DNA from: Fimbriimonas ginsengisoli Gsoil 348
Lineage (GTDB): Bacteria; Armatimonadota; Fimbriimonadia; Fimbriimonadales; Fimbriimonadaceae
DNA: 64,000 nucleotides
NCBI RefSeq assembly: GCF_000724625.1
Contig: NZ_CP007139.1
Span: forward strand, 806,001-870,000
Reading direction: 5' to 3'
Position numbers and translations under genes: made by a program. A model generated the notes under the pieces. That model searched no databases. It had not been told where the DNA came from and saw nothing but the letters and a program-made list of their open reading frames with translations. How positions within the stretch are numbered: the stretch's first letter is position 1; each line of letters begins with the position of its first letter. Positions 1 to 64,000 of the stretch are shown in pieces.

Positions 1-2
1 CC

Positions 3-713
3 CTGATCCGGGCCGTCGACGCGGGAGCATTCACGCGTAAGCAGCTTCGAGAATTAGATCGCCTACTACCGTTAGACGACGCGCTGGTTCGAGCCATGCA
101 AGCGCGCGTGCCATTTACGTTCGATCGGGCGGTCGTCCGCGCATTGGAGGTTCCGAACCGCGAGAGCCTACTCAAACCCGCTGATCCCAAGGCGGAGAAT
201 AGCGACCGGTACCTGGCAGGAAGACTGAACGTACCGATGACACTCGCGAGGGAAATCGAGCTCTATCACCGGTTCTCGAAAAACATCGGCCAGTCGGCCG
301 CGAAACGAAGTTGGGGGACAACGAGTGAGGATCGAGAGAGGATGGAATATATGCGGAGCTACCCTTGGCCCCGAAAAGGGGATCCCGAGTGGCTGGTCTA
401 CGCGCGGGACGAATGGTTCCGGTTCAAGGCGCGGGCATGGCCAAACGCCCGCGGATTTGCCGTCGGAGGGACCCCGACATGGGCACTCAGCAACATCATG
501 CAAGAGCGAATACGCTTTGCTTTGGCAAAGGCCCGAATTCGCTTAGCGATCGATCCTCGCCTCGAGATGCCGATCGATCCGGGAGACGGTCTCCGGATTA
601 GAGTCGACCCGAAGCGAAGAGTCATTTGGAGCGTGGGGAATGACGGAGTGGACAATGGGGGAGCGTCCAATCCTCACGATTCAACTGCATTAGACACCGT
701 CATATCATTCTAA
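3..713 (+). CDS. Hypothetical protein with pseudopilin-like C-terminal tail (5' truncated by window)
   Basis: The reading frame is open from base 3, so the gene begins upstream of the window; an internal ATG lies at 96. About 236 residues are visible. The middle is charged and helical with no domain I recognise. The tail carries WSVGNDGVDNGG followed by a D-x-V-x-x-F ending. This resembles the C-terminal calcium-site region of GspG-type pseudopilins (YSVGxDGxDDGG...DI). I infer a secreted or envelope protein of the kind found in Planctomycetes and Armatimonadota, but the N-terminus that would show a signal is missing. No function is assigned. Confidence 0.6.
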   Translation: MIRAVDAGAFTRKQLRELDRLLPLDDALVRAMQARVPFTFDRAVVRALEVPNRESLLKPADPKAENSDRYLAGRLNVPMTLAREIELYHRFSKNIGQSAAKRSWGTTSEDRERMEYMRSYPWPRKGDPEWLVYARDEWFRFKARAWPNARGFAVGGTPTWALSNIMQERIRFALAKARIRLAIDPRLEMPIDPGDGLRIRVDPKRRVIWSVGNDGVDNGGASNPHDSTALDTVISF

Positions 714-749
714 GGACTCCTTATAAATTGCGCCCAGCAGCGCAATAAC

Positions 750-886
750 ACCGTGGGCCTAATTTTGATGCCACGCGTCGAACGATATGTAGGCGCCGAA
801 GGTCGAGCTCTCCCCTCAAGGACCGAAGGAACCACGCCTAAAGGAAACGAATGACGGCCCGGCTCTCCCCCGGGCCTTTTCCTTTT
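750..886 (+). ncRNA. Possible structured RNA ending in a terminator (unassigned)
   Basis: This gap lies downstream of the hypothetical gene and converges with the MOSC gene. It holds nested complementary segments (GGCG with CGCC, GGTC with GGACC) just before a strong terminator hairpin at 856-876. A weak promoter-like pair (TTGATG, then TATGTA) lies near 763-790. No plus-strand gene follows, so it is not an obvious leader. It may only be the 3' untranslated region of the upstream gene. Confidence 0.25.
856..886 (+). terminator. Rho-independent terminator
   Basis: GGCCCGG (856-862) pairs with CCGGGCC (870-876) across a 7-base loop, followed by TTTTCCTTTT. It would end plus-strand transcription from the gene that finishes at 713. 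Confidence 0.75.
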
Positions 887-918
887 GCAGCAAGACCCCG
901 TAGCGTCGCCTCCCACCC

Positions 919-945
919 GTAGCGTCGGCGCCCCCGCCGATGCCT
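919..945. repeat. Degenerate copy of the CATCGGC palindromic repeat module
   Basis: TAGCGTCGGCG and CGCCGATGCC flank a short C-rich loop. This is a diverged copy of the GTAGCATCGGC...GCCGATGCTAC module seen intact at 51318-51344. Confidence 0.4.
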
Positions 946-962
946 CGCACGGAACGAGAGCC

Positions 963-1751
963 CTAGGAAAAGACTAGAGCGTCTCCAACGGAAACAACTC
1001 CTTCACCCTCCGGCACGAAATACGCCCCGAAGTACACCGCGTTCCCTTCAAGACGGTAGTTGGCCAGTGTTCGCAGCGGCTCGATCCCGACCTCCGCCGT
1101 CTCCTGGTTCGTGGTCGTCACCTGGCACCGTCCGCACTTCTTCGCCGCGCGGAAGCGAACCCCGGATAGCTCGAACCCCGGCCACGCGTCTTCCTCGTGC
1201 GCCGACACCCCCTCAACCACGATGTTCGGACGGAATCGATTCATCGGCAAAGGCTCCGCCAGGCGGGCGTTCAACGAATCGAGCGACGCCCGCGACGCCA
1301 CCAGCACCGGCATCGCGTCGGCAAAGCCGACCTTGTCGCCGGGGCGCGTGAAATCGGGATGGGTCGGGCGAATCGAATCGTCCGGCATGTAAACCATCCG
1401 CACCGGCATCTCCATTCGTTCACTAAACCACTCGTCGACAAAAGGGGGAACCCGGATCGCGTCGCAGTAACTCGCCCACACTTGGACGGTCAAGCGTTCC
1501 CCTTCCGAGCCCAAGGGAACGTCCACCGTCGAACCATCTGGACCCGCGATCCGCATCGAATCCTCCCGCATCTCCGGACGGAACAGGCACATCGCGGGAA
1601 TGGCACGCTGGCTCAAAAATCGGCCGTTGCCATCGACCAGCATCCACCGCCGGTCGTGCCTGAGACCGCGAGCCTCAACGGGAGAGGCGTCGAGCGAGAT
1701 GCCGCCCATGCCTTTGACGGGGTACAGGTGGAGGCTGGCGACGGTTGGCAC
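963..1751 (-). CDS. MOSC domain-containing protein (YcbX-like)
   Basis: This 262-residue protein starts with the MOSC N-terminal beta-barrel (SLHLYPVKGMGGISLD, then GLRHDRRWMLVD and FLSQR). The C-terminal MOSC domain follows, with KKCGRCQVTTTNQET holding the conserved cysteine thought to bind the molybdenum cofactor. Members such as E. coli YcbX reduce N-hydroxylated compounds using molybdenum cofactor and a redox partner. No ferredoxin domain is fused here, so a separate electron donor would be needed. Length is normal for the short form. It stands alone on the minus strand. The family call is firm; the substrate is unknown. Confidence 0.88.
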   Translation of the reverse strand: MPTVASLHLYPVKGMGGISLDASPVEARGLRHDRRWMLVDGNGRFLSQRAIPAMCLFRPEMREDSMRIAGPDGSTVDVPLGSEGERLTVQVWASYCDAIRVPPFVDEWFSERMEMPVRMVYMPDDSIRPTHPDFTRPGDKVGFADAMPVLVASRASLDSLNARLAEPLPMNRFRPNIVVEGVSAHEEDAWPGFELSGVRFRAAKKCGRCQVTTTNQETAEVGIEPLRTLANYRLEGNAVYFGAYFVPEGEGVVSVGDALVFS

Positions 1752-1913
1752 GCTAAAAAGCGTACCGCTAGAAACTAGAAAATTGCGGCGAAGGAAGCAA
1801 GGAAATATGGCCCAATGGGGACGGATGCGGAGTCAAACAGATTATTAATCTCGACCGGGCGTATTACTCTCCCCTGTCCCGGGAAAGGTTAATTTGCACT
1901 TAATAGCCCAGTA

Positions 1914-1941
1914 GCCCCGATGTCGCCATCGGGGCATTTTT
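1914..1941 (+). terminator. Rho-independent terminator
   Basis: GCCCCGATG (1914-1922) pairs perfectly with CATCGGGGC (1927-1935) over a TCGC loop, followed by ATTTTTATT. No plus-strand protein gene lies upstream, so it may end a small RNA that starts in 1780-1880. Confidence 0.7.
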
Positions 1942-1942
1942 A

Positions 1943-1970
1943 TTGCGAGAAGCACACAAACCCGTACAAT
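1943..1970 (+). promoter_or_regulatory. Candidate sigma-70-type promoter
   Basis: TTGCGA (1943-1948) and TACAAT (1965-1970) are separated by 16 bases. A transcript starting near 1977 would run into the terminator at 2086. Confidence 0.45.
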
Positions 1971-1976
1971 TGCGGT

Positions 1977-2108
1977 GACCATAGCAAGATTGCGTCAACG
2001 TTTTGCCCCGCAAATGGCGTCTAAATAGCTGTCAGGTTCGACGCGGTGTTCGCTCTCCCCTTGACCGCAAGAGCTTGACGAATTTGGGCCCCACTCGGGG
2101 CCCCTTTT
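1977..2108 (+). ncRNA. Candidate small structured RNA, unknown family
   Basis: This is about 130 bases between a promoter-like element and a strong terminator. Segments pair in nested order: TTGCGGT near 1970 with ACCGCAA near 2067, and GCGTCAAC with GTTCGACGC inside it. A small TTTGC/GCAAA hairpin sits in the interior. There is no open reading frame. I do not recognise an Rfam family. It lies tail to tail with the TolC-like gene and could act near that transcript's end, but this is inference. Confidence 0.4.
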
Positions 2109-2110
2109 AT
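2086..2110 (+). terminator. Rho-independent terminator
   Basis: GGGCCCC (2086-2092) pairs with GGGGCCC (2097-2103) over ACTC, followed by CTTTTATTTTT. It is oriented to stop plus-strand transcription, opposite to the adjacent efflux operon. Confidence 0.75.
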
Positions 2111-2112
2111 TT

Positions 2113-3534
2113 TTAACCCCCGCCAACCGCCCGTCGCAGGGCCGCTCGCGCCTGCTGCACGGCCGCCTCGGCGTTGATGGAAGTGGTCTGAGCGTCCACC
2201 AACGCCGCCTGGGCGGTGGTCACATCGATAAAAGTCGTCAACCCCGCTCGGAACCGCCCCTCGGCGAGGCGCACCGCCTCGGTCGCGTTAGCCACCTGAC
2301 TTGCCGCTATGATCGCCCGCTGCTCCGCGGTGCGAAGATCCGTGTACGCCTGAGCGACGTCTCTCACCACCGTTTGCGACGTCACGAGCAGGTTGCTTTG
2401 GGCGGTAAGAACGTCGGCCCGAGCTTGCTTGATCAACCCGGAAGTCCGCCCCCCATCTCCAAAATTCCACGTGAGATTGATTCCGAGCGTCGCGTTGGTC
2501 GTCGCGAGCGGGTCGCTCGGCCCCCGGGCTCCGATTCCGAGTGAGACCCCCACGCTGGGCGAGTTATCCGCCCGAGCGACCGAAACCCCGTAATTCGCTG
2601 CGCGCAACGTCTCCTGAATCTGCCGAATCTCCGGGCGCGACTGCAGCGCGGTGTCGATCAAGGCGTTGACGTCGCTCGCATTGGGCGCCGGCTCCTCCGC
2701 GATCGCCGGAGTGATCGGCGTCCGGGCGTCGACCCCCATCGCCAGATCCAAGGCGATCTGCGAGGTCAAGGCGGTCTGCCGGGCCTGAGTCAGGGATTGC
2801 GCCGCAGCGCCAAGGTTTGTGGTTGCGGTGACGACGTCCGCCGGAGCGCCGATACCGGCGTCGAGGCGGGCCTGCGCCAGCGCAAGTTGAGCCTGCCGAG
2901 CGGCGACGTTCGCCTCCTGAACCGTCACCAAGCGGCTGTTCTGAACGAACGTGTAGAAGGCGTTCTTAACGTTGAAGACCAAGTCGTTTTGGGTAACGGT
3001 CAGCCGAATCGTCGTTGCCCTTTCCAGCGCCTCCGCCTGCCGGACCGCGTTACGCGTTCGATTGAAGTCGAACAGAAGCTGGTTGACGGAGACGTTGCTG
3101 GTAAACCCGCTGGAGCCGCCGGAGGTCCCTCCACTGCTACCGCCATTGCTACCTCCGTTACTCCCGCCACCTCCGCCCGAAGACCCGCTAGAGCGGATGT
3201 TTTCAACTCGCGTATATCCGGCATTCGCGGTGAATTGAGGGTTCAGCCCCGACCGCGCTACTTGGGTCCGCCCCTGCGCCGCCAAGATATCGGCCCGGGC
3301 GATCCCTAGGCTTGGCTGCAGCCGTAACGCGATTCGGGCCGCCTCGTCGGCGGTAAGCGGCCGTTGAAGCGCGGCACCTCCCGCCGAGGGAGGTCCGGGC
3401 AAGACCACCGCCGGCGGCAGCGGCACCGGCGCGATGTTCGGCTGGATCGGCGGCGTCTGCGTTTGCGGCACAGTCGGTTGCTGGCCCCCGAGGGCGGAGC
3501 TTACGGCGACAAAGATCGACAGAGGCAACATCAT
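2113..3534 (-). CDS. TolC-family outer membrane efflux protein
   Basis: This 473-residue protein has a signal-like N-terminus, a proline-rich spacer, then two OEP repeats of long heptad-rich helices (QARLDAGIGAPADVV and AEGRFRAGLTTFIDV are typical). It would form the trimeric outer membrane duct of a tripartite pump. A Gly/Ser-rich stretch lies at about residues 113-142, where family members have a beta strand or surface loop; this is unusual. The start ATG overlaps the MarR stop codon as ATGA, so translation is probably coupled. It is the last gene of the adaptor-pump-regulator-channel operon. Confidence 0.92.
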   Translation of the reverse strand: MMLPLSIFVAVSSALGGQQPTVPQTQTPPIQPNIAPVPLPPAVVLPGPPSAGGAALQRPLTADEAARIALRLQPSLGIARADILAAQGRTQVARSGLNPQFTANAGYTRVENIRSSGSSGGGGGSNGGSNGGSSGGTSGGSSGFTSNVSVNQLLFDFNRTRNAVRQAEALERATTIRLTVTQNDLVFNVKNAFYTFVQNSRLVTVQEANVAARQAQLALAQARLDAGIGAPADVVTATTNLGAAAQSLTQARQTALTSQIALDLAMGVDARTPITPAIAEEPAPNASDVNALIDTALQSRPEIRQIQETLRAANYGVSVARADNSPSVGVSLGIGARGPSDPLATTNATLGINLTWNFGDGGRTSGLIKQARADVLTAQSNLLVTSQTVVRDVAQAYTDLRTAEQRAIIAASQVANATEAVRLAEGRFRAGLTTFIDVTTAQAALVDAQTTSINAEAAVQQARAALRRAVGGG

Positions 3535-4046
3535 CGGCTTTTGGGTGGGTCTAGATTGAGCGGAGGGACGAGCGGCAACGCCTGCTCTAGCTCGGCGACC
3601 AAGGCGAGAGGTTCGACATCCGAATCACCGTCGATCACAAGCCGGGAGAGCAAATCGATGAGGGTCTGGCGGTCTAGGCGAGAGAGTTTGGAAAGAGCGA
3701 CCCTCGCCCTCTCGACCCTCAGCGTCTGGCGTTCGCGGAGAAGCTGGGCTCCGATTTGGCTCAACCCGATCGTCCTCACCCGTCGGTCGTGCAGGTCTGG
3801 GCGTCGTTCTACCAACCCCATTTCCTCCAGCCGCTTCACGGTCTGACTCACCGCGCTCTCCGTCATCGCCAAATCCTTGGCCAGGTCCACCGCGTTCCAG
3901 TCTTTCGCCCGCAAGGTGCGGACCATGCGAAGCTGAGCCACGGTGAGGTGGGCCAAAGGATCGCTCGTATCGTGCCGAAAGAGCGACCGGAGCGCGCGAG
4001 GAAGGATCGCCTCCAGTAGCACCGCGTCCTGCAGGATATCATCCAA
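3531..4046 (-). CDS. MarR-family transcriptional regulator
   Basis: A winged-helix MarR core is clear: LTVAQLRMVRTLRAKDW, LAKDLAMTESAVSQTVKRLEEMGLVERR and the wing HDRRVRTIGLS. MarR dimers usually repress efflux operons and release DNA when they bind a drug-like ligand. I place the start at the TTG ending at 4046, because GGAAGAGGTGG precedes it at good spacing and it overlaps the pump stop codon by 8 bases. A longer frame from a TTG at 4106 lacks a ribosome site and overlaps the pump by 68 bases. The gene sits inside the operon, so autoregulation is likely, perhaps through the palindrome at 9007. Confidence 0.9.
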   Translation of the reverse strand: MDDILQDAVLLEAILPRALRSLFRHDTSDPLAHLTVAQLRMVRTLRAKDWNAVDLAKDLAMTESAVSQTVKRLEEMGLVERRPDLHDRRVRTIGLSQIGAQLLRERQTLRVERARVALSKLSRLDRQTLIDLLSRLVIDGDSDVEPLALVAELEQALPLVPPLNLDPPKSR

Positions 4047-7000
4047 TTCGATCCACCTCTTCCGGCCTCGGCGACGGCGGATCGTCCGAGCCAGCGACGT
4101 GTTCAAAGGCGCCGATGCTCGGCTCGATCACGGACGACGGCGCCAAGTCGCGAGGATCTTTTCGGAACCTCCGCGCCAAGTCGTCGAAGACCGTGTAGAC
4201 GATCGGGACTACGAAAAGCGTGAGGAAGGTCGAGGTAAGCAGGCCGCCGACTACCGCCGTCGCGAGCGGCGCTTGCATCTCGGAGCCGCTGCCGATCCCC
4301 AGCGCGAGCGGCAACATACCAAGGATCGCCGCCGAGGTCGTCATAAGAATCGGACGGAGCCGGGTTGGGGATGCGGTCAAGATCGCCTCGTCGCGAGGCA
4401 GCCCCCTCCCCCGCAATTGGGTCGTGTAGTCGACCAACAGGATTCCGTTCTTCACGACGATGCCGATTAGCATGAGGAGCCCGATAAAGGCAGTCAAACC
4501 GAACGCCTTTCCGGAAAGGAAGAGAGCGAGCACCACACCCAGGGCGCAAAGCGGCACCGAGGTAAGCACGATCAGCGGATAGATGAACGACTCGAACTGG
4601 GTCGCCAGCAGCATGTAAATCAGCGCGACCGCCAAGAAGATCGACATTCCCAGACCCGCGAACTCCTCCGCCTTCCGTTTTTGGTTCACGCCGAACGACC
4701 ACGTGATGCCCCGGTCCAGCTTAAGGTTGTCCATCACCTTCTGCACGTCGGCCGTGACCTCGCTCTCGCTCCTATCCTGGATCCGCGCGTTAATGGCGAC
4801 ATACCGCCGCCGGTCGATCCGCGTGAGCTCGTTCGGTCCCATCCCCTGTACCGCGGTTGCAACCTGGCTGAGCCGTATCGGCTTGGCGTCGGGTCCTCCT
4901 GAGGAAGGGGTAATCGGTAGGTTCAAGAGGTCCGAGACGGTCTTACGGCTACCCTCCGGCACCTGAACGTAGATCGGATACTGAAACCCCTTTTCTTGGT
5001 AATAGCTGGAGAGCTGACCGCTCGTGGCGGTGCCGATCGCGTTGGCGATGTCCCGGAACGAAACCCCGAGTTGCTGAGCCTTTTGCCGGTCGACCTTCCA
5101 TTGAAGCTCCGGAGTCGCGTCCTGAACCCCCAAGTCGGCGTTCTCCATTCCGGGCACCGCCCGAACCGCCTCGAGCGCCGCCGCCGCGTTCCTCGTGAGA
5201 ACGTCGGCATCTTCGCCGAAAACGTCGATCTCGATGTTCGTCGCGCCGCCGCTCAGAATCTGAGTGACCAGATCGTACGCGGTGACGTTCGCCCTTATCC
5301 CGGGGATGGAGCCGAGGTCTCGCTGAACCTGACGGATGACGTCGGTCGTGGACCGTTTGCGGTTCGCTTTCAGGCGGACCGTCGCGCCACCCTGATAACC
5401 GACTTCGCGGCCGCCCGCGCCACGGAAGCTGACGTTGGTGCCCGCGCCGGAGAAAACGGTCTGAACTTCGGGAACCGCCATCAAACGCTTCTCGACCTCC
5501 TTCATCTTCTGATCGGTGACCGTCAACGCGGTGCCGATCGGGAGCCGAACGTTGACGCTGAAGTCGCCGCTATCGGTGGCCGGCAGCGTCTCGGTTCCGA
5601 TGAACGGGACCAAGAGCCAACTCGCCGCGGTGACGCCGAACGCGGCCCCCAACACCCACCATCGGTGTTTCAACGCCCAAGCCAATCGGTCGTGGTACGC
5701 CTGGTCGACAGCTTCGAATTTCCTTCCGAACCAATCGAACGCCCTCGTCAGCAACCCGACCTTCTTGCCGCGCTGCGCGCGCAGCTCCGGGTGCGCTTCC
5801 TCTTCGACCTCCTCTTCTTTGATAAGGCGCGACGCCAGCATCGGAACGACCGTCGTCGCATCGAGCAGCGAAACCGAAATCGAGAAAATGACGACCAGCG
5901 CTAGCTGGCCGAACGTCTGCCCCGACTGTCCCTTGATGAGCAACAACGGGAGGAAGACCACGATGACGGTCAACGTGGAGGCGACGACCGCCGAGAGAAT
6001 CTCCGTTGTGCCGGTTACCGCCGCTTCCGCCGCACGCCGTTTGTGGCGCTCGATATGCCGGAAAATGTTTTCCAACACCACGACCGCGTCGTCGACGATA
6101 AGCCCCGTCGCCAGCGCCAAACCGCTTAACGAGATCGTATTCAGCGTGAAGCCGCAGAAATAGAGAAGCGAGAACGTCGAAACGACCGAAATTGGAATCG
6201 AGAGCGCTACAACCAGGGTCGAACGCACGCTTCGGAGAAAGAACAGCAGGATGATGACGGCAAGGGTGCCACCGAGGATCGCCGTCTGCTTTAGATCATC
6301 GATCGAGTTCGCGATGAATCCGGATTGGTCGTATGAGAGGGTGAACTTTAGGTCCGGGTATGCCTTTTCCGCCTGCGCGATCTTCGCGCGGACGTTGTTG
6401 GCGGCTTCGATCGTATTCGCTTCGCTCTGCTTGGTAATCGTCAGGCCGACGGCCGGTTTGCCGTTGAGGCGTGTGTAGCTGCGCGTTTCCTGGTGGCTGT
6501 CGCGAATCTGCGCCACCATCCCGAGGGTGACCAAGGAGCCGTTGTAGACCCCCAGCGGCACATTCGCCATCTCCGTCAGGCTGGTGAAATAACCGACGCT
6601 GCGGATCGTAAATTCGGTCTCTCCCTGCTTGGCGATCCCGGCCGGGGAGTTGATGTTTTCCTGGACGATTCGTTGCGCGACCGTCGCCATTGTCACGCCG
6701 TACGCCTCCAACTTCTTGGGATCGACGTCGACGATGATCGACCTCTGCTGGCCGCCGCTCACGGTGGCGGCGGCGACTCCGTTTGCCGTCTCGACCATCG
6801 GCCCGATTTCGTTATCGACCGTCGTCCGAAGCTTGATCGGGTCGCTTTGGCCCGAGATCGCGTAGACCATGATCGGCAGCGCGTTCGGGTCGAATTTTGT
6901 GACCGTGGGATCTTGAAGCGTCGGGTCGTTCGGGAAAGATCTTCGCGCCCGTTGGATAAGCTGCAGAACCTCGACCGCGGCTTGGCCGATGTCGGTCCCC

Positions 7001-7290
7001 CAGTTGAACTGGATCCGCACGTTGCTCGATCCCATCGTTGTGCTGGAGCTAACGTTGTAAATGTTGGTAGCGGAAGAGACCGACTGCTCGATGGGACGCG
7101 TGATCTGAGTCTCCATCTCTTGAGGCGCTACGTTCGGCCACGAGGTGGAAACGTTGACGGTCGGAATCGTGATCTTCGGCAGCAGGTCGATGGGCAGCCG
7201 GGTGAAGCAGATGGCGCCCAGCAAAACGAGCGCCGCGATCCGCATGACGACCGCGACCGGTCGCTTGACCGAAAATTCGGCGATTCTCAC
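4039..7290 (-). CDS. RND-family efflux pump permease (AcrB/MdtBC-like)
   Basis: At 1083 residues it has the usual HAE1/AcrB-like length. It begins MRIAEFSVKRPVAVVMRIAA and has two sets of six membrane segments with large periplasmic porter domains. The proton-relay motif GLIVDDAVVVLENI is present in TM4 with both aspartates. The second half has LMLIGIVVKNGILLVDY. It exports drugs or other small molecules using the proton gradient, together with the adaptor and TolC-like proteins. Translation starts at GTG (7290), which overlaps the adaptor stop as GTGA. The substrate cannot be read from sequence. Confidence 0.96.
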   Translation of the reverse strand: MRIAEFSVKRPVAVVMRIAALVLLGAICFTRLPIDLLPKITIPTVNVSTSWPNVAPQEMETQITRPIEQSVSSATNIYNVSSSTTMGSSNVRIQFNWGTDIGQAAVEVLQLIQRARRSFPNDPTLQDPTVTKFDPNALPIMVYAISGQSDPIKLRTTVDNEIGPMVETANGVAAATVSGGQQRSIIVDVDPKKLEAYGVTMATVAQRIVQENINSPAGIAKQGETEFTIRSVGYFTSLTEMANVPLGVYNGSLVTLGMVAQIRDSHQETRSYTRLNGKPAVGLTITKQSEANTIEAANNVRAKIAQAEKAYPDLKFTLSYDQSGFIANSIDDLKQTAILGGTLAVIILLFFLRSVRSTLVVALSIPISVVSTFSLLYFCGFTLNTISLSGLALATGLIVDDAVVVLENIFRHIERHKRRAAEAAVTGTTEILSAVVASTLTVIVVFLPLLLIKGQSGQTFGQLALVVIFSISVSLLDATTVVPMLASRLIKEEEVEEEAHPELRAQRGKKVGLLTRAFDWFGRKFEAVDQAYHDRLAWALKHRWWVLGAAFGVTAASWLLVPFIGTETLPATDSGDFSVNVRLPIGTALTVTDQKMKEVEKRLMAVPEVQTVFSGAGTNVSFRGAGGREVGYQGGATVRLKANRKRSTTDVIRQVQRDLGSIPGIRANVTAYDLVTQILSGGATNIEIDVFGEDADVLTRNAAAALEAVRAVPGMENADLGVQDATPELQWKVDRQKAQQLGVSFRDIANAIGTATSGQLSSYYQEKGFQYPIYVQVPEGSRKTVSDLLNLPITPSSGGPDAKPIRLSQVATAVQGMGPNELTRIDRRRYVAINARIQDRSESEVTADVQKVMDNLKLDRGITWSFGVNQKRKAEEFAGLGMSIFLAVALIYMLLATQFESFIYPLIVLTSVPLCALGVVLALFLSGKAFGLTAFIGLLMLIGIVVKNGILLVDYTTQLRGRGLPRDEAILTASPTRLRPILMTTSAAILGMLPLALGIGSGSEMQAPLATAVVGGLLTSTFLTLFVVPIVYTVFDDLARRFRKDPRDLAPSSVIEPSIGAFEHVAGSDDPPSPRPEEVDRIG

Positions 7291-8993
7291 TGAGAGCCGC
7301 CTCCGCGTCGACGGCGTCCCTGTCCGCCTTCGCCGCCGCCTGAGCCACGGGAACCGCCCCCGCCTCCGGTACGCACCTTCTGTCCGTCGCGAACCGGCGA
7401 ATAGGAGAGGGTGACGACGCGGTCGCCCGCCTTCACTCCTTCGAGGATCTGGTAGCCGTTCGAATCTTCCGCCCCGAGTTTCACCGGAACCGCGTGAGCG
7501 GTGTTTTGTGCGTCGACGACGAAGACGGTCGGTCCCTGCGGCGTTTGTTTAACCGCCTCCCGCGGTACCGCGACGGCCGCATCCACTTTGCTCAGCACGA
7601 TGTGGACGCGGGCGAACATGCCAGGTCGAAGCTGCTGAGCCGCATTGTCCACCTTGAAACGGACGAGGAACTGGCGGCTTTGAGGATCGGCGGCCGGATT
7701 CACCTCGGCGACGTGGGCGTCGAAGGTTTTGCCCGGCAGCGCGTCTACCGTGAACGTCGCGGGAGTTCCGACGACTACCGTCCGGCTTTGCTCCACCGGA
7801 ACCGAGGTCGAAACGTAGACCCACTTCAGAAACTGAATGGTGAGCACCGGCGTTCCAGTAGAGGCGATCGCTCCCGGATCCGCCGTCCGCGCCGTCACCA
7901 CGCCGTCGATCGGAGACTTCAAAACGGTATCCGCCCGCCTCGCTTCAGCCTGCCGAAGCTGGGCTACCGCCGCGGCTACGGTCGAGCGGAGGGCGGCGAT
8001 ATTCGCCGCATAGGCGGGACCTTGCGAGCGATTTGCCGCCGCGACGTCGAGTCCGGCTTGCGCGGTCGCGACCCGGGCCCGCGATGCGGCCACGTCGGCC
8101 TGCTCCTTGAGTCGAAGAACGCGGACTTGATTCTGGGCCGAGTTCCGAACCGCTTGGGCGGAACGGAGCGCCGAGTTTGCCGCGTCCACCTGTCCAGACG
8201 CTACCGCGAGTGCCGCTTTTTGGACGTCGACGGTGGTTCGGGCGTCGTCCACGTCCTGGGCGGGAGCGAATCCTTGCTTGTACAAGCTATAGATCCTGTT
8301 GTATTTCGTTTGCGCGTTCGCAAGGTTCGCCTGCGCGCTGACGACGTTTGCCTTCGCGTTGGCGACCTGCGATTCGGCGGCGTCGATCTTCGCGTTTGCG
8401 TCGGTTACCGTTGACTGCGCCGCCGCGATTTGGGCGGCGTAGTTCTGCCGAACCTGACCGAAATCGGCCTGGGCGCTGCTCACGCCGGCGCGCTGTTGGC
8501 GGATTTGCGAGGTGATTCCAACGTTGGTCGATCCCTGCGTCAACTGGGCTTGCGCCAACCTCGATCGAGCTTCGGCTACCGCGGCTTGCTGCTGTAGAAC
8601 TTGACCCTCGATTTCGCGGGGATCGATCTTGACGAGGACTTGGCCGGCTTTCACCGCCGCCCCCTCGCGCACCTCGAGGAAATCGATCAGACCGGCCGTC
8701 TTCGGCGAAAGCTTGACATTGTACGGAGAGTCGACCGAACCGACGGTATCGATCGTCGACTCGATCTGGCGAGGTCCCGCGACCCCCAGCGTAACGGTTC
8801 CACCGCCGCCTCCGCCACCGCCACCGCCGCTGCGGCCCCCACCCGCCCCGCCGCCCCTTTGCCCGCCTCCCGCAGGAGCGCCGCCCACGCCCGCTTGGCT
8901 CGCCTTGGCGGCGTTAACCTTGAAGCGCCAAGCGATGAGAGCGCCAAGGAGAACGACTGGAATAACGATGAGGAGAATTCTCTTGAGGGTCAT
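7287..8993 (-). CDS. RND efflux periplasmic adaptor (HlyD/MFP family)
   Basis: An N-terminal membrane anchor (about residues 4-22) is followed by a glycine-rich linker, a biotinyl-lipoyl-like half (GAAVKAGQVLVKIDPREIEGQ), a very long Ala/Gln coiled hairpin (residues about 130-330), the second lipoyl half (DTVLKSPIDGVVTAR), and beta-barrel and membrane-proximal domains. It bridges the pump and the outer membrane channel. About 570 residues is long for the family, mainly because of the hairpin. I prefer the ATG at 8993: AAGGA lies 10 bases before it, whereas only 1-2 bases separate AAGGA from the ATG at 9002. The tail is again Gly-rich. First gene of the operon. Confidence 0.93.
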   Translation of the reverse strand: MTLKRILLIVIPVVLLGALIAWRFKVNAAKASQAGVGGAPAGGGQRGGGAGGGRSGGGGGGGGGGTVTLGVAGPRQIESTIDTVGSVDSPYNVKLSPKTAGLIDFLEVREGAAVKAGQVLVKIDPREIEGQVLQQQAAVAEARSRLAQAQLTQGSTNVGITSQIRQQRAGVSSAQADFGQVRQNYAAQIAAAQSTVTDANAKIDAAESQVANAKANVVSAQANLANAQTKYNRIYSLYKQGFAPAQDVDDARTTVDVQKAALAVASGQVDAANSALRSAQAVRNSAQNQVRVLRLKEQADVAASRARVATAQAGLDVAAANRSQGPAYAANIAALRSTVAAAVAQLRQAEARRADTVLKSPIDGVVTARTADPGAIASTGTPVLTIQFLKWVYVSTSVPVEQSRTVVVGTPATFTVDALPGKTFDAHVAEVNPAADPQSRQFLVRFKVDNAAQQLRPGMFARVHIVLSKVDAAVAVPREAVKQTPQGPTVFVVDAQNTAHAVPVKLGAEDSNGYQILEGVKAGDRVVTLSYSPVRDGQKVRTGGGGGSRGSGGGEGGQGRRRRGGGSQ

Positions 8994-9006
8994 CCGCGGC
9001 ATTTCC

Positions 9007-9020
9007 TTAAGTTCACTTAA
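9007..9020. promoter_or_regulatory. Palindrome TTAAGTTCACTTAA, candidate MarR operator
   Basis: TTAAGT and ACTTAA form a perfect 6-base inverted repeat around TC. It lies just upstream of the adaptor start, in the gap with the divergent M16 gene. Position, length and symmetry fit a MarR dimer site. No second copy was noticed in the window. Confidence 0.45.
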
Positions 9021-9104
9021 CGATCGCTCCCATTCTTACCAGGTCTACGAAACTTCGGAGCGAATGTTCACTGGGGCTCAGTAGAGCAAAATGGTTTTTG
9101 AGCT

Positions 9105-11804
9105 ATGCCGAAAAAGTTTTTGATCGCCTCATTCGCCGTGTTGGCGGCCGCCGCATCGGCGCAAGACGTGAAAGTGGAGAAGTACCGGCTTCCGAACGGA
9201 ATGACCGTCATCCTTCATCCGGACCACACCCTGCCCGTCGTCACCATCAACACCTGGTACCACGTCGGGTCCAAGGATGAGCCGCCGCACCGCTCCGGAT
9301 TCGCCCATTTATTTGAGCACTTGATGTTCATGGGAACGCGGCGGGTTCCAAATGGGCAGTTCGACAAGATCATGGAGGCGAGCGGCGGCAACAACAACGC
9401 ATCGACCGCCGAGGATCGGACGAACTACTATTCGAACGGCCCCTCCAACCTTCTTCCCACTCTCTTGTGGTTGGATGCCGATCGGCTCGAGGATCTCGGC
9501 AACTCGATGACGAAGGCCAAGGTCGACCTGCAGCGCGACGTCGTGAAGAACGAGCGGCGGCAAAATACGGAGAACACGCCATATGGGTCCGCCTACGAGG
9601 CAATCAACGGCCTGATGTTTCCCCCGACTCACCCGTATGGGCACAGTGTGATCGGGTCGATGGACGACCTTGACCGGGCCAGCGTCAAGGACGTGCAGAA
9701 TTTCTTCGCTACTTACTACGTGCCGAACAACGCGTCGCTCGTGGTCGCCGGCGACTTCGATCCGAAGACGGTCAAGCCGATGATCGCCCGCCTCTTCGGA
9801 ACGATTCCCCGCAAGAAAGATCCGGTTCATCGCACCGCGCCAAACCCCACCCTCCCATCGGTCAAGCGGGTGAAGATGACCGATAAGGTCCAGTTTCCCA
9901 AGACGATCATGGTCTGGCACTCGCCCGCCGCGTACACGCCCGGCGACGCCGAGATGCGGCTGGCGGGTGCAGCCCTTTCCGATGGCCTCACCAGTCGCCT
10001 CTATCAGCGCCTGGTCGTGAAAGACAAGCTTGCGACCGACGTGTCCGCCTTTCAGGAATCGCGTAAGCTCGGCTCGCTCTTTTACGTCGACTCGACGGCG
10101 GCCCAAGGGGTATCGCTCGACAAGCTGGAAAAGGCGATCGACCAAACCCTCGCGGAGTTCACCAAGAAGGGACCGAAGGCGGACGAGCTACAGCGGACGG
10201 TGGCAAAGATCCAATTCGGCACCGTATCGAGCCTTCAGTCGATCCAGGCCGTGGCCGACAAGCTGAACGAATACGAGTTCTATCTCGGAGAGCCGAACTC
10301 TTTCCGCCGAGTGCTGGAGACTTACCGTAATGCCACTCCCGCCTCGGTTCAGAAAGCGGCCCGTCGCACTCTCGACCTCAACCACCGGCTGATTCTCCGC
10401 GTCTATCCGCGACCGGAGACGACCTCGGGCTCCGCTCCCGAACGATTCCAAAACCCGCGCGACCAAAGGCCCAAGATCGGCCCGGAGAAGCCGTTCGCGC
10501 CGGCGCCCCCGAAGATCTTCACCCTGTCCAACGGCGTCAAGGTCGAGTACTGGAACCGGCCTCAACTTCCGCTGATGGCGGTGAATATGATGCTCTGGGG
10601 CGGCGCGGCGCTCGACCCGCAGGCAAAGCTTGGTCGCGCCGAGCTCACCGCTTCGATGCTCGACGAAGGGGCCGGCAAGCGAAGCGCCAGCGCGTTCCAA
10701 AACGCCCTCGACCAACTCGGCGCCACCTTCTCGGCGGGATCGGATCAGCTATCCACCGCCGCCTCGATGTCTGTGCTCAGCTCGAACTGGGACAAAGCGC
10801 TCGGTCTTTACGCGGACGCCATTCTCAGGCCCCGGTTCGACCCCACCGAGTTCGCGCGCGTCCTACGCGTTACGGCGGCGGGATTGGAGCAAGAGGTGGA
10901 CGACGCCGATACCGTCGCCCGCAAGGTTTCGCTCCGGGAATATTTCGGGGAAACCAATCCATTCGGGCGGCCGGTGAGCGGAACCCCGGCCACGGTCCGG
11001 GCGCTAAAGGTCGCCGACTTGAAAGCGGCGCATGCCGAGGTCTTCTGCCCCCAGAATGCCACGCTGTTTGTTGCCGGTTCCCTGCCCCAGGCCAAGGTGA
11101 AGGCAAGTTTGGAGCGGGCGTTCTCGGGTTGGAAACGAAGCGGAGTGAGGATTGGCCTCCCCAACGCAACCGCGCCGACTCAAGAGACGCTTCGCGTGGT
11201 CGTCGTCGATAAGCCGGCCGCGCCGCAAACCGTGATTCGATTCATGTTCCCCGCGCCCACTTACTCCTCACCAAATCGTGAGGCGCTCACGTCGTTGGGA
11301 ACGATCCTCGGCGGCTCCTTCACGAGCCGCCTTAACCAGAACTTGCGCGAGGCGAAGGGGTACGCGTACGGCGCCGGCTCTCGGTTCGTCTTTGGACCGA
11401 CCATCGGATACCTGACCGCGAGCTCCGACGTCCGAACCGACGTGACCGGACCTTCGATCACCGAGTTCCTCTCAGAGTTCAAGAAAATCCGCAACGGCGA
11501 CGTTACCGCCGAGGAAGCGGGCAAAGCCGCTTCGACCCGCCGGGCCGAACTGGTGACCGAGCTCGGAACCCTCCCCGGTTTGCTCGGAGCGGCTCAAGGA
11601 TACGAGTTGAACGGACTGCCGTTCACGCAAATCGGAAAGGACATTAAGACTCTGTCGGCGGTTGGAGCCGCCAAGCTGAACGCGCTGGCGACCGAAGCGA
11701 TTCCCATGGATCGCGGAGTGCTCGTCCTCGTGGGCGACAAGACGCAGATTCTAAAGCAGCTTGCCGGACTCGGTCTGCCGGAGCCAAAGGTGGTGAAGCC
11801 GTAG
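9105..11804 (+). CDS. M16-family zinc peptidase (pitrilysin/insulinase-like), two-domain
   Basis: The protein has 899 residues with a signal peptide ending ASAQD. The first half has the inverted zinc motif HLFEH (His68, Glu71, His72), followed by the NERRQNTENTPYG region typical of the family. The second half repeats the fold (VEYWNRPQLPLMAVNMML) without the zinc motif, as expected for the non-catalytic lobe. It ends with the GSFTSRLNQNLREAKGYAYG region that closes the chamber. It is probably periplasmic and degrades peptides. It is divergent from the efflux operon and followed at 10 bases by a membrane protein gene. Confidence 0.94.
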   Translation: MPKKFLIASFAVLAAAASAQDVKVEKYRLPNGMTVILHPDHTLPVVTINTWYHVGSKDEPPHRSGFAHLFEHLMFMGTRRVPNGQFDKIMEASGGNNNASTAEDRTNYYSNGPSNLLPTLLWLDADRLEDLGNSMTKAKVDLQRDVVKNERRQNTENTPYGSAYEAINGLMFPPTHPYGHSVIGSMDDLDRASVKDVQNFFATYYVPNNASLVVAGDFDPKTVKPMIARLFGTIPRKKDPVHRTAPNPTLPSVKRVKMTDKVQFPKTIMVWHSPAAYTPGDAEMRLAGAALSDGLTSRLYQRLVVKDKLATDVSAFQESRKLGSLFYVDSTAAQGVSLDKLEKAIDQTLAEFTKKGPKADELQRTVAKIQFGTVSSLQSIQAVADKLNEYEFYLGEPNSFRRVLETYRNATPASVQKAARRTLDLNHRLILRVYPRPETTSGSAPERFQNPRDQRPKIGPEKPFAPAPPKIFTLSNGVKVEYWNRPQLPLMAVNMMLWGGAALDPQAKLGRAELTASMLDEGAGKRSASAFQNALDQLGATFSAGSDQLSTAASMSVLSSNWDKALGLYADAILRPRFDPTEFARVLRVTAAGLEQEVDDADTVARKVSLREYFGETNPFGRPVSGTPATVRALKVADLKAAHAEVFCPQNATLFVAGSLPQAKVKASLERAFSGWKRSGVRIGLPNATAPTQETLRVVVVDKPAAPQTVIRFMFPAPTYSSPNREALTSLGTILGGSFTSRLNQNLREAKGYAYGAGSRFVFGPTIGYLTASSDVRTDVTGPSITEFLSEFKKIRNGDVTAEEAGKAASTRRAELVTELGTLPGLLGAAQGYELNGLPFTQIGKDIKTLSAVGAAKLNALATEAIPMDRGVLVLVGDKTQILKQLAGLGLPEPKVVKP

Positions 11805-11814
11805 GACCTGGCCG

Positions 11815-12504
11815 GTGATCGTCCCAAATTACGTTCCCGACCCGCTCGAGGTACCTGGCAATGTGACCCTAGAGCCGCAACCGGTGCGAATCGTTTTCAT
11901 TCGCCGGGTGACGCTGCTCCACCTCTTCAGCCTCGGCCTGGTGACGGGGCTGGCGACCGCGCCATGGCCGCGGATCGGGCTGACGCCCCTGCTCGTCTGC
12001 TTGGCGATGGTGCTGGTAGGGCTCGACATGTGGCGGATCCTCCAGCGAGGCCGCCCCACCGAAGCCTCAGTCTCCGGATGGCTGCTTCCCGCTCCGGTCG
12101 CGATGACCGCGTGGTTAGCGCACGAATTAGCGCTTTCCGGTTGGCCGGTGGCGGCCCCCCTGGCGGGGGCGATTTGCGCCACGATCTACACCGTTCTCTG
12201 CGGACGCGACTTCAGTTTCGTCGGATGCACGCTCCTCGCTCTGATCGTGTCGAGCGTGGCGCTCGCCGGCTTGGTCGTCCACTTCAATCTTGGAGCCCGA
12301 GAGGCAGCGGTCGCGCTGGTGGGGAACGCCGCCTACCTCGTCTATCTACAATACGACCTCGCCTCGTTACTCGCCCGCCGCCGTCGCGGCGAAGAGCTCG
12401 CCGCCGTGGTCGACCTATACCGCGACGTCTTCAATGTGTTCGGCTACGTCCTCCGCGTCTGGAAACATTGGCGCAAGCACCGGATCTGGGATATCGTCCG
12501 CTAG
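11815..12504 (+). CDS. Multi-pass membrane protein, hypothetical
   Basis: This 229-residue protein starts at GTG 10 bases after the peptidase. Five or so hydrophobic segments are visible between residues 30 and 165. The C-terminal 60 residues are soluble and charged (ASLLARRRRGEELAAV, then YVLRVWKHWRKHRIW). LRVWKHWRKHRIW near the C-terminus suggests a cytosolic basic tail. I do not recognise a family. It is probably co-transcribed with the M16 gene; the following P-II gene seems to have its own promoter box. Confidence 0.7.
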   Translation: MIVPNYVPDPLEVPGNVTLEPQPVRIVFIRRVTLLHLFSLGLVTGLATAPWPRIGLTPLLVCLAMVLVGLDMWRILQRGRPTEASVSGWLLPAPVAMTAWLAHELALSGWPVAAPLAGAICATIYTVLCGRDFSFVGCTLLALIVSSVALAGLVVHFNLGAREAAVALVGNAAYLVYLQYDLASLLARRRRGEELAAVVDLYRDVFNVFGYVLRVWKHWRKHRIWDIVR

Positions 12505-12520
12505 AAGCCGGTGCCACGGG

Positions 12521-12526
12521 TACAAC
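12521..12526 (+). promoter_or_regulatory. TAnnnT-type -10 box before the P-II gene
   Basis: TACAAC (followed by T) lies 6 bases before the GTG start at 12533, and no Shine-Dalgarno sequence is present. This fits a leaderless transcript. Confidence 0.35.
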
Positions 12527-12532
12527 TGGGCC

Positions 12533-12871
12533 GTGATCCGCGTCGTCTGCTTTATCCGTCCCCACCGGCTCGAGCCGGTAAAGTCGGCCATTTCGGCGCT
12601 GGGGATTAGCGGCCTCAGCGTCTCCGATGTGCGCGGTACCGGCAACTCCCCCGAGCGAGCCGACTTTTTCGGAGGTGACGAAGGAGTCGTCGCGCTCCCG
12701 ATCCGGGCTCGCCTCGAAGTCGTCGTTCCCGACGACATGGTCGACACCGTCACCGACGCGATCGTGGAAACCGCCCAGACCGGCGAGCCCGGCGACGGAA
12801 AGATCTTTCTCGAAAGAGTCATCGACGCCGTACGTATTCGAACGGAGGAGCGAGGCGAAGAGGCTGTCTGA
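12533..12871 (+). CDS. P-II family nitrogen regulatory protein, atypical T-loop
   Basis: The protein is 112 residues long, starting at GTG, and aligns to E. coli GlnB without gaps. The B-loop TGEPGDGKIF (residues 83-92, with Lys90) and C-loop RIRTEER (Arg101, Arg103) are intact, so ATP/ADP binding is expected. The T-loop differs strongly: position 51, the uridylylated Tyr in enterobacteria, is Gly, and Tyr46 is Phe. It therefore cannot be modified by GlnD in the usual way. P-II proteins sense ATP/ADP and 2-oxoglutarate and control partners such as AmtB. No amtB or glnA is adjacent; the upstream gene encodes an unrelated membrane protein. Confidence 0.9.
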   Translation: MIRVVCFIRPHRLEPVKSAISALGISGLSVSDVRGTGNSPERADFFGGDEGVVALPIRARLEVVVPDDMVDTVTDAIVETAQTGEPGDGKIFLERVIDAVRIRTEERGEEAV

Positions 12872-12967
12872 GACCGCTCCCGCCGAACGCTACCAAACGC
12901 ACCCTTTTGGCGGCGCGAACTAATTATCGGGCGGGTACATTCCAATAAGCAGAGTAATGGTGCTCTG

Positions 12968-13087
12968 AAAAACCTAGGCTTAATGCCGCGAGAGCGGCAG
13001 CGGGGGACCCGTTATCTGGGGTGAATCTCGAGTGATCGAGTAGGACGTTCTTGGTCCGAATCCGACAGCTAACCTCGCCGGCCGAAT
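12968..13087 (+). promoter_or_regulatory. Cyclic di-AMP riboswitch (ydaO/yuaA type)
   Basis: The conserved blocks of the ydaO aptamer occur in order with correct spacing: GGCTTAATGCC, GCGGGGGACCC, TGGGGTGAATC, a GGAC/GTCC helix, then CCGAATCCGACAGCTAACCTCG. In B. subtilis this RNA binds cyclic di-AMP and turns off genes for cell-wall remodelling, potassium or osmolyte transport. Downstream comes a GTCGCA/TGCGAC hairpin (13098-13113), then GAGGAGGT and the start codon at 13134. I see no intrinsic terminator between aptamer and gene, so control may act on translation. Confidence 0.92.
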
Positions 13088-13133
13088 GCAAGAACGGGTC
13101 GCAACGATGCGACTAGAGGAGGTTACGTAACGA

Positions 13134-13418
13134 ATGCTCACGGAATTTGAGGTGAGGCGCCGGATGGAGTGCATCCAAACGTCGCCGATGGCCCCCCTGC
13201 GCAAGGCGCGCATGCTACTACGGCTAGGGAGGTCCCTAACCCCGCAAGTCCGTTCACTCATCCAAGCGAAGACGCAGATCGCGCAGACGGCCGACCGCAA
13301 GTCGTCCGCCTGTCTCCGGCGAATGGCTACCTCCGCAGAAACCCTGCGCGAGGACCTGAGGGACGCCGCGTTCGACGCTCTTCACACGACCGACCCTTCC
13401 GGAAACTTCCGGAATTGA
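13134..13418 (+). CDS. Small unknown protein under a cyclic di-AMP riboswitch
   Basis: This 94-residue basic protein starts at ATG with a strong GAGGAGG site at good spacing. It has no signal peptide or membrane segment. The N-terminal half is helical and arginine-rich (FEVRRRMECIQT, LRKARMLLRLGRSL). I recognise no family. Usual ydaO targets are wall hydrolases or transporters, so an orphan small gene is notable. It is followed by a hairpin at 13424 and then a convergent gene, so it is the only gene of its transcript. The strong ribosome site and the riboswitch make translation likely. Confidence 0.65.
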   Translation: MLTEFEVRRRMECIQTSPMAPLRKARMLLRLGRSLTPQVRSLIQAKTQIAQTADRKSSACLRRMATSAETLREDLRDAAFDALHTTDPSGNFRN

Positions 13419-13423
13419 AGGAA

Positions 13424-13451
13424 ATGCCGGCGCTACCGTTAGCGCCGGCAT
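13424..13451. terminator. Hairpin between convergent genes
   Basis: ATGCCGGCGCT pairs perfectly with AGCGCCGGCAT over ACCGTT (11-base stem). It lacks a clear T-run on either side, but its position between two gene ends suggests a bidirectional transcription stop. Confidence 0.55.
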
Positions 13452-13462
13452 CCTGGTCAAGG

Positions 13463-13771
13463 TTACTTCAACCGTTTGAGGCTGACCTGATACGGCCCTA
13501 TCCCAAACGCGGATAGCATGATCGGCCCGACGATCCCTTTTGAAACGTTTGCCACCTGAAACCGAACGATCTCGCCTTCGGCGAGTTCAAAGGTTTCCTT
13601 CTTGCTGTAGAGCTGGTTGGTGATCTTCAGCGTATGCTCGCCCGCGGGTAGCTCCGACTCGTAAGATTTTTCGAACTGCAGGTCGGTCACGATCTGGCCG
13701 TCGAGCTGAATCTCGAGTCCACGCATTTTGATGTCCTTGGGAGAATTGCGAGTAACGATTAGCCTGGACAT
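13463..13771 (-). CDS. Small beta-rich protein, PEGA-like, hypothetical
   Basis: About 102 residues from the ATG at 13771, preceded by AAGG at 9 bases. A TTG 21 bases upstream could extend it, without a good ribosome site. The pattern EIQLDGQIVTDL followed by SELPAGEHTLKI is typical of PEGA-type carbohydrate-binding or surface repeats, which alternate short strands around a PAGxH turn. No signal peptide is evident. It is downstream of the M15-like gene on the same strand with a 29-base gap, so the two may be co-transcribed. Confidence 0.65.
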   Translation of the reverse strand: MSRLIVTRNSPKDIKMRGLEIQLDGQIVTDLQFEKSYESELPAGEHTLKITNQLYSKKETFELAEGEIVRFQVANVSKGIVGPIMLSAFGIGPYQVSLKRLK

Positions 13772-13800
13772 CAAACCAGACCTTACCGTCAACCTCGCAA

Positions 13801-14706
13801 TTACTGCAGTTCGATGTGCAGGTGCGGAGGAATCGATTCTTGAAGCGTTTTCACCACGCCCGGCTCCTGCCGAACCGCCAGCATGAGGTCGTGCTTCTCG
13901 GAGTCGCTAAGATCCTTGGTACGGATGTCCACCGCGCCGCTCTTGAGGTGGCTCGATATATAAACCCCCTTATCGACCTGAGACTGGATGACCTGAGCCA
14001 TGTGCTCGGCCACCTGATCGTCGCTCGCCCCCTCGTGCTTCGCCTCTTTGTAAGCGTGGACGATGCTCGCCGCCGCCTTTTTGTTCTTGTAGAGGCGCAC
14101 CACGTTGTCTCCCAACGCCAGCTTGTCGCGCATCGCTTCCGCTTGGCTCGACGCGGTTCGCGTACCGCTGGTAATAACGATCTGCCGTCCGCTCAACTGA
14201 AATTGCTTCTGCGCGATCTCGGCCACTTTCTGCTCGATGTGCGGCACCATCTTGATGCCCGGCTGAACGTGATAGGGAATGGCCGAATTGATTTGCGCCA
14301 CCGCCTGCTCGCTCGCCATCTTCGTCTCTAAGTCGCTGGACTTCAGGCCGCTCGTAAACGCGGATCGAAGCTGGCGAAGCACGGAGTACGCATTTTGGGC
14401 GAACTGCCCCTTTACGTCGTGCACCAGGTTCGGTCCAACCGTGTAATTGGTAACGATCGTCGTGGGCTTGCCGTTCTCGTCCTTGCCTGCCACCGCGACC
14501 GGAACCGAGAAGCACGCCTGAGCAGTCAAACCATCGTTGCAAGGCGACTTGATCAGATTGCTTGGGTTCAGCTCCTGAAGGCCGTTCAGAACGAATGGCT
14601 CGGAGGTCGGAGCCGAGGTCTGGGGAGCTTGGCGGCTTAGGGCCAGCGCAAACGGAACGATCGCCGCAACGGCGAGAATGGATCGGGCAACAAGGGTTTG
14701 CATCAT
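13801..14706 (-). CDS. Secreted M15-like (VanY/DacY-type) putative peptidase
   Basis: About 301 residues with a signal peptide (LVARSILAVAAIVPFALAL). The C-terminal domain has SGTRTASSQAEAM, then SSHLKSGAVDI, matching the S-x-H-x-x-G-x-A-x-D zinc motif of M15 peptidases. It ends with PPHLHIEL, which supplies the H-x-H. Such enzymes trim peptidoglycan stem peptides in the periplasm. The N-terminal half (residues about 30-170) is unassigned. ATG codons at 14706 and 14703 are both possible; the longer frame runs into the upstream gap and is unlikely. The metal motif is convincing, the exact substrate is not known. Confidence 0.75.
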   Translation of the reverse strand: MMQTLVARSILAVAAIVPFALALSRQAPQTSAPTSEPFVLNGLQELNPSNLIKSPCNDGLTAQACFSVPVAVAGKDENGKPTTIVTNYTVGPNLVHDVKGQFAQNAYSVLRQLRSAFTSGLKSSDLETKMASEQAVAQINSAIPYHVQPGIKMVPHIEQKVAEIAQKQFQLSGRQIVITSGTRTASSQAEAMRDKLALGDNVVRLYKNKKAAASIVHAYKEAKHEGASDDQVAEHMAQVIQSQVDKGVYISSHLKSGAVDIRTKDLSDSEKHDLMLAVRQEPGVVKTLQESIPPHLHIELQ

Positions 14707-14792
14707 GGTTCGCTTAGCCCAATGGGCGGACTGAACCTTCCATACTCCCCGTATAATTGCGTGGCTTTGATTCTCCCCCCGGGTATCCGGAG

Positions 14793-14812
14793 GTTGCGCT
14801 ACGAAGCGCAAC
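14793..14812. repeat. Short perfect hairpin
   Basis: GTTGCGCT and AGCGCAAC enclose the tetraloop ACGA. It lies between the end of the patatin gene and the peptidase promoter region. No T-run follows on either strand, so it may be a stop signal or an RNA-stabilising structure. Confidence 0.4.
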
Positions 14813-14835
14813 GATGGGGTCAAACCGCCCCTATC

Positions 14836-15750
14836 TCAGTCAGCGATGAACCTCTGGACCGCTCCCAAAGTGTCCCGAGCCGCCTCGCCCGCACGCGCCA
14901 TAAGGCTCGCGATATTATCCGGTTCGTCGAGAGCGGACAACTCTTTGGGAAGCTGCGGATCCACCCGCAGATAGGCATCGCTCGGCAAAAGCCGCCGAAC
15001 ATAGCCATGCACTCCGTCCGACTGCGCCGCCATCATCAACACCATGAGCGGCAGTCCCCAGCCGACCAATCCCCGATTCTCCCCGAACCCGACCGGCTTG
15101 CCCCAAAAAGGACGACCGCACCCGAGCGACACGATGCGAAACCCGTCGAATCCCGACTGTTGAGTCAGATCTCGGGCGTCGAGGAGCGAGATCATGGCCG
15201 GATTGTTCGCCCAGAGCGCGCCATCCACGTACGAGGAGCCCGCAACCTGCGCGCTGGGGAAGAATGTCGGCGCCGCCGTGCTCGCGATAACGGCGTCGAC
15301 GAGGGTGACATTCCGGTCTCCAACCGAGTTCGGATGCTGGCCCGAGCGAAAGATGCGGGTACCTCCCGTCACCACGTCGAGGCAAGCGATACTCAGCGGC
15401 TTCGGACAGTCGCCCAGCGTCGCATCGCCGAACGCCTCGACCAGCGTTTCCCGGAGCGCCTCGCTAGAGTAGGCGGGCATCGCCCATCCCTTAAACGTTA
15501 GCGCCTTCTCCAAGAACTTGAGCCCCTCGCGAGAGAAGATCGTCCCCGCCCGCTCCTGAAAGAGGGTCAAGATCCGGCGCGCCGGCAACCCCATTGCCAG
15601 CCCGGCGGCGACGATCGCTCCGGTGGAGGTTCCGGCATAGAGGTCGAACCGGTCCGGCGATTCGAACTTCAGCTCATTCTCCCAATACGCTAAGACCGCC
15701 GAGGGCACGACGCCGCGGACGCCGCCGCCATCGATCGAAAGAATTCGCAT
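14836..15750 (-). CDS. Patatin-like phospholipase
   Basis: This 304-residue protein shows all family landmarks: the oxyanion loop SIDGGGVRG (residues 5-13), the nucleophile elbow GTSTG (Ser42) and the dyad aspartate in VDGALWANN (Asp176). It hydrolyses acyl chains of lipids by a Ser-Asp dyad. No signal peptide is present, so it is probably cytosolic or delivered to membranes by another route. It lies 20 bases downstream of the GH13 gene on the same strand and is likely transcribed with it. Confidence 0.93.
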   Translation of the reverse strand: MRILSIDGGGVRGVVPSAVLAYWENELKFESPDRFDLYAGTSTGAIVAAGLAMGLPARRILTLFQERAGTIFSREGLKFLEKALTFKGWAMPAYSSEALRETLVEAFGDATLGDCPKPLSIACLDVVTGGTRIFRSGQHPNSVGDRNVTLVDAVIASTAAPTFFPSAQVAGSSYVDGALWANNPAMISLLDARDLTQQSGFDGFRIVSLGCGRPFWGKPVGFGENRGLVGWGLPLMVLMMAAQSDGVHGYVRRLLPSDAYLRVDPQLPKELSALDEPDNIASLMARAGEAARDTLGAVQRFIAD

Positions 15751-15770
15751 CCTCTATATCGTGACCGTTC

Positions 15771-17297
15771 TCACGGCTTGGGATTCGCGATGACCCGCAG
15801 AATCCGAAAACCGTAGGAGCCGACCTCGACCATCGCTCCCGGATCGCCGTCCAAAACGCGGGCGTCCGCCCACAGATCGGACTTGAAGCGCATGGTGCTC
15901 GGCAAGGCCAGCGTGGTCACCCTCTCCTGCAGATTGATGAGGACGAGGGTCGTATCCTTCCCTTTCTCTCTCGCGAAAGCGAGGACGCTTGGATTTCCAA
16001 GATCGACGATGCGCAACGTTCCTTCCCTAAGGGGAGCGTCTGACTTTCGCAGGGCGATCAATCGCCGATAGAAGGTCATGAGCGACCGCGGATCTCGGTC
16101 TTGCTCCTCCACCGACACCCCCTCAAGCTCCGGCGAAGCCGGGTCCTCGGCCCACGGCCCGCCTTGATACCACTCGGCCATGCCGGTTCCGGTGTTGCTC
16201 TTGGTCCAACGGTAGGCGCGGCGCATCGGGATGTCGTTTCCGTCGTTTCCCCATTTTCCGGGAGTGCCGGTCATCCCCAGCTCCTGGCCGTAATACACCA
16301 GCGGCGTTCCTTTGAGCGTCAAGTTGAAGACGGCTCCCTGGCGAAGGAGCGCCGGGTTCTGCTTTTCACGGGTCGCCCACCGTTCCACATCGTGGTTTTC
16401 AATGAAGAGGAGTTGGGTCTTTCCGGGTGGGGTCGTACCGAGCTCTTCTTGGATGGCGTTTTCGATTTTTGTCCGATCGCGGGTGCTCACAGCTCCCATA
16501 AGCGGCATGGCATACACCGCGTCCACCGCCCCTTGGTCGAAGAGATCTTTGCCGGTCTTCCAATCCGACTGCTCCCCCAAGAAGAACGTGCCCGGCTTCA
16601 TACGCCGAATTTCCGTTTCGATCGGAGTCCAGAAGTTCGCGAGCATCCCCTTCTTAACCCCTTGAAGGTCGAGATCGTCCATCATGTGGTCGATCCGGAA
16701 CCCGTCCACCCCGTCCGATTTCTTCCCCTCGGGAGCGGCCCAGTACCGGAAGACGTTCAGCATGTAGTCGCGCACTTGGGGGTTCAGGGGATCCACCGCC
16801 GCCGCGGCGATCTTGGAGCCGTCATACATGGGAAGCGGGACCGAGGTGTAGAACCCCTTGTCGTCCCAGAGGTACGAAGCGAACGGCGAAGCCGGATCTT
16901 TCGCTCGAGCGACATACCATGGGTGCTGGTAGGCGACGTACTGAACCTCCATGTCGAGGATCACCTTCAGCCCTTTCCGATGGGCGGCTCGAATCAGGTC
17001 GAAGAACTCCTTGTTCGTCCCGTATTCCGCATCGACTTTATAAAAGTCGTCGGCGAAATAGTTGTGATACATCCGAGACGAAAAGATCGGATTGATGAGG
17101 AGAGAGGTGACGCCGAGCCGCTTGAAATGGTCGAGTTTTTCGCGGATCCCGTTCAGGTCCCCGATCTTGTCACCGTTCGAGTCGCGAAAGCTCCTGGGAA
17201 AGATCTGATAGACCACTTCCCGCTCCCACGGCGACACCGGCGTGGCGGTTTGGATGCCGAAATGAGAGAAGGCCAGAGCCGCGAGGAAGATGGTCAT
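15771..17297 (-). CDS. Alpha-amylase family (GH13) glycosidase, secreted
   Basis: A 508-residue protein with a short signal peptide. GH13 regions are clear: the N-terminal YQIFPRSFRDSNGD, region II GFRIDHM (Asp203 nucleophile), region III FFLGEQ (Glu242 acid/base) and region IV ENHD (Asp303). The last 90 residues form the usual beta domain. The family hydrolyses or transfers alpha-glucosidic bonds; the layout resembles oligo-alpha-glucosidase or trehalose-linked subfamilies, but the exact specificity is not clear. TATGAT lies 9 bases before the ATG and no strong Shine-Dalgarno is seen. Confidence 0.93.
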   Translation of the reverse strand: MTIFLAALAFSHFGIQTATPVSPWEREVVYQIFPRSFRDSNGDKIGDLNGIREKLDHFKRLGVTSLLINPIFSSRMYHNYFADDFYKVDAEYGTNKEFFDLIRAAHRKGLKVILDMEVQYVAYQHPWYVARAKDPASPFASYLWDDKGFYTSVPLPMYDGSKIAAAAVDPLNPQVRDYMLNVFRYWAAPEGKKSDGVDGFRIDHMMDDLDLQGVKKGMLANFWTPIETEIRRMKPGTFFLGEQSDWKTGKDLFDQGAVDAVYAMPLMGAVSTRDRTKIENAIQEELGTTPPGKTQLLFIENHDVERWATREKQNPALLRQGAVFNLTLKGTPLVYYGQELGMTGTPGKWGNDGNDIPMRRAYRWTKSNTGTGMAEWYQGGPWAEDPASPELEGVSVEEQDRDPRSLMTFYRRLIALRKSDAPLREGTLRIVDLGNPSVLAFAREKGKDTTLVLINLQERVTTLALPSTMRFKSDLWADARVLDGDPGAMVEVGSYGFRILRVIANPKP

Positions 17298-17306
17298 GCC
17301 TTCCTC

Positions 17307-17312
17307 ATCATA
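17307..17312 (-). promoter_or_regulatory. TATGAT -10 box before the GH13 gene
   Basis: TATGAT on the minus strand ends 9 bases before the GH13 start codon. Transcription would begin at or near the ATG. Confidence 0.35.
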
Positions 17313-17363
17313 TCCGCGAATCGCGGCCCCGGCGGCGCGGCCTGCGATCGACTGCGAAGAGGA

Positions 17364-17963
17364 TTAGAGCTCGCTTGGCAGATCGTGCGCGTACATCGCC
17401 CGGGCGTCTTGGGCTACGCGCAGCGTCTGGACGACCTTAGCGCTCGGGACGGCGTAGACGCCGGGGTAGTCCATCTCACCCATCTCAGGGCGGATCGAAA
17501 ATGCCAGACGCTCCTCCTCGAGCGAAAACTGAGCGTCGACGCCCGGCTTGTTTCCTCGCGCGTCCATCCGCACCCACTTATCGAGAGACTCCACGTAAAA
17601 GGCATTGAGTGCATGGATCGAATACCCGTCCGCCGGATCCTCGAATAGAACGAGCCGTTGGTAGCAGAAGCCGGCGGGAATGCCGGTCGCTCGGAGGAGA
17701 GCCGCCAATAGGTGCGATTTGGCGTAGCAGATCCCGGTTCGGTGCGCCAGCGTTTCCGAGGCAGAGCAGGTTACCGTGGGAGACTGAATATCCCACGAGT
17801 GCGGAACCTCGTCGCGAACGAATCGGAACGCTTTCTCCGCACGGTCGACGGTCCCGATCTCCAGCCAGCCGGAGTCGCGCACGAACGCTTGCACCGATGG
17901 ATGATCGTAGTCGACCTCGGCTGTCGATTCCAAATATTTCGGAAGCGGGTCGTGCAGGAGCAT
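17364..17963 (-). CDS. Transglutaminase-like domain protein
   Basis: About 199 residues. The Cys-His-Asp triad is visible: RTGICYAKSHLLAALLR (Cys79), YSIHALNAFYV (His117) and WVRMDARGN (Asp134). Bacterial members act as cysteine peptidases or unknown hydrolases in the cytosol. The longer open frame to 18071 runs through the terminator hairpin of the upstream gene, so I start at the ATG at 17963, where the family homology begins. It is followed after 66 bases by the GH13 gene. Confidence 0.88.
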   Translation of the reverse strand: MLLHDPLPKYLESTAEVDYDHPSVQAFVRDSGWLEIGTVDRAEKAFRFVRDEVPHSWDIQSPTVTCSASETLAHRTGICYAKSHLLAALLRATGIPAGFCYQRLVLFEDPADGYSIHALNAFYVESLDKWVRMDARGNKPGVDAQFSLEEERLAFSIRPEMGEMDYPGVYAVPSAKVVQTLRVAQDARAMYAHDLPSEL

Positions 17964-17985
17964 CTTCCAATTATGCTTCCACCGC

Positions 17986-18023
17986 AAAACAGATCGGCCC
18001 GCCGAACGGCGGGCCGATCTGTT
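17986..18023 (-). terminator. Strong Rho-independent terminator
   Basis: A perfect 16-base inverted repeat (17988-18003 with 18008-18023, loop of 4) is followed on the minus strand by TTTT. It ends the transcript of the Spy/LTXXQ-like gene. Confidence 0.9.
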
Positions 18024-18042
18024 CCTAAGCAAAGGCGCGGGC

Positions 18043-18798
18043 TTAGCGTCCGCCGCGGCCGGTCGGGGCATCGGCCTTGAACGGCTTGCCGCCGAGGGTC
18101 TTTAGCTGATCCGCTTGGGCCGGGGTGAGAATCTTGTGGAGCTCTTCGCCGAGGACCTTATTATTGGTCTTCATGGCCTCCTGCATTCCCTGCCGGTCCA
18201 GATCTCCGTTCTGCATCTTCTCCCGCATGGTGGTCATTGCGGAGCGATATTTGTCTTGGACTTCCTTAACCTTGGCTTTCTGGTCGTCGGTGAAGCTGAG
18301 CGTCTTCTGAACTTCCGGATCGAGAATCGCCTGATCTCCAGCGACCTGGATCCGAATCTCTTCGAGCCGCTTCATCTGATCTGCGTTAAGGACCGCCTCG
18401 AGCGCCTTTTTCTCCGCGGCGCGCCGCTCGGCAAGGACGGCCGGGTCCACCGGCGCACGATTGCCGCGCTGGCCACCGCCGCCGACGGCTCCACCACCGA
18501 CGCCCGCGCCGCCGCCTCCAACCGCGCCGGCTCCGCCACCGGCTCCGGCGCCGCCGTTGGCGCGGTTACCGCGCTGTGGGCGAAGTTCGGCGAGCTTGGT
18601 CTTCTGATCGTCGGTCACTGCCAGATCGGCCTGAACGTCCGACCGGAGAGCGAGCTGAGTGAGAGAGGGGGGGCCATTGCGAGCGCCACGGCCTTGGCGA
18701 TTGCCACGTTGGCCACCGCCGCCTTGCGCAAGGCATGTTCCGACGAGCGCGGCAGCGCAAAGAGCGACCGCTAGAACGCGGGAGATTTTCGAATTCAT
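18043..18798 (-). CDS. Secreted Spy/LTXXQ-like protein with Gly-rich centre
   Basis: The 251-residue protein starts at ATG 18798 with AAGGA 7 bases upstream; the frame continues further up without support. A signal peptide (VLAVALCAAALVGTCLAQ) is followed by a Gly/Arg-rich stretch. Two repeats of the Spy/CpxP pattern follow: LRSDVQADLAVTDDQKTKL and DPEVQKTLSFTDDQKAKVK, with LTPAQADQLKTL at the end. Between them lies a low-complexity Gly/Ala region (residues about 75-110). Such proteins are periplasmic and often stress-related chaperones. The gene has its own terminator. Confidence 0.8.
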   Translation of the reverse strand: MNSKISRVLAVALCAAALVGTCLAQGGGGQRGNRQGRGARNGPPSLTQLALRSDVQADLAVTDDQKTKLAELRPQRGNRANGGAGAGGGAGAVGGGGAGVGGGAVGGGGQRGNRAPVDPAVLAERRAAEKKALEAVLNADQMKRLEEIRIQVAGDQAILDPEVQKTLSFTDDQKAKVKEVQDKYRSAMTTMREKMQNGDLDRQGMQEAMKTNNKVLGEELHKILTPAQADQLKTLGGKPFKADAPTGRGGR

Positions 18799-19004
18799 TG
18801 TTTGTTCCTTCTGGCAGGCGCGGATTTCCCTTCCGCGGGTCGCCGATAACGGCTGAAACGAACCGAAACACCACATGTTCACTTGGTTTCCAAACTTCGA
18901 TTGGTATCGCAATTGCCAAAAATCTTGTACTTCTTCTTTTGCGTTGAGCCACTGAACTCGGCGCGGAGTCGCTACGTCAGTCCGGTCGTAAGGGACCTCC
19001 TCCG

Positions 19005-19027
19005 GCGATTAACCGGAGGGGCCGAAA
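19005..19027 (+). promoter_or_regulatory. Leader hairpin just before the ribosome site
   Basis: CTCCGG pairs with CCGGAG across a short A-rich loop in the leader of the next gene, a few bases before AAGGAG. It could tune translation or mRNA stability. Confidence 0.35.
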
Positions 19028-19038
19028 GGAGAAACGAG

Positions 19039-19509
19039 ATGAAGAATTTTAGAACCGCTCTCGCCGTTGTTGTCGTAGCGGGCGCCGTGGCGGCCCCGAT
19101 CTCCGCGAACGCGCAGTTCCGCGGAGGCTGGTGGAACGAGCATCGCCGCGTTGTTGCTTGGCATGTTCGCGACCTCGTCGACCGAACCGAACGCGAGAGC
19201 AATTCCCTTCGAGCGACATTCGAGCGGGATTTCGACCGATATGACCTCGATCGATACAATCGCGCCGACCGTGCTAAGGATCGCATCCAACGGCTGGACG
19301 AAAGCTTGGAGCGTCTGCGACGGATCGCCGACGACCGAACGCCGCGCGCCGGCCGCGAGGAGATGCGAGAAGTCCTCTCCCGAGCCCGCGTCGTCGACGA
19401 GATCTTCGAGCGCAACCACGGCATCCACCGCCTGGTCCGCGGCCAATGGGCCCGCCTCCGCCGCGACTTGAACGAACTAGCGCGGCTGTACGACCTCGGC
19501 TCGGTTTAA
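19039..19509 (+). CDS. Small secreted Arg-rich helical protein, hypothetical
   Basis: 156 residues from the ATG at 19039, preceded by AAGGAG at 8 bases. A signal peptide (ALAVVVVAGAVAAPISANA) is followed by charged helices dense in Arg, Asp and Glu (RDFDRYDLDRYNRADRAKDR style). No family is recognised; the composition suggests a coiled, highly soluble periplasmic protein. It is divergent from the Spy-like gene, with a shared 240-base promoter region. Confidence 0.7.
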   Translation: MKNFRTALAVVVVAGAVAAPISANAQFRGGWWNEHRRVVAWHVRDLVDRTERESNSLRATFERDFDRYDLDRYNRADRAKDRIQRLDESLERLRRIADDRTPRAGREEMREVLSRARVVDEIFERNHGIHRLVRGQWARLRRDLNELARLYDLGSV

Positions 19510-19529
19510 CTACGTCCACGAAGTGCCCC

Positions 19530-19712
19530 GTGGCACGGGAGGCTCGCCCGTGGGTATCCATGGGCGGCCCGCCCATGTTGCTTGTGTACCTTCGGTACAC
19601 CAGACCCTGGGGTGGCCGCTCTGGAGAGCAGCGGTCCATCCGGGCTCCCTCACCCCCAACCCCCTCTCCCTCGTTCGGCACAATGCATCCGAAGGAGGGA
19701 GAAGGGGCTCCG
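19530..19712. repeat. Modular palindromic repeat element
   Basis: The gap between convergent genes holds a row of small hairpins: CACGGG/CCCGTG (19534-19552, preceded by GTGG), CATGGGCG/CGCCCATG (19559-19577), GTGTACC/GGTACAC (19584-19600), a GGCCGCT-type hairpin, and a long C-rich/G-rich inverted repeat (19661-19678 with 19689-19707). The same modules recur at 32368, 34022, 44774, 51318 and 53237. No coding potential. Confidence 0.8.
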
Positions 19713-19722
19713 GAGTTTTCGC

Positions 19723-22263
19723 TCACTCCTTCATAGGTAGGGGGCGTAGCTCCGCGGCGGTGATTCGGTCGCCGAGGCGGCCGGGGATAACGGAGAGCTC
19801 GAGCACGTTTTCGTCGCGCAACATGCTCGGCGGCAGGTAGAAGCCGCGTTGCGGACCTACCTCCCAGAAGCGGCCGAGCGGCTGTCCGTTGAGGGTAAGG
19901 AAGCCGTCGCCGCCGGCGTGAAGGGCGATCTCCCAGGCGACTCCTTCCCCTTTCGGGCGGGCAAAGCGAATCCGTGAGCGGACCTGAAGCGGTCCGTTTG
20001 GTCGGGGGCCTTCGATCTTCGGGTGCTCGTTCCGGAGTATCCCGGCTGACGGGCCGAGGTCGTACGACGTGTATCGACCGACGTTCGTCCGATCCGTCCA
20101 CATCACCTTAACCTCACGCCCCTTGGGGAATGGCGCCTCGATGGAAAGCGGACCGCTAAGCCCACCCGGACCGTCGTTGTTCCGGATAATCAGGGCGATA
20201 TCGTTCTTGCCGGGGTGCAGATACTGGCCGACGGCGAAGTCGGCCGGGACGTCGTACGTGTGGAGTTCGCCGACGAGGTGGCCGTTGACGAAAAACCATC
20301 CTTCGTCGTCCACCCCATCGGTGTGCAAGATCGCGTTCGAATCCACCTTGCCGCCGATATCGACGGTGGTCCGGAGGATAGAGGTCGTGTGTGAAGCGAA
20401 AAGTTCCGGTGCGAGGCCGCGTGTCCAACCACTTGTGTCGACGGCGGACGAAACGAGCGAGCGGTCCTCCGGTCCCGAGATAATGCGGCCCCGCCAGTCG
20501 CTAATAGTGGCTCCGCTCGGCGCCTCGTCGAGCAGCGAAGCGCCAACCAACCCGTGGGGGAGTTCCATCGCCGAGCCGCCATTAGGCCACCCCGGATTGA
20601 AGAAGACGAATCTCATGTCCGCCGACGGCCGCTCCCAAACAAGCCCACCCCGAAGCCCACGTGGCTGGTTAGGATCGCTGGAAACCAGCTCCCCGCCCGC
20701 GGTTCGCAGGAAGAGCACCTTACCGGCCCCTTTTGCTTCCGTTCGGAAGAAGAGGAACCTGCTGTCGTAAACCCCCAGCTTTTCGGTCGTCGAGCCATCG
20801 GAAGCGACCTTCCACCCGGCCGGCTCGGCGATGGCCGCTTCGGCGGTGCGAATCGGGATAGCGGGTGGCATCGCCACCCGCGGAACTCCCACCGGCTGCA
20901 CCAACCATTCCCCTTTCGACGGATCGGTCGTGTATCGAAACACGTTCATTCCAAACGGCTCTAAGTGGCACTCAACCGTTCCAAGCACGGTGCCCGACAC
21001 TGCCTCCGTGCGCGAGACGTTGCGGACAAAGAGATAGTGCGCTCCGCTCCGACCTAGCCTCGCCGCCACCTTCAGGTTCGCCGGCGGCGTTCCGGTTGGC
21101 GCCGGAGCTTCCTCGGAGCGGGCCAGATCGGCCCCGTACTTCTCCAGCATTTTGCCGATCGCCTGAACCGCGCGGTATTTCGGACCCGTGCCGCCCCATT
21201 CGCGGATCGGAGCATTGTAGTCGTAGCTGGTGGTGATCCCTTCCGCCGCCCAGTCGCCAAGGTTCGTGCCGCCGAACAGCATGTAGTAATTGAGCGCGGT
21301 GAGCCCGTTCTCGATCGCGTACAACGTCAGGGCATTGATTTGGCGGTCGTCGATCCCTCCTTGCTCCTCCGCGGCCAGACCGCCGACTTGGCCAAACCAT
21401 CCCCCCTGGAATTCGGTCACCATCTTCGGCGCCCACGGCTGGGCGAGATGCTGATCCTCCAATGCGCCCCGAACCGCCTCGATGTTGGTGCGGGGGTATT
21501 GGTTCGGGTTATCGAACGCCTGGCTCAGGATCGGGTCTCCCTTTGGGTCCCGGATGATCCGAGTCCAGCATCCGAAGATCGGCACCTCGATCCCGTTCTT
21601 TTGGCTCACCTTGATCAGGTCGCGGACGTAGTTCCGCTTCGCCGACTCCGGCTGTCCGGCGAAGTCGTATTCGTTCTCCACCTGCCACAGGATGACTCCG
21701 TGCCCTCCCATCGGCTGTCGGAACTGCTGGTGCTTATTCACCACCTTGGCCACGGCTTCCATCCAGTGGCGGGACCAGTCCATAAAGAAAGGATCGTCCC
21801 CTCGGAACCACATCGTGCTTGGCGATACCTGGGCCGGACGGAACTGGCTGAGCCAATTCGGAAACCCGCCCGTCGCCCATTCGGCGCATATGTACGGCCC
21901 CGGCCGGACGATCGTGTAAAGCCCGAACTCCTTTTCGGCCATCGTGAGCCACTCGTCCAGGTCGCGCAGGTTGATCTGCGAGAAATCACCGGTTTCGACG
22001 GGCGGCTTCCGCTCGCTCCAGTTCCAAGCCACGTACGTCTCCACCGCGTTGAAGCCCGCCTCTTTGATCGCGCGGAACCGGTCCCGCCAGAGCGCCTTAG
22101 GGCACCGGAAGTAGTGGAACGCGCCGCTAAACAGGAAGGTGTCCTTCCCGTCGATCGTAAAGCACTGTCCGTCGTACCGCACCCGGTCAGGGTGCAGGAA
22201 TTTCGGTTGAGCGACCGCCGAAGCCGTCAAGAGTCCGGCCAAAGCCACAGGCACAAAACGCAT
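19723..22263 (-). CDS. GH35 beta-galactosidase, secreted
   Basis: An 846-residue enzyme with signal peptide. GH35 motifs are present: FSGAFHYFRCP, RPGPYICAEWATGGFPNWL, the acid/base site VILWQVENEY (Glu198) and the nucleophile MVTEFQGGWF (Glu284). The C-terminal 350 residues contain jelly-roll domains with galactose-binding-like patterns (NIALIIRNNDGPGG, FLTLNGQPLGRFWEVGPQ). It releases terminal beta-galactose from polysaccharides or glycans outside the cytosol. TACGCT lies 7 bases before the ATG. Confidence 0.95.
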   Translation of the reverse strand: MRFVPVALAGLLTASAVAQPKFLHPDRVRYDGQCFTIDGKDTFLFSGAFHYFRCPKALWRDRFRAIKEAGFNAVETYVAWNWSERKPPVETGDFSQINLRDLDEWLTMAEKEFGLYTIVRPGPYICAEWATGGFPNWLSQFRPAQVSPSTMWFRGDDPFFMDWSRHWMEAVAKVVNKHQQFRQPMGGHGVILWQVENEYDFAGQPESAKRNYVRDLIKVSQKNGIEVPIFGCWTRIIRDPKGDPILSQAFDNPNQYPRTNIEAVRGALEDQHLAQPWAPKMVTEFQGGWFGQVGGLAAEEQGGIDDRQINALTLYAIENGLTALNYYMLFGGTNLGDWAAEGITTSYDYNAPIREWGGTGPKYRAVQAIGKMLEKYGADLARSEEAPAPTGTPPANLKVAARLGRSGAHYLFVRNVSRTEAVSGTVLGTVECHLEPFGMNVFRYTTDPSKGEWLVQPVGVPRVAMPPAIPIRTAEAAIAEPAGWKVASDGSTTEKLGVYDSRFLFFRTEAKGAGKVLFLRTAGGELVSSDPNQPRGLRGGLVWERPSADMRFVFFNPGWPNGGSAMELPHGLVGASLLDEAPSGATISDWRGRIISGPEDRSLVSSAVDTSGWTRGLAPELFASHTTSILRTTVDIGGKVDSNAILHTDGVDDEGWFFVNGHLVGELHTYDVPADFAVGQYLHPGKNDIALIIRNNDGPGGLSGPLSIEAPFPKGREVKVMWTDRTNVGRYTSYDLGPSAGILRNEHPKIEGPRPNGPLQVRSRIRFARPKGEGVAWEIALHAGGDGFLTLNGQPLGRFWEVGPQRGFYLPPSMLRDENVLELSVIPGRLGDRITAAELRPLPMKE

Positions 22264-22270
22264 GCCCGAA

Positions 22271-22276
22271 AGCGTA
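22271..22276 (-). promoter_or_regulatory. TACGCT -10 box before GH35 gene
   Basis: On the minus strand TACGCT lies 7 bases before the ATG at 22263, with no ribosome site between them. Confidence 0.35.
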
Positions 22277-22558
22277 CTCGCTCCCGTAGTTGGCAGTCAG
22301 CGGTTAGCAGTTCCGAAGCCGTGCGCCGTGAGGAGCATACGGAGAGCTTTAGCGTGTTGCATGTCTAGACTCGACCGCTCTCACCGTCTACCGATGCCCC
22401 GCCGCTCTCAACGACCATTCGCGATCTTCCAAGAGACGCGACAAGACCGGCTCCATCGCTTCGCCCAAGTCTCGAACCTCCGCTCGCTGAGGTGGAGATC
22501 GTCCGGAGAGACCTCGGGAGAGAACCGACTTGCAGGGGGAGCGATCGGGTTGCGCCAC

Positions 22559-22582
22559 AAAAAAGCCGCTTCTGGTGCGGCC
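22559..22582 (-). terminator. Rho-independent terminator
   Basis: On the minus strand GCCGC pairs with GCGGC over a 7-base loop, followed by TTTTTT. It ends the transcript of the hypothetical gene at 22678-23433, about 95 bases past its stop. Confidence 0.8.
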
Positions 22583-22677
22583 TGGTCGTTCGCAGGGGCT
22601 CGAGGTCTGGATCACTCCTGGTAGAAAGATCGACGGAGCAATCTTCGATTGGGCGGGTGGGAGGCCTACGGGGCGAT

Positions 22678-23433
22678 CTACCTCGGCCTTCGCCGGGTGC
22701 GGCCAAATTCCGCGATGGAGTAGCATCCCCACTTACTAAGCGAGGGAAAATCCGTGCGTGCGGTCTCGGCTATCCGTGACATGTCCTTCCAGTCGCTCAA
22801 CTGAATATCGCTGACGAATAACTCGTGTAGGGCCATCAGTGCTCGTTCGGGCACTGAGTGGCGAAACGTGTGGTACACATCGGTCAACCGGCTGCGGTAG
22901 GTCCTAATTCGTTGGCTGCGAGCATCCAGTGCGGCTAGCTTCTCTGGTCGCGATAAATCCGAAAGCGAGTTGAGAGCACAGTCAGCAAAGGCCAGCGCAG
23001 CGAAGCTTCGTTGAACTTGATCGCCTTCTTTGGACGCTTTTTGTAGGTACCACTCGGCAAGCACATGCCACTTGGCCACGTTGACCGGACTTCTAAAATC
23101 GCCTGCCGTCCATTGCATTGTCCAAGCCGTTATTCCTGCGGCAAGATCGTCTTTCGGGGAGAGATGCGTTAACCGTTCCATCGACTTAATGAGCCTGGGA
23201 ACGATGGGACGGTCCATCCGATGGAAGAAGTCGGCAAGGCAGTGCACGGCTTCTGGCGACACCGCACCAAGGGTGCTCGGCGCTCCATTAAGAGGCTGCT
23301 CGTCCACGAGGTGCGAACACCAAAAGGTATCTACATTCCGATCGGACATCCCGTGGCCAAATAGGTCGCGGTATGGCGCGGTTAACTTCTCAGCCTGAAC
23401 CGTGGCCAAAGCAATCGAACAGAGAAAAATCAT
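22678..23433 (-). CDS. Hypothetical secreted protein
   Basis: 251 residues with a short signal-like N-terminus (MIFLCSIALATVQA). The rest is mostly helical with no recognised domain. Codon use and composition are more A/T-rich than the neighbours, which could mean recent arrival. It stands alone with its own terminator. The length of the frame and the downstream terminator support a real gene. Confidence 0.6.
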   Translation of the reverse strand: MIFLCSIALATVQAEKLTAPYRDLFGHGMSDRNVDTFWCSHLVDEQPLNGAPSTLGAVSPEAVHCLADFFHRMDRPIVPRLIKSMERLTHLSPKDDLAAGITAWTMQWTAGDFRSPVNVAKWHVLAEWYLQKASKEGDQVQRSFAALAFADCALNSLSDLSRPEKLAALDARSQRIRTYRSRLTDVYHTFRHSVPERALMALHELFVSDIQLSDWKDMSRIAETARTDFPSLSKWGCYSIAEFGRTRRRPR

Positions 23434-23533
23434 TGCGAATCCAGGGAGTCAAGTGTAAGGCAAAAAGCTTCGCGGCGCCGTCGGCGCCCCACTAACACCC
23501 CTGCCCGCGTTAATCGGCGATGAGAAGGGGCGG

Positions 23534-23539
23534 TACGCT
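23534..23539 (+). promoter_or_regulatory. TACGCT -10 box before methyltransferase gene
   Basis: TACGCT ends 7 bases before the ATG at 23547, suggesting a leaderless start. Confidence 0.3.
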
Positions 23540-23546
23540 CGGGGAA

Positions 23547-24293
23547 ATGAACAAGCCCCGCGAGTGGCAGCGCTTTTTCGATGCGCATGCCGCCAATTAC
23601 GAGCAGAATCCGTTTACGCACCACACGGAGGCGGAGGTGGATTTCCTCCTCACCCTCTATCCGATCCTGCCCGGCTCGCGGATTCTCGACGTCGGATGCG
23701 GCACCGGGCGTCATAGCATCGCCCTTGCCAAGCGCGGACACCGGGTAACCGGCCTCGACCTGTCGAGCGAAATGCTCGCCGTCGCCCGCCGCAAAGCCCA
23801 AGAAGCCGGCGTCGAGGTCGAATGGATACAGGCCGACGCAACCGACTTCCGCTTCGACGAGCCGTTCGACGCCGCGATCTGCCTGTGCGAAGGGGCGGTC
23901 GGCCTCATCGAGCGAGGGGAGAACGCCGAAGCCCACGATATGGCGATTTTCCGAAACATCGCCGCTTCGCTCGGCCCGAACAAGCCGTTCCTTCTCACTG
24001 CCCTCAACGGATACTCCGTCATTCGCCAGATGAAAGACGAGTTCGTCCCGGAAGGACGATTCGACCCCGCCACAATGGTGTCGAACTACGAGGATCAATT
24101 CGACTTACCGGAAGGTCCGACGCTGATGCAGATCCACGAACGCCTCTTCATCGCCCCCGAAATGGTCCGCATGCTCACCGCCTCCGGCTTTACCGTCGAC
24201 AACGTCTACGGCGGCACCGCCGGCCACTGGGCGCGCCGCTACCTAAGCCTCGACGAAGTCGAGGCGATGTACGTCTGCCGAAAACGTCCGTAA
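23547..24293 (+). CDS. Class I SAM-dependent methyltransferase
   Basis: 248 residues from the ATG at 23547; an upstream ATG at 23520 adds nine residues without similarity to the family. Motif I is ILDVGCGTGRHS (about residues 46-57), motif II GLDLSSEML, and the post-I acidic residue and WIQADATDFRF follow. The fold binds S-adenosylmethionine and methylates an unknown small molecule or macromolecule in the cytosol. Immediate neighbours give no clue to substrate. Confidence 0.9.
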   Translation: MNKPREWQRFFDAHAANYEQNPFTHHTEAEVDFLLTLYPILPGSRILDVGCGTGRHSIALAKRGHRVTGLDLSSEMLAVARRKAQEAGVEVEWIQADATDFRFDEPFDAAICLCEGAVGLIERGENAEAHDMAIFRNIAASLGPNKPFLLTALNGYSVIRQMKDEFVPEGRFDPATMVSNYEDQFDLPEGPTLMQIHERLFIAPEMVRMLTASGFTVDNVYGGTAGHWARRYLSLDEVEAMYVCRKRP

Positions 24294-24347
24294 AAGCTGG
24301 AGGCGTTCACCGGAATGAGAGGGCGGATAACCCGCTCGGGACTGGAA

Positions 24348-25367
24348 TCAAGTAGTGGCGCCCCGAACGAACTCGATCGGTAAGATCGTGACCCCTGGAA
24401 CGCACTCGCCCGCGATCAGGGACATAAGCGTGGAAATCGCTCGAGCTCCCAGTTGAGACCAAGGGGCGCGGATCGTGGTGAGCTCGAACCGGGGAGCATA
24501 GAAGCGATTAAAGCCATCGAACCCCACAACGGCCACATCTTTGGGGATCGACATTCCGACCGCCGACAGGCCGTGGCAGCAAACCTCGGCCACCCGGTCG
24601 TTGCAGCCCACGATCGCGGTCACCCGGTCCGTGGTTCGATTGAGGAGATCGAAATCCTCGGATGAAAGCGAATCGTCCCCGGTTGTTTCGTTATGAATCG
24701 TGACATTCATTCCAAGTTCGGTGGCCGTTCGCAGGAAGCTCTCCATCCGGTTCACCGCCGAGCGGGCGGTAAAGAGCGTTTGCTTGTAGAGCACGTTTCG
24801 ATGGCCGAGCTGCGCAAGATGCTGCGCTTGCATGCGCCCGCCTCCGTCGTCATCCACGCAGATGGTCGGGATGGCGCTGACCTGATCCGCAATCGCCACC
24901 GCCGGAACTCGCAGCTCGTCCAGCATTCCTAGAATCGGATCGTCTTGCCGGGCATGAACCACCAGGCCGTCCAGCGCCCGGTTGGAAAGCAGGTCGAGGA
25001 GCATGCTCGGACCGTTCCCCGACGTGTGGATGACCGTGTTGAACTCGTGCTCGCGAGCCCCTTCGCAAATACCGCCGAGTAGGTCGGCAAAGAAGAGATT
25101 CCTCGAGTCGAGGTGGGCACGGCCGGAGTAGACGCCGATCCGCTGGGTGCTTCCTTTCTGCAGCGAACGAGCCAGGGCGTTGGGCCGATACCCAAGCCGC
25201 TCGGCCGCTTCCAACACGTGCCGGCGGGTCTCGGCGGAAACGCGCGTGCCGGATCGGGTTCGGTTGAGAACGACCGACGCCGTCGACTCGCTCACTCCCA
25301 CGGATCGGGCGACGTCGCGAAGAGTCGTAGACCTGCGTTCACTCCAGACATGTTCGGTGCGCTCCAT
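24348..25367 (-). CDS. LacI-family transcriptional regulator
   Basis: A 339-residue regulator with an N-terminal helix-turn-helix (TTLRDVARSVGVSESTASVVLN, about residues 14-35), a hinge helix (RPNALARSLQKG) and a periplasmic-binding-protein-like sensor domain. Members bind palindromic operators and usually respond to sugars. An 18-base palindrome lies 44 bases upstream of its start and may be an autoregulatory site. The target genes are not evident; the adjacent gene downstream is a methyltransferase on the opposite strand. Confidence 0.93.
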   Translation of the reverse strand: MERTEHVWSERRSTTLRDVARSVGVSESTASVVLNRTRSGTRVSAETRRHVLEAAERLGYRPNALARSLQKGSTQRIGVYSGRAHLDSRNLFFADLLGGICEGAREHEFNTVIHTSGNGPSMLLDLLSNRALDGLVVHARQDDPILGMLDELRVPAVAIADQVSAIPTICVDDDGGGRMQAQHLAQLGHRNVLYKQTLFTARSAVNRMESFLRTATELGMNVTIHNETTGDDSLSSEDFDLLNRTTDRVTAIVGCNDRVAEVCCHGLSAVGMSIPKDVAVVGFDGFNRFYAPRFELTTIRAPWSQLGARAISTLMSLIAGECVPGVTILPIEFVRGATT

Positions 25368-25410
25368 TGCGGTTAGACCTATCGTAGGTGAATCAACGCT
25401 AATTTGCCAA

Positions 25411-25428
25411 TGAATCAGTGATGATTCA
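25411..25428. promoter_or_regulatory. Palindrome TGAATCA-GTGA-TGATTCA, candidate LacI operator
   Basis: Two perfect 7-base arms around GTGA, with a further TGAATCA half-site at 25389-25395. It lies upstream of the LacI-family gene and 320 bases before the divergent prepilin gene. Confidence 0.5.
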
Positions 25429-25524
25429 AAAAGATTCGGTTTTATTCACCCGGTAAGCCCGTCAAAAACTTGGCTTACGCGACGTAATCGATTAGATAGG
25501 GAGTTCGACCAGATATACCAAAAA

Positions 25525-25530
25525 TTGACA
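25525..25530 (+). promoter_or_regulatory. Possible -35 element (TTGACA) for prepilin gene
   Basis: A perfect TTGACA lies in an A-rich stretch 220 bases before the prepilin start. The best -10 partner is weak (CACATT, 17 bases on). The long leader also contains a GGCCGC/GCGGCC hairpin at 25706-25723, just before the ribosome site. Confidence 0.3.
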
Positions 25531-25748
25531 TCCCGAAAAAAAAGGTGCACATTTGCCCAAATTTGCTTTTAAGATGATCCTGTGGCGGCAAAACGTCGAT
25601 CTATCGCCTAGAGAAACGTCGTGCCCACCCGGTATGGAGTCCATGGTTATTGCCGTGTACACGGCTTTCCTTGAACAATGATCTAATCGTTTAGCTAAAA
25701 ATGGAGGCCGCGGCAAAGCGGCCCCGCAGACCCAACGGAGGTTCTAAA

Positions 25749-26693
25749 GTGTTATCTCGCAACAAAGCATTCACGCTCATCGAGCTCCTCGTCGTCATCG
25801 CGATCATCGCGATCCTCGCTGCTATCCTCTTCCCCGTCTTCGCACAGGCTAAGGCGGCGGCCAAGGCCACGGGCGATCTGTCCAACATCAAGCAGATCGG
25901 TACCGCTATGGCTCTGTACACTAACGATGCCGACGACCGCTACACCTACGGCATTCCGACGAACTGGTCGGGAGCCCCTGCCTGGGGCAGCAACTCCCTC
26001 TCGTGGACGCTGAATTTGCAGCCGTACTCGAAGTCGCTTCCGCTTTTCCGAAGCCCGCTTGAAACGAATTCGGCCGGCGGAAACTGGGGCGACTGGCTCG
26101 GAATCCCCGTCTCCTATGGCTTGAACGGCTTCACCGCTCCCAATGCGGCCGCGGCCGTAAACTTCGTAGGAGTCTCGCCCTCCTCTTGGCAGGGTCGATG
26201 CTTCAAGGATTCGTTCACGGACGTCCAGGACTGCACGCTCCGAGGCATCGCGGCGCCCTATGCGCAGGTGCACGGCGAGGGGGGCGGCGGTGAGCTAAAC
26301 ACCGCGGCGCTGACCGTTACCCAGGTCACGAACCCGGCCGACACGATTGCGATGGCCACCAAGTACAACGGCGACGCGCTCAAGTGGAGCGGCGGCGGCG
26401 TAGGCAACCAAACGCAATTCCAGTGCGGCGGAATCTTCGAGGCCGTCCCGGCCACCGACGGTTCGGCGGTTTACGACCTCGACTGGTGCGGCGGCGCTCA
26501 GATGCCGAACGGCCTTCGCAAAGTGGACCTCAAGTCCCCGCAGGGCCAGTACGGCGCAGTCAGCCAGACCGGTCAGGGACGGGCGAACTTCTCCATGGCC
26601 GACACGCATGCGAAGAGCCTGAACATCGCTTCCACCAACCCGAATCCGGACTCGGATCCCGGGAAGAACAAGTGGGACGCCCTTCGCCCCTAA
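25749..26693 (+). CDS. Prepilin-type N-terminal methylation domain protein (DUF1559-like)
   Basis: A 314-residue protein starting at GTG with GGAGG 7 bases upstream. The class III signal is [20 protein letters not shown], with Ala in place of the usual Gly at -1. The pseudopilin helix is followed by a globular domain of the type abundant in Planctomycetes and Armatimonadota, ending in [13 protein letters not shown], a variant of the FADGHxK motif. It is probably cleaved by prepilin peptidase and forms part of a pseudopilus or surface structure. Its own terminator follows. The role is unknown. Confidence 0.88.
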
Positions 26694-26710
26694 AGACCCG
26701 ATCAGGGTCT

Positions 26711-26746
26711 GCTTCGCGCCGGATATTCCGGCGCGAAGCTCTTTTC
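26711..26746 (+). terminator. Rho-independent terminator of prepilin gene
   Basis: A perfect 12-base stem (26711-26722 with 26728-26739, loop ATATT) is followed by TCTTTTCC. Confidence 0.85.
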
Positions 26747-26764
26747 CATTTTGGATCCCTATCT

Positions 26765-27049
26765 ATGAGCATCGCCGCCCGAATTCTCCGCCCGACTGTT
26801 TTCGTCGTCCTAGGTCTCGCGCTCGCCGGCTGCGGCAACAGCGGCGGAATGTCGCAGAAAGAGCTCGACAGCATGAAAACGTCCCCCAAAATGACGGACG
26901 CCAACCGTGCCACCGTTGCTGCCGCCATGGCCGGCGGCGCGGAAGCGAGACGAAAAGCCGAAGCCGACTGGGCAAAAGCCCACGCCGCTGAAACCGCCAA
27001 AATTAACGCCGAACGAGCCAAGATGGGCCGCCCGCCGTTGGGAAATTAA
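26765..27049 (+). CDS. Small lipoprotein, hypothetical
   Basis: 94 residues with a lipobox (LGLALAGCGNS, Cys about 23). The mature part is alanine- and lysine-rich and helical, with repeated A-x-K patterns (EARRKAEADWAKAHAAETAK). It would be anchored to a membrane by lipid. It follows the prepilin gene past a terminator, so it may be expressed by partial read-through. No function assigned. Confidence 0.75.
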   Translation: MSIAARILRPTVFVVLGLALAGCGNSGGMSQKELDSMKTSPKMTDANRATVAAAMAGGAEARRKAEADWAKAHAAETAKINAERAKMGRPPLGN

Positions 27050-27064
27050 GCGGGCGGGCGTTGA

Positions 27065-27125
27065 GGCGCTAGGCGTAAGGCGCGAAGAAAACAGTAATAC
27101 GCCCAACGCGCTAGCGCCTAGCGCC
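27065..27125. terminator. Inverted repeat between convergent genes
   Basis: GGCGCTAGGCG (27065-27075) and CGCCTAGCGCC (27115-27125) are perfect complements 39 bases apart. The right arm overlaps the end of the nucleotidyltransferase gene, so a long hairpin may stop both transcripts. Confidence 0.5.
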
Positions 27126-28053
27126 CTCCCCAATCCCCGTGCAGAATCACGTTCTCCAGCGGTCCTTCGGCACTCACGGGGCCTCCTAGGACGGCGCGGT
27201 GGATGCGGCCGTTGGCCGTTACGTGGCTGCCCGGTAAGACGACGCTATCTTCGATCGACTCGCACCGCACCGTCGCTCCGGCACCGATCACCACTTTATC
27301 GCCGACCTTGCCCGTGACTTGGGCCGTAGGGTCGACCAACTTGCCGTTGTGGATAAGAAACGCGCTTGTTTCCAAGAACGAGTCGAGGGTTCCGGTATCG
27401 AACCAGGTTCCCTCATACACGCCGGCGAGCACCGTCTCCCCCCGGTCGATGAGCATCTGAATCGCGTCGGTGATCTCATACTCCCCGCGGCCGCTCGGCT
27501 GAAGATCGGGAAGCACCGACCATATCTGCGGACCGAAGAAGTACATGCCCGCCATCGCAAGGTTGCTTTCCGGAACCTTCGGCTTCTCGACCAGCTTCAC
27601 GATCCGCTCCCCTTCCACGTTCGCCACCCCGAACCGGCTCGGGTCCTCGACCACTTTGACGATGTTCAGGTTTGCGCAACCCGAGTCGACGAAACGCTTG
27701 GCATACCGCTCGAACCCTTCGCTGTAAACGGCATCTCCAAGATATAGAACGAACGGGTCGCCGGCCACGAATTCCTTGGCGAACCCGACCGCGTGCGCCA
27801 GCCCCTTGGGCTGTTCCTGCTTTACATAACTGAGGTGAACCCCCTGGGCGCTTCCGTCGCCCAGCGCCGCCCGCATCGCCGGCTCGTTCTCGCCAACGAC
27901 GATGCAGATGTCGGTGACGCCCATCTCCTTCAGCCGGTCGAAGGCATAAAACAACGTGGGCCGGTTCGCCATGGGAAGCAGCGGCTTAGGGATGACGTGA
28001 GTGACGGGGTAAAGACGGGTGCCTTTGCCCGCCGCGAGAATAACGCCTTTCAT
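27118..28053 (-). CDS. Sugar-1-phosphate nucleotidyltransferase (RmlA-like, with left-handed helix tail)
   Basis: 311 residues from the ATG at 28053. The nucleotidyltransferase motif GVILAAGKGTRLYP...PKPLLPMANRP is clear, with the LGDAVY metal-site aspartate and EKPKVP. The tail (from about residue 240) shows hexapeptide-like repeats (GKVGDKVVIGAGATV). The protein activates a sugar phosphate with dTTP or UTP, usually for dTDP-rhamnose or other envelope sugars. It resembles the long RmlA type. The frame extends to 28119 without support. Confidence 0.88.
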   Translation of the reverse strand: MKGVILAAGKGTRLYPVTHVIPKPLLPMANRPTLFYAFDRLKEMGVTDICIVVGENEPAMRAALGDGSAQGVHLSYVKQEQPKGLAHAVGFAKEFVAGDPFVLYLGDAVYSEGFERYAKRFVDSGCANLNIVKVVEDPSRFGVANVEGERIVKLVEKPKVPESNLAMAGMYFFGPQIWSVLPDLQPSGRGEYEITDAIQMLIDRGETVLAGVYEGTWFDTGTLDSFLETSAFLIHNGKLVDPTAQVTGKVGDKVVIGAGATVRCESIEDSVVLPGSHVTANGRIHRAVLGGPVSAEGPLENVILHGDWGGR

Positions 28054-28129
28054 GCTGTTCTTGTGCTCTCCATGACCAAGTCGTATCGGTACGTCGCGGA
28101 GTCCGTTCCGAGGATACACCGGACAGGGG

Positions 28130-28135
28130 TACGAT
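28130..28135 (+). promoter_or_regulatory. TACGAT -10 box
   Basis: TACGAT lies 10 bases before the ATG at 28146, with TTCCGA 18 bases further upstream. No Shine-Dalgarno lies between. Confidence 0.4.
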
Positions 28136-28145
28136 CGAGCTTGCT

Positions 28146-29399
28146 ATGAGGAAGCCAAGGATGGGCCACCTCCCGCTTGCCACGTTTATTGCGTTTTCCG
28201 CCGCCGCGCTATCGCTCACCGGTTGTCGAGGCCATGTTGCCGCGCCCTATCCGACATGGGCGACGCCGAGCGCGTCCTACGTGCCCCAGGCAGCGAGCGG
28301 CAACGCCTACGACGGGTATGCCCTGGCCGCTTTGTCGGTGGAAGCCACCGGCGGCAAGCAGCTCACCCGCGTCTCGTTCTACCCTGATCAGAGAAAAGCC
28401 GCAATCGCGGTGTGCGATCCCGCGATCAAGCAGATCGAGACCGCGAGCAAGCTCCCTTGCGATTTCCGGTTCGTACCCCGCCCCCCGTTCACCCCCGCCC
28501 CGTATCAGCAAGGGTGGCGGCTTATCGGAAGGGCCTTGGAGTGGAAGATCGAGGCGAGCGCCCAAGCCGCAGATTTCGACGCCGCGATCAACTTGGGAAT
28601 CCTCGCCACTAGATTTGGTCTCGACCTCACCGGCGGCGGCGCCACCGACGCCTCGCTCGGCTATGTCATCGCCGACGATGCTCGCCGCGCGCTCGCTCCT
28701 TGGCTGCCCAAGATGGGCGCGGCCCAGCTCGAGAAGCTAGCCAAGGGGGTCGAAGAAGCGCTGGCGCGCAAGCCCGGCCTAGCGAAGACGCTCAACCACG
28801 AAGCGGACAACATCCGAATGAGCGTTCAGGCGCTCCAAGACGCGTTTCAAAAAAACGACTTCAAGCAATTCGAAGAAAACCTCGGCCCAGAGGCACGCGA
28901 GGCCGTCGAATACCTGCAGGGGCTCCGATCGAACGATACGAAGCGCGTCGCCTACTTCGCGGGCTTCGCCAAGGAGGCGGAGGGTGAGATTCGATGGCTT
29001 CTCGCCTGCGCCGCCCAGCCCACCGCAAAGCGGGAGAAAGAACCAAAGTTTCCGTCCGAACTCGAGCGGCCGTGGAAGCGTTTCGCCCATCACCTCTTCC
29101 TATCGGGCCGCCCGATCATCCAGATGGACGACCGGACGCTCGCGCGAACCCGCTTGCTTGTGCTAAACGCCGACCTGATCTTCGCCGCGAAAACCGCGAA
29201 GCGGTATCCCAGTGACCTTAGTGGATTCCCTGCCGACATCAAAACCGATCCGTTCACAGGCGAGCCGTTCCTCTACCGGCAGAACGGCGCTCAATACGAA
29301 ATCTACAGCGTCGGCGAAAACCTCACCGACGACGCCGGCGACACCGACGACACCTTCACAACCCCCGACCTGACCCTGGAACGCTCCCAACAGGGCTAA
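28146..29399 (+). CDS. Lipoprotein with pseudopilin-like C-terminal motif, hypothetical
   Basis: 417 residues. A long signal with lipobox ALSLTGCRG anchors the protein. The middle is helical and unassigned. The end has RYPSDLSGFPADIKTDPFTGEPFLYR in pieces, then YEIYSVGENLTDDAGDTDD. This matches the C-terminal part of GspG-like pseudopilins (PxDPFxGxPFxY...YSVGxNxxDDGG). Such tails on non-pilin proteins are common in Planctomycetes and Armatimonadota. Function unknown; probably envelope. Confidence 0.78.
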   Translation: MRKPRMGHLPLATFIAFSAAALSLTGCRGHVAAPYPTWATPSASYVPQAASGNAYDGYALAALSVEATGGKQLTRVSFYPDQRKAAIAVCDPAIKQIETASKLPCDFRFVPRPPFTPAPYQQGWRLIGRALEWKIEASAQAADFDAAINLGILATRFGLDLTGGGATDASLGYVIADDARRALAPWLPKMGAAQLEKLAKGVEEALARKPGLAKTLNHEADNIRMSVQALQDAFQKNDFKQFEENLGPEAREAVEYLQGLRSNDTKRVAYFAGFAKEAEGEIRWLLACAAQPTAKREKEPKFPSELERPWKRFAHHLFLSGRPIIQMDDRTLARTRLLVLNADLIFAAKTAKRYPSDLSGFPADIKTDPFTGEPFLYRQNGAQYEIYSVGENLTDDAGDTDDTFTTPDLTLERSQQG

Positions 29400-29400
29400 A

Positions 29401-29575
29401 GTGGCACGGGTAGGTCGCCCAGTACCAAAAAAGACTTTCTCGGCTCGGGACTTCTTAGCGTTCTTTGCGATCCACTTTGCGTCCTTTGCGAGAAACTCCG
29501 GAAAAGGGCTTTCTCGCCAAGAACGCAAAGAACGGAGAGAGCCGGTTGAAGAGAACTTGAGCCGCAAAGGGCGCA
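29401..29575. repeat. CTTTGCG-type intergenic repeat
   Basis: The segment opens with GTGGCACGGG and GTCGCCC, part of the palindromic family. It continues with repeated CTTTGCG units and a perfect 11-base inverted repeat, CGTTCTTTGCG (29459-29469) and CGCAAAGAACG (29524-29534). No coding potential; the gap runs to 29659. Confidence 0.55.
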
Positions 29576-29659
29576 ACGCCGGGGGTGTTAAAACTGGTTG
29601 GCCTTGGGCAACTCGCCTCTGAAAAGACGGTCGGCGTCTATTCCCCCGTAGCCCAAACC

Positions 29660-30625
29660 CTACGCTCTATCCTCCAGATCAGTTTCCTCGGCGTCGACCT
29701 TTGGCTGACTGCGGAAGAATCCCTCGGCGAGCGGCGCCGGCGGCGCTTTTTCGATCTCTTTTGGCTTGTTCTCCACGACCGCCGATTGGTTGACCAACTT
29801 GGGAATCGCCTGAAGCGCCGTCATAACCTCGACCGGAACGGCCAAGACGACCGTGTTCGAAGGTGAGTTACCAAGCGAATCGAGGGTCTGCAGCGAACGC
29901 AGTTGCAAAGCGCCCGGTGAGGCAGCCATCGTCGAAGCCGCCGCCGCGAGGTTTTCCGCCGCGAGCCGGTCCCCTTCGGACTTCGTGATATTCGCCCGTT
30001 TCTCGCGTTCCGCCGAAGCCTGGCGGGCCATCACCCGCTTGAGGTCCTCCGGCAACAGAATGTCCTGGATTCGGATCGCGGCGACTTCGAGTCCCCACCC
30101 AATCACCTCCGACTCCACCATCTCCTCGATCCGCTTTCCCAGCGCTTCCCGGTCGGCGAGGATCTCGTCCAGGGTCGCCGCGCCAACGACGTCTCGGAGG
30201 GCGGTTTGCGCGTACTGACGGATCGCGTGCTGGTAGTTCTGAACCTGCATAATCGCGTCCTTCGGCTCGTTGACCCGAAGGAAGATCACCCCATCGAGGG
30301 TCACTGGCACGTTGTCCTTGGTAATCGCCTCTTGCCGGGGGATTTCCAAGGTGAGGATGCGGGTGTCGACGATTCTCACCTGATCGACCAGCGGAAGGAC
30401 CGTAAACATCCCCGGTCCCTTGACCGCCTGAAACCGTCCTAGGCGGAAGATCAGCGCCTTCTCCCATTGGGCCGCGACCCGAAACGCCGAGGCGATAATC
30501 AACGAGGCCAAAAGCCACAGGAAGTACAGGCCGGCTGAGGCCGGATTGGCGGCTCCCGGGTGTACGGCGAACACCCCCGCAACCGCCAACAAAATGAAAA
30601 CGATCAGTGGAAGCGGATTAACCAT
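29660..30625 (-). CDS. SPFH/Band 7 domain protein (slipin/stomatin type)
   Basis: 321 residues from ATG 30625; the frame extends into the upstream gene without support. Two N-terminal membrane segments are followed by the Band 7 domain (EKALIFRLGRFQAVKGPGMFTVLP, DTRILTLEIPRQEAITKDNVPV) and a coiled C-terminal region (ARQASAEREKRANI, AAENLAAAAS). Slipins oligomerise in membranes and often work with NfeD-type partners, though none is seen nearby. The gene follows the preceding one by 11 bases, so they form an operon. Confidence 0.92.
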   Translation of the reverse strand: MVNPLPLIVFILLAVAGVFAVHPGAANPASAGLYFLWLLASLIIASAFRVAAQWEKALIFRLGRFQAVKGPGMFTVLPLVDQVRIVDTRILTLEIPRQEAITKDNVPVTLDGVIFLRVNEPKDAIMQVQNYQHAIRQYAQTALRDVVGAATLDEILADREALGKRIEEMVESEVIGWGLEVAAIRIQDILLPEDLKRVMARQASAEREKRANITKSEGDRLAAENLAAAASTMAASPGALQLRSLQTLDSLGNSPSNTVVLAVPVEVMTALQAIPKLVNQSAVVENKPKEIEKAPPAPLAEGFFRSQPKVDAEETDLEDRA

Positions 30626-30636
30626 GCCGCCAAAAG

Positions 30637-31692
30637 CTACTCCTTGGAGCCGATCGCGTTTCGAACTTCCGAGAGGAACGCTGCTTCCTTCTCGGGATCG
30701 TAACCCATCCACAAGTGCCGCACCACTCCGCCCTTATCTAAGTGCACGAAGAGCGGGGTGCCGGGAACGGCCACCTGCTGCAAAAGCTTCCCGTTAGGAT
30801 CGTAGAGGTCCGCCATCTCGTTTGTTTTCGGCGACGTGGACACGGTCAGAACCGTCGCGACTTTTCGCAGCTCTGCCAGCGCGGGCGAAACCCGCCGATT
30901 CAAGTCCTCGTCCTCACCCAAGAAGACCAATATCGCCCCCCCGCTCGCGATCTTTCCAACAAGGTTAGACGGCTTGCCGTGAGCTCCCACCCACCCGTTC
31001 AACGGGAATTTGCTGCCCGCCTGAACCGGTCCATCCTTCCACGGCAGCTTGTACGGTACGTAACCGTCCGGAATCTCGGCCCGGAATGCATCGGCCGGGG
31101 CCGTCGCGCTCACCGACATGCGCGGCACGAACCACTCGTAGGCGTAGCGTCCCATCGGGTTCGCGACCACAATGTTCGCTCGGTGAATCCGGCCCTTGCC
31201 ATCGATCGCCGCCTCGACAAAACCCTTGGATTGGTGCACGTCGAAGTTCGACCTCACCAGATCGCAAACCGAACCGTCGAGAGTCTCCTTTCCGATTACC
31301 TGGAACATCGCTCCATCCGGAGCCGCCTTGCGAAAGTCCGAGTCGAATAGCCAAGAAGGGTACGTCTTCAAGCCCGAGAAGAGGTTGCTCTTCCTGAATC
31401 CAATTTCCGGGCTACCCTCTCCCTCGTCGTAAACCTTCCCAAGGTGATCGAGCTCGATATACCGCTCCGGTGTCATCGAGAGGACGTAATTCAGTCCATT
31501 CGCGGAATAGCGCACGATCATTCGCCGAGTCTTTTCGAGCCCGGTAGTCCCCTTGAGGCTATACCCGCCGATCTTCATGTTGAAGTCGGCCGACACGTAT
31601 GCCCCAGACTTTCGGAAGGCGACGTACCGGTCGAGCGCTTCCGTAGCCGGAATCTGGTTGAGCAGAAGGAGATAGAGGTGCATGATGGCCAT
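30637..31692 (-). CDS. Two-domain secreted protein: LolA-like plus thioredoxin-like fold
   Basis: 351 residues. The first 200 residues look like the beta-rich fold of lipoprotein carriers (TGLEKTRRMIVRY, ETLDGSVCDLVRS). The last 130 resemble a thioredoxin fold (GAILVFLGEDED, VPGTPLFVHLDKGGVV, cis-Pro) but lack the CxxC motif, so it is not a redox enzyme of the usual kind. The N-terminus is weakly signal-like. It is co-transcribed with the slipin gene. Assignment rests on pattern only. Confidence 0.65.
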   Translation of the reverse strand: MAIMHLYLLLLNQIPATEALDRYVAFRKSGAYVSADFNMKIGGYSLKGTTGLEKTRRMIVRYSANGLNYVLSMTPERYIELDHLGKVYDEGEGSPEIGFRKSNLFSGLKTYPSWLFDSDFRKAAPDGAMFQVIGKETLDGSVCDLVRSNFDVHQSKGFVEAAIDGKGRIHRANIVVANPMGRYAYEWFVPRMSVSATAPADAFRAEIPDGYVPYKLPWKDGPVQAGSKFPLNGWVGAHGKPSNLVGKIASGGAILVFLGEDEDLNRRVSPALAELRKVATVLTVSTSPKTNEMADLYDPNGKLLQQVAVPGTPLFVHLDKGGVVRHLWMGYDPEKEAAFLSEVRNAIGSKE

Positions 31693-31761
31693 CCGGGCGT
31701 TCCCACCGTGTGTGACGCACTATTCGTACGTTTCGGTTGCTAAACAGTTCCCGGCGCCATT

Positions 31762-32343
31762 CTAGATCTCGTTTAGAATCGCTTCGATGACGATCTTTGG
31801 ATCCGAGCTTGCATCCAGAATACGCCAGCGGTGAGGCTCTTCGCTTGCTAAATTCAAGAACCCGGCACGAACGGCCCGGTGAAACTCGATCGGCTGGGCA
31901 TCCAGCCGGTCTCGGGAAGTCAGCCGCGCCAGACCGATCTCCGGGTCTAAGTCCAGTAAGAACGTTCGATCCGGAACGAGCCCGCCCGTGGCAAACCGGT
32001 TCGCCCGTCGAACAAAATCCGCGTCCAACCTTCGGACATACGCCTGGTACACGAGCGTGGAGTCGGCATACCGGTCGCAGAGCACCCATTCCCCTCGCTC
32101 CAAGGCCGGCCTAATCACGCGCCTTACATGGCTCGCCCGATCGGCCAAGAACAAGAACAGCTCCGACTCCGCCGGCATCTCGTCCCCATGCAAAAGGATC
32201 TCCCGAATCCGCCCCCCGAACTCGCCCGCCCCGGGCTCCCGAGTCGTCAGGACCGCCCGCCCCGCCTCCCGCAGCCGCTCGGCGACCGCCCGCAAAGCCG
32301 TACTCTTCCCTGCTCCCTCCGGCCCCTCGAACGTGATAAACAT
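31762..32343 (-). CDS. tmk: Thymidylate kinase
   Basis: 193 residues with the P-loop FEGPEGAGKST (residues 5-15), the DRY-type motif LCDRYADSTLVYQAY and the LID region. It phosphorylates dTMP to dTDP for DNA synthesis in the cytosol. Length is slightly short of the usual 205. The start ATG at 32343 has no strong Shine-Dalgarno. It may be co-transcribed with the gene at 30637, 69 bases downstream. Confidence 0.95.
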   Translation of the reverse strand: MFITFEGPEGAGKSTALRAVAERLREAGRAVLTTREPGAGEFGGRIREILLHGDEMPAESELFLFLADRASHVRRVIRPALERGEWVLCDRYADSTLVYQAYVRRLDADFVRRANRFATGGLVPDRTFLLDLDPEIGLARLTSRDRLDAQPIEFHRAVRAGFLNLASEEPHRWRILDASSDPKIVIEAILNEI

Positions 32344-32367
32344 CGAACCCCATAAGTTTAGCCCTCC

Positions 32368-32546
32368 GGAGCCCCCTCTCCCTCCTCGGGATGTTCGTGC
32401 CCGACGAGGGAGAGGGGGTTGGGGGTGAGGGAGTCCGGACGTGGCACTGGCTTCCAGCCAGTGGGTCCCAAGGGCATCCTGCCCTTGGCGGAAGTTACAC
32501 GGCCAGGATGGTCGTGGGGATTCATCGGCTGGGAGCCGATGCTACG
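32368..32546. repeat. Modular palindromic repeat element
   Basis: From left to right: a long C-rich/G-rich hairpin (about 32372-32418, same as at 19661-19707), GTGGCAC, ACTGGC/GCCAGT (32446-32462), CCAAGGGC/GCCCTTGG (32468-32488), a GGCCAGGATGGTC hairpin and CATCGGC/GCCGATG (32523-32541) followed by CTACG. Modules and their order closely match the element at 53237. Confidence 0.85.
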
Positions 32547-33165
32547 AACGGGCGGGTAGTTGCCGAACCAACTCTTCCGCCATTCGCACCGTGTGCCGGT
32601 TATGGATGGCGACGGCGATGTGGTCGTTGACGCTCGCCGGCTCCCGCTGCACTTCTTCGGCAAGCTGCTCTAGCCCGAAGGCGAGCCAAGCCCGATCCTG
32701 GGGCGACATTTCCGCCTCCGTTAGTCGAGTCATCGCGCGTTGCGACGCTTCTCTTATCTCCATCGCCGCGGCACGGCGCGATTCGCTCACCTGGTCTCCC
32801 GTCCAAGTCACCCCTTGCATAGCGTCTTGGAGTCGAAACCAGGCCGCCGCCCCGCGTTCCATCTCCGTCTGGTCATCGGCGGTTGCATCGCGCAGAATGC
32901 GGCGCGGCCGCCCAAACTTGCTATGACCTAATAAGGGGAAAGCATCTTTACTGGCATTCTCTTTAAACTTCTTCGCCTCGAAGGCCGCAAGAATAAGGAA
33001 AGCCCAAACCGGGAGATGTAACACCAGCCTAAGGACCACCCACTGTAGGAAAATCCAGAAGCTAACGACAGCGCCGTTGATCACCAGGGTCGAGGTTCTC
33101 GTCCGAGGGGACCTCGTGATCACCTCCCGCCTCATGTACCGGTCGAGATTCGGATATTTAGACAA
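32542..33165 (-). CDS. Membrane-anchored hypothetical protein, paralogue of the next gene
   Basis: 207 residues starting at TTG with GAGGGG 9 bases upstream. It begins KYPNLDRY, has two membrane segments (residues about 25-60), then a soluble helical domain with RGAAAWFRLQDA, VTWTGDQV and AIRDA-like segments. The neighbour at 33172 shares the YPNL start, twin membrane segments and W-x-R-A...W-T-x-Q-V pattern, so the two are probably duplicated. Stop-to-start gap 6 bases. No function known. Confidence 0.65.
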   Translation of the reverse strand: MSKYPNLDRYMRREVITRSPRTRTSTLVINGAVVSFWIFLQWVVLRLVLHLPVWAFLILAAFEAKKFKENASKDAFPLLGHSKFGRPRRILRDATADDQTEMERGAAAWFRLQDAMQGVTWTGDQVSESRRAAAMEIREASQRAMTRLTEAEMSPQDRAWLAFGLEQLAEEVQREPASVNDHIAVAIHNRHTVRMAEELVRQLPARS

Positions 33166-33171
33166 GCGACA

Positions 33172-33981
33172 TCAACCCCTCAGGTTTTGCCTTAGCTCAT
33201 CCTCGGCTTCCCGAATCTGGCGCAGCTCGCTCAGGGTCTGATCCAGCGAGCGCCCCGGCGCGACTTCGGCCGCAACCTCCGGGTCGACTCTGGCTTCTCG
33301 CGCCAGACTCTCCGCCTCGTCTCCGAGATGACGAAGCTTATCGGCTATCACACGAACCGGGCCGAACGCCGCCGGAGGAAAGTTCGCCCGTTTGCTCCCC
33401 TTCATCGTGAACTGCTCGAGCGCCTCGTCCACGTAGTCGAGCGCATGCCGGTTCGGAACTTCGTCCGGCACCCAGTCGCGGTAGTGCAGCATCACCTCGT
33501 CCATCGACTGGTCCAGCGCCGACAACGCTAGCGTGCGCACCGATTGGTAGTGCGCCGGAACCTGTCCCGCCGTCCAAAATGGCCCCTCCAGCGCCGCCCG
33601 AGCCCGAGCCCAATGCCGGGCGCACTCTTCAAGAAGCATTAGCGAGCCTTCGTCGAGGTCTCGATGGAGGCGACGCTTGGTCAGCATCATCCCCATCCTC
33701 TTGGCAATCTCCGTCGCCTCGATCGCCCGCTCGTCGACGACGGGAGGCGGCTTCCTCGACCGGCTCTTGAAAATCGATCCGATAAGAAGCACCACGCAAC
33801 CGGCGAACAGCGGCCACAGAACCGATCCGCTCAAAGCCCAGCCCCCGAAGAAAGCCGCCACGGATGAGAGGACGATCACGTTGGTCGCCCGGTCCTCTTC
33901 CAACAAAAAGCGCCGCCGCCCCAGCACGTTCAACGCCTGGACGAGATTCGGATACCGCTTGCTCGGGTCTTCAAAGAACAT
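33172..33981 (-). CDS. Membrane-anchored hypothetical protein, paralogue of the previous gene
   Basis: 269 residues from ATG 33981; the frame extends into the repeat element upstream, which is unlikely to be coding. It has YPNLVQAL, two membrane segments (about residues 38-77), and a helical cytosolic region (HWARARAALEGPFWTAGQVPAHY, then a long charged tail). TATAGA lies 6 bases before the ATG, suggesting a leaderless start. It is transcribed with the smaller paralogue. Function unknown. Confidence 0.65.
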   Translation of the reverse strand: MFFEDPSKRYPNLVQALNVLGRRRFLLEEDRATNVIVLSSVAAFFGGWALSGSVLWPLFAGCVVLLIGSIFKSRSRKPPPVVDERAIEATEIAKRMGMMLTKRRLHRDLDEGSLMLLEECARHWARARAALEGPFWTAGQVPAHYQSVRTLALSALDQSMDEVMLHYRDWVPDEVPNRHALDYVDEALEQFTMKGSKRANFPPAAFGPVRVIADKLRHLGDEAESLAREARVDPEVAAEVAPGRSLDQTLSELRQIREAEDELRQNLRG

Positions 33982-33987
33982 CGCGCG

Positions 33988-33993
33988 TCTATA
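33988..33993 (-). promoter_or_regulatory. TATAGA -10 box, leaderless start
   Basis: TATAGA on the minus strand ends 6 bases before the ATG at 33981, with TTGGGG 18 bases upstream. Confidence 0.4.
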
Positions 33994-34021
33994 GAGTACG
34001 CCGGACCGCCCCCCAAAGGTG

Positions 34022-34111
34022 CGTGGCACGCGGCTTCCAGCCCGTGTGTATCTCGACCATCCTGGTCGTGTAAACGTAGCATCGGCCCACGGGCAAGATG
34101 CCCGTGCCACG
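34022..34111. repeat. Compact modular palindromic repeat element
   Basis: Outer arms CGTGGCACG (34022-34030) and CGTGCCACG (34103-34111) enclose a GGCTTCCAGCC-type hairpin, CGACCA/TGGTCG (34054-34068), a CGTAGCATCGGCC half-module and CACGGGC/GCCCGTG (34088-34106). This copy best shows the bracketed layout. It ends directly at the stop codon of the next gene. Confidence 0.85.
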
Positions 34112-34612
34112 TTAGAACGAATCCTTCACAAACCGGTGCCGGCCGATGAGCTTCCCCATACCGATCAATAGCCCGGTGTACTGCTTCTTATCCGGACTCA
34201 GATCCAGGACGATCGGCTTGGAATAGGCGCCGTTCAACTCTTCGGGCGAGATGAATTTCTGGTTGGGATTCCGCGCGTCCGCCCCACCGTGGTCGTCGAT
34301 CTTGATTTCCGATACCTTTAGCGTAAGCCGCTGCCCCCTGAAGGTCCAGAAGCCGGCGAGGTCCAAGTCTTCCTGCTCGCCTTGTAGGTGCATTTTAAAG
34401 CTCCGGCGCGTGGCGTACACCTGGACGTACCCTTGTAGCCGATACCGCTCTCGCTCCTGCGGAGTATCCGCTCCATCGCGAATCGACTCGACCTCAAATC
34501 CCCCCGACCATTTACCCAGGAAGGGCACGATCTCACGGTTGGAACAGGTGGCCCGCGCCGTCAAAATGAAGGCGAGGATCAGCACGACGGCGGAGACGAT
34601 GGCGGTTCGCAA
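34112..34612 (-). CDS. Small secreted protein, hypothetical
   Basis: 166 residues from a TTG start at 34612, six bases after the queE stop, with AAGGA 12 bases upstream. A signal peptide (IVSAVVLILAFILTARA) is followed by a beta-rich domain (FLGKWSGGFEVESI, LTLKVSEIKIDDHG) resembling lipocalin-like or DUF-type exported proteins. A role cannot be given. It is probably expressed from the gatB-queE transcript. Confidence 0.65.
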   Translation of the reverse strand: MRTAIVSAVVLILAFILTARATCSNREIVPFLGKWSGGFEVESIRDGADTPQERERYRLQGYVQVYATRRSFKMHLQGEQEDLDLAGFWTFRGQRLTLKVSEIKIDDHGGADARNPNQKFISPEELNGAYSKPIVLDLSPDKKQYTGLLIGMGKLIGRHRFVKDSF

Positions 34613-34618
34613 AGTTAG

Positions 34619-35320
34619 TTAAGTTCCTTTCGTATTCCCAAACAGGTCGATGTGCAGCCTCGTCGTAAGACGCCAGTTCCGGCGCATCACCGGCCCCACG
34701 AGTGCTCGCGCTCGCCGGTGAAGCGTCTCGGCATCCGTCCCTTCCGGCATTAACAAGACCCGCTGGGGAACCACTCCTCGAAGGCGGGAGAGCAACCCTT
34801 CGATCTCGACCAGGTCGGCCTCGACATTCGGTCCGACGACGAATTTGAGCTGATAACGATAGCGGTCGATAAGTCTCTGCAAGACGTCGATCTGCAAACG
34901 GGTCGATTCGTGACGCTCGCGCCACGCCTCGTCTTGCGGAGTCGAATTGGCGAGCTTCGGGCTGATGCTCATGAGATCGCAGGGAAGCTCCCGGTAGATC
35001 GTTCCCGCCGTTTCGATTGTGATCGTCTTGCCCAACCGGTGACACTCTTCAGCTAGCGTCTCGACCCCGCCAAAGAGCATCGGCTCGCCCCCCGTGAGCA
35101 CCACGTGATCGATCCCGGTCGCGATCACCCGCTCCAAGATCTCGCCGACCGGCATCACCGGCCCCTCCGGCCGCCAGCTTGCATAAGGAGTGTCGCACCA
35201 AGCGCAACGGAGGTTACAGCCGCTCACGCGCACAAAAACACTCGGGATGCCGACCCAGCTTCCCTCCCCTTGGACAGAGGCGAAAATCTCAGCGATACGA
35301 AGGCGGGCGTCGTCGGACAA
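34619..35320 (-). CDS. queE: 7-carboxy-7-deazaguanine synthase (radical SAM)
   Basis: 233 residues with IFASVQGEGSWVGIPSVFVR and the radical SAM cluster GCNLRCAWCDT (Cys35, Cys39, Cys42). GGEPML follows at about residue 78. QueE converts CPH4 to CDG in queuosine and preQ0 synthesis. The start is TTG at 35320, 15 bases after the TPR gene stop; no better start is evident. The neighbours in the queuosine pathway (queC, queD) are not in this window. Confidence 0.93.
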   Translation of the reverse strand: MSDDARLRIAEIFASVQGEGSWVGIPSVFVRVSGCNLRCAWCDTPYASWRPEGPVMPVGEILERVIATGIDHVVLTGGEPMLFGGVETLAEECHRLGKTITIETAGTIYRELPCDLMSISPKLANSTPQDEAWRERHESTRLQIDVLQRLIDRYRYQLKFVVGPNVEADLVEIEGLLSRLRGVVPQRVLLMPEGTDAETLHRRARALVGPVMRRNWRLTTRLHIDLFGNTKGT

Positions 35321-35335
35321 GCACCCAGAGTTTAC

Positions 35336-35902
35336 TTACCTCTGGTTTATCTTCTTCTCGACCCGCTTCAGGTTCTGAACCGCCGTCAGGTCCTTCGGCG
35401 CGAGCGCGATGTACTGTTTCCACACCCTCTCCGCGTCCGGAAGGTGCCCGGTCTTCTCATAGGTGTGAGCAAGAATTCGATAGACGTTCGGGTGCGGATG
35501 CTTTTGCAGCGAAATCTTCGGCTCGAGCAGAGAAGCGATCGTCTCGTATTTCTTTCGGCGGAAATAGAACTCGGCAATCGGCAGCGAGCCGTCCGGGTCC
35601 GATTCGTTTTCGAGGGCGTAGGTGTGGTAGACCGCCTCGGCGTTATTCCACTCTTGCACGTTCTCCAGCATCCACCCCAGGTTGGTCACGACCTCATAGT
35701 CCTTGGGCCGAAGCTGGTGGGCCACCCGCAACAACTGGATCGAAGCTGGAAAGTCACCGTCGTCGAACCAAACGTCCGTCTGTTGGTCGATCCTCTCGTT
35801 GGCGTAGTACCAGATCGAGTTCAGGCGATCCTGAGCCGGCGCCGCCATCGCGCACCCGATTCCCACTGCCCAGAGACCAACGCCTAAAACCAATCGCTTC
35901 AT
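35336..35902 (-). CDS. Secreted TPR-repeat protein
   Basis: 188 residues with a signal peptide ([18 protein letters not shown]) and three or four tetratricopeptide-like repeats ([32 protein letters not shown] type, [20 protein letters not shown]). TPR proteins mediate protein contacts in the envelope. The ATG overlaps the gatB stop as ATGA, so the two are translationally coupled although the functions appear unrelated. Confidence 0.8.
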
Positions 35903-37362
35903 TCTCGCTCCAACGCTTCCGCCACAAGTTGTTGAGCAAGTTGCGGGTTGACTCGGCCGCCGGAGGCCTTCATAACCAGCCCGACGAGGAATCCCTTCAC
36001 CCCCACGTTACCTGCCTTAAACTTTGCGACGATCTCTTGATTGTCCGCCAATACTTGTTCTACTAACGGCATTACCGCGTTTGCGTCCGTTATTTGCGAA
36101 GAACCCTTCTCTTTTACGACATCGGACGGAAGCTTTCCGTTCTTGAACACCTCGCGGAATAAGTCCTTGCCCATCTTGCTGGAGATCGCACCGCTGGCGA
36201 CCAGCTTCGTCAGGTCCACGAGATGGGTGGGGGTGATCTTGCTCTGGCGGGCGGCGATCCCCTCCCCCTTCAACAGCATCAAGAACTCCGACCGCATGAG
36301 GTTGGAAATCGCTTTGGGCTCGCCACCCAGACCGACCGCCTCCTCAAAGAATGCCGACCAGTCGGTGTCCGCGATCAGCTCGTCGCTCTCCTTCTCTCCC
36401 AGTCCGTGCTCGTTCCGGTACCGCTGGAGCTTGGCGATCGGCAGTTCGGGCAAGGAGGCGCGAAGCCGTTCGATGTAATCCTCCTCGAACGCCATCGGCG
36501 CCAGGTCCGGGTCGGGGAAGTACCGGTAGTCGTTCTCCGATTCTTTCAGTCGCATTGGGAAGCTCGACTCGCGCTGTTCGTTCCAGCCGCGCGTCTCTTG
36601 CAAAACCTTCCCGCCCTGCTCCAACACGGCGACCTGCCGGCGCACTTCGAACTGCACGCCGAGTTGTACGGAGCGGAAACTATTCAGGTTTTTCAGCTCC
36701 GACTTCGTACCCAGCTCGTCCGACCCATCCAATCGCACGGAGATGTTCGGCTCGCAACGAAGCGACCCCTCCTCCATCTTCCCGTCGCACACGCCCAAGT
36801 AGAGCAGGATCTGCCTCAATTGGGTGAGGTATTCCTTCGCCTCGTCCGGAGTTGAGATGTCCGGTTTGCCGGTTTCCGGGTTGAACCCGGTCACGATCTC
36901 CATCAGTGGCGTTCCCGCCCGGTTGTAGTCGACGCCGCTTCCCCCGCTCGGCAGGTGCATCAGCTTGCCGGTGTCTTCTTCCAAGTGCACTCGCCGGATG
37001 TGAATCCGCTTCGTTCCCCCTCCGGCCGCCGGAATTTCAAGGTAACCGTGGTAGCCGAGCGGATTGGTTTCTCCGTACTGGGTCACCTGGTACCCCTTCG
37101 GCAGGTCCGGATAGAAATAGTTCTTCCGGTGGAAGACCGAATCCATCGCGATCTTGCAATTCAAGGCGAGCGCAGTGCGCAAAACCATCTCGATCGCCGC
37201 CCGGTTCGGCGTGGGAAGCGTTCCCGGTAGCCCGAGACATACCGGGCAGACGCGAGTATTCGGCTCGCCGCCAAACGCCACAGGGCAGCGGCAAAACATC
37301 TTGGAGCGCGTCGCCAGCTCGGCGTGCACCTCCATGCCGACGCTCGGAATGAAGTTCGCCAT
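35899..37362 (-). CDS. gatB: Aspartyl/glutamyl-tRNA amidotransferase subunit B
   Basis: 487 residues; standard length. It begins [20 protein letters not shown] with the zinc cysteines (CRCPVAFG...CPVCLGLPG) and has [17 protein letters not shown], the [11 protein letters not shown] motif and the C-terminal helical tail domain. GatB is the kinase and transamidation subunit of GatCAB, which makes Gln-tRNA or Asn-tRNA from misacylated precursors. gatA and gatC are not adjacent. First gene of a run with the TPR, queE and hypothetical genes. Confidence 0.97.
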
Positions 37363-37454
37363 GGTTTAGAAACCGCCAGTCTACCGAAGCCTCCCCCTCT
37401 AAACCCCAAGGGGTCACGCCTCCAGCAAGACCGGCCTACGGCGCAGCCGTGTCG

Positions 37455-37551
37455 CCGCAGGTTGGCTCGTACCTGCGCGACAACGTCCCAACGATCCACA
37501 AGTTTGGTCAAAGGGCGAAACGCTCTCGCGCAGGTACGAGCCAACCTGCGG
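37455..37551. repeat. Perfect 25-base inverted repeat
   Basis: Bases 37455-37479 (beginning CCGCAGGTTGG, ending CTGCGCG) recur as an exact reverse complement at 37527-37551, with 47 bases between. Each arm itself holds a GCAGGT/ACCTGC palindrome around TGGCTCGT. It is related in style to the modular repeats and lies in the gap between gatB and divergent genes. Confidence 0.85.
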
Positions 37552-37598
37552 CTACAACGCTTCGCGTTAGCGTTAACGAGAGGTCAAAGTGCGATAAG

Positions 37599-38054
37599 AT
37601 GAAGTCGATGAGCAGATTCGCTCCCCCCAGCGTTCGGGAGGTAGATCTGGAGTGGCAGCGGCTCCCGGTAAAAGCCCGGGCGAAGGCCCGCTGGCTAATG
37701 CTCGTCCACGTTCGAAATCCTGGCTCTGATCTTCGCGGAAGAATGGACTCACTCGGTTTCTCGCCTGCGCTCGCCGTTTGGGCGGAGGCCGAATGCAACC
37801 GCCGGCGATTGTACGAGGCCAACCAGCCTGCGAATGAAGACCCGAGCGACGGCCCCGTAATCGTGTCCCTGGCCGGCTTTCTCCTTGCCCTCGTCTGGCT
37901 GATTGCGGAAGTCCGCAATCCGGCGCCGGAGCCAAGGCTTTGGGCACTTGGGGCGGCCTCCGCGACCAGTTATGTCATGTGGCGAACCCTGTTGCGCTGC
38001 CTGAACGCTTGGTATCGGGGCTCCCTTCGAAGGTCTGGCGGCGACGCAAGATAG
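37599..38054 (+). CDS. Small membrane protein, tandem paralogue 1
   Basis: 151 residues from ATG 37599 (or 37608). An N-terminal charged helix region (REVDLEWQRLPVKARAKARW, MDSLGFSPALAVWAEAECNRRR) is followed by two membrane segments and a short basic tail (MWRTLLRCLNAWYRG). The following gene has the same layout: helical N-domain with GFS-x-x-LA-x-WA, two membrane helices and an R-W/W-Y tail. I infer duplication. Function unknown. Confidence 0.65.
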   Translation: MKSMSRFAPPSVREVDLEWQRLPVKARAKARWLMLVHVRNPGSDLRGRMDSLGFSPALAVWAEAECNRRRLYEANQPANEDPSDGPVIVSLAGFLLALVWLIAEVRNPAPEPRLWALGAASATSYVMWRTLLRCLNAWYRGSLRRSGGDAR

Positions 38055-38064
38055 GAAACTGTCG

Positions 38065-38514
38065 ATGGCGATATTCGGCCCCCCTCCAACCCCCGCGCTA
38101 CGGGAAGAGTGGCGGAATCTCTCCAAAGAGATCCGCCGCGAGGCGATCGATATATTATTCGGCCCGCGAGGAATGACCGACTCCGAAGTCCAAGCCCGGT
38201 TGGTTGAGCTGGGCTTTTCCGCCGAGCTCGCGGAGTGGGCCGCCGGCTACGCAATGGAGCAAATCCGCGGACTCGGGCGGATGATCATCGATGAGCCGGT
38301 GCTGCGTCGGGGACGTCTTGACCGCTTTAACCATCTGCTCGTTTCGGTCATCGTCTTCTTCTTTTCGCTCACCTGGTTCGCACAGGAAGCCCAAACCCTT
38401 CGAGAGGGAACCACGCCGATCGGAATCGTCCCCGCGAGCGTAATGACGCTCGTTTCGTTCTTTTTCTTCATGGCGTGCCTGCGCCGTTGGATTTACGCAT
38501 TGAAACGGGAATAG
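38065..38514 (+). CDS. Small membrane protein, tandem paralogue 2
   Basis: 149 residues starting 10 bases after the preceding gene. ARLVELGFSAELAEWAAGYA parallels the GFSPALAVWAEAE segment of paralogue 1. Two membrane segments (SVIVFFFSLTWFA and MTLVSFFFFMACL) and a basic end follow. Likely the same family and operon. No family name known to me. Confidence 0.65.
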   Translation: MAIFGPPPTPALREEWRNLSKEIRREAIDILFGPRGMTDSEVQARLVELGFSAELAEWAAGYAMEQIRGLGRMIIDEPVLRRGRLDRFNHLLVSVIVFFFSLTWFAQEAQTLREGTTPIGIVPASVMTLVSFFFFMACLRRWIYALKRE

Positions 38515-38537
38515 CGCGTTTCCGGGACAATGACGTC

Positions 38538-38882
38538 ATGCGTGAACCGCCGCCCCTGTCCGAGCCGCCGAGCTTGCGGTACGGATATCTCTTCCGCGGT
38601 CTCATCATGCTTGTCGGCGGCATGGTCAGCGAATGGCTGATGCGCCCGATCGTGCCCTGGACCTACGTCCCCGGAACTCTTATCGTGGTCTCCGGCGTGG
38701 GGATCGCCGTCGCTATCTTCGACCGGTACCGCCCCGACTTCTCGTCGATCGCCTACTTTGCGGTAGCCGTCGGTGTATTCGGGCTAACCTACCTCGCCCA
38801 AACCTCCGTCCTCCCCCTCTTCCTGTACACCGCCGCCTTCGATCTAACCCGCTTCGCCTTGCGTGTACAGATAGAAGAGTGA
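38538..38882 (+). CDS. Small membrane protein with three hydrophobic segments
   Basis: 114 residues starting at ATG 38538, 23 bases after paralogue 2. An N-terminal proline-rich cytosolic end is followed by three or four membrane helices (LFRGLIMLVGGMVSEWLM; PGTLIVVSGVGIAVAIF; SIAYFAVAVGVFGLTYLA). It lacks the soluble N-domain of its neighbours. GACAAT lies 6 bases before the ATG. It probably ends the operon; a hairpin follows. Confidence 0.6.
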   Translation: MREPPPLSEPPSLRYGYLFRGLIMLVGGMVSEWLMRPIVPWTYVPGTLIVVSGVGIAVAIFDRYRPDFSSIAYFAVAVGVFGLTYLAQTSVLPLFLYTAAFDLTRFALRVQIEE

Positions 38883-38885
38883 GGG

Positions 38886-38930
38886 GTTAGCGGTTGACAG
38901 GGAGCGATCTCCGGACTGCCAACCGCTAAC
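38886..38930. terminator. Hairpin between convergent genes
   Basis: GTTAGCGGTT (38886-38895) pairs with AACCGCTAAC (38921-38930). It lies between converging gene ends and lacks a clear T-run. Confidence 0.5.
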
Positions 38931-38933
38931 GGT

Positions 38934-39458
38934 CTAGGCCGTGTATGCGATTCGATTGCCCGCCAGGCCTTCCGTGCCGGCGAGCGCCGTCTTGGCGTAT
39001 TGCTGGATCAACGGGAATAGCTTTTGCGCAGTCGCCTCTTCCTCGGCTTGGATCTGCCGCCCCAATGCCGCCGTGACGTCGTCTCCGACGACGGACGAAT
39101 AGGCGATCAGCGACTCGTACATCCCTCGCTCGAGATGCTCGATCGAATACGCCTTGATCAGGTTCTGGGTGTTCTTGTCGTATTCGTCATGCGCTCCGTG
39201 CATGATCTCGCTCATCCTGGCGAGCACCATGTTGAGGAATCCCTTCCCCCCGCTTGGGTCCGCGCCCAGCGCCTTGAGCCTCGCCTCTAACCGCTGAGCT
39301 TGGCTCTGGGTTTCGATCCGATGCTGCTGAAAAACCGCCTTGATGTTGGGGTCGTCGGTATCGTCGATGAAACCCTTGATGACGTCGTCGATACCGGTCT
39401 CCGCCGCGTGCGCGTCTTGCAAGTAGCGAATCAGCCGTTCCTTTGCGTTCTCTGCCAT
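38934..39458 (-). CDS. Ferritin-fold protein (DUF892/YciE-like)
   Basis: 174 residues from ATG 39458, preceded by AAGGAG at good spacing. Four helices of the YciE/DUF892 type are visible: RLIRYLQDAHAAETGIDDVI, FQQHRIETQSQAQRLEARL, NLIKAYSIEHLERGMYESL, AEEEATAQKLFPLI. Glu/His pairs at metal-ligand positions are preserved. Such proteins are stress-induced in the cytosol. The gene stands alone. Confidence 0.82.
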   Translation of the reverse strand: MAENAKERLIRYLQDAHAAETGIDDVIKGFIDDTDDPNIKAVFQQHRIETQSQAQRLEARLKALGADPSGGKGFLNMVLARMSEIMHGAHDEYDKNTQNLIKAYSIEHLERGMYESLIAYSSVVGDDVTAALGRQIQAEEEATAQKLFPLIQQYAKTALAGTEGLAGNRIAYTA

Positions 39459-39639
39459 GTGCTCTCTCCTTCGCGTCTTCCCGCCGTTAAGACGGGGCGC
39501 GAAATTTTGACGAGAGGGCAATACCCAGGTTCCGAACTGGCCCTGGGTCGTAAGGCCCGCGCCCTCCGGTCCACGCGGAACCACTGATAAATTTGCCGGG
39601 TCAGATCACCCACGAAGAGCGAAAACTCAAGGAGAGAAT

Positions 39640-39720
39640 ATGAGCATTACCCTAATCCTTCTCATCGTCGTGATCCTGCTGCTTCTCGGCGGTGGTGGCT
39701 ACTACTATCGTCGCCTCTAG
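39640..39720 (+). CDS. 26-residue hydrophobic peptide, DUF3309-like
   Basis: A very short gene: ATG at 39640 with AAGGAG 6 bases upstream, stop at 39718-39720. The peptide has a single membrane helix (SITLILLIVVILLLLG), then GGGGYYYRRL. This matches the start of DUF3309-type small membrane proteins (MxxxILLIxLILLLLGGGGYY), widespread in bacteria. It lies in the gap between the YciE-like gene and the kinase operon, where stress-related small genes are common. The strong ribosome site supports translation. Confidence 0.72.
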   Translation: MSITLILLIVVILLLLGGGGYYYRRL

Positions 39721-39906
39721 ATCACGCAGAACCCCAGTGGACCGCCGGCCTCCTGCCCTCGGCTATTCGAGGGGCAAGGACGCTCGGCGGGCTGGGGAGC
39801 GTCCTCTAAGGGACCGGAAAGCTGGTACGAACGCCCCGCCCGAGTGAGAAACGACCGCGGCCCTCGTCTGGGCGTATTAGATCGGCCCCCATCGGAACAA
39901 CGGGCA

Positions 39907-41007
39907 CTACCGTTCACCGAGAGTGAAATAAAAGGTCGCCCCCTTCCCCGGCGCGCTGTCGGCCCAAACCGATCCGCCGTGACGGTGGACGACCTTCTGC
40001 ACGTTATAAAGGCCGATGCCCGTCCCGGGAAACTCGCTCGAGCTGTGCAGCCGTTCAAATGCCTTGAACAGCTTATCTTTGTATTCCATGTCGAAACCAA
40101 CGCCCGAGTCGCGTACGAAGAACGCCCCCTCGGGCGTTCGACCGAAGGAGACCTCAGCCCGACCGGTCGGCTTCGAATATTTAACGGCATTTTCGAAAAG
40201 GTTCTGGAGCACATAGCGAAGGAGTCCCGGGTCGGCGTCGGCGTATAAATTCGGCTCGATAGTGAACTTCGCCTCGCACCCCCAGTCGCGGCTGCATATC
40301 TCGTCCGCCACATCCCGCGCAAGCGCGCTAAAGTCGAAGTGGGAACGCACCACCTCCCGCCGGCCGAGCCGGGACGACTCCAGCAAATCCGAAATGAGGC
40401 TTTCCATTCGCCGCGCCGCCGTCATTTGGCGGCGCATCATATCCTGAGCTTCGGAGGCCAGCGAACTCCCGTATTCGTCGAGGAGGATCTTTGAGTAGCC
40501 CAGGATCGACCGCAGAGGCGCCCGCAGGTCGTGCGACACGGAGTAGGTAAAGCTCTCCAGGTCGGTTGCGAGAAGCTGAAGCGACGCTTCGTTCCGCTCG
40601 GCCCGCTTCCGCGCTTCCATCCAATCCGTTAGGTCGAAAGCGGCTCCGGCAAAGCCGGAAAACTCCCCGTTCGAGCCAAAATCCGGTTCCCCCCGATCCA
40701 GCATCCACCGGTATTCCCCGTCCTGACGCCGGAGCCGGAAATCCAGCTCGAACCTCTCTCGGCTTTGAACCGCGTTTCGATACTGCTCGCGAGTGCGCTC
40801 CGAGTCCGCGGGGTGAACCGCGGCAAGCCAGCCCGCGCCATTGTTCTCATCCCCGCCGATGAAGTGGCGCCAGCCGTTACCTGTGAAGGTCCGCTCCCCG
40901 TCCGGACCAGAGTTCCATCGGAGAACCCGGGCGTCGGAAGATGGACGCAGGGGCTCTCCTAGTTCCTCGTTTGGGTCGGTCCGGTTCGAGATAATGTCTC
41001 CCACCAT
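39907..41007 (-). CDS. PAS-domain sensor histidine kinase
   Basis: 366 residues, no membrane segment. One PAS domain (residues about 25-130, with WRHFIGGDENNGAGWLAAVHP and the GEYRWMLDRGEPDF PAC motif) is followed by HisKA (YSVSHDLRAPLRSIL, His159) and HATPase (ENAVKYSK, RDSGVGFD, GTGIGLYNVQKVV). It autophosphorylates in response to an unknown cytosolic signal. No response regulator is adjacent. It follows the larger paralogue by 39 bases, and their kinase cores are closely similar, so they arose by duplication. Confidence 0.92.
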   Translation of the reverse strand: MVGDIISNRTDPNEELGEPLRPSSDARVLRWNSGPDGERTFTGNGWRHFIGGDENNGAGWLAAVHPADSERTREQYRNAVQSRERFELDFRLRRQDGEYRWMLDRGEPDFGSNGEFSGFAGAAFDLTDWMEARKRAERNEASLQLLATDLESFTYSVSHDLRAPLRSILGYSKILLDEYGSSLASEAQDMMRRQMTAARRMESLISDLLESSRLGRREVVRSHFDFSALARDVADEICSRDWGCEAKFTIEPNLYADADPGLLRYVLQNLFENAVKYSKPTGRAEVSFGRTPEGAFFVRDSGVGFDMEYKDKLFKAFERLHSSSEFPGTGIGLYNVQKVVHRHGGSVWADSAPGKGATFYFTLGER

Positions 41008-41046
41008 CGTTTAGGCGGAAGATTCGGGAAAGCCGTTCGCGGAAAC

Positions 41047-43632
41047 TCAGGGCGCCAAGCTGAACCAAAAGGTCGATCCGTGGCCAGGTGTGGACTCCGC
41101 CCACACTTTGCCTCCGTGGCGCTCGACGATCCGCTTCACGTTGGCGAGCCCGATTCCCGTTCCGGGGTACTCGCTCTGGCTCACCAGCCGTTCGAACGGC
41201 CGAAAGAGCTTATCCCGGTATCGCGGATCAAACCCAATCCCTTCGTCTTTCACGAAGAACGTCCCGTCTCGGGCTCCCACTCGCACCGTGCCGCCGTTGG
41301 GTGAGAACTTCACTGCGTTCTCCAGCAGGTTCAGGAGGACGAATTTGACCAGCTTCGGATCACCGACCGCCTCCAAACTTGGATCGATTTCTAGCGAAAC
41401 ATGCTCGCCGAACCCGTCCACCAGCTCCCTCGCTACCTGAGCGGTGAGATCCGATAGGTCGAACCTAACGAACTTCATGTCCTGACGAGAAATCCGAGAG
41501 AGCTTCAGCAGCTCGTCGATCAGCACTCCCAGGTGTTTTGCATTGTGGGCCTGCCGTTCCAGCAGCGAACGCTCCTCCGGCGACAGCTTGCCGCCCGTTT
41601 CTTCCAGCAAGATCATGCTCGTCGACATGATCGCCCGGAGCGGTGCGCGGAGATCGTGAGAGACGGTGTAGGTGAACCCCTCCATCTCGCGGTTCGCGTC
41701 GACCAGTTCGGCGGTTCTGGTTTCCACTCTCGCCTCAAGCTCCTGGTTCAGCTCCCTCTGCCGCCGGTCGGCGAGGGCCAGCGTTTGTTCCTTGGTCTTT
41801 TGATCGTGGATATCGACGCTCGTCCCGAACCACTCGGTGACTTCGCCATCGCCGCCGAGGATCGGCTCGCCACGCTCCAAGAACCACCGGTACTCTCCAT
41901 TCTTCGTCCGGTATCTCAGCTCCGCCTCGTAGGGCGTCCCGTTTCGAAGACAGTCCCACCAGATTTTCCGGCTCGGCTCCAGGTCTTCCGGATGGATGAG
42001 CGCCAACCAATCGTCGGGGGTCGGCTGCAGCCCGGGAAGGCCGGTAACCTCGGTCCAGCGGCGGTTAACCCACCGCGTATATCCTTTGCCGTCGAGCACC
42101 CACACGAGGCAAGGCACCAGGTTCGCCAGGCGCTCGTATCGCGCCTCGATCTCTTTGCTTTCCGTGATGTCGATCCCCACGCCGTGGACCCACGCCGGCT
42201 TGCCCGAGGCGTCGAACGAGGCGCGCCCGCGTCCTTCCATCCATCGCCAACCCCCGTCGGCGTGCCGGAAACGGAACTCCATTCGGTAATCCTCTCCGGT
42301 TCTAAGTGCCTTTCGCACCGTCTCAGCGACGCGCTCGACGTCGTCGGGATGGACCAGCTTTTCGAACTCGACCCGTCCCTTATCGCCGGCGAACGCCCCC
42401 GGTTCGAGCCCAAAGAGCGCCTCCAACTCCGGTGACCACTTGATGACGTCCGGTTCGACGCTTCTCGACCAGTAACCCATGCGCCCACCGAGCAGCGCCA
42501 GCGATAGCGAGCGCCGCGCGTCGCGCAGTTCCTCTTCCGCCTGCCGGCGCTCCGTAATGTTTTGCGCCAATCCCACGAACCGGATCGCCTTTCCGGCCTC
42601 GTTTCTCACCACGGTTGCCCGGAGCGAAATCCACCGGGCTTCTCCTTCCATATTGCGAATCAGAATCTCTTCGTTCAGCTCGGAGGTTTCGTCGACCGCC
42701 TTCACCGTCGCCATGTAGATTCTCTTTTGGTCCGCCGGGTCGATCCGCTCGAAGAACACCGTCCGGCTTGGCGCCACATCCGACGGAATTCCGGTGATTT
42801 CATGCATCTCGCGAGACCAGGTCATCAAATCCGTGGCCAAATCCCACTCCCAGATCGAGGCTCGCGCTCCCTGCAGCGCGAGCGCCAGGCGCGCTTCCGC
42901 GCGCTTTCGTTCCGAGATGTCGCGGAAGTAAACGGCGAGGCCGGAGGGCGAGGGATACGCATGAATCTGCAGCCAGATGTCCGCCTGAGTAATCGCAAAC
43001 TCAAAGTGGATCGCCGTCTGCTCTCGCATAGCCCGGCGAAACTCCAGCTCGACCTTGGTGCCGACCAGTTGAGGAAAGAGCTCCCACTGGCTGATCCCGA
43101 TCAGCTCCTCTGGTTTCCGTTGGAGCATTTCCGAGGCCACGCGATTCGCGTAAGTGAACCGGAACTCGGTATCGAAGGCGACGAACGCGTCGGTCGTGCT
43201 CTCAAAAAACGACTCCACCGGCGACTTCGGGACCTCGACGGAAGGCGACGCGGGCTCTTCCAAATGAACGCCGGCCCAACCCTGTAACGTCCCGGCTTCG
43301 TCCTTGATCGGGTTCGCCCGAACGCAGACCGTTCGCCGTTCTCCTAAGGCGGTCAAGTAGGTGTGCCGACGTTCGAACGGCTCACCGGCCGCGATCCCGG
43401 ATCGCCAGGTCCGCTCTTGCAGGTTGCGCACCTCGGGAGATAGCCACTGGATCCAGCCGTCGCCCAACACGTCCTCAAACGAACGGCCGATCATCTCCAA
43501 GAGTGCGGAGTCGACGTACGTCAATCGGCCCTGCGCATCGCTTGCCCATGCACCCAACCCGCACGCGCCGATGGCCGCCAACAGAGCTTCCCGACTCAGT
43601 TCTTGGCTATCCGCCTCGTGCGTTCTTTCCAA
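41047..43632 (-). CDS. Multi-PAS sensor histidine kinase
   Basis: 861 residues, soluble. Five PAS domains in a row (about residues 18-130, 147-245, 255-370, 385-505, 510-625), each with PAC-type ends (FRHADGGWRWMEGRG, YRTKNGEYRWFLERG). A short coiled linker leads to HisKA (YTVSHDLRAPLRAIM, His659) and HATPase (ENAVKFSP, KDEGIGFD, GTGIGLANVKRIV). Several PAS domains suggest multiple or redox/ligand signals. It lacks a partner regulator nearby. Confidence 0.93.
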   Translation of the reverse strand: MERTHEADSQELSREALLAAIGACGLGAWASDAQGRLTYVDSALLEMIGRSFEDVLGDGWIQWLSPEVRNLQERTWRSGIAAGEPFERRHTYLTALGERRTVCVRANPIKDEAGTLQGWAGVHLEEPASPSVEVPKSPVESFFESTTDAFVAFDTEFRFTYANRVASEMLQRKPEELIGISQWELFPQLVGTKVELEFRRAMREQTAIHFEFAITQADIWLQIHAYPSPSGLAVYFRDISERKRAEARLALALQGARASIWEWDLATDLMTWSREMHEITGIPSDVAPSRTVFFERIDPADQKRIYMATVKAVDETSELNEEILIRNMEGEARWISLRATVVRNEAGKAIRFVGLAQNITERRQAEEELRDARRSLSLALLGGRMGYWSRSVEPDVIKWSPELEALFGLEPGAFAGDKGRVEFEKLVHPDDVERVAETVRKALRTGEDYRMEFRFRHADGGWRWMEGRGRASFDASGKPAWVHGVGIDITESKEIEARYERLANLVPCLVWVLDGKGYTRWVNRRWTEVTGLPGLQPTPDDWLALIHPEDLEPSRKIWWDCLRNGTPYEAELRYRTKNGEYRWFLERGEPILGGDGEVTEWFGTSVDIHDQKTKEQTLALADRRQRELNQELEARVETRTAELVDANREMEGFTYTVSHDLRAPLRAIMSTSMILLEETGGKLSPEERSLLERQAHNAKHLGVLIDELLKLSRISRQDMKFVRFDLSDLTAQVARELVDGFGEHVSLEIDPSLEAVGDPKLVKFVLLNLLENAVKFSPNGGTVRVGARDGTFFVKDEGIGFDPRYRDKLFRPFERLVSQSEYPGTGIGLANVKRIVERHGGKVWAESTPGHGSTFWFSLAP

Positions 43633-43854
43633 CCTCTCCCCAGAAGCTTCGATAGCGGTTCGTTCAACCTTTCGCGTCCCGACTCACGACGATAAATTTC
43701 GTACCCACAGGATAACCCACCTGCCGATTTATCTAAGATTCTCCGCGACCGCAGCCAAAGTCTCTCCTTCCCGTTCACGAAGTACTTCATCGGCGATCGT
43801 CCGCTCCTAAGAATCTTTCCGCCGAGCGTCGTCGATCCCGAATCTAATTGCCGC

Positions 43855-43860
43855 TATAGT
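43855..43860 (+). promoter_or_regulatory. TATAGT -10 box before lactonase gene
   Basis: TATAGT ends 9 bases before the ATG at 43870. It lies inside a small CCGCT/AGCGG hairpin. The same CCGCTATAGTAG string recurs, with one change, at 45970 before the BTAD gene. Confidence 0.45.
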
Positions 43861-43869
43861 AGCGGTAGC

Positions 43870-44739
43870 ATGCTTTTCCTTTCCCCTATACTTCTCGCTA
43901 TGACATCGATGTCGGGGATTATCGAGCCGGGGGCGACGCTTCAGCAGCTTGGGACCGGATATTCCTTCACCGAAGGACCGGCGGTCGACAAACACGGGAA
44001 TGTGTACTTCACCGACCAGCCGAACGACCGGATCATGCGCTGGGACGTCGACGGGACGATCACGGAGTGGAAGAAGCCGGCCGGCCGGTCCAACGGAATG
44101 ACGTTCGACCACAAAGGAAACCTGATCTCCTGCGCCGACGGCGGCAACGAGCTCTGGAGCATCGCGCCCGATGGCAAGGTAACGGTTTTGGTCAAGGACT
44201 TCGGCGGCAAGCTGCTGAACGGACCGAACGACGTCTGGGTCCGCCCCGATAACGGCATGTATTTCACCGATCCACTCTACGTCCGCGACTATTGGACCCG
44301 AGACCCGGCGATGCAGCAAACCGGCCGTAACGTCTATTTCCTCTCCGCCGACCATAAGGTGCTGCGGCCGGTGGACGTCGACATGAAGCAGCCGAACGGA
44401 CTGGTGGGAACGAAGGACGGCAAAACGCTCTACGTGAGCGACATCGACGGTGGCAAGACCTACCGTTACCACATCGAGCCGGATGGCTCGCTCAGCCAGA
44501 AGCACCTCTTCTGCGAGCTCGGCTCCGACGGAATGACCCTCGACAACGAAGGAAACCTGTACCTAACTGGCCACGGCGTCACCGTCTTCGACAAGACCGG
44601 AAAGCAGATCGAGCACATCGACATCAAGGAAGGTTGGACCGCGAACATCACCTTCGCCGGCAAAGACCGCCATCTTCTCTTCATCACCGCCAGCAAAAGC
44701 GTTTATGGCCTGCGAATGCGGGTGCACGGCATTCAGTAG
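43870..44739 (+). CDS. SMP-30/gluconolactonase-like protein, secreted
   Basis: 289 residues with a signal-like N-terminus. The six-bladed propeller is marked by YSFTEGPAVDKHGNVYFTD (metal Glu), GRSNGMTFDHKGNL, LNGPNDVWVRPDNGMYFTD (Asn/Asp ligands), PNGLVGTKDGKTLYVSD and SDGMTLDNEGNLYLT. Members hydrolyse sugar lactones, and Caulobacter XylC (xylonolactonase) belongs here. Given the xylonate-type genes 6-9 kb away, a xylonolactone role is possible but unproven; other SMP-30 proteins act on gluconolactone. Confidence 0.9.
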   Translation: MLFLSPILLAMTSMSGIIEPGATLQQLGTGYSFTEGPAVDKHGNVYFTDQPNDRIMRWDVDGTITEWKKPAGRSNGMTFDHKGNLISCADGGNELWSIAPDGKVTVLVKDFGGKLLNGPNDVWVRPDNGMYFTDPLYVRDYWTRDPAMQQTGRNVYFLSADHKVLRPVDVDMKQPNGLVGTKDGKTLYVSDIDGGKTYRYHIEPDGSLSQKHLFCELGSDGMTLDNEGNLYLTGHGVTVFDKTGKQIEHIDIKEGWTANITFAGKDRHLLFITASKSVYGLRMRVHGIQ

Positions 44740-44773
44740 AGTCCACTAGATTCGGATTGGCGGATTATTCTTA

Positions 44774-44821
44774 CTCGGGCGGACCGCCCGAGATACTCAT
44801 GGGCGAGCCGCCCGTGCCACG
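44774..44821. repeat. Modular palindromic repeat element (short)
   Basis: CTCGGGCGG/CCGCCCGAG (44774-44792) and an imperfect CATGGGCG...CGCCCGTG (44798-44816) ending in GTGCCACG. Two modules of the dispersed family. Confidence 0.8.
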
Positions 44822-44875
44822 GTACGGGGGTAGAATGTAGGTTCGCGGCGGCCCCTGCGCCCGCGAATCCCCCTT

Positions 44876-45967
44876 ATGCTAAGAGCCGGTAACGTCGGCC
44901 TTCCGAACGTCGGAAAGTCGACTCTTTTTAATGCGGTCGTCGCCAATGCCAAGGCCCAAGCCGCCAATTTCCCTTTCTGCACCATCGAGCCGAACGTGGG
45001 CGTCGTAGCGGTGCCCGACAATCGCCTGAACGTGCTGGCCGGCATTACCGGCTCGATCGACACGATTCCGGCCCGGCTGGAATTCGTCGACATCGCCGGC
45101 TTGGTAAAGGGCGCGAGTCAGGGGGAAGGTCTTGGAAACCAGTTCCTGGCCAACATCCGCGAGGTGGACGCCATCGTGCACGTGGTCCGGTGTTTCGAGG
45201 ACGACGACATCATCCATGTCGCCGGCTCGGTAGATCCCGAACGCGATATCGAGATCATCAATATCGAATTGGCGCTTGCCGACATGTCTCAGGCCGAGCG
45301 CCGGCTGGATAAGGCGCGCAAGGAGCTGCGCACGAAGAAAGAGGCCCAGGTCGAAGTCGACGCGCTCGAGAAGATCGTGCCGATGCTTCAAGAGGGGCTG
45401 CCGGCGCGGTTAGCGAATCTGACGGACGACGAGCGGTTCTCCATCCGCTCCTTGGGGCTACTGACGCTCAAGCCAGTGATCTACGCCGCCAACGTCTCGG
45501 AAGACGATCTTGCCGAGGGGAACGCCTACGTGGAGAAGGTTCGTGCAATCGCCGCCCATGAAGGCGCGCAAGTGGTCGTGATCTCGGCCCAAGTCGAATC
45601 AGAGTTGGCCGAGCTTCCGGAATCCGACCGAGCCGAATTCTTAGAGTCGCTGGGAGCGAAGGAAGGCGGTTTGGCGTCCCTCATCCGGGCAACCTACGAT
45701 CTCCTAGGACTACAAACCTACTTCACCACCGGGCCGAAAGAAACGCGCGCCTGGACCATTACCAAGGGGATGACCGCCCCGCAAGCCGCGGGAGTCATTC
45801 ACTCCGACTTCGAGCGAGGGTTCATCCGCGCCGAGACCGTCGCGTACACCAACCTTGTCCAGTCCGGCTCGATGGCGGCGGCGAAGGAGAAGGGTTTGGT
45901 CGGAAGCGAAGGGCGCGATTACGTGGTCCGAGAAGGGGACGTTATGCTGTTCCGCTTCAACGTCTAG
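44876..45967 (+). CDS. ychF: Redox-regulated ATPase/GTPase YchF
   Basis: 363 residues. G1 is GLPNVGKST (residues 8-16), then [17 protein letters not shown] and [22 protein letters not shown], with a coiled domain and the C-terminal TGS domain ([34 protein letters not shown]). YchF (OLA1 family) prefers ATP, associates with ribosomes and modulates translation and oxidative stress responses. The start lacks a strong Shine-Dalgarno. It is unrelated in function to neighbours. Confidence 0.97.
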
Positions 45968-45973
45968 CACCGC

Positions 45974-45979
45974 TATAGT
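45974..45979 (+). promoter_or_regulatory. TATAGT -10 box upstream of the BTAD regulator
   Basis: TATAGT lies just after the ychF stop. A transcript from here has a leader of about 115 bases before the first likely start and contains a GCAGCCG/CGGCTGC hairpin at 46007-46025. Confidence 0.35.
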
Positions 45980-46100
45980 AGTGACGTCGATCGTCGTGAA
46001 ACCACATGCAGCCGCCCCCGCGGCTGCGCCCAAAAGACCCGACCCTGAGGATTGTACGAGCGTCTTAGGTCCCGCGCGCTCCCGGCGGACGCGACCTTCG

Positions 46101-49100
46101 ATGAAGAATGGACCGGCCATGAATTCGATCGAGATAGGACCCCGGCTCTGTCTCTTCGGCCGACCCCGCCTCCTCGCCGGCGGGCGCGTTATCGACGGGT
46201 TTCTCACGAAGCGAAGCGCCTTCATCCTCGCCCGGCTCGCAATCTCGCATCAGCGGCAGATGTCGAGAGCCCAGCTTGCCGAAGTGCTCTGGCCGGAAGA
46301 TGGGTACGACGCCAGCCGCCTGAGGCTCCGGCAAGAGCTCTCTCGCCTCAGAAAGGTGTTGGAAGAATACGAGGGAATCCTCGTAGCCACCGGCGAATTC
46401 ATCCGGCTCGACACGACCGACTTCGAGCTCGACATCGAGGAGTTCGAGCGATGCGCCCGGGCCACCCGCGAAACCTCCGATCCTAAACGTCTCGAGTCCA
46501 ACCTGCGAAGAGTGGTAGAGATCGGCTCCGAACCGTTCATGGCAGAAGCCGACGAGGACTGGATCCGCGTCGAGCGGATCCGCCTCAACGTCATCCGTTA
46601 CGGCGCACTCGTCGACCTGGGGACGGCCCAGATTGAGGCTGGAAATCCCGAAGAGGCATTGGCGATGGCCCGCGATGCCATCACCATGGTTCCGGAGCGA
46701 GAGGGAGCCCATCTCTTGGCGGTTCGAGCCTTGGAAGATCTTGGCCATCGGGCGGACGCGCTTAGCCAGTTCGACATTCTTCGAAGCATCGTCAAAGACC
46801 GGCGAGGCGGACGCCTGTCGACCAATGCGGAAGGGGTGGCGGCATCGCTGGTCCCCACCCGCGCCGACCCCGCGGTGGGACTTAGATTCCAGTTCCCGGC
46901 CCCGGTCGAGCCGCTGTATGGGCGCGACGTTCAACTGCAGCAAGTCGTCGAGCGTCTCGACCCGTCCAACCCCGAAATTAGGCTCCTGAGCATCCTCGGC
47001 ATGGGAGGGATCGGCAAGACCCACCTGCTTCGCCACTCATGCTCGAGGCTCTCGAGCCCCTACAGTGGACGTGTCGCCTTCGTCGATCTCTCGGATTTGG
47101 ACGATTCGTCCCTCGTGCCCACCACGATCCTGCACTCGCTCGGTCTGGGATACGCCCCGACCGACGATCCGACGACCCGGCTGATCCGAGTTCTTTCCAC
47201 GGCTCCGGTGCTTCTCGCCCTCGATAACCTGGAGCAATTCGGCCCGGCGATCGCCCCCCTCCTCCGCCGTCTCCTCAGCGAAGTGCCGGCATTGCGGATC
47301 CTGGCCGGGAGCCGCGTTGCGCTGCAGATATCGGGCGAATACCGCTTGACTCTTCCCCCACTTCCCCTCCCCCACGAATCGGCCGAACGGCAGGAGGCGG
47401 AGACCTCGCCGGCAATGCGGCTCTTCCTGAAGGCGGTAGAAGCGGATCAGATCGGCCCCGGCCTCCGGCGCGAGGACTGGCCCACGATCTCCAATATCGT
47501 CCGCCGCATGGAAGGGGTCCCGCTTGGGCTTCAGCTCGCCGCCTCGCGGATGCGAACGCTCGGCCCGGCCACACTTTTGCAGGATCTAGACGAAGGTTTG
47601 AACCTTCTGGTCAACCGTCGCGAGGACGCGCCGGAGCGTCACCGGAGCCTTCGAAACGCGGTCGTGGGCAGCTTCAGCTACCTGGACCCTAAGCTGCGCG
47701 AGGCGCTTGCTTCGCTCTCCGTGTTCCGCGGCGGCTGGACCCTGGACGCGGCGGAGCAAGTTTGCGGGATCGCCGATCCCACCCGGACGATGGAGCGGCT
47801 CATCGATGCCTCCCTGGTCTACATCGCCACCGAAGGGCCTCGAATTCGCTTCCGGATGCTGGAGACCATCCGCGAACATGCCATCGAGCTGCTTGACGAA
47901 AATAAGAGCGATCTTCTCAAGCAGCGAGTCGTGGCCTGGCTGGTCGACCGATCCCACCTCGTAGCCTCGGAGTTGGTGGGAGACGCGGTCCGGCAGGAGA
48001 TCGACCGGCTGGTACCGGAAATCGACAACCTTCGGGAGGCGCTGACCTACTCCCTTGACCACGACATTGAGTCGGCTCTCATTTTTGGCGGCAACTTGCC
48101 ATCCTTTTGGCTCTATCGAACCAACGGCTACGAAGCCCATCAGTTCTACATTCAGCTCTTCGAACGGTGTGGGGATGCTCCGCCTTCCCCGCCGCTCTTG
48201 CGCGCGGCCTACGGGTACGCGTTGATCGCGCATTTCCTTCAGACCCCTAACCGGCCGGAGGTCTACGAGCGCGGCCTAAGCATTGGCCGGCAAATCGGCA
48301 ATCTGTCCTATGAAGTCAAACTTCGGGTTTTTCAGGCGTTCTTCGCCCAAAACTCGATCCAATACGACGAGTGCCGGGCGATCTTGGAGGGGATCGATCG
48401 ATTCGTCGAGGAAAACGACGCCTTTGAAAGCGCCGGATTCGTGGATAGGATCAAGGGAATGTTCCTCCACTACCAGGGGCAGCCCGAACTCGCGATCAAG
48501 CATTTTCGAGACGCGACCTCTTGGTTCAACTCCCGCGGTGAGCTCTTCTACCAAGTTCGGACAAGGGTGAATTTTGCGCTTGCCGCCCTCGACGCCAGCG
48601 ACATCGACCTGGCGCAAGCAGTACTCGCCGGGCTGGATGAGCAAGCCGCCGAGATCGGCTTCACGCTTCTGGTGCCCGCGATCGCCGTCGCCCAAGGGCG
48701 AACCGATCTCCTGCGGGGAAGACTGGACCAGGCGGTGAGCGCCTTCGAGAAGAGCATCTCGGGATGGCAAGAAATGGGATCGACTTTCCAGGAGGGGGAT
48801 GTTTGGACCGCATTGGGCCGAACCTACCTGGAGCAGGGGCGTCTTGCTGAAGCCAACGCGGCGTTCGGCAACTCAGCAAGGCTTTGGAAAACCGGCTACC
48901 CAGTCGCGCTGGCGGTTGCCTTGTGCGGCCTTGCGGCGGTCCAGTACCGAATCGGAGAACCGGCCCGGGCGGCTCGGATGTTGGCGGTGACCCGCCGTGA
49001 ATGGGCCGACGCGGGCGCGAAGTTGATACCATTTCACGCCGAGTTCGCTAATCGGTTAGAGGCCGACCTGTTGTCCACCTTAGGTATCGAAGCCTTGGAA

Positions 49101-49157
49101 ACTCCGACGCTGACGCTGGAGGAGGCGGTTCTGCTAGGGCGATCGCTCCCGGATTAA
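46101..49157 (+). CDS. BTAD/NB-ARC/TPR transcriptional activator (AfsR/SARP-like)
   Basis: 1018 residues from ATG 46101 (46119 also possible); the frame reaches back into ychF without support. An OmpR-like winged helix and BTAD domain (residues about 5-250: RLCLFGRPRLLAGGRVIDGF, QELSRLRKVLEE) come first. An NB-ARC ATPase follows, with the P-loop ILGMGGIGKTHLL (about residue 300) and Walker B VLLALDNLEQ. Arrays of TPR-like repeats fill the C-terminal half. Such proteins activate secondary-metabolism or stress genes in a nucleotide-dependent way. The targets are unknown. Its stop overlaps the next convergent gene by 4 bases (shared TTAA). Confidence 0.9.
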   Translation: MKNGPAMNSIEIGPRLCLFGRPRLLAGGRVIDGFLTKRSAFILARLAISHQRQMSRAQLAEVLWPEDGYDASRLRLRQELSRLRKVLEEYEGILVATGEFIRLDTTDFELDIEEFERCARATRETSDPKRLESNLRRVVEIGSEPFMAEADEDWIRVERIRLNVIRYGALVDLGTAQIEAGNPEEALAMARDAITMVPEREGAHLLAVRALEDLGHRADALSQFDILRSIVKDRRGGRLSTNAEGVAASLVPTRADPAVGLRFQFPAPVEPLYGRDVQLQQVVERLDPSNPEIRLLSILGMGGIGKTHLLRHSCSRLSSPYSGRVAFVDLSDLDDSSLVPTTILHSLGLGYAPTDDPTTRLIRVLSTAPVLLALDNLEQFGPAIAPLLRRLLSEVPALRILAGSRVALQISGEYRLTLPPLPLPHESAERQEAETSPAMRLFLKAVEADQIGPGLRREDWPTISNIVRRMEGVPLGLQLAASRMRTLGPATLLQDLDEGLNLLVNRREDAPERHRSLRNAVVGSFSYLDPKLREALASLSVFRGGWTLDAAEQVCGIADPTRTMERLIDASLVYIATEGPRIRFRMLETIREHAIELLDENKSDLLKQRVVAWLVDRSHLVASELVGDAVRQEIDRLVPEIDNLREALTYSLDHDIESALIFGGNLPSFWLYRTNGYEAHQFYIQLFERCGDAPPSPPLLRAAYGYALIAHFLQTPNRPEVYERGLSIGRQIGNLSYEVKLRVFQAFFAQNSIQYDECRAILEGIDRFVEENDAFESAGFVDRIKGMFLHYQGQPELAIKHFRDATSWFNSRGELFYQVRTRVNFALAALDASDIDLAQAVLAGLDEQAAEIGFTLLVPAIAVAQGRTDLLRGRLDQAVSAFEKSISGWQEMGSTFQEGDVWTALGRTYLEQGRLAEANAAFGNSARLWKTGYPVALAVALCGLAAVQYRIGEPARAARMLAVTRREWADAGAKLIPFHAEFANRLEADLLSTLGIEALETPTLTLEEAVLLGRSLPD

Positions 49158-49423
49158 TACTCGGCATATGCTTCGTCGACATAGCAGTACAGCCATCTCT
49201 CGCCAGGCTCGGCCGATGCGGCGACCGGGTGATTCTCGGCAGCGGCATGGCGGCTCGCATGGCGATTGGGTGAAGAGTCGCAACAGAGCGTCGCTCCGCA
49301 CGTTTGGCAGGTGCGAAGGTGCACCCAGTGGGAGCCAATCTTGAGGCACTCCTCGCAGGCGTGCGCCTTGGGCGTCTTCAGCTCTTCGAGCTGTTGGATA
49401 TGGGCGCAGATAGTGGCTTTCAT
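49154..49423 (-). CDS. UBP-type zinc finger protein
   Basis: 89 residues. Conserved Cys/His pattern of the ubiquitin-hydrolase zinc finger: C6, H8, C23-x-x-C26, C39-x-x-C42, C47, H54, H58, H65, with HWVHLRTCQTCGATLCCD. Bacterial versions have no ubiquitin partner and their role is unclear. TACGAT lies 7 bases before the ATG. The small size and intact cysteines are typical. Confidence 0.85.
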   Translation of the reverse strand: MKATICAHIQQLEELKTPKAHACEECLKIGSHWVHLRTCQTCGATLCCDSSPNRHASRHAAAENHPVAASAEPGERWLYCYVDEAYAEY

Positions 49424-49430
49424 TTTCTGA

Positions 49431-49436
49431 ATCGTA
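49431..49436 (-). promoter_or_regulatory. TACGAT -10 box
   Basis: On the minus strand TACGAT ends 7 bases before the ATG at 49423. No ribosome site lies between them, which fits leaderless transcription. Confidence 0.4.
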
Positions 49437-49481
49437 GCATCGGCAGGGGATCAGAAGTCGCCCTTGGTCGTCAATACTTGC

Positions 49482-50108
49482 ATGCCAAAACTGCGCGCCA
49501 CGCTCATCAATTGCTCCTTGAAGGGAGCGAATGAAAAGTCGAGCACTCAGGCGATGTTGAACAAGGTGATCGAGGTTTTGGAGAGGCGCGGAGTCGAATG
49601 CAAGACGATCCGGGCAGTCGAGGCGGGGATCAAGTTTGGCGTGGAGAGCGATATGGGGCCGGGTGACGGATGGCCGCCGATCCGGCAGCAAATCCTTGAC
49701 TCGCAGATTCTGGTGATCGGCACCCCAATCTGGCTAGGAGAGCGGTGCTCGGTATGCCAGATGGTGCTCGAGCGGATGGACGCGATGCTCAACGAGACGA
49801 ACGAGCAGGGACAGCTTCCGCTGTACAACAAGGTGGCGGGGGTCTGCGTGGTGGGCAATGAGGACGGGGCGCAGAACGTAGGGGCCGGCGTTCTCTACAA
49901 CCTTATGCAATTCGGCGCGACGATCCCTCCCAACGCCGAGGCGTATTGGGTCGGTCCGGCCGGTGGCCAAGACGATTTCGTCGACGTCGCCCAGGACGAC
50001 AAATATGTCCGCAAGCTTGTGAGCTACTTGGGCAATAACCTCGTTTTGATCGCGCGAATGCTCCAAGACAACCCGATCCCGGCGGAAGGGAATCGGTCCG
50101 AAAAGTAA
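49482..50108 (+). CDS. Flavodoxin/NAD(P)H-dependent FMN reductase-like protein
   Basis: 208 residues from ATG 49482; a TTG at 49464 is an alternative. The flavodoxin-like fold shows TLINCSLKGA (phosphate loop), ILVIGTPIWLGERCSVCQ and GVCVVGNEDGAQNVGAGVLYNLMQFGA. Members bind FMN and reduce quinones, azo dyes or metals in the cytosol. It lies upstream of an FAH-family gene but need not share its pathway. Confidence 0.88.
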   Translation: MPKLRATLINCSLKGANEKSSTQAMLNKVIEVLERRGVECKTIRAVEAGIKFGVESDMGPGDGWPPIRQQILDSQILVIGTPIWLGERCSVCQMVLERMDAMLNETNEQGQLPLYNKVAGVCVVGNEDGAQNVGAGVLYNLMQFGATIPPNAEAYWVGPAGGQDDFVDVAQDDKYVRKLVSYLGNNLVLIARMLQDNPIPAEGNRSEK

Positions 50109-50170
50109 TTCGGGAGGTTCGTCTCGTGTATCGGCCCCTCGAGGTGGGGGACGTGGCATGCTATTGGGGA

Positions 50171-50983
50171 ATGACGATCCTTTCCCGCATCCAAACCCCG
50201 GCCGGCCTCCGGTGGACGCTCGACGGCCGATCTCTTCCGTCCGGTTTGAGCTTATCGTTCTTGCTTGGCATGGGACGCGAAGAGATGATGCGGGTTCTTA
50301 CCGCGCTTCCAACCGAAGAGCTGGATGGCACTGCGGTTGCTCCGATCGAGCCGACTCAAGAGGTGTGGGCGAGCGGCGTGACGTACTTGCGAAGCAGTGT
50401 GGAGCGGCAGGCGGAGTCCTCGGTCGCCGACGTGTATGCCAGGGTCTATGAGGCGGCGCGGCCGGAAATCTTTTTCAAGACGCTTGGTCGGCGAGTCGTC
50501 GGTCCGGGAGGAAAGATCAGGATTCGCCGCGACAGCGACTGGAACGTGCCCGAGCCCGAGCTCGTGCTCGTCATCAATCGGTCTGGCGAGATCGTCGGCT
50601 ACACGGCGGGCGACGATGTGTCGAGCCGAAGCATCGAAGGGGAGAACCCGCTCTACCTACCCCAAGCGAAGACCTATGACGGCTCTTGCGCGATGGGACC
50701 CGGCATCGTTCTTGCTGCGGACGATGAGCTTGGCGACGTGCCGATCCACTTGTCGGTCGAGCGGGCGGGATCGAAGATCTTTGCGGGCGACGCCCGCACT
50801 TCGCAAATGAAGCGCTCGTTCGCAGACCTAGTTTCATATCTTGTCCGAGAAACGACGTTCGACGACGGGGTCTTCCTCTTTACCGGTACCGGCATCGTCC
50901 CCTCGCAGGATTTCACGTTGCTGCCCGGCGATGACGTGACGATCGCGGTAGGGGACGTCACCCTGCGGAACGCGGTCTCCTAG
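50171..50983 (+). CDS. FAH-family dehydratase/hydrolase (2-keto-3-deoxy sugar acid type)
   Basis: 270 residues from ATG 50171; a GTG at 50126 would add 15. The fumarylacetoacetate-hydrolase fold shows EVWASGVTYLRS, PEIFFKTLGRRVVGPG, NVPEPELVLVIN (metal Glu) and TAGDDVSSRSIEGENPLYL. The close relatives of this pattern dehydrate 2-keto-3-deoxy-aldonates, as Caulobacter XylX and archaeal KdaD do. The next gene but one encodes a xylonate-type dehydratase that would make its substrate. The pathway call is inference. Confidence 0.85.
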   Translation: MTILSRIQTPAGLRWTLDGRSLPSGLSLSFLLGMGREEMMRVLTALPTEELDGTAVAPIEPTQEVWASGVTYLRSSVERQAESSVADVYARVYEAARPEIFFKTLGRRVVGPGGKIRIRRDSDWNVPEPELVLVINRSGEIVGYTAGDDVSSRSIEGENPLYLPQAKTYDGSCAMGPGIVLAADDELGDVPIHLSVERAGSKIFAGDARTSQMKRSFADLVSYLVRETTFDDGVFLFTGTGIVPSQDFTLLPGDDVTIAVGDVTLRNAVS

Positions 50984-51009
50984 TGCTTGCAACCACGAAC
51001 CAGCCTCGA

Positions 51010-51039
51010 GGGTAATCAGTCCTACTGGACTGACTACCC
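51010..51039 (+). promoter_or_regulatory. Leader hairpin before the His-rich protein
   Basis: GGGTAATCAGTCC and GGACTGACTACCC pair with one mismatch around TACT, immediately upstream of the ribosome site GGAGAG. It may regulate translation or stabilise the mRNA. Confidence 0.45.
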
Positions 51040-51052
51040 TTGGAGAGCAAAT

Positions 51053-51307
51053 ATGAAAGCACCTATCGCCCTTGCAGCAACCTTGGTCATCGGCACGTCT
51101 CTTGTTGCGGCCCCGTCGCCGGTTCAGGCGCAGACGACCGTTCGACATCACCATCATCATCATCGCCTGGCGACCATCGCCACTGGAGTCGGTGCGTATG
51201 CGCTGGCCAAGCACAGCCACCACGGTTTCTTCCACAAGCACCCGATTTTGACCGGCGCCGCCGCGGCTTGGGCGATGCATCACCACCTCAAGCACAAGCA
51301 CCATTAA
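51053..51307 (+). CDS. Small secreted His-rich protein with natural hexahistidine
   Basis: 84 residues from ATG 51053 with GGAGAG upstream. A signal peptide ending VQAQ is followed by TTVRHHHHHHRLATI, a Gly/Ala-rich hydrophobic stretch and a His/Lys tail (HHHLKHKHH). There is no Cys. The His clusters suggest binding of Ni, Zn or Cu in the envelope. Between the two sugar-acid genes, it has no obvious link to the pathway. Family unknown. Confidence 0.72.
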   Translation: MKAPIALAATLVIGTSLVAAPSPVQAQTTVRHHHHHHRLATIATGVGAYALAKHSHHGFFHKHPILTGAAAAWAMHHHLKHKHH

Positions 51308-51317
51308 GCGTCGCGAC

Positions 51318-51344
51318 GTAGCATCGGCCGGGAGCCGATGCTAC
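51318..51344. repeat. Single palindromic repeat module
   Basis: GTAGCATCGGC (51318-51328) and GCCGATGCTAC (51334-51344) form a perfect 11-base stem. It is the isolated CATCGGC module also found within the elements at 32368 and 53237. It lies 10 bases before the next gene's start. Confidence 0.85.
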
Positions 51345-51354
51345 GATAGACTCG

Positions 51355-53253
51355 TTGCCAAACCCTGACCTGTACGACGTCGCCACAACCTCTCCCGGTC
51401 CCCTGGGGGAACTGCCGCTGACGGCGGAGATGCTGCTGGATCGCCCTTCGGGCGATCTGTTCGGTCTCTCTCAAGACGCCGGAATGGGGTGGGATCCGGC
51501 GAAGCTGGGCGGGAACGAATTTCTGATCCTCTCCACTCTGGGCGGACTTCGGGATGTCGACGGGAAACCGATCGCCCTCGGCTACCACACCGGACACTGG
51601 GAAGTCGGGCTCTTGGTGCGCGAGTGCGCGGAGGAGTTGGCGCGGCAAGGGGCGATCCCGTTCGCGGGCTTCGTGTCCGATCCGTGCGACGGCCGGACCC
51701 AGGGGACGACCGGGATGTTCGACTCCCTCCCGTACCGAAACGACGCCGCGGTCGTTCTGCGGCGCTTGATTCGCTCGCTCCCCAATCGTCGCGGCGTGAT
51801 CGGGGTAGCCACCTGCGACAAGGGGCTGCCCGCAATGATGATGGCCCTGGCGGCGATGCGCGATTTACCGTGCGCCATCGTGCCCGGAGGAGTCACACTA
51901 CCTCCCGCCCATGGCGAGGACGCGGGCAAGATCCAGAGCATCGGGGCTCGATTCTCGCACGGGTTGATCACCTTGAAAGAAGCCGCCGAAGCAGGTTGCC
52001 GAGCGTGCGCGACTCCCGGCGGAGGGTGTCAATTCTTCGGGACCGCCGCGACCGCCCAAGCGGTAGCCGAGGCGCTGGGAATGACGGTGCCCCACGCGGC
52101 GCTGGCGCCGAGCGGGCAGCCGATCTGGCTGGAGATCGCCACGCGAACCGCCTTGGCGATGCTGGAGCTCGACCGAAACGGGATCGACGGCAAACGGATC
52201 CTCACCGATAAGGCGATCGAGAACGCGATGCTCGTCCATGCGGCGTGCGGTGGCTCGACTAACCTCCTCATCCACATCCCCGCCATCGCCCACGCAGCGG
52301 GGCTTCGCCGGCCGACGGTGGAAGACTGGAGCCGGGTGAACCGCATGGTTCCGCGCCTAGTGGACGTTCTGCCGAATGGTCCGGCCGACCACCCGACGGT
52401 GCGTCTGTATCTGGCCGGCGGTGTCCCCGAGGTGATGCTTCACCTGCGACGAATGGGCGTGCTAAACACCGACTGCCTTACCGTAAGCGGGAAAACGGTG
52501 GGCGAAAACCTGGACGAGTGGGAAGGCTCCGAGCGGCGGCAACGGGTTCGCCAAGTTCTCGTCGAAAAGGACGGGGTGGATCCGGACGACGTAATCTCCT
52601 CACCCGACCAGGCGGCCGCGAAGGGGCTCACGCGCACCCTTTGTTTTCCGGTGGGAAATCTTGCGCCGGAGGGGAGCGTCATCAAAGCGACCTCGATCGA
52701 TCCGTCCGTGGTAGGGGACGACGGCGTGTATCGCAAGCGCGGGCCGGCGAAGGTTTTCACGAGCGAGCACGCGGCAATTGCCGCGATCAAATCGGGCGGA
52801 GTCAAAGCCGGTGACGTGATCGTGCTCACTTGTTGTGGCCCGCTCGGGACCGGGATGGAGGAGACGTATCAGCTTACGAGCGCGTTGAAATACCTTCCTT
52901 TTGGAAAGGAGGTCGCGTTGATCACGGATGCGCGATTCTCCGGCGTCAGCACGGGGGCATGCATCGGGCACGTCGGCCCCGAGGCGTTGGCGGGAGGGCC
53001 GATCGGGTGCGTTCGCGATGGCGATACGATCGAAATCATCGTCGATCGTATCCACATGACGGCGACGGTGAACGTCGTCGATCCGCCGGATTTTACGTCG
53101 CGCCCGTCGCGCGACGACCTGTCGTCGCACCCACTCCTGCCCGACGACACCCGCCTCTGGGCCGCCCTCATCACCGCCAGCGGCGGCCTCTGGGGCGGGT
53201 GCGTCTACGACGTTGAGGCGATTATCGGCAAGCTCAGTGGCACTGGCTTCTAG
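51355..53253 (+). CDS. YjhG/YagF-type D-xylonate dehydratase (IlvD/Edd family)
   Basis: 632 residues, start TTG 51355. It follows the E. coli YjhG/YagF pattern closely: [88 protein letters not shown]-type end. Cys111, Cys154 and Cys225 are the likely iron-sulfur ligands. The enzyme dehydrates xylonate to 2-keto-3-deoxy-xylonate. With the FAH-family gene upstream it would form consecutive steps of a Weimberg-type route. Slightly shorter than YjhG (655). Confidence 0.93.
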
Positions 53254-53390
53254 CCAGTGGATCCCAAGGGCATCCTGCCCTTGGCCTGTTCACACGACCG
53301 GTACGGTCGTAGGGTTCATCGGCTGGGAGCCGATGCTACGTTCACGACCAGGATGGTCGTGATACACACGGGCTGGAAGCGCCGTGCCAC
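53237..53390. repeat. Modular palindromic repeat element (long)
   Basis: GTGGCAC (53237-53243) starts the element inside the end of the dehydratase gene, and GTGCCAC (53384-53390) closes it. Between are ACTGGC/GCCAGT, CCAAGGGC/GCCCTTGG (53264-53284), CGACCG/CGGTCG, CATCGGC/GCCGATG (53318-53336) followed by CTACG, CACGACCA/TGGTCGTG (53343-53361) and a CGGGCTGGAAGC hairpin. Same modules and order as at 32368. Confidence 0.88.
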
Positions 53391-53392
53391 GT

Positions 53393-53791
53393 CTAGCCGT
53401 GGCCTCCGTGGGCGGAGACGATCATCGTTTCGAATCGCTTCCGCTGATCCGGGTCGAGATGGGCTTCGATCTGGGCGGAGGCGGATTTGAGAAGCTCGCT
53501 AGCCTTTTTCTGACGTTCCTTCGAAGTTAGTTTAGGATCGTTGAAGAGCGACGACATCTTCTCCTGCACATCGTCGACGACCTTCGACACCGCCGAGCGC
53601 TGGGCGGGGTTAAGGTTCAACCCGGCGGTGAGCTTGTCGGTCATTCCCCGCGACTGCGAAACTTTCGGTCGGTGCTCGCTCCCGTGCAAAGCGGTGTGAC
53701 GCGGAGAGGCGAGATAGATGGCGCCGACGGAGCCGCAAATCGCCAATAGGGCGAGGAGAACGACGAGAGATTTCTTCCGGTGGTTGTTCAT
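53393..53791 (-). CDS. Small periplasmic Spy-like protein, hypothetical
   Basis: 132 residues. An N-terminal membrane/signal segment (VLLALLAICGSVGAIYL) is followed by a helical domain (KLTAGLNLNPAQRSAVSKVV, LDPDQRKRFETM) with the L-x-P-x-Q pattern of Spy/CpxP-like proteins. The short His/Gly end (AHGGHG) could bind metal. One base separates its start from the end of the prepilin gene, so they are likely one transcript. Confidence 0.65.
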   Translation of the reverse strand: MNNHRKKSLVVLLALLAICGSVGAIYLASPRHTALHGSEHRPKVSQSRGMTDKLTAGLNLNPAQRSAVSKVVDDVQEKMSSLFNDPKLTSKERQKKASELLKSASAQIEAHLDPDQRKRFETMIVSAHGGHG

Positions 53792-53792
53792 G

Positions 53793-54593
53793 CTATTTCT
53801 CGTTATCGAAAGTGGTGTTCGCCAAGAACCACGCCACGATTTGGGTGCAGTCCGACGACTCGGGCGCGCTGCAGTAGCTCGTTAGATCGGTGGGCGAAAG
53901 CGTGTCTCCCTCTCCGATTTCGTGAGTCCGCGCCTTATTGCCGACGACGTATTGATCGGGGCGGGTGACCCCGTGGCGCTGGGCAAGCGATTTGCAGTGG
54001 CCGTCCGCATAAACGTAGTTGAGCCGGCCCGAGTGGCGCGCCGACCCGGCGCCGTTCCACTGCTCGAAGACCGCCAAGCGATACTCCTCGGTCGACCAAG
54101 TATCGCCGTAGAGAAAGGTCGTGGAGGGGGCCGTTAGCTCCGAACCCGGCTTTCCGGGCAGGATGAAGTCGTGGATCCCGGGCGCCGGCATCACCGGCTT
54201 TAAGAGACCGATCCCGTCGTCCCAGGGGTTGTAGAAACCCCAGTTGTAGCCGTATCCATAGCAGCGGCCCTGCCCTCCGTCAAGGTTCATGCAACCGGCG
54301 TCGGCACGGCCGGGGCAGTAGAAGATTTCGTCGGATCCGGCGTACCGCTGAAGCTGATTCCGCACCGGACTGCCGTAGGTCCCTTCGCTCACGTAGGCGG
54401 GCTGGTAGGCATCGTCGTGGTCTGCCAGGTACAGCGCTTCCGCGTTGCCGAGCTGCCGCAGGTTCGACGCGCACGTCGTTTTCTTGGCGGCCTCCTTGGC
54501 CTGCGCGAAGACCGGAAACAGAATCGCGGCCAGGATGGCGATAATCGCAATCACCACCAGTAATTCGATAAGGGTAAACCCCCGTCTTGTCAT
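53793..54593 (-). CDS. Prepilin-type protein with H-X9-DG motif (DUF1559)
   Basis: 266 residues from ATG 54593 with AAGGTGAG upstream. The class III signal [20 protein letters not shown] has the usual Gly at -1. A globular DUF1559 domain follows, with the motif H-x9-D-G ([15 protein letters not shown]) near the end. Such proteins are very numerous in this bacterial group and are probably exported pseudopilins. It is divergent from the two-component system. Confidence 0.92.
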
Positions 54594-54691
54594 CTTTAAC
54601 TCACCTTGCCCTCCCGATTCGGGCGGCAAGGAAGATCATCCCGCTAAGAAATGAACGAAAAATGAACCGCGATAAAGTGGAAGTCGACGGG

Positions 54692-55375
54692 ATGACTATT
54701 CTTCTGATCGAGGACGACTCCGCAATCGCCGATGTGATCGGCCGCGGTTTGAGCGCGGCGGGCTACCTGGTAAAGACCGCGGGTGACGGAGCCGCCGGCC
54801 TCGAACTGGCGCTCGGCGGCAGCTTTGGCGCGGTGGTACTGGACCTCATGCTTCCCAAGCTAAGTGGCTTTCAGGTCTGCGAGTCGCTTCGCGCAGCCGG
54901 GGTCTCCACTCCGGTTCTGATGCTCACAGCGAGGGATGCGGTGCGCGACCGGGTGCAGGGACTGAACACCGGTGCCGACGATTACCTAGTGAAGCCGTTC
55001 GACTTCGAAGAGCTGCTGGCGCGAGTGCGTGCCCTCTTGCGACGCGACAAGGTGAACCGGGGAAAAGTCGTCCGGATCGCGCATCTCACCCTCGATACCG
55101 ACGCTCACGCGGTCTGGATCGACGGCCAGGAGGTCGACCTCAAACCGCGCGAGTACGCGCTACTGGAGGCACTGGCGCTGAACGAGGGACGCGTGCTCAC
55201 GCGCGATTTGATCCAGGATCGGATTTGGGATAACGAGGAGAGCTTTTCGAACGTGGTCGACGTTCAGATCAAACGGCTTCGAGACAAGATCGAACGGCCG
55301 CACCTTCCCAGGCTTATTCAAACGGTCCACGGTCTCGGGTACTCGCTCCGACGGCCAGATTACGAGGCGCGATGA
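54692..55375 (+). CDS. OmpR-family response regulator
   Basis: 227 residues. Receiver domain with Glu7-Asp8-Asp9, phosphoacceptor Asp51, Thr79 and Lys101; C-terminal winged helix (VDLKPREYALLEALALNEGRV, FSNVVDVQIKRLRDKI). I prefer the ATG at 54692 because GGAAG lies 8 bases upstream and the receiver starts there (MTILLIEDD); the ATG at 54662 would add ten residues. It is paired with the next gene by an ATGA overlap. Confidence 0.95.
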   Translation: MTILLIEDDSAIADVIGRGLSAAGYLVKTAGDGAAGLELALGGSFGAVVLDLMLPKLSGFQVCESLRAAGVSTPVLMLTARDAVRDRVQGLNTGADDYLVKPFDFEELLARVRALLRRDKVNRGKVVRIAHLTLDTDAHAVWIDGQEVDLKPREYALLEALALNEGRVLTRDLIQDRIWDNEESFSNVVDVQIKRLRDKIERPHLPRLIQTVHGLGYSLRRPDYEAR

Positions 55376-56769
55376 TCATCCGTTCTTTGCGCCTCCGGCT
55401 GACCCTGTACAACGCCTCGGTCTTGGCCGGGGCGCTGGTCCTGAGCGGCTTGGTCCTTCACTACCTTGTAGCCGGCGACTTGATGCGTCAGGTCGATACC
55501 GAGCTTCTGGGAGAGGCGCGGGGGCACGAACAGCTTACAAACGCGCGAAATGGCGACCGGCTGACCGCAGCGATGAGTCAGCTTCGAAATGCGCTGGGAA
55601 ACGGTGAAGAGCTTCGCGTGCCGATCCGCATCTTCGACATCCACGGGGTTCCGATTCCGGCCACGACGTTGTTGAATCCTCACCCGCCTGGACCCTATGA
55701 GTGGCATTCGTTTCGCGTCGCAAGCTCGGGTACGACGGACTACCGGCCCATTACTCTCGACGGGGAGGCCGCCCGGTTGATCTCCTATCCCGTGGTGTCG
55801 GGGGGACAGGTTCGGTTCGTCATCGAGACTGTGCGATCGGTGCGGGAGCAGGATCGGACGGTTAGACATCTCGATGGGGTTTTGATTCACCTCATCCCGT
55901 TCGCCCTGATCGTGGCGATCTTCGGCGGCGCGTTCTTGACCGGACGAGCGTTGAAGCCGATTCGGTGGATGGCGGAGGCCGCCGAGACGATCGACGGTGA
56001 GAACCTCGGACGCCGGTTGCCGGAGACCAGGCCGGACGAACTGGGGCGTCTGGCCGCGGTCTTCAACCGGATGTTAGGGCGGCTGGAGTCGTCGTTCGAC
56101 TCCCAAAGCCGTTTCATCGCGGACGCCTCACACGAGCTACGCACGCCGCTGACCGCAATGAAGGCGAACACCAGTCTGGCACTGTCCGGACCGCCGTCGA
56201 CCGAAGAGTATCGGGTCGCCCTGCAATGCGCCGACCGCGCGGCCGATCGTATGACGCGTCTGGTTAACGACCTTCTCTTTCTCTCCCGATCCGACGCCGG
56301 CCAGTTGGAGCCGGTACGCGAACCCGTGGTGGTCGCCGAAGTAGTCGATTCCGTGTTCGACATGTTTAGATCGCAAGCGACGGCCGGCGGCGTGAAGCTG
56401 GAAAGTGAAGTTGACCGCAGTCTGGTGATCGGGAGCGACGCCCGGTACCTCGAGCGTTTACTCTCGAACTTGGTTGCGAACGCCCTTCGGCACACGCCAC
56501 CGGGCGGCAGAGTGACGATCAGCGCCACCCCGACCGAGATCCGGGTGCGCGATACCGGATGCGGCATCGCCCCCGAGCACCTCCCGCACCTTTTCGACCG
56601 TTTCTACCGAGTCGACCCCTCCCGTTCCCGCTCCGACGGCGGCACCGGCCTCGGGCTGCCGATATGCCAGGGAATCGCTCGGGCGCTGGGTGGGTCTATC
56701 TCACTGTCGAGCAAGCCGGGGGTGGGAACCGAGGTGACGTTCACTCTAACATCTAAGAGTACGAGTTGA
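55372..56769 (+). CDS. Membrane sensor histidine kinase
   Basis: 465 residues. Two membrane helices (about 15-35 and 171-190) flank a periplasmic sensor of about 135 residues. HAMP (about 191-245), HisKA (FIADASHELRTPL, His254) and HATPase (NLVANALRHTP, RDTGCGIAPEHL, GTGLGLPICQGIARAL) follow. It is the partner of the OmpR-type regulator just upstream; the ATG overlaps its stop. The layout resembles CusS/TctE-like kinases, but the signal is unknown. Confidence 0.95.
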   Translation: MIIRSLRLRLTLYNASVLAGALVLSGLVLHYLVAGDLMRQVDTELLGEARGHEQLTNARNGDRLTAAMSQLRNALGNGEELRVPIRIFDIHGVPIPATTLLNPHPPGPYEWHSFRVASSGTTDYRPITLDGEAARLISYPVVSGGQVRFVIETVRSVREQDRTVRHLDGVLIHLIPFALIVAIFGGAFLTGRALKPIRWMAEAAETIDGENLGRRLPETRPDELGRLAAVFNRMLGRLESSFDSQSRFIADASHELRTPLTAMKANTSLALSGPPSTEEYRVALQCADRAADRMTRLVNDLLFLSRSDAGQLEPVREPVVVAEVVDSVFDMFRSQATAGGVKLESEVDRSLVIGSDARYLERLLSNLVANALRHTPPGGRVTISATPTEIRVRDTGCGIAPEHLPHLFDRFYRVDPSRSRSDGGTGLGLPICQGIARALGGSISLSSKPGVGTEVTFTLTSKSTS

Positions 56770-56807
56770 GACCATTCCTTTCCTCACTACCGGAAACCGG
56801 AGGCGGC

Positions 56808-57293
56808 CTAGTGAAGATGAATGTCGTCGACGGAGCGCTCGATGAACGCCCAGAGATGATCTTCGATAGGTTCTGGCTCATCGTAATATAGGAAGTCGAT
56901 CTCTGACAACCGCTCACACACCCCATCTCGGTCAACGGCCTGATCAAGTGCTTTAGGGTCGGTGAGATCCACGGGGCCTAGGACGGCAATTGCCTTTGCG
57001 ACGATTGAGGCCGTTTTTGGGCAACCGATCGATTCAAGCGCCTCAACAATGATCGGCGTAGACCCTAAGTCATAGGCGAAGAATCCATAGAAGCCATCCG
57101 CCCCTACCTGGGTATCCAACCAATCTACCGCGACGATCATCCGCTCTGCCTTGGATAACTCGCTTTGTGGCTTTAACATCAAGTGACGGACAACGACGAA
57201 GAGCAGATCTGTCTTTGTATCAGGTCCGACGATAGGCAAGAGTTCTTGTAACGTCTTACTTCTATACTTTTCGAATATCTCTCGTGGATCCAT
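56808..57293 (-). CDS. DMP19-family (DUF4375) protein
   Basis: 161 residues. The DMP19/DUF4375 core is visible: ERMIVAVDWLDTQVGADGFYGFFAYDLG, IIVEALESIGCPKTASIVAKAI. DMP19 of Neisseria is described as a DNA-mimic protein, but many family members have no known role. Start at 57293. The gene lies between a kinase and GH29; no operon is evident. Base composition is slightly lower in GC than neighbours. Confidence 0.8.
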   Translation of the reverse strand: MDPREIFEKYRSKTLQELLPIVGPDTKTDLLFVVVRHLMLKPQSELSKAERMIVAVDWLDTQVGADGFYGFFAYDLGSTPIIVEALESIGCPKTASIVAKAIAVLGPVDLTDPKALDQAVDRDGVCERLSEIDFLYYDEPEPIEDHLWAFIERSVDDIHLH

Positions 57294-57413
57294 ATCCGTC
57301 TCGTGTGAATGTCGCTTCTGCGAATCTACCTAATACCGATCCGTTCGCCCTCATCCACTACTTTTACGATCTCCATGACAAGGTCTTGATGAGAATATTA
57401 GCGACTCGGAACC

Positions 57414-58745
57414 CTACGATGGCTCGAGTGAAAAGTTCAGGACAAGCGGACGGGGAAGGTTGCCGGCCGAATCGGGAAGCCGGAACTCGATGCCACCTTC
57501 GCTCTCCCAGAAGGAGACTGGATCGTCGGAGCCGAGCAACCGCAGTTCGGCGCCGGCCGAGGGCCGGAGCGCTTGAAGGCCGTGCACTGCCTCATCAAGC
57601 AGAAAGGCAAACACCCGGTTCCCTTGGCGCGTGAACCGGGTCTCCCCCTCCGAATAGGGGGCAATGGCTCGGGTGGCATAGATCGCCTCTCCGTTGACCG
57701 TCATCCAGTCGCCGATCTCGCGCAGGCGCTCCATGGCCGGCTTGGGGAATTCCCCTTCCGGGGTCGGTCCAACGCCCAGAAGGAAGTTTCCGCCTTTCGA
57801 CACGATGTCGATGAGCATGCGCAATATCTCCGACGTGGAGCGGTAGACGTCGCGCGGATGGTATTTCCAGTTTTCGGCCATGCACAGGCACGACTCCCAC
57901 GGCTCATCCAGCGGAGCGTCCGGAATCTGGTGCTCGGGGGTGATGAAGTCTTCGAATTCGTCTCCCACCGTCCGGTTGGCCACGATGAGTCCCGGCTGCA
58001 GTTCGCGCGCCATCGCGATCATCTTGGGCATGTCGAGGCTCTCGTTCCGCTCGTCCTTCACCCAGCCGGCATCCAGCCACAGGATGTCGATCTTTCCATA
58101 GTTCGTCATCAGTTCCCGGATCTGGCGGTGGGTGAAGTCGACGAACTTATCCCATTCCGGCGTGCCCTGAGTGTTCGCTTGGCGGGTCACGACCGGCTTA
58201 TCGGGCGACCAGTAGTGCGGCGAGTGCCAATCCGCCTTGCTGAAGTAGCACGAGATCGCCATTCCGCGCGACTGAAACGCATCGCAAAGCCCCATATAGA
58301 CGTCCGAGCGCGGGTCGGTGTGGAACGGACACTCGGGCCCGGTGATGCGGTACTCGGTCGTCGAGGTGTCCCACATGCAGAACCCGTCGTGGTGCTTCGT
58401 GGTCATCGCCACGTACCGGATGCCGGCGTGCTTGGCCACCTCCGCCCACTTCTCCGCGTCGTACTTGATCGGATTGAAGCTGCGGTTCAGCGCCCAATAG
58501 TCGCGCTGAAAAAGCTCGAGGTCTTTCCCCCGGCTGGTCCAACACTCCATGCCGTCGTTGCGAGCCCATTCGTCCCCGGGCGAGAGCGGCCAAGACTCGC
58601 AGCAGTCCCACAGAGCGTACGGCCCCCAATGAAGGATCAGCCCAAACTTCTGATCCTGAAACCACTCCAGCCGCTCGCGCAGCCACTCAGGCTTCTCTTT
58701 AAGGGGCTGGTCTGTGTGGGCGATGACGTCTTGGCGGGTTTCCAT
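57414..58745 (-). CDS. Alpha-L-fucosidase (GH29)
   Basis: 443 residues without a signal peptide. GH29 features: FGLILHWGPYALWD, YVAMTTKHHDGFCMWDT, DFTHRQIRELMTNYGKIDILWLDAGW (nucleophile Asp225) and GNFLLGVGPTPEG. A small C-terminal beta domain follows. It removes alpha-linked fucose from glycans. The absence of a signal suggests a cytosolic enzyme acting on imported oligosaccharides. It is divergent from a DUF2332 gene. Confidence 0.94.
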   Translation of the reverse strand: METRQDVIAHTDQPLKEKPEWLRERLEWFQDQKFGLILHWGPYALWDCCESWPLSPGDEWARNDGMECWTSRGKDLELFQRDYWALNRSFNPIKYDAEKWAEVAKHAGIRYVAMTTKHHDGFCMWDTSTTEYRITGPECPFHTDPRSDVYMGLCDAFQSRGMAISCYFSKADWHSPHYWSPDKPVVTRQANTQGTPEWDKFVDFTHRQIRELMTNYGKIDILWLDAGWVKDERNESLDMPKMIAMARELQPGLIVANRTVGDEFEDFITPEHQIPDAPLDEPWESCLCMAENWKYHPRDVYRSTSEILRMLIDIVSKGGNFLLGVGPTPEGEFPKPAMERLREIGDWMTVNGEAIYATRAIAPYSEGETRFTRQGNRVFAFLLDEAVHGLQALRPSAGAELRLLGSDDPVSFWESEGGIEFRLPDSAGNLPRPLVLNFSLEPS

Positions 58746-58811
58746 TGCACTAGTTTCCTTTACTACCGCGCCGATACACTGGCCTCACACGAAGAGACAG
58801 GTTCTAACCCG

Positions 58812-59819
58812 ATGCCTCACGAAATCCTCGCCGAAAAGTTTCGGGAATTTGCCCGATCGGAGGCGGCCCACTCGTCGCCGATCTACGCCGGTCTCGCTCT
58901 ACGGGTCGCCGATTCTCCGGAGCTTCTGGAGTTGGTGGCGGAAGGACCGAGCAACCAACCGTTCGCGAACCTATTGTTCTCGTCGGTTCGTGTCGTGCTC
59001 GCCGAAGAAGGGAGGGACATCGATGCCGGCGACACGGCCGAAGTCGCCTTTGAGAAAGTTGTCGATATCGCCCGGCGTCGGCGTACCGAACTGCTGCACC
59101 TAATGAACACAAGGATTGTTCAGACCAACGAAGTGCGACGATCGATTTACTTGTACTGCGCCTTCTTACGCCTTTCGGAAGAAATTGGCCGGCGTCCGGT
59201 CGCCCTCATCGAGATTGGCGCGAGCGCAGGCTTGAATCTCGTGTTTGAACAGCACAGGTACCAGTTCGAAGGAAGGACCGAGTTCGGGAACGCCAAAGGC
59301 CGACTTTGTCTGACGTCGGTCTTAAGGGGCAGCATTAATCCGCCCGCTGGCAACTCCGGTTCTCCAATCTTCCGCCGATACGGGCTCGACCTGAATCCCC
59401 TCGACATGAACTCTGAGGCGGACGCCGCCTGGCTACGTGCCTTAATCTGGCCCGATCATACCGAGCGGATCACGTTGCTGACCGAGGCGATCCTGGTTCA
59501 GAGAGAGTTCGACATTGAGATGAGAAAAGGGGACGGGATCGAACTCCTTCCCAGTGTCATACAGGAAATTCCTTCCGACGTAGTCCCCTATGTTTTTCAC
59601 ACCCATGTGGCCAATCAATTATCCAGTGAGCAGAAAGGGAAGCTATTGGCGGCGATCGAGCGACTCGGCCGAGATCGCGACGTCATCCATGTTTTCAACA
59701 ACATTCATCCGCACCTGCACGCCACCGTCGTTTCCGGCGGAAGGCAAAGAGAGATTCCCCTCGCCCGAACCGAGGGCCACGGCCGGTGGGTGGAATGGCT
59801 CGATCAGGGTGATCCCTGA
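58812..59819 (+). CDS. DUF2332-family protein
   Basis: 335 residues from the ATG at 58812; the frame is open much further upstream but is antisense to the GH29 gene there. The DUF2332 pattern is present: FANLLFSSVRVVLAE, ALIEIGASAGLNL (a methyltransferase-like GxSxGLN loop), GLDLNPLDMNSEADAAWLRALIWPDH and a HxHVxNQL segment (FHTHVANQL). Function unknown; the fold may be SAM-dependent-like. The last 16 bases overlap a GIY-YIG remnant on the other strand. Confidence 0.85.
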   Translation: MPHEILAEKFREFARSEAAHSSPIYAGLALRVADSPELLELVAEGPSNQPFANLLFSSVRVVLAEEGRDIDAGDTAEVAFEKVVDIARRRRTELLHLMNTRIVQTNEVRRSIYLYCAFLRLSEEIGRRPVALIEIGASAGLNLVFEQHRYQFEGRTEFGNAKGRLCLTSVLRGSINPPAGNSGSPIFRRYGLDLNPLDMNSEADAAWLRALIWPDHTERITLLTEAILVQREFDIEMRKGDGIELLPSVIQEIPSDVVPYVFHTHVANQLSSEQKGKLLAAIERLGRDRDVIHVFNNIHPHLHATVVSGGRQREIPLARTEGHGRWVEWLDQGDP

Positions 59820-59905
59820 TCTATGCGGGTCACGAGGTTCTCGGTGCAACCTACGTACGTCTCTTCTGGGTAAGCAATGCTCCGAAGAAGATACACGTAT
59901 CGCAA
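59804..59905 (-). pseudogene. Truncated GIY-YIG endonuclease N-terminus
   Basis: A minus-strand frame of 33 residues starts at TTG 59905, with GGAGG 4 bases upstream, and reads RYVYLLRSIAYPEETYVG then CTENLVTRI. This is the GIY-YIG core start (YVYLLRS...YVGxTxNLxxRI). The frame ends six codons later at a stop, so the H-N-x-G and P-W parts and catalytic Glu are missing. Intact relatives are 80-100 residues. It lies between a tRNA gene and a convergent gene, separated from the tRNA by a palindrome. I read it as a relic. Confidence 0.7.
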
Positions 59906-59996
59906 TGTGCCTCCAAAATGCTTTGGAACCGTTCCGTTTGGTAAGTGCAAGTGGTACAGATTGAACCCTCCTTCGCTCTCGCGAGCTACGGCGGGC

Positions 59997-60044
59997 AGCC
60001 TTCGCCTTCTTGCGGCTTGCCAGCCGTAGCCGAAGGCGAAGGCT
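59997..60044. repeat. Palindrome abutting tRNA-Ala
   Basis: AGCCTTCGCCTTC (59997-60009) is the exact reverse complement of GAAGGCGAAGGCT (60032-60044), and CTACGGC/GCCGTAG arms nest around and inside it. The right arm ends on the tRNA's last encoded base. I recall very similar sequences beside GIY-YIG genes in other bacteria, but I could not check this. Confidence 0.65.
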
Positions 60045-60119
60045 GGTGGAGATGATGGGATTCGAACCCACGACCTCTGCAGTGCGATTGCAGCGCTCTC
60101 CCAACTGAGCTACATCCCC
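60044..60119 (-). tRNA. tRNA-Ala (anticodon CGC)
   Basis: On the minus strand this is a complete 76-base cloverleaf including an encoded CCA. Acceptor GGGGATG pairs with CATCTCC and contains the G3:U70 pair that defines tRNA-Ala. The D arm (GCTC...GAGC), anticodon stem CTGCA/TGCAG with loop ATCGCAC (anticodon CGC, reading GCG) and T arm (GTGGGTTCGAATCCCAT) are all normal. Confidence 0.97.
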
Positions 60120-60154
60120 GGACGGTTTGGAATTATACCTCTGCGCCTATTACG

Positions 60155-60350
60155 GGGATTTGAGGGTCTCGGTGAACTTCCTTCAGCCTTGCCTGGTCTT
60201 GGCGAGCGAGGAAGCAAGCCTGAGCGACCCCCAGGTGCGGAGCCTGCCGTCCTGGCAAAGGAAGGCCTTTCCCCCCAAGAGGACCATCGGAAACTTGCAG
60301 GTGAGCTTTTGTTCTGACCGAACGGCGAAGCTTCGGTCGGTTTTAGTTTT
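60155..60350 (+). ncRNA. Candidate structured RNA, possibly 6S-like
   Basis: About 195 bases with no open frame, ending in a terminator. Far-apart segments pair in nested order: GGTC...GAAC near 60168 with GTTC...GACC near 60312, then TGGT-CTTGG near 60200 with CCAAG-x-ACCA near 60275. They leave a large internal loop between. A rod with a central bubble is the layout of 6S RNA, and the length fits, but I see no diagnostic sequence. TTGGAA and TATTAC at 60127-60153 are a weak promoter. It could also be an unknown RNA. Confidence 0.35.
60316..60350 (+). terminator. Rho-independent terminator
   Basis: GACCGAA (60316-60322) pairs with TTCGGTC (60332-60338), followed by GGTTTTAGTTTT. It ends the plus-strand RNA candidate. 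Confidence 0.75.
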
Positions 60351-60377
60351 GAGGGATCACGCGAGGCGGATAGTCCC

Positions 60378-60581
60378 CTAGACCGTTTCGCTCTTCTTGA
60401 CGATGTCCATCACGAGCGGAACGGTGCTGAGGAGTCCGATCAGGAAGAGCGTCCACCCCACCCGCTTACGGTTCTCCTTAGAAACTCGGTCCGCCAGCAG
60501 CAACGCCGCTCCAGCCCCACCCAGGCCGCGCGTCGCGGCAATGATTCCTACTTCCGGAATCGGTAAGGTCGCCTGTCTCAT
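60378..60581 (-). CDS. Small membrane protein, hypothetical
   Basis: 67 residues, start ATG 60581 with AAGGT directly upstream. A Gly/Ala-rich hydrophobic segment (residues about 15-30) and a second one (VGWTLFLIGLLSTVPLVM) predict two membrane helices. Unknown family; the end is charged. It converges with the RNA candidate upstream and is divergent from hicA. Confidence 0.5.
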   Translation of the reverse strand: MRQATLPIPEVGIIAATRGLGGAGAALLLADRVSKENRKRVGWTLFLIGLLSTVPLVMDIVKKSETV

Positions 60582-60662
60582 ACCTTCTGGGACTCAACGT
60601 CCCTTTCGCAGGTTTCCCATAATGCATTCTCGCCGAGTCGGTTGGCGCTTGACGGTCGTAGA

Positions 60663-60857
60663 ATGATGTGCGTGACCGTTCGGGACGCCATTCGAAAGAT
60701 TGAACAGGACGGATGGAAGCAGGTTCGCCAAACGGGAAGCCACCGACATTACCGGCATCCAACCAAGCCAGGAACGGTGACCATACCCGGACACTTTTCT
60801 GACGACCTTCACCCTAAAACCGAGAACAGCATCCTAAAACAGGCAGGCCTACGATGA
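60663..60857 (+). CDS. hicA: HicA-type mRNA interferase toxin
   Basis: 64 residues from ATG 60663; GTG 60672 is also possible and gives the more typical start TVRDAIRKIE. Signature motifs are DGWKQVRQTGSHRHY, with catalytic His27, and TIPGHFSDDLHPKTENSILKQAGL. HicA cleaves mRNA and stops growth until neutralised by HicB. It overlaps hicB as ATGA. Order toxin-antitoxin is normal for this family. Confidence 0.93.
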   Translation: MMCVTVRDAIRKIEQDGWKQVRQTGSHRHYRHPTKPGTVTIPGHFSDDLHPKTENSILKQAGLR

Positions 60858-61075
60858 GTTCATTAGCTTATTCCGTCGTCTATGAGACCCAACCAGGTTC
60901 CAATTGGAGTGCTTACGTCCCCGACCTTCCCGGGTGCGTTTCAACCGGAAAAACACTTGACGAGATCCAACGAAATATCCGTGAAGCGGTCGAAGGGCAC
61001 ATTCAAGTGATGAGGGAATTCGGCGATGAAATCCCTCATCCATCCACGCTTGTTGGCGTTGTAGAGGTCGTCTGA
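60854..61075 (+). CDS. hicB: HicB-type antitoxin (short form)
   Basis: 73 residues with the partial RNase H-like fold: YSVVYETQPGSNWSAYVPDLPGCVSTGKTLDEI, then RNIREAVEGHIQVMREFGDEIPHPS. It lacks the C-terminal DNA-binding domain present in longer HicB proteins, so autoregulation may use another site or complex. It neutralises HicA by binding. Start ATG overlaps the hicA stop. Confidence 0.93.
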   Translation: MSSLAYSVVYETQPGSNWSAYVPDLPGCVSTGKTLDEIQRNIREAVEGHIQVMREFGDEIPHPSTLVGVVEVV

Positions 61076-61124
61076 GCCGGGCGTAGTAGGGCTGGGGCGC
61101 GAGCTACCCCGCCAGAATCCACGG

Positions 61125-63749
61125 TTACCGCTTTTGCCTTGGGTCCGCGAGGAGCTTCAGGCGCTGCTTGTACACTTTGCCATCGACCGTTAACGCGACC
61201 TCGTAGTCGCCCGGCGCCATTTGCTCACCGAAGTTCCAGACGAAGCGGTGGGCTCCCGGACCGGTCGATAGGGTCGATCCCGGACGAACCCAGTAAGGAG
61301 CGATGGTCAACCGGCTCGGATCTGGCGGCCGAGGTTTATCGCTGCTGGACGCTTTTCCGACTTCCTTTCCATGAGCGTCGGTCACTCTGACGGTCACCAG
61401 ATGCGCGGGCTCGGCCAGAACATAGTCGATCATCGCCCCGTAGGGCGGATTCTCCCCCCGCGGCTCCTCGATCGGTAGAGGGGTGCCGTCGTCGAACCCC
61501 GGACCTCGTATAAACACGACGGCGGGCGAGGGGGCCAAGAGAGTGGTCGACCGCGTCGACGTGGAGATCTGCCTTAGAGGCGATAGATCGTCCAATATCC
61601 AGATTGCCCGTCCGTGAGTTCCCACCACGAGATCGTTACCGGCGATGACGAGGTCGCGCATGGAGGCATGAGGCAGGTTCAATTGAAGCGGCTGCCAATT
61701 GGCGCCGTCGTCGAAAGACACGAAAACGCCCCAGTCAGTGCCGGCGTAAAGCAGCCCCCGCCGAACCGGATCCTCCCGGACGACATTAACAAACTCGCCC
61801 GAGGGCAAGCCAGTGGTAATGAGGTCCCAATGTTTGCCTCCGTCGCGCGTTCGGTAGATGTACGGTTTGTTGTCGTCGAGGCGATGCCGGTCGATTGCGG
61901 CGTAGGCGGTGTCCGCATCGAAGTGCGAAGCATCGATAATGCCGACCGTGCTCCACGGAGTCAGCTGAGAGGGCGTCACATTCTCCCAGTGCTTGCCGTC
62001 GTCCCGGGTCAGCCAGATTAGTCCGTCGTCGGTGCCCGCCCAGAGCGTGCCCCTTTTTTTGGGAGAGGGCGCAAGCCAAAAGACGACGCCATGATGCGGA
62101 GCGGGGTCGATGTCGGCAGCCGTCGGGCCGTCCAGATTCGTTGGTGTCGTGTGGGTTTGCCTCGTTAGGTCGGGACTGATGATCTGCCAGCTATTACCGC
62201 TGTCGCCGCTTCGAAAGACGGACTGGCGACTCGTGTAAAAGACCTTGGGATCGACCGGCGAGGCGGCAATTGGGAGGGTCCACGCCTTGCGCCAGGGACC
62301 GCCCGGCTTACCCTTGGTAGGATCTACCGATTTATGCCAGCCGTCATCGAGCCGCTCGATCGTTCCGCCGTCGTCGAGAAGCGTCCCCGGGTGAAGCCGG
62401 TCGGCGGCGATGGTCCCGCTCTCCCCGCCTACCGACATGGGACGCCAGTCGCGCATGCTGATGTGGTCATGATTCGAACGGCTGGGGACCGCCATCGCCC
62501 CCGAATCCTGCTGGGCGCCCGCCACCCAATAGGGGAAACGATTGTCCGCGATGACGTGATAGAACTGGCCGGTCGGCTGGTTCCACCAAGAGCTCCAAGT
62601 TTTGCCGCCGTCGATGCTGACGATCGTCCCCTGATCGGTGGCGGAGATCATCCGTTTCGGGTCGGATGGGTTAATCCAGAGCGTGTGGTAGTCGTCGCCG
62701 CCCGGAGCTCCCTTGATCGGTAGAAACGTCTTGCCGCCGTCCGTGGATCGATACATACCGGTGTTCATCACGTAGACGGCGTCGGCGTCCTTTGGATCCG
62801 CGGTGATGCCGCCGAAGTACCAACCCCGTCCCCAGAGCCGCTCATCGGCCGTTGCCAACGTCCAGTTGGCGCCCTTGTCTTCGGAGACGAAGACGCCGCC
62901 TCCGGTCTTGCGGTTCGTGTCCACAACGGCGTAGACGCGATTCGGATTCGCATTGGAAATGGAAAGACCGACGTGTCCGAACGCGCCCGGTAGCCCGTGG
63001 CCCGTGATCTTCGACCAGGTCTTTCCGGCGTCGGTGGACTTGTAGAGACCGCTCCCCGGGCCGCTACTCGGAGGGTAGACCTCCCATGGCGGACGCCGGG
63101 TTTGCCACATCGAAGCGATGAGGGTGTTGTGGTCTGTGGGGTCCATCACCATGTCGATGGCGCCGGTGTCCGCGTTGAGGTACAGGGATTTGGTCCACGT
63201 CGCGCCGCCGTCTACCGACTTGAAGACGCCCCGCTCCTCGTTCGGCCCGAACTGGTGGCCGAGCGCGGCCACGTAAAGTACGTTCTCGTTCTGCGGATCG
63301 ACGAGGATCTTGCCGATTTGGCGCGTGTCTTCCAGGCCGATGTGCGCCCATGTCGCGCCGCCGTCCGTCGACTTGTACATGCCGTCACCCTGCTGGATGT
63401 CCGACCGCATATCGGCCTCGCCCGAACCGACGTAGACGACCTCCGGCTTGCTTGGCGCCACCGCGATCGCTCCGATCGACGCCGCGTGCATCTGGTCGAA
63501 GATCGGCGTCCAAGTAAGCCCCGCGTTTTCGCTTACCCAAATCCCGCCGCCAACCGCCCCGAAGTAGAACTTGTCCGGATTCCCTGGCACGCCGGTGCAC
63601 GCAAGGCACCGGCCGGCACGGAATGGGCCGACCAAGCGATAGCTCAGACCGCCAAGCAGCGACGGGTCGACGCTTTGTCCAAAAGAAGCGGCAGAGAGGA
63701 GGCTCGCGAGGCCAGCCACGACCACGCGCATACGTATCGCCGAGTGCAT
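61125..63749 (-). CDS. Secreted Asp-box (sortilin/BNR) beta-propeller protein
   Basis: 874 residues with a signal peptide (VVVAGLASLLSAASFGQS). At least nine Asp-box motifs of the S-x-D-x-G-x-T/N-W type occur (STDGGATW, SVDGGATW, STDAGKTW, SEDKGANW, SIDGGKTW, TRDDGKHW, TRDGGKHW, SFDDGANW), spread over two large propellers. The last 150 residues are a separate beta domain. The family resembles sortilin-like and photosystem assembly propellers; enzymatic activity is not evident. TATGAT lies 6 bases before the ATG. Confidence 0.88.
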   Translation of the reverse strand: MHSAIRMRVVVAGLASLLSAASFGQSVDPSLLGGLSYRLVGPFRAGRCLACTGVPGNPDKFYFGAVGGGIWVSENAGLTWTPIFDQMHAASIGAIAVAPSKPEVVYVGSGEADMRSDIQQGDGMYKSTDGGATWAHIGLEDTRQIGKILVDPQNENVLYVAALGHQFGPNEERGVFKSVDGGATWTKSLYLNADTGAIDMVMDPTDHNTLIASMWQTRRPPWEVYPPSSGPGSGLYKSTDAGKTWSKITGHGLPGAFGHVGLSISNANPNRVYAVVDTNRKTGGGVFVSEDKGANWTLATADERLWGRGWYFGGITADPKDADAVYVMNTGMYRSTDGGKTFLPIKGAPGGDDYHTLWINPSDPKRMISATDQGTIVSIDGGKTWSSWWNQPTGQFYHVIADNRFPYWVAGAQQDSGAMAVPSRSNHDHISMRDWRPMSVGGESGTIAADRLHPGTLLDDGGTIERLDDGWHKSVDPTKGKPGGPWRKAWTLPIAASPVDPKVFYTSRQSVFRSGDSGNSWQIISPDLTRQTHTTPTNLDGPTAADIDPAPHHGVVFWLAPSPKKRGTLWAGTDDGLIWLTRDDGKHWENVTPSQLTPWSTVGIIDASHFDADTAYAAIDRHRLDDNKPYIYRTRDGGKHWDLITTGLPSGEFVNVVREDPVRRGLLYAGTDWGVFVSFDDGANWQPLQLNLPHASMRDLVIAGNDLVVGTHGRAIWILDDLSPLRQISTSTRSTTLLAPSPAVVFIRGPGFDDGTPLPIEEPRGENPPYGAMIDYVLAEPAHLVTVRVTDAHGKEVGKASSSDKPRPPDPSRLTIAPYWVRPGSTLSTGPGAHRFVWNFGEQMAPGDYEVALTVDGKVYKQRLKLLADPRQKR

Positions 63750-63755
63750 GACCGA

Positions 63756-63761
63756 ATCATA
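63756..63761 (-). promoter_or_regulatory. TATGAT -10 box, leaderless start
   Basis: On the minus strand TATGAT lies 6 bases before the ATG at 63749, with TTACGG 16 bases further upstream. Confidence 0.4.
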
Positions 63762-63799
63762 TCCCTTTGGTTAAACGCCGTAACCAAGGCGGCTTCTCA

Positions 63800-64000
63800 T
63801 TAATCGGTACGAGAGGGGCGGAGCCAATCGGGGATCGACTCGCCGCGTGCGGCTATTTCGGCCCGCATCGCCTCGACTTGGGGGAAGTCCGCTCCGACGA
63901 GGGCGGGGAAATGGTTGGAATCGGTGAAGCCGTTCGACACCAGACGCCGCTGGAATTCGCGCAATCCCTCGTGCATGGCGTCGTTCATGTCGTACACCAT
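63800..64000 (-). CDS. Hypothetical protein (possibly cut by window end)
   Basis: Sixty-six residues are visible, ending at 63800. An ATG lies exactly at the window edge (64000), so it may be a complete small protein or the end of a longer one. The visible part is helical and charged (EGLREFQRRLVSNGF, VEAMRAEIAARGES). No family is recognised. Confidence 0.5.
   Translation of the reverse strand: MVYDMNDAMHEGLREFQRRLVSNGFTDSNHFPALVGADFPQVEAMRAEIAARGESIPDWLRPSRTD

Follow-up and report, generated by a model that had tools for sequence, protein, structure and literature searches.

The window analysed here is a 64,000-nucleotide (nt) stretch of the Fimbriimonas ginsengisoli Gsoil 348 genome (G000), and coordinates are positions in this window unless prefixed by a genome or locus label. 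On its forward strand, where all window features described below lie unless stated otherwise, positions 12967-13097 match the cyclic di-AMP (c-di-AMP; ydaO/yuaA) riboswitch family RF00379 over model positions 1-134 of 134 (cmscan score 89.7 bits, with a gathering threshold of 38; E 1.1e-19), in agreement with an earlier note, made from the letters alone, that had recognized a ydaO-type aptamer here. All consensus pairs are standard in the RF00379 alignment, and the closing helices and conserved junction blocks are intact: the 5' strand of the outer closing helix, GGCU (12977-12980), is partnered by GGCC (13080-13083), and that of the inner closing helix, GCGGGG (13000-13005), by CCUCGC (13073-13078). 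ydaO aptamers have a pseudoknot between a loop and the 3' tail; the loop GUUCUUG at 13047-13053 and the tail CAAGAAC at 13089-13095, which are exactly complementary, are the candidate partners here, and loop-tail pairing of a similar kind was seen on inspection of the leader sequences of relatives. In each sequence test that we ran, the RNA is an ordinary RF00379 member, and from its family we infer that it binds c-di-AMP. The 5.23-Mb single-contig genome encodes one diadenylate cyclase domain (DAC, PF02457) and contains one further RF00379 aptamer.

The next gene start is the ATG at 13134, 36 nt past the aptamer end, which opens a 94-residue frame (13134-13418, TGA stop). The strong ribosome site that the earlier note had described is a Shine-Dalgarno (SD) sequence, AGAGGAGG, at 13115-13122, 11 nt upstream of the ATG; it belongs to an SD region, AGAGGAGGUUA, at 13115-13125, in which GAGGUUA (13119-13125) is the complement of UAACCUC. 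Abutting the SD on its 5' side is a 7-bp linker hairpin (GGUCGCA-ACGA-UGCGACU), computed at 13097-13114 and thus placed to within one base by the note (13098-13113). A terminator scan of 12700-13600 found no intrinsic terminator, and hence none between the aptamer and the gene, again as the note had stated. The gene is alone in its unit, the next downstream frame lying convergently on the opposite strand; between the two genes, an 11-bp hairpin (13425-13450) is terminator-like, has no U-run and falls below the threshold of the scan. Upstream, the gene for a canonical P-II protein (PF00543, E 6e-20; 12524-12868) ends ~100 nt before the aptamer and is not a conserved neighbour.

A search of 291 genomes of the phylum Armatimonadota, made with the single protein first and then with alignments, recovered 34 family members in 31 genomes, confined to two families of one order. 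The 28 members that were aligned share 22-60% identity with the window protein, contain no internal stops and keep a pattern resembling MLTEFEVRR...P..KAR.LL. Conservation of the downstream frame in aptamer-bearing relatives, on which the earlier note had staked its reading, is borne out: an aptamer lies directly upstream, on the same strand, of 28 of the 34 members. One other member is a tandem copy behind an aptamer-led family gene (G031), and five have no aptamer (G005, G017, G025:C6, G032 and G068). When the six homologues for which no aptamer was listed were checked for a hidden or decayed one upstream, it was absent for these five, and an initially unlisted aptamer (54 bits) was recovered upstream of the member in G012:C63. 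Tandem copies of the family behind one aptamer were seen in G025 and G031 (L026 and L067). In the surroundings of 30 homologous loci, none of the proteins flanking the window gene (an M16 peptidase, a Bax1-I protein, P-II and the two downstream) was found. This leaves the aptamer as the one window neighbour shown to be kept and gives no sign of a wider conserved operon involving P-II, Bax1-I or the genes downstream. A pattern search for viral homologues found none. By these comparisons, the 94-residue open reading frame is a real, conserved gene.

The protein, which the first reading could not place, has no above-threshold match in Pfam, NCBIfam, PHROG or PADLOC; in particular, no Pfam or NCBIfam match above cut-off links it to the families known from c-di-AMP regulons (K+ and osmolyte transporters and wall hydrolases). 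A profile search of PDB sequences gave chance coiled-coil matches only, with neither Tad1 nor Acb2, phage proteins that bind cyclic dinucleotides (PMC12043709, PMC12657218), among them. The AlphaFold2 model, made with 28 aligned members, is a confident small helical bundle (mean pLDDT 88.8; helices 4-16, 21-33, 36-49 and 55-84) and indicates a soluble protein. Foldseek returned no PDB match to it at E <= 0.001, and the VIA-align Z scores near 10 obtained with mite allergens, UvsY, HscB and CorA fall in a range that, by the tool's own warning, helical bundles commonly reach. Only generic helical bundles, and neither Tad1 nor Acb2, appear among the matches listed by the two programs. Naming the protein by family or fold was therefore dropped.

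Together, these results support, with a probability of about 0.8, a c-di-AMP riboswitch that controls the 94-residue protein gene, probably by translation; this estimate concerns the pairing and the level of control and excludes the direction of the switch and the role of the protein. Translational control is the likeliest mode, as the leader shows no sign of a terminator and would scarcely have space for one, and nlpC of C. glutamicum offers a precedent, its riboswitch likewise having no canonical terminator and probably acting on translation (PMC9960051). The earlier note had also suggested translational control, but its suggestion that the linker hairpin exerts it is not supported as it stands. 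The hairpin stops just 5' of the SD and leaves it uncovered, so it is not by itself a switch that hides the ribosome site. Most same-family leaders have a hairpin of unlike sequence at the equivalent place, with the SD directly after it, and since these sequences differ greatly the hairpin is kept by structure.

If anything, the anti-SD candidate is UAACCUC (13070-13076), in the 3' strand of the aptamer, rather than the linker hairpin. In both the minimum free energy and the centroid fold of 12967-13160, UAACCUC pairs with 13119-13125, and the pairing probability in the free ensemble of the fold model is 0.59. The SD variant GAGGUUR occurs at 9 of 26 family starts versus 3 of the 110 other gene starts of the GAGG type (Fisher p 1.4e-5, which is optimistically small because the leaders are mutually related). 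The authors of the nlpC study also invoke an anti-SD stretch, CTCC, inside the riboswitch (PMC9960051). In the mechanism that we propose, the mRNA of the one-gene unit would begin with the aptamer and carry the 94-residue helical protein as its sole gene. In the absence of ligand, UAACCUC would pair with GAGGUUA and the SD would be hidden; binding of c-di-AMP would close the aptamer (13000-13005 with 13073-13078, 12977-12980 with 13080-13083), drawing the UAACCUC strand into it, altering ribosome access to the SD ~30-40 nt downstream and freeing the SD. Because the UAACCUC:GAGGUUA pairing and the closed aptamer are mutually exclusive, an ON switch would result.

We consider ON and OFF about equally likely. 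An OFF switch, to which we give slightly short of even odds, would use the same riboswitch and gene, with c-di-AMP binding hiding the SD and the protein being made at low c-di-AMP; it contests the direction only, not the riboswitch-gene pair. OFF is the direction described for characterised c-di-AMP riboswitches, among them the terminator-free, translational nlpC switch (PMC9960051), and folding the G000 leader with a closed aptamer lets the SD pair with the aptamer's 5' portion (0.37). Against this, permutation tests of the complementarity between the 5' flank and the SD detected no covariation (p 0.98 and 0.92), for which reason an anti-SD in the aptamer 5' flank was rejected. Nor did we find a conserved element by which the closed state could sequester the SD, which the linker hairpin leaves open. 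In a thermodynamic model of 27 leaders, mean SD accessibility was 0.37 with the aptamer free and 0.48 with it closed, in folding models that take in neither the pseudoknot nor the ligand. Leaders with shuffled linkers served as the control, and the gain did not significantly exceed theirs (p 0.16), so thermodynamics does not settle the direction, and an ON/OFF call on that basis was dropped.

The earlier note had raised the possibility of a new c-di-AMP effector; whichever way the riboswitch turns, it suggests only that synthesis of the 94-residue protein answers to c-di-AMP. The protein most likely belongs to the c-di-AMP response of the cell, because the aptamer-gene pair is kept across two Armatimonadota families. 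From its size, its modelled fold and its company in the regulon, it is probably an intracellular accessory protein of the c-di-AMP or osmotic response that binds another molecule, rather than a transporter or wall hydrolase.

That company emerged from 149 aptamer places examined in the genomes carrying them. A second small helical group, most members of which have a PFMEFSS-like tail, stands behind 11 aptamers (L171, L161, L163, L165, L174, L178, L090, L100, L134, L121 and L162). A third, MSFVSQIMRKASIVERS, stands behind seven (L085, L119, L128, L137, L175, L176 and L179), and a Tad1-type gene then follows in 7/7. Tails such as DDFSATGA or FPKFSS terminate several Tad1-type proteins. The three small-protein groups are alike in helical-bundle build only; a common origin was set aside, as profile comparison was weak (E 0.0018 and 0.0075; probabilities 15 and 5). 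The 94-residue protein is one of several small helical families that the order Fimbriimonadales keeps under c-di-AMP riboswitches.

Tad1-type genes were found in 15 aptamer operons of relatives (L078, L085, L119, L121, L128, L137, L143, L153, L175, L176, L179, L030, L047, L095 and L098), usually second, after the gene for a small helical protein; the Tad1-type query matched PDB Tad1 with an E of 2e-8 (phmmer). Tad1-like genes are present in 67 of the 151 genomes searched, the window's genome among them, where the one copy (G000:C1 about 4990411-4990761; L211 1912-2262) has no aptamer found nearby. By analogy with the phage proteins, c-di-AMP buffering would be a reasonable hypothesis for the role of the regulon. 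The 94-residue protein itself might be a host c-di-AMP-binding buffer or sponge, or a partner of a Tad1-like protein, providing feedback on free c-di-AMP. The binding of cyclic dinucleotides by phage Tad1 and Acb2 and the 15 Tad1-type operons lend themselves to this idea, as does the presence of one strong (L078) and two weak (L143, L153) members of the 94-residue family in such operons; the window gene, by contrast, forms a unit by itself, its protein could not be related to Tad1 or Acb2 by sequence or through the listed folds, and we consider the idea unlikely. More speculative still is a composite picture in which a Fimbriimonadales regulon would be built on small helical proteins and c-di-AMP-binding host Tad1-like proteins, with the 94-residue protein in the buffering module and UAACCUC as the anti-SD of an ON-type switch.

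Transcriptional control, through Rho or a weak attenuator, would be in keeping with the clear intrinsic terminators behind other c-di-AMP aptamers of the lineage. No terminator lies between this aptamer and its gene in the scan of 12700-13600, however, and the SD follows the linker hairpin directly in most same-family leaders, which makes control at this level quite improbable. We regard it as very improbable that the 94-residue frame is there by chance and that the aptamer serves a different purpose, for example by working as a stand-alone RNA: many other aptamers in these genomes seem to end in noncoding terminated RNA, but this frame is conserved in 34 places, mostly in the same close order of aptamer, SD and start codon, and the next downstream gene is on the other strand.

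The second aptamer of the genome (G000:C1 4755761-4755896; RNA at about 1270-1636 of L001, minus strand, also L212) is followed by ~180 nt, CACCUCCUGUUGAGC, an intrinsic terminator and then hisB. The same arrangement, CACCUCC plus terminator, was seen after at least 28 of the 113 aptamers that do not belong to the 94-residue family; hisB lies downstream in only 11 of these, so the arrangement may represent a stand-alone RNA that responds to c-di-AMP and carries an anti-SD stretch. Other aptamer-led genes of the Armatimonadota (L040, L177, L097, L144, L148, L166, L167, L028 and L156) include one for a STAS-domain protein (L040, by Pfam) and others that by eye are opine-dehydrogenase-like, SbcD-like, MscS-like or NlpC/P60-like.

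The usual targets of known c-di-AMP riboswitches are transporters and cell-wall enzymes. The ydaO/kimA riboswitch of B. subtilis is of the same aptamer class as the window RNA, which is full length with all consensus helices, but there c-di-AMP induces a terminator and the target is a K+ importer, whereas the window leader has no terminator and precedes a small soluble protein without a family match. The nlpC switch, which resembles the window leader in its likely mode of control, is OFF and acts on a cell-wall peptidase (PMC9960051), whereas the target here is an orphan helical protein. The difference lies in the target: a lineage-specific orphan small protein behind a short, terminator-free leader, and not a transporter or wall enzyme. 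The literature searched, which did not extend to the gene lists of Nelson et al. 2013, contained no report of such a pairing of aptamer and orphan protein. It also contained no paper that combines Fimbriimonas and c-di-AMP, so the c-di-AMP biology of the group seems unstudied. The orphan small-protein families behind these aptamers supply specific genes for study, each with c-di-AMP as a built-in readout. The operons with Tad1-like genes open to experiment the question of whether the sponge fold serves bacteria themselves, and not phages alone, in handling a housekeeping nucleotide.
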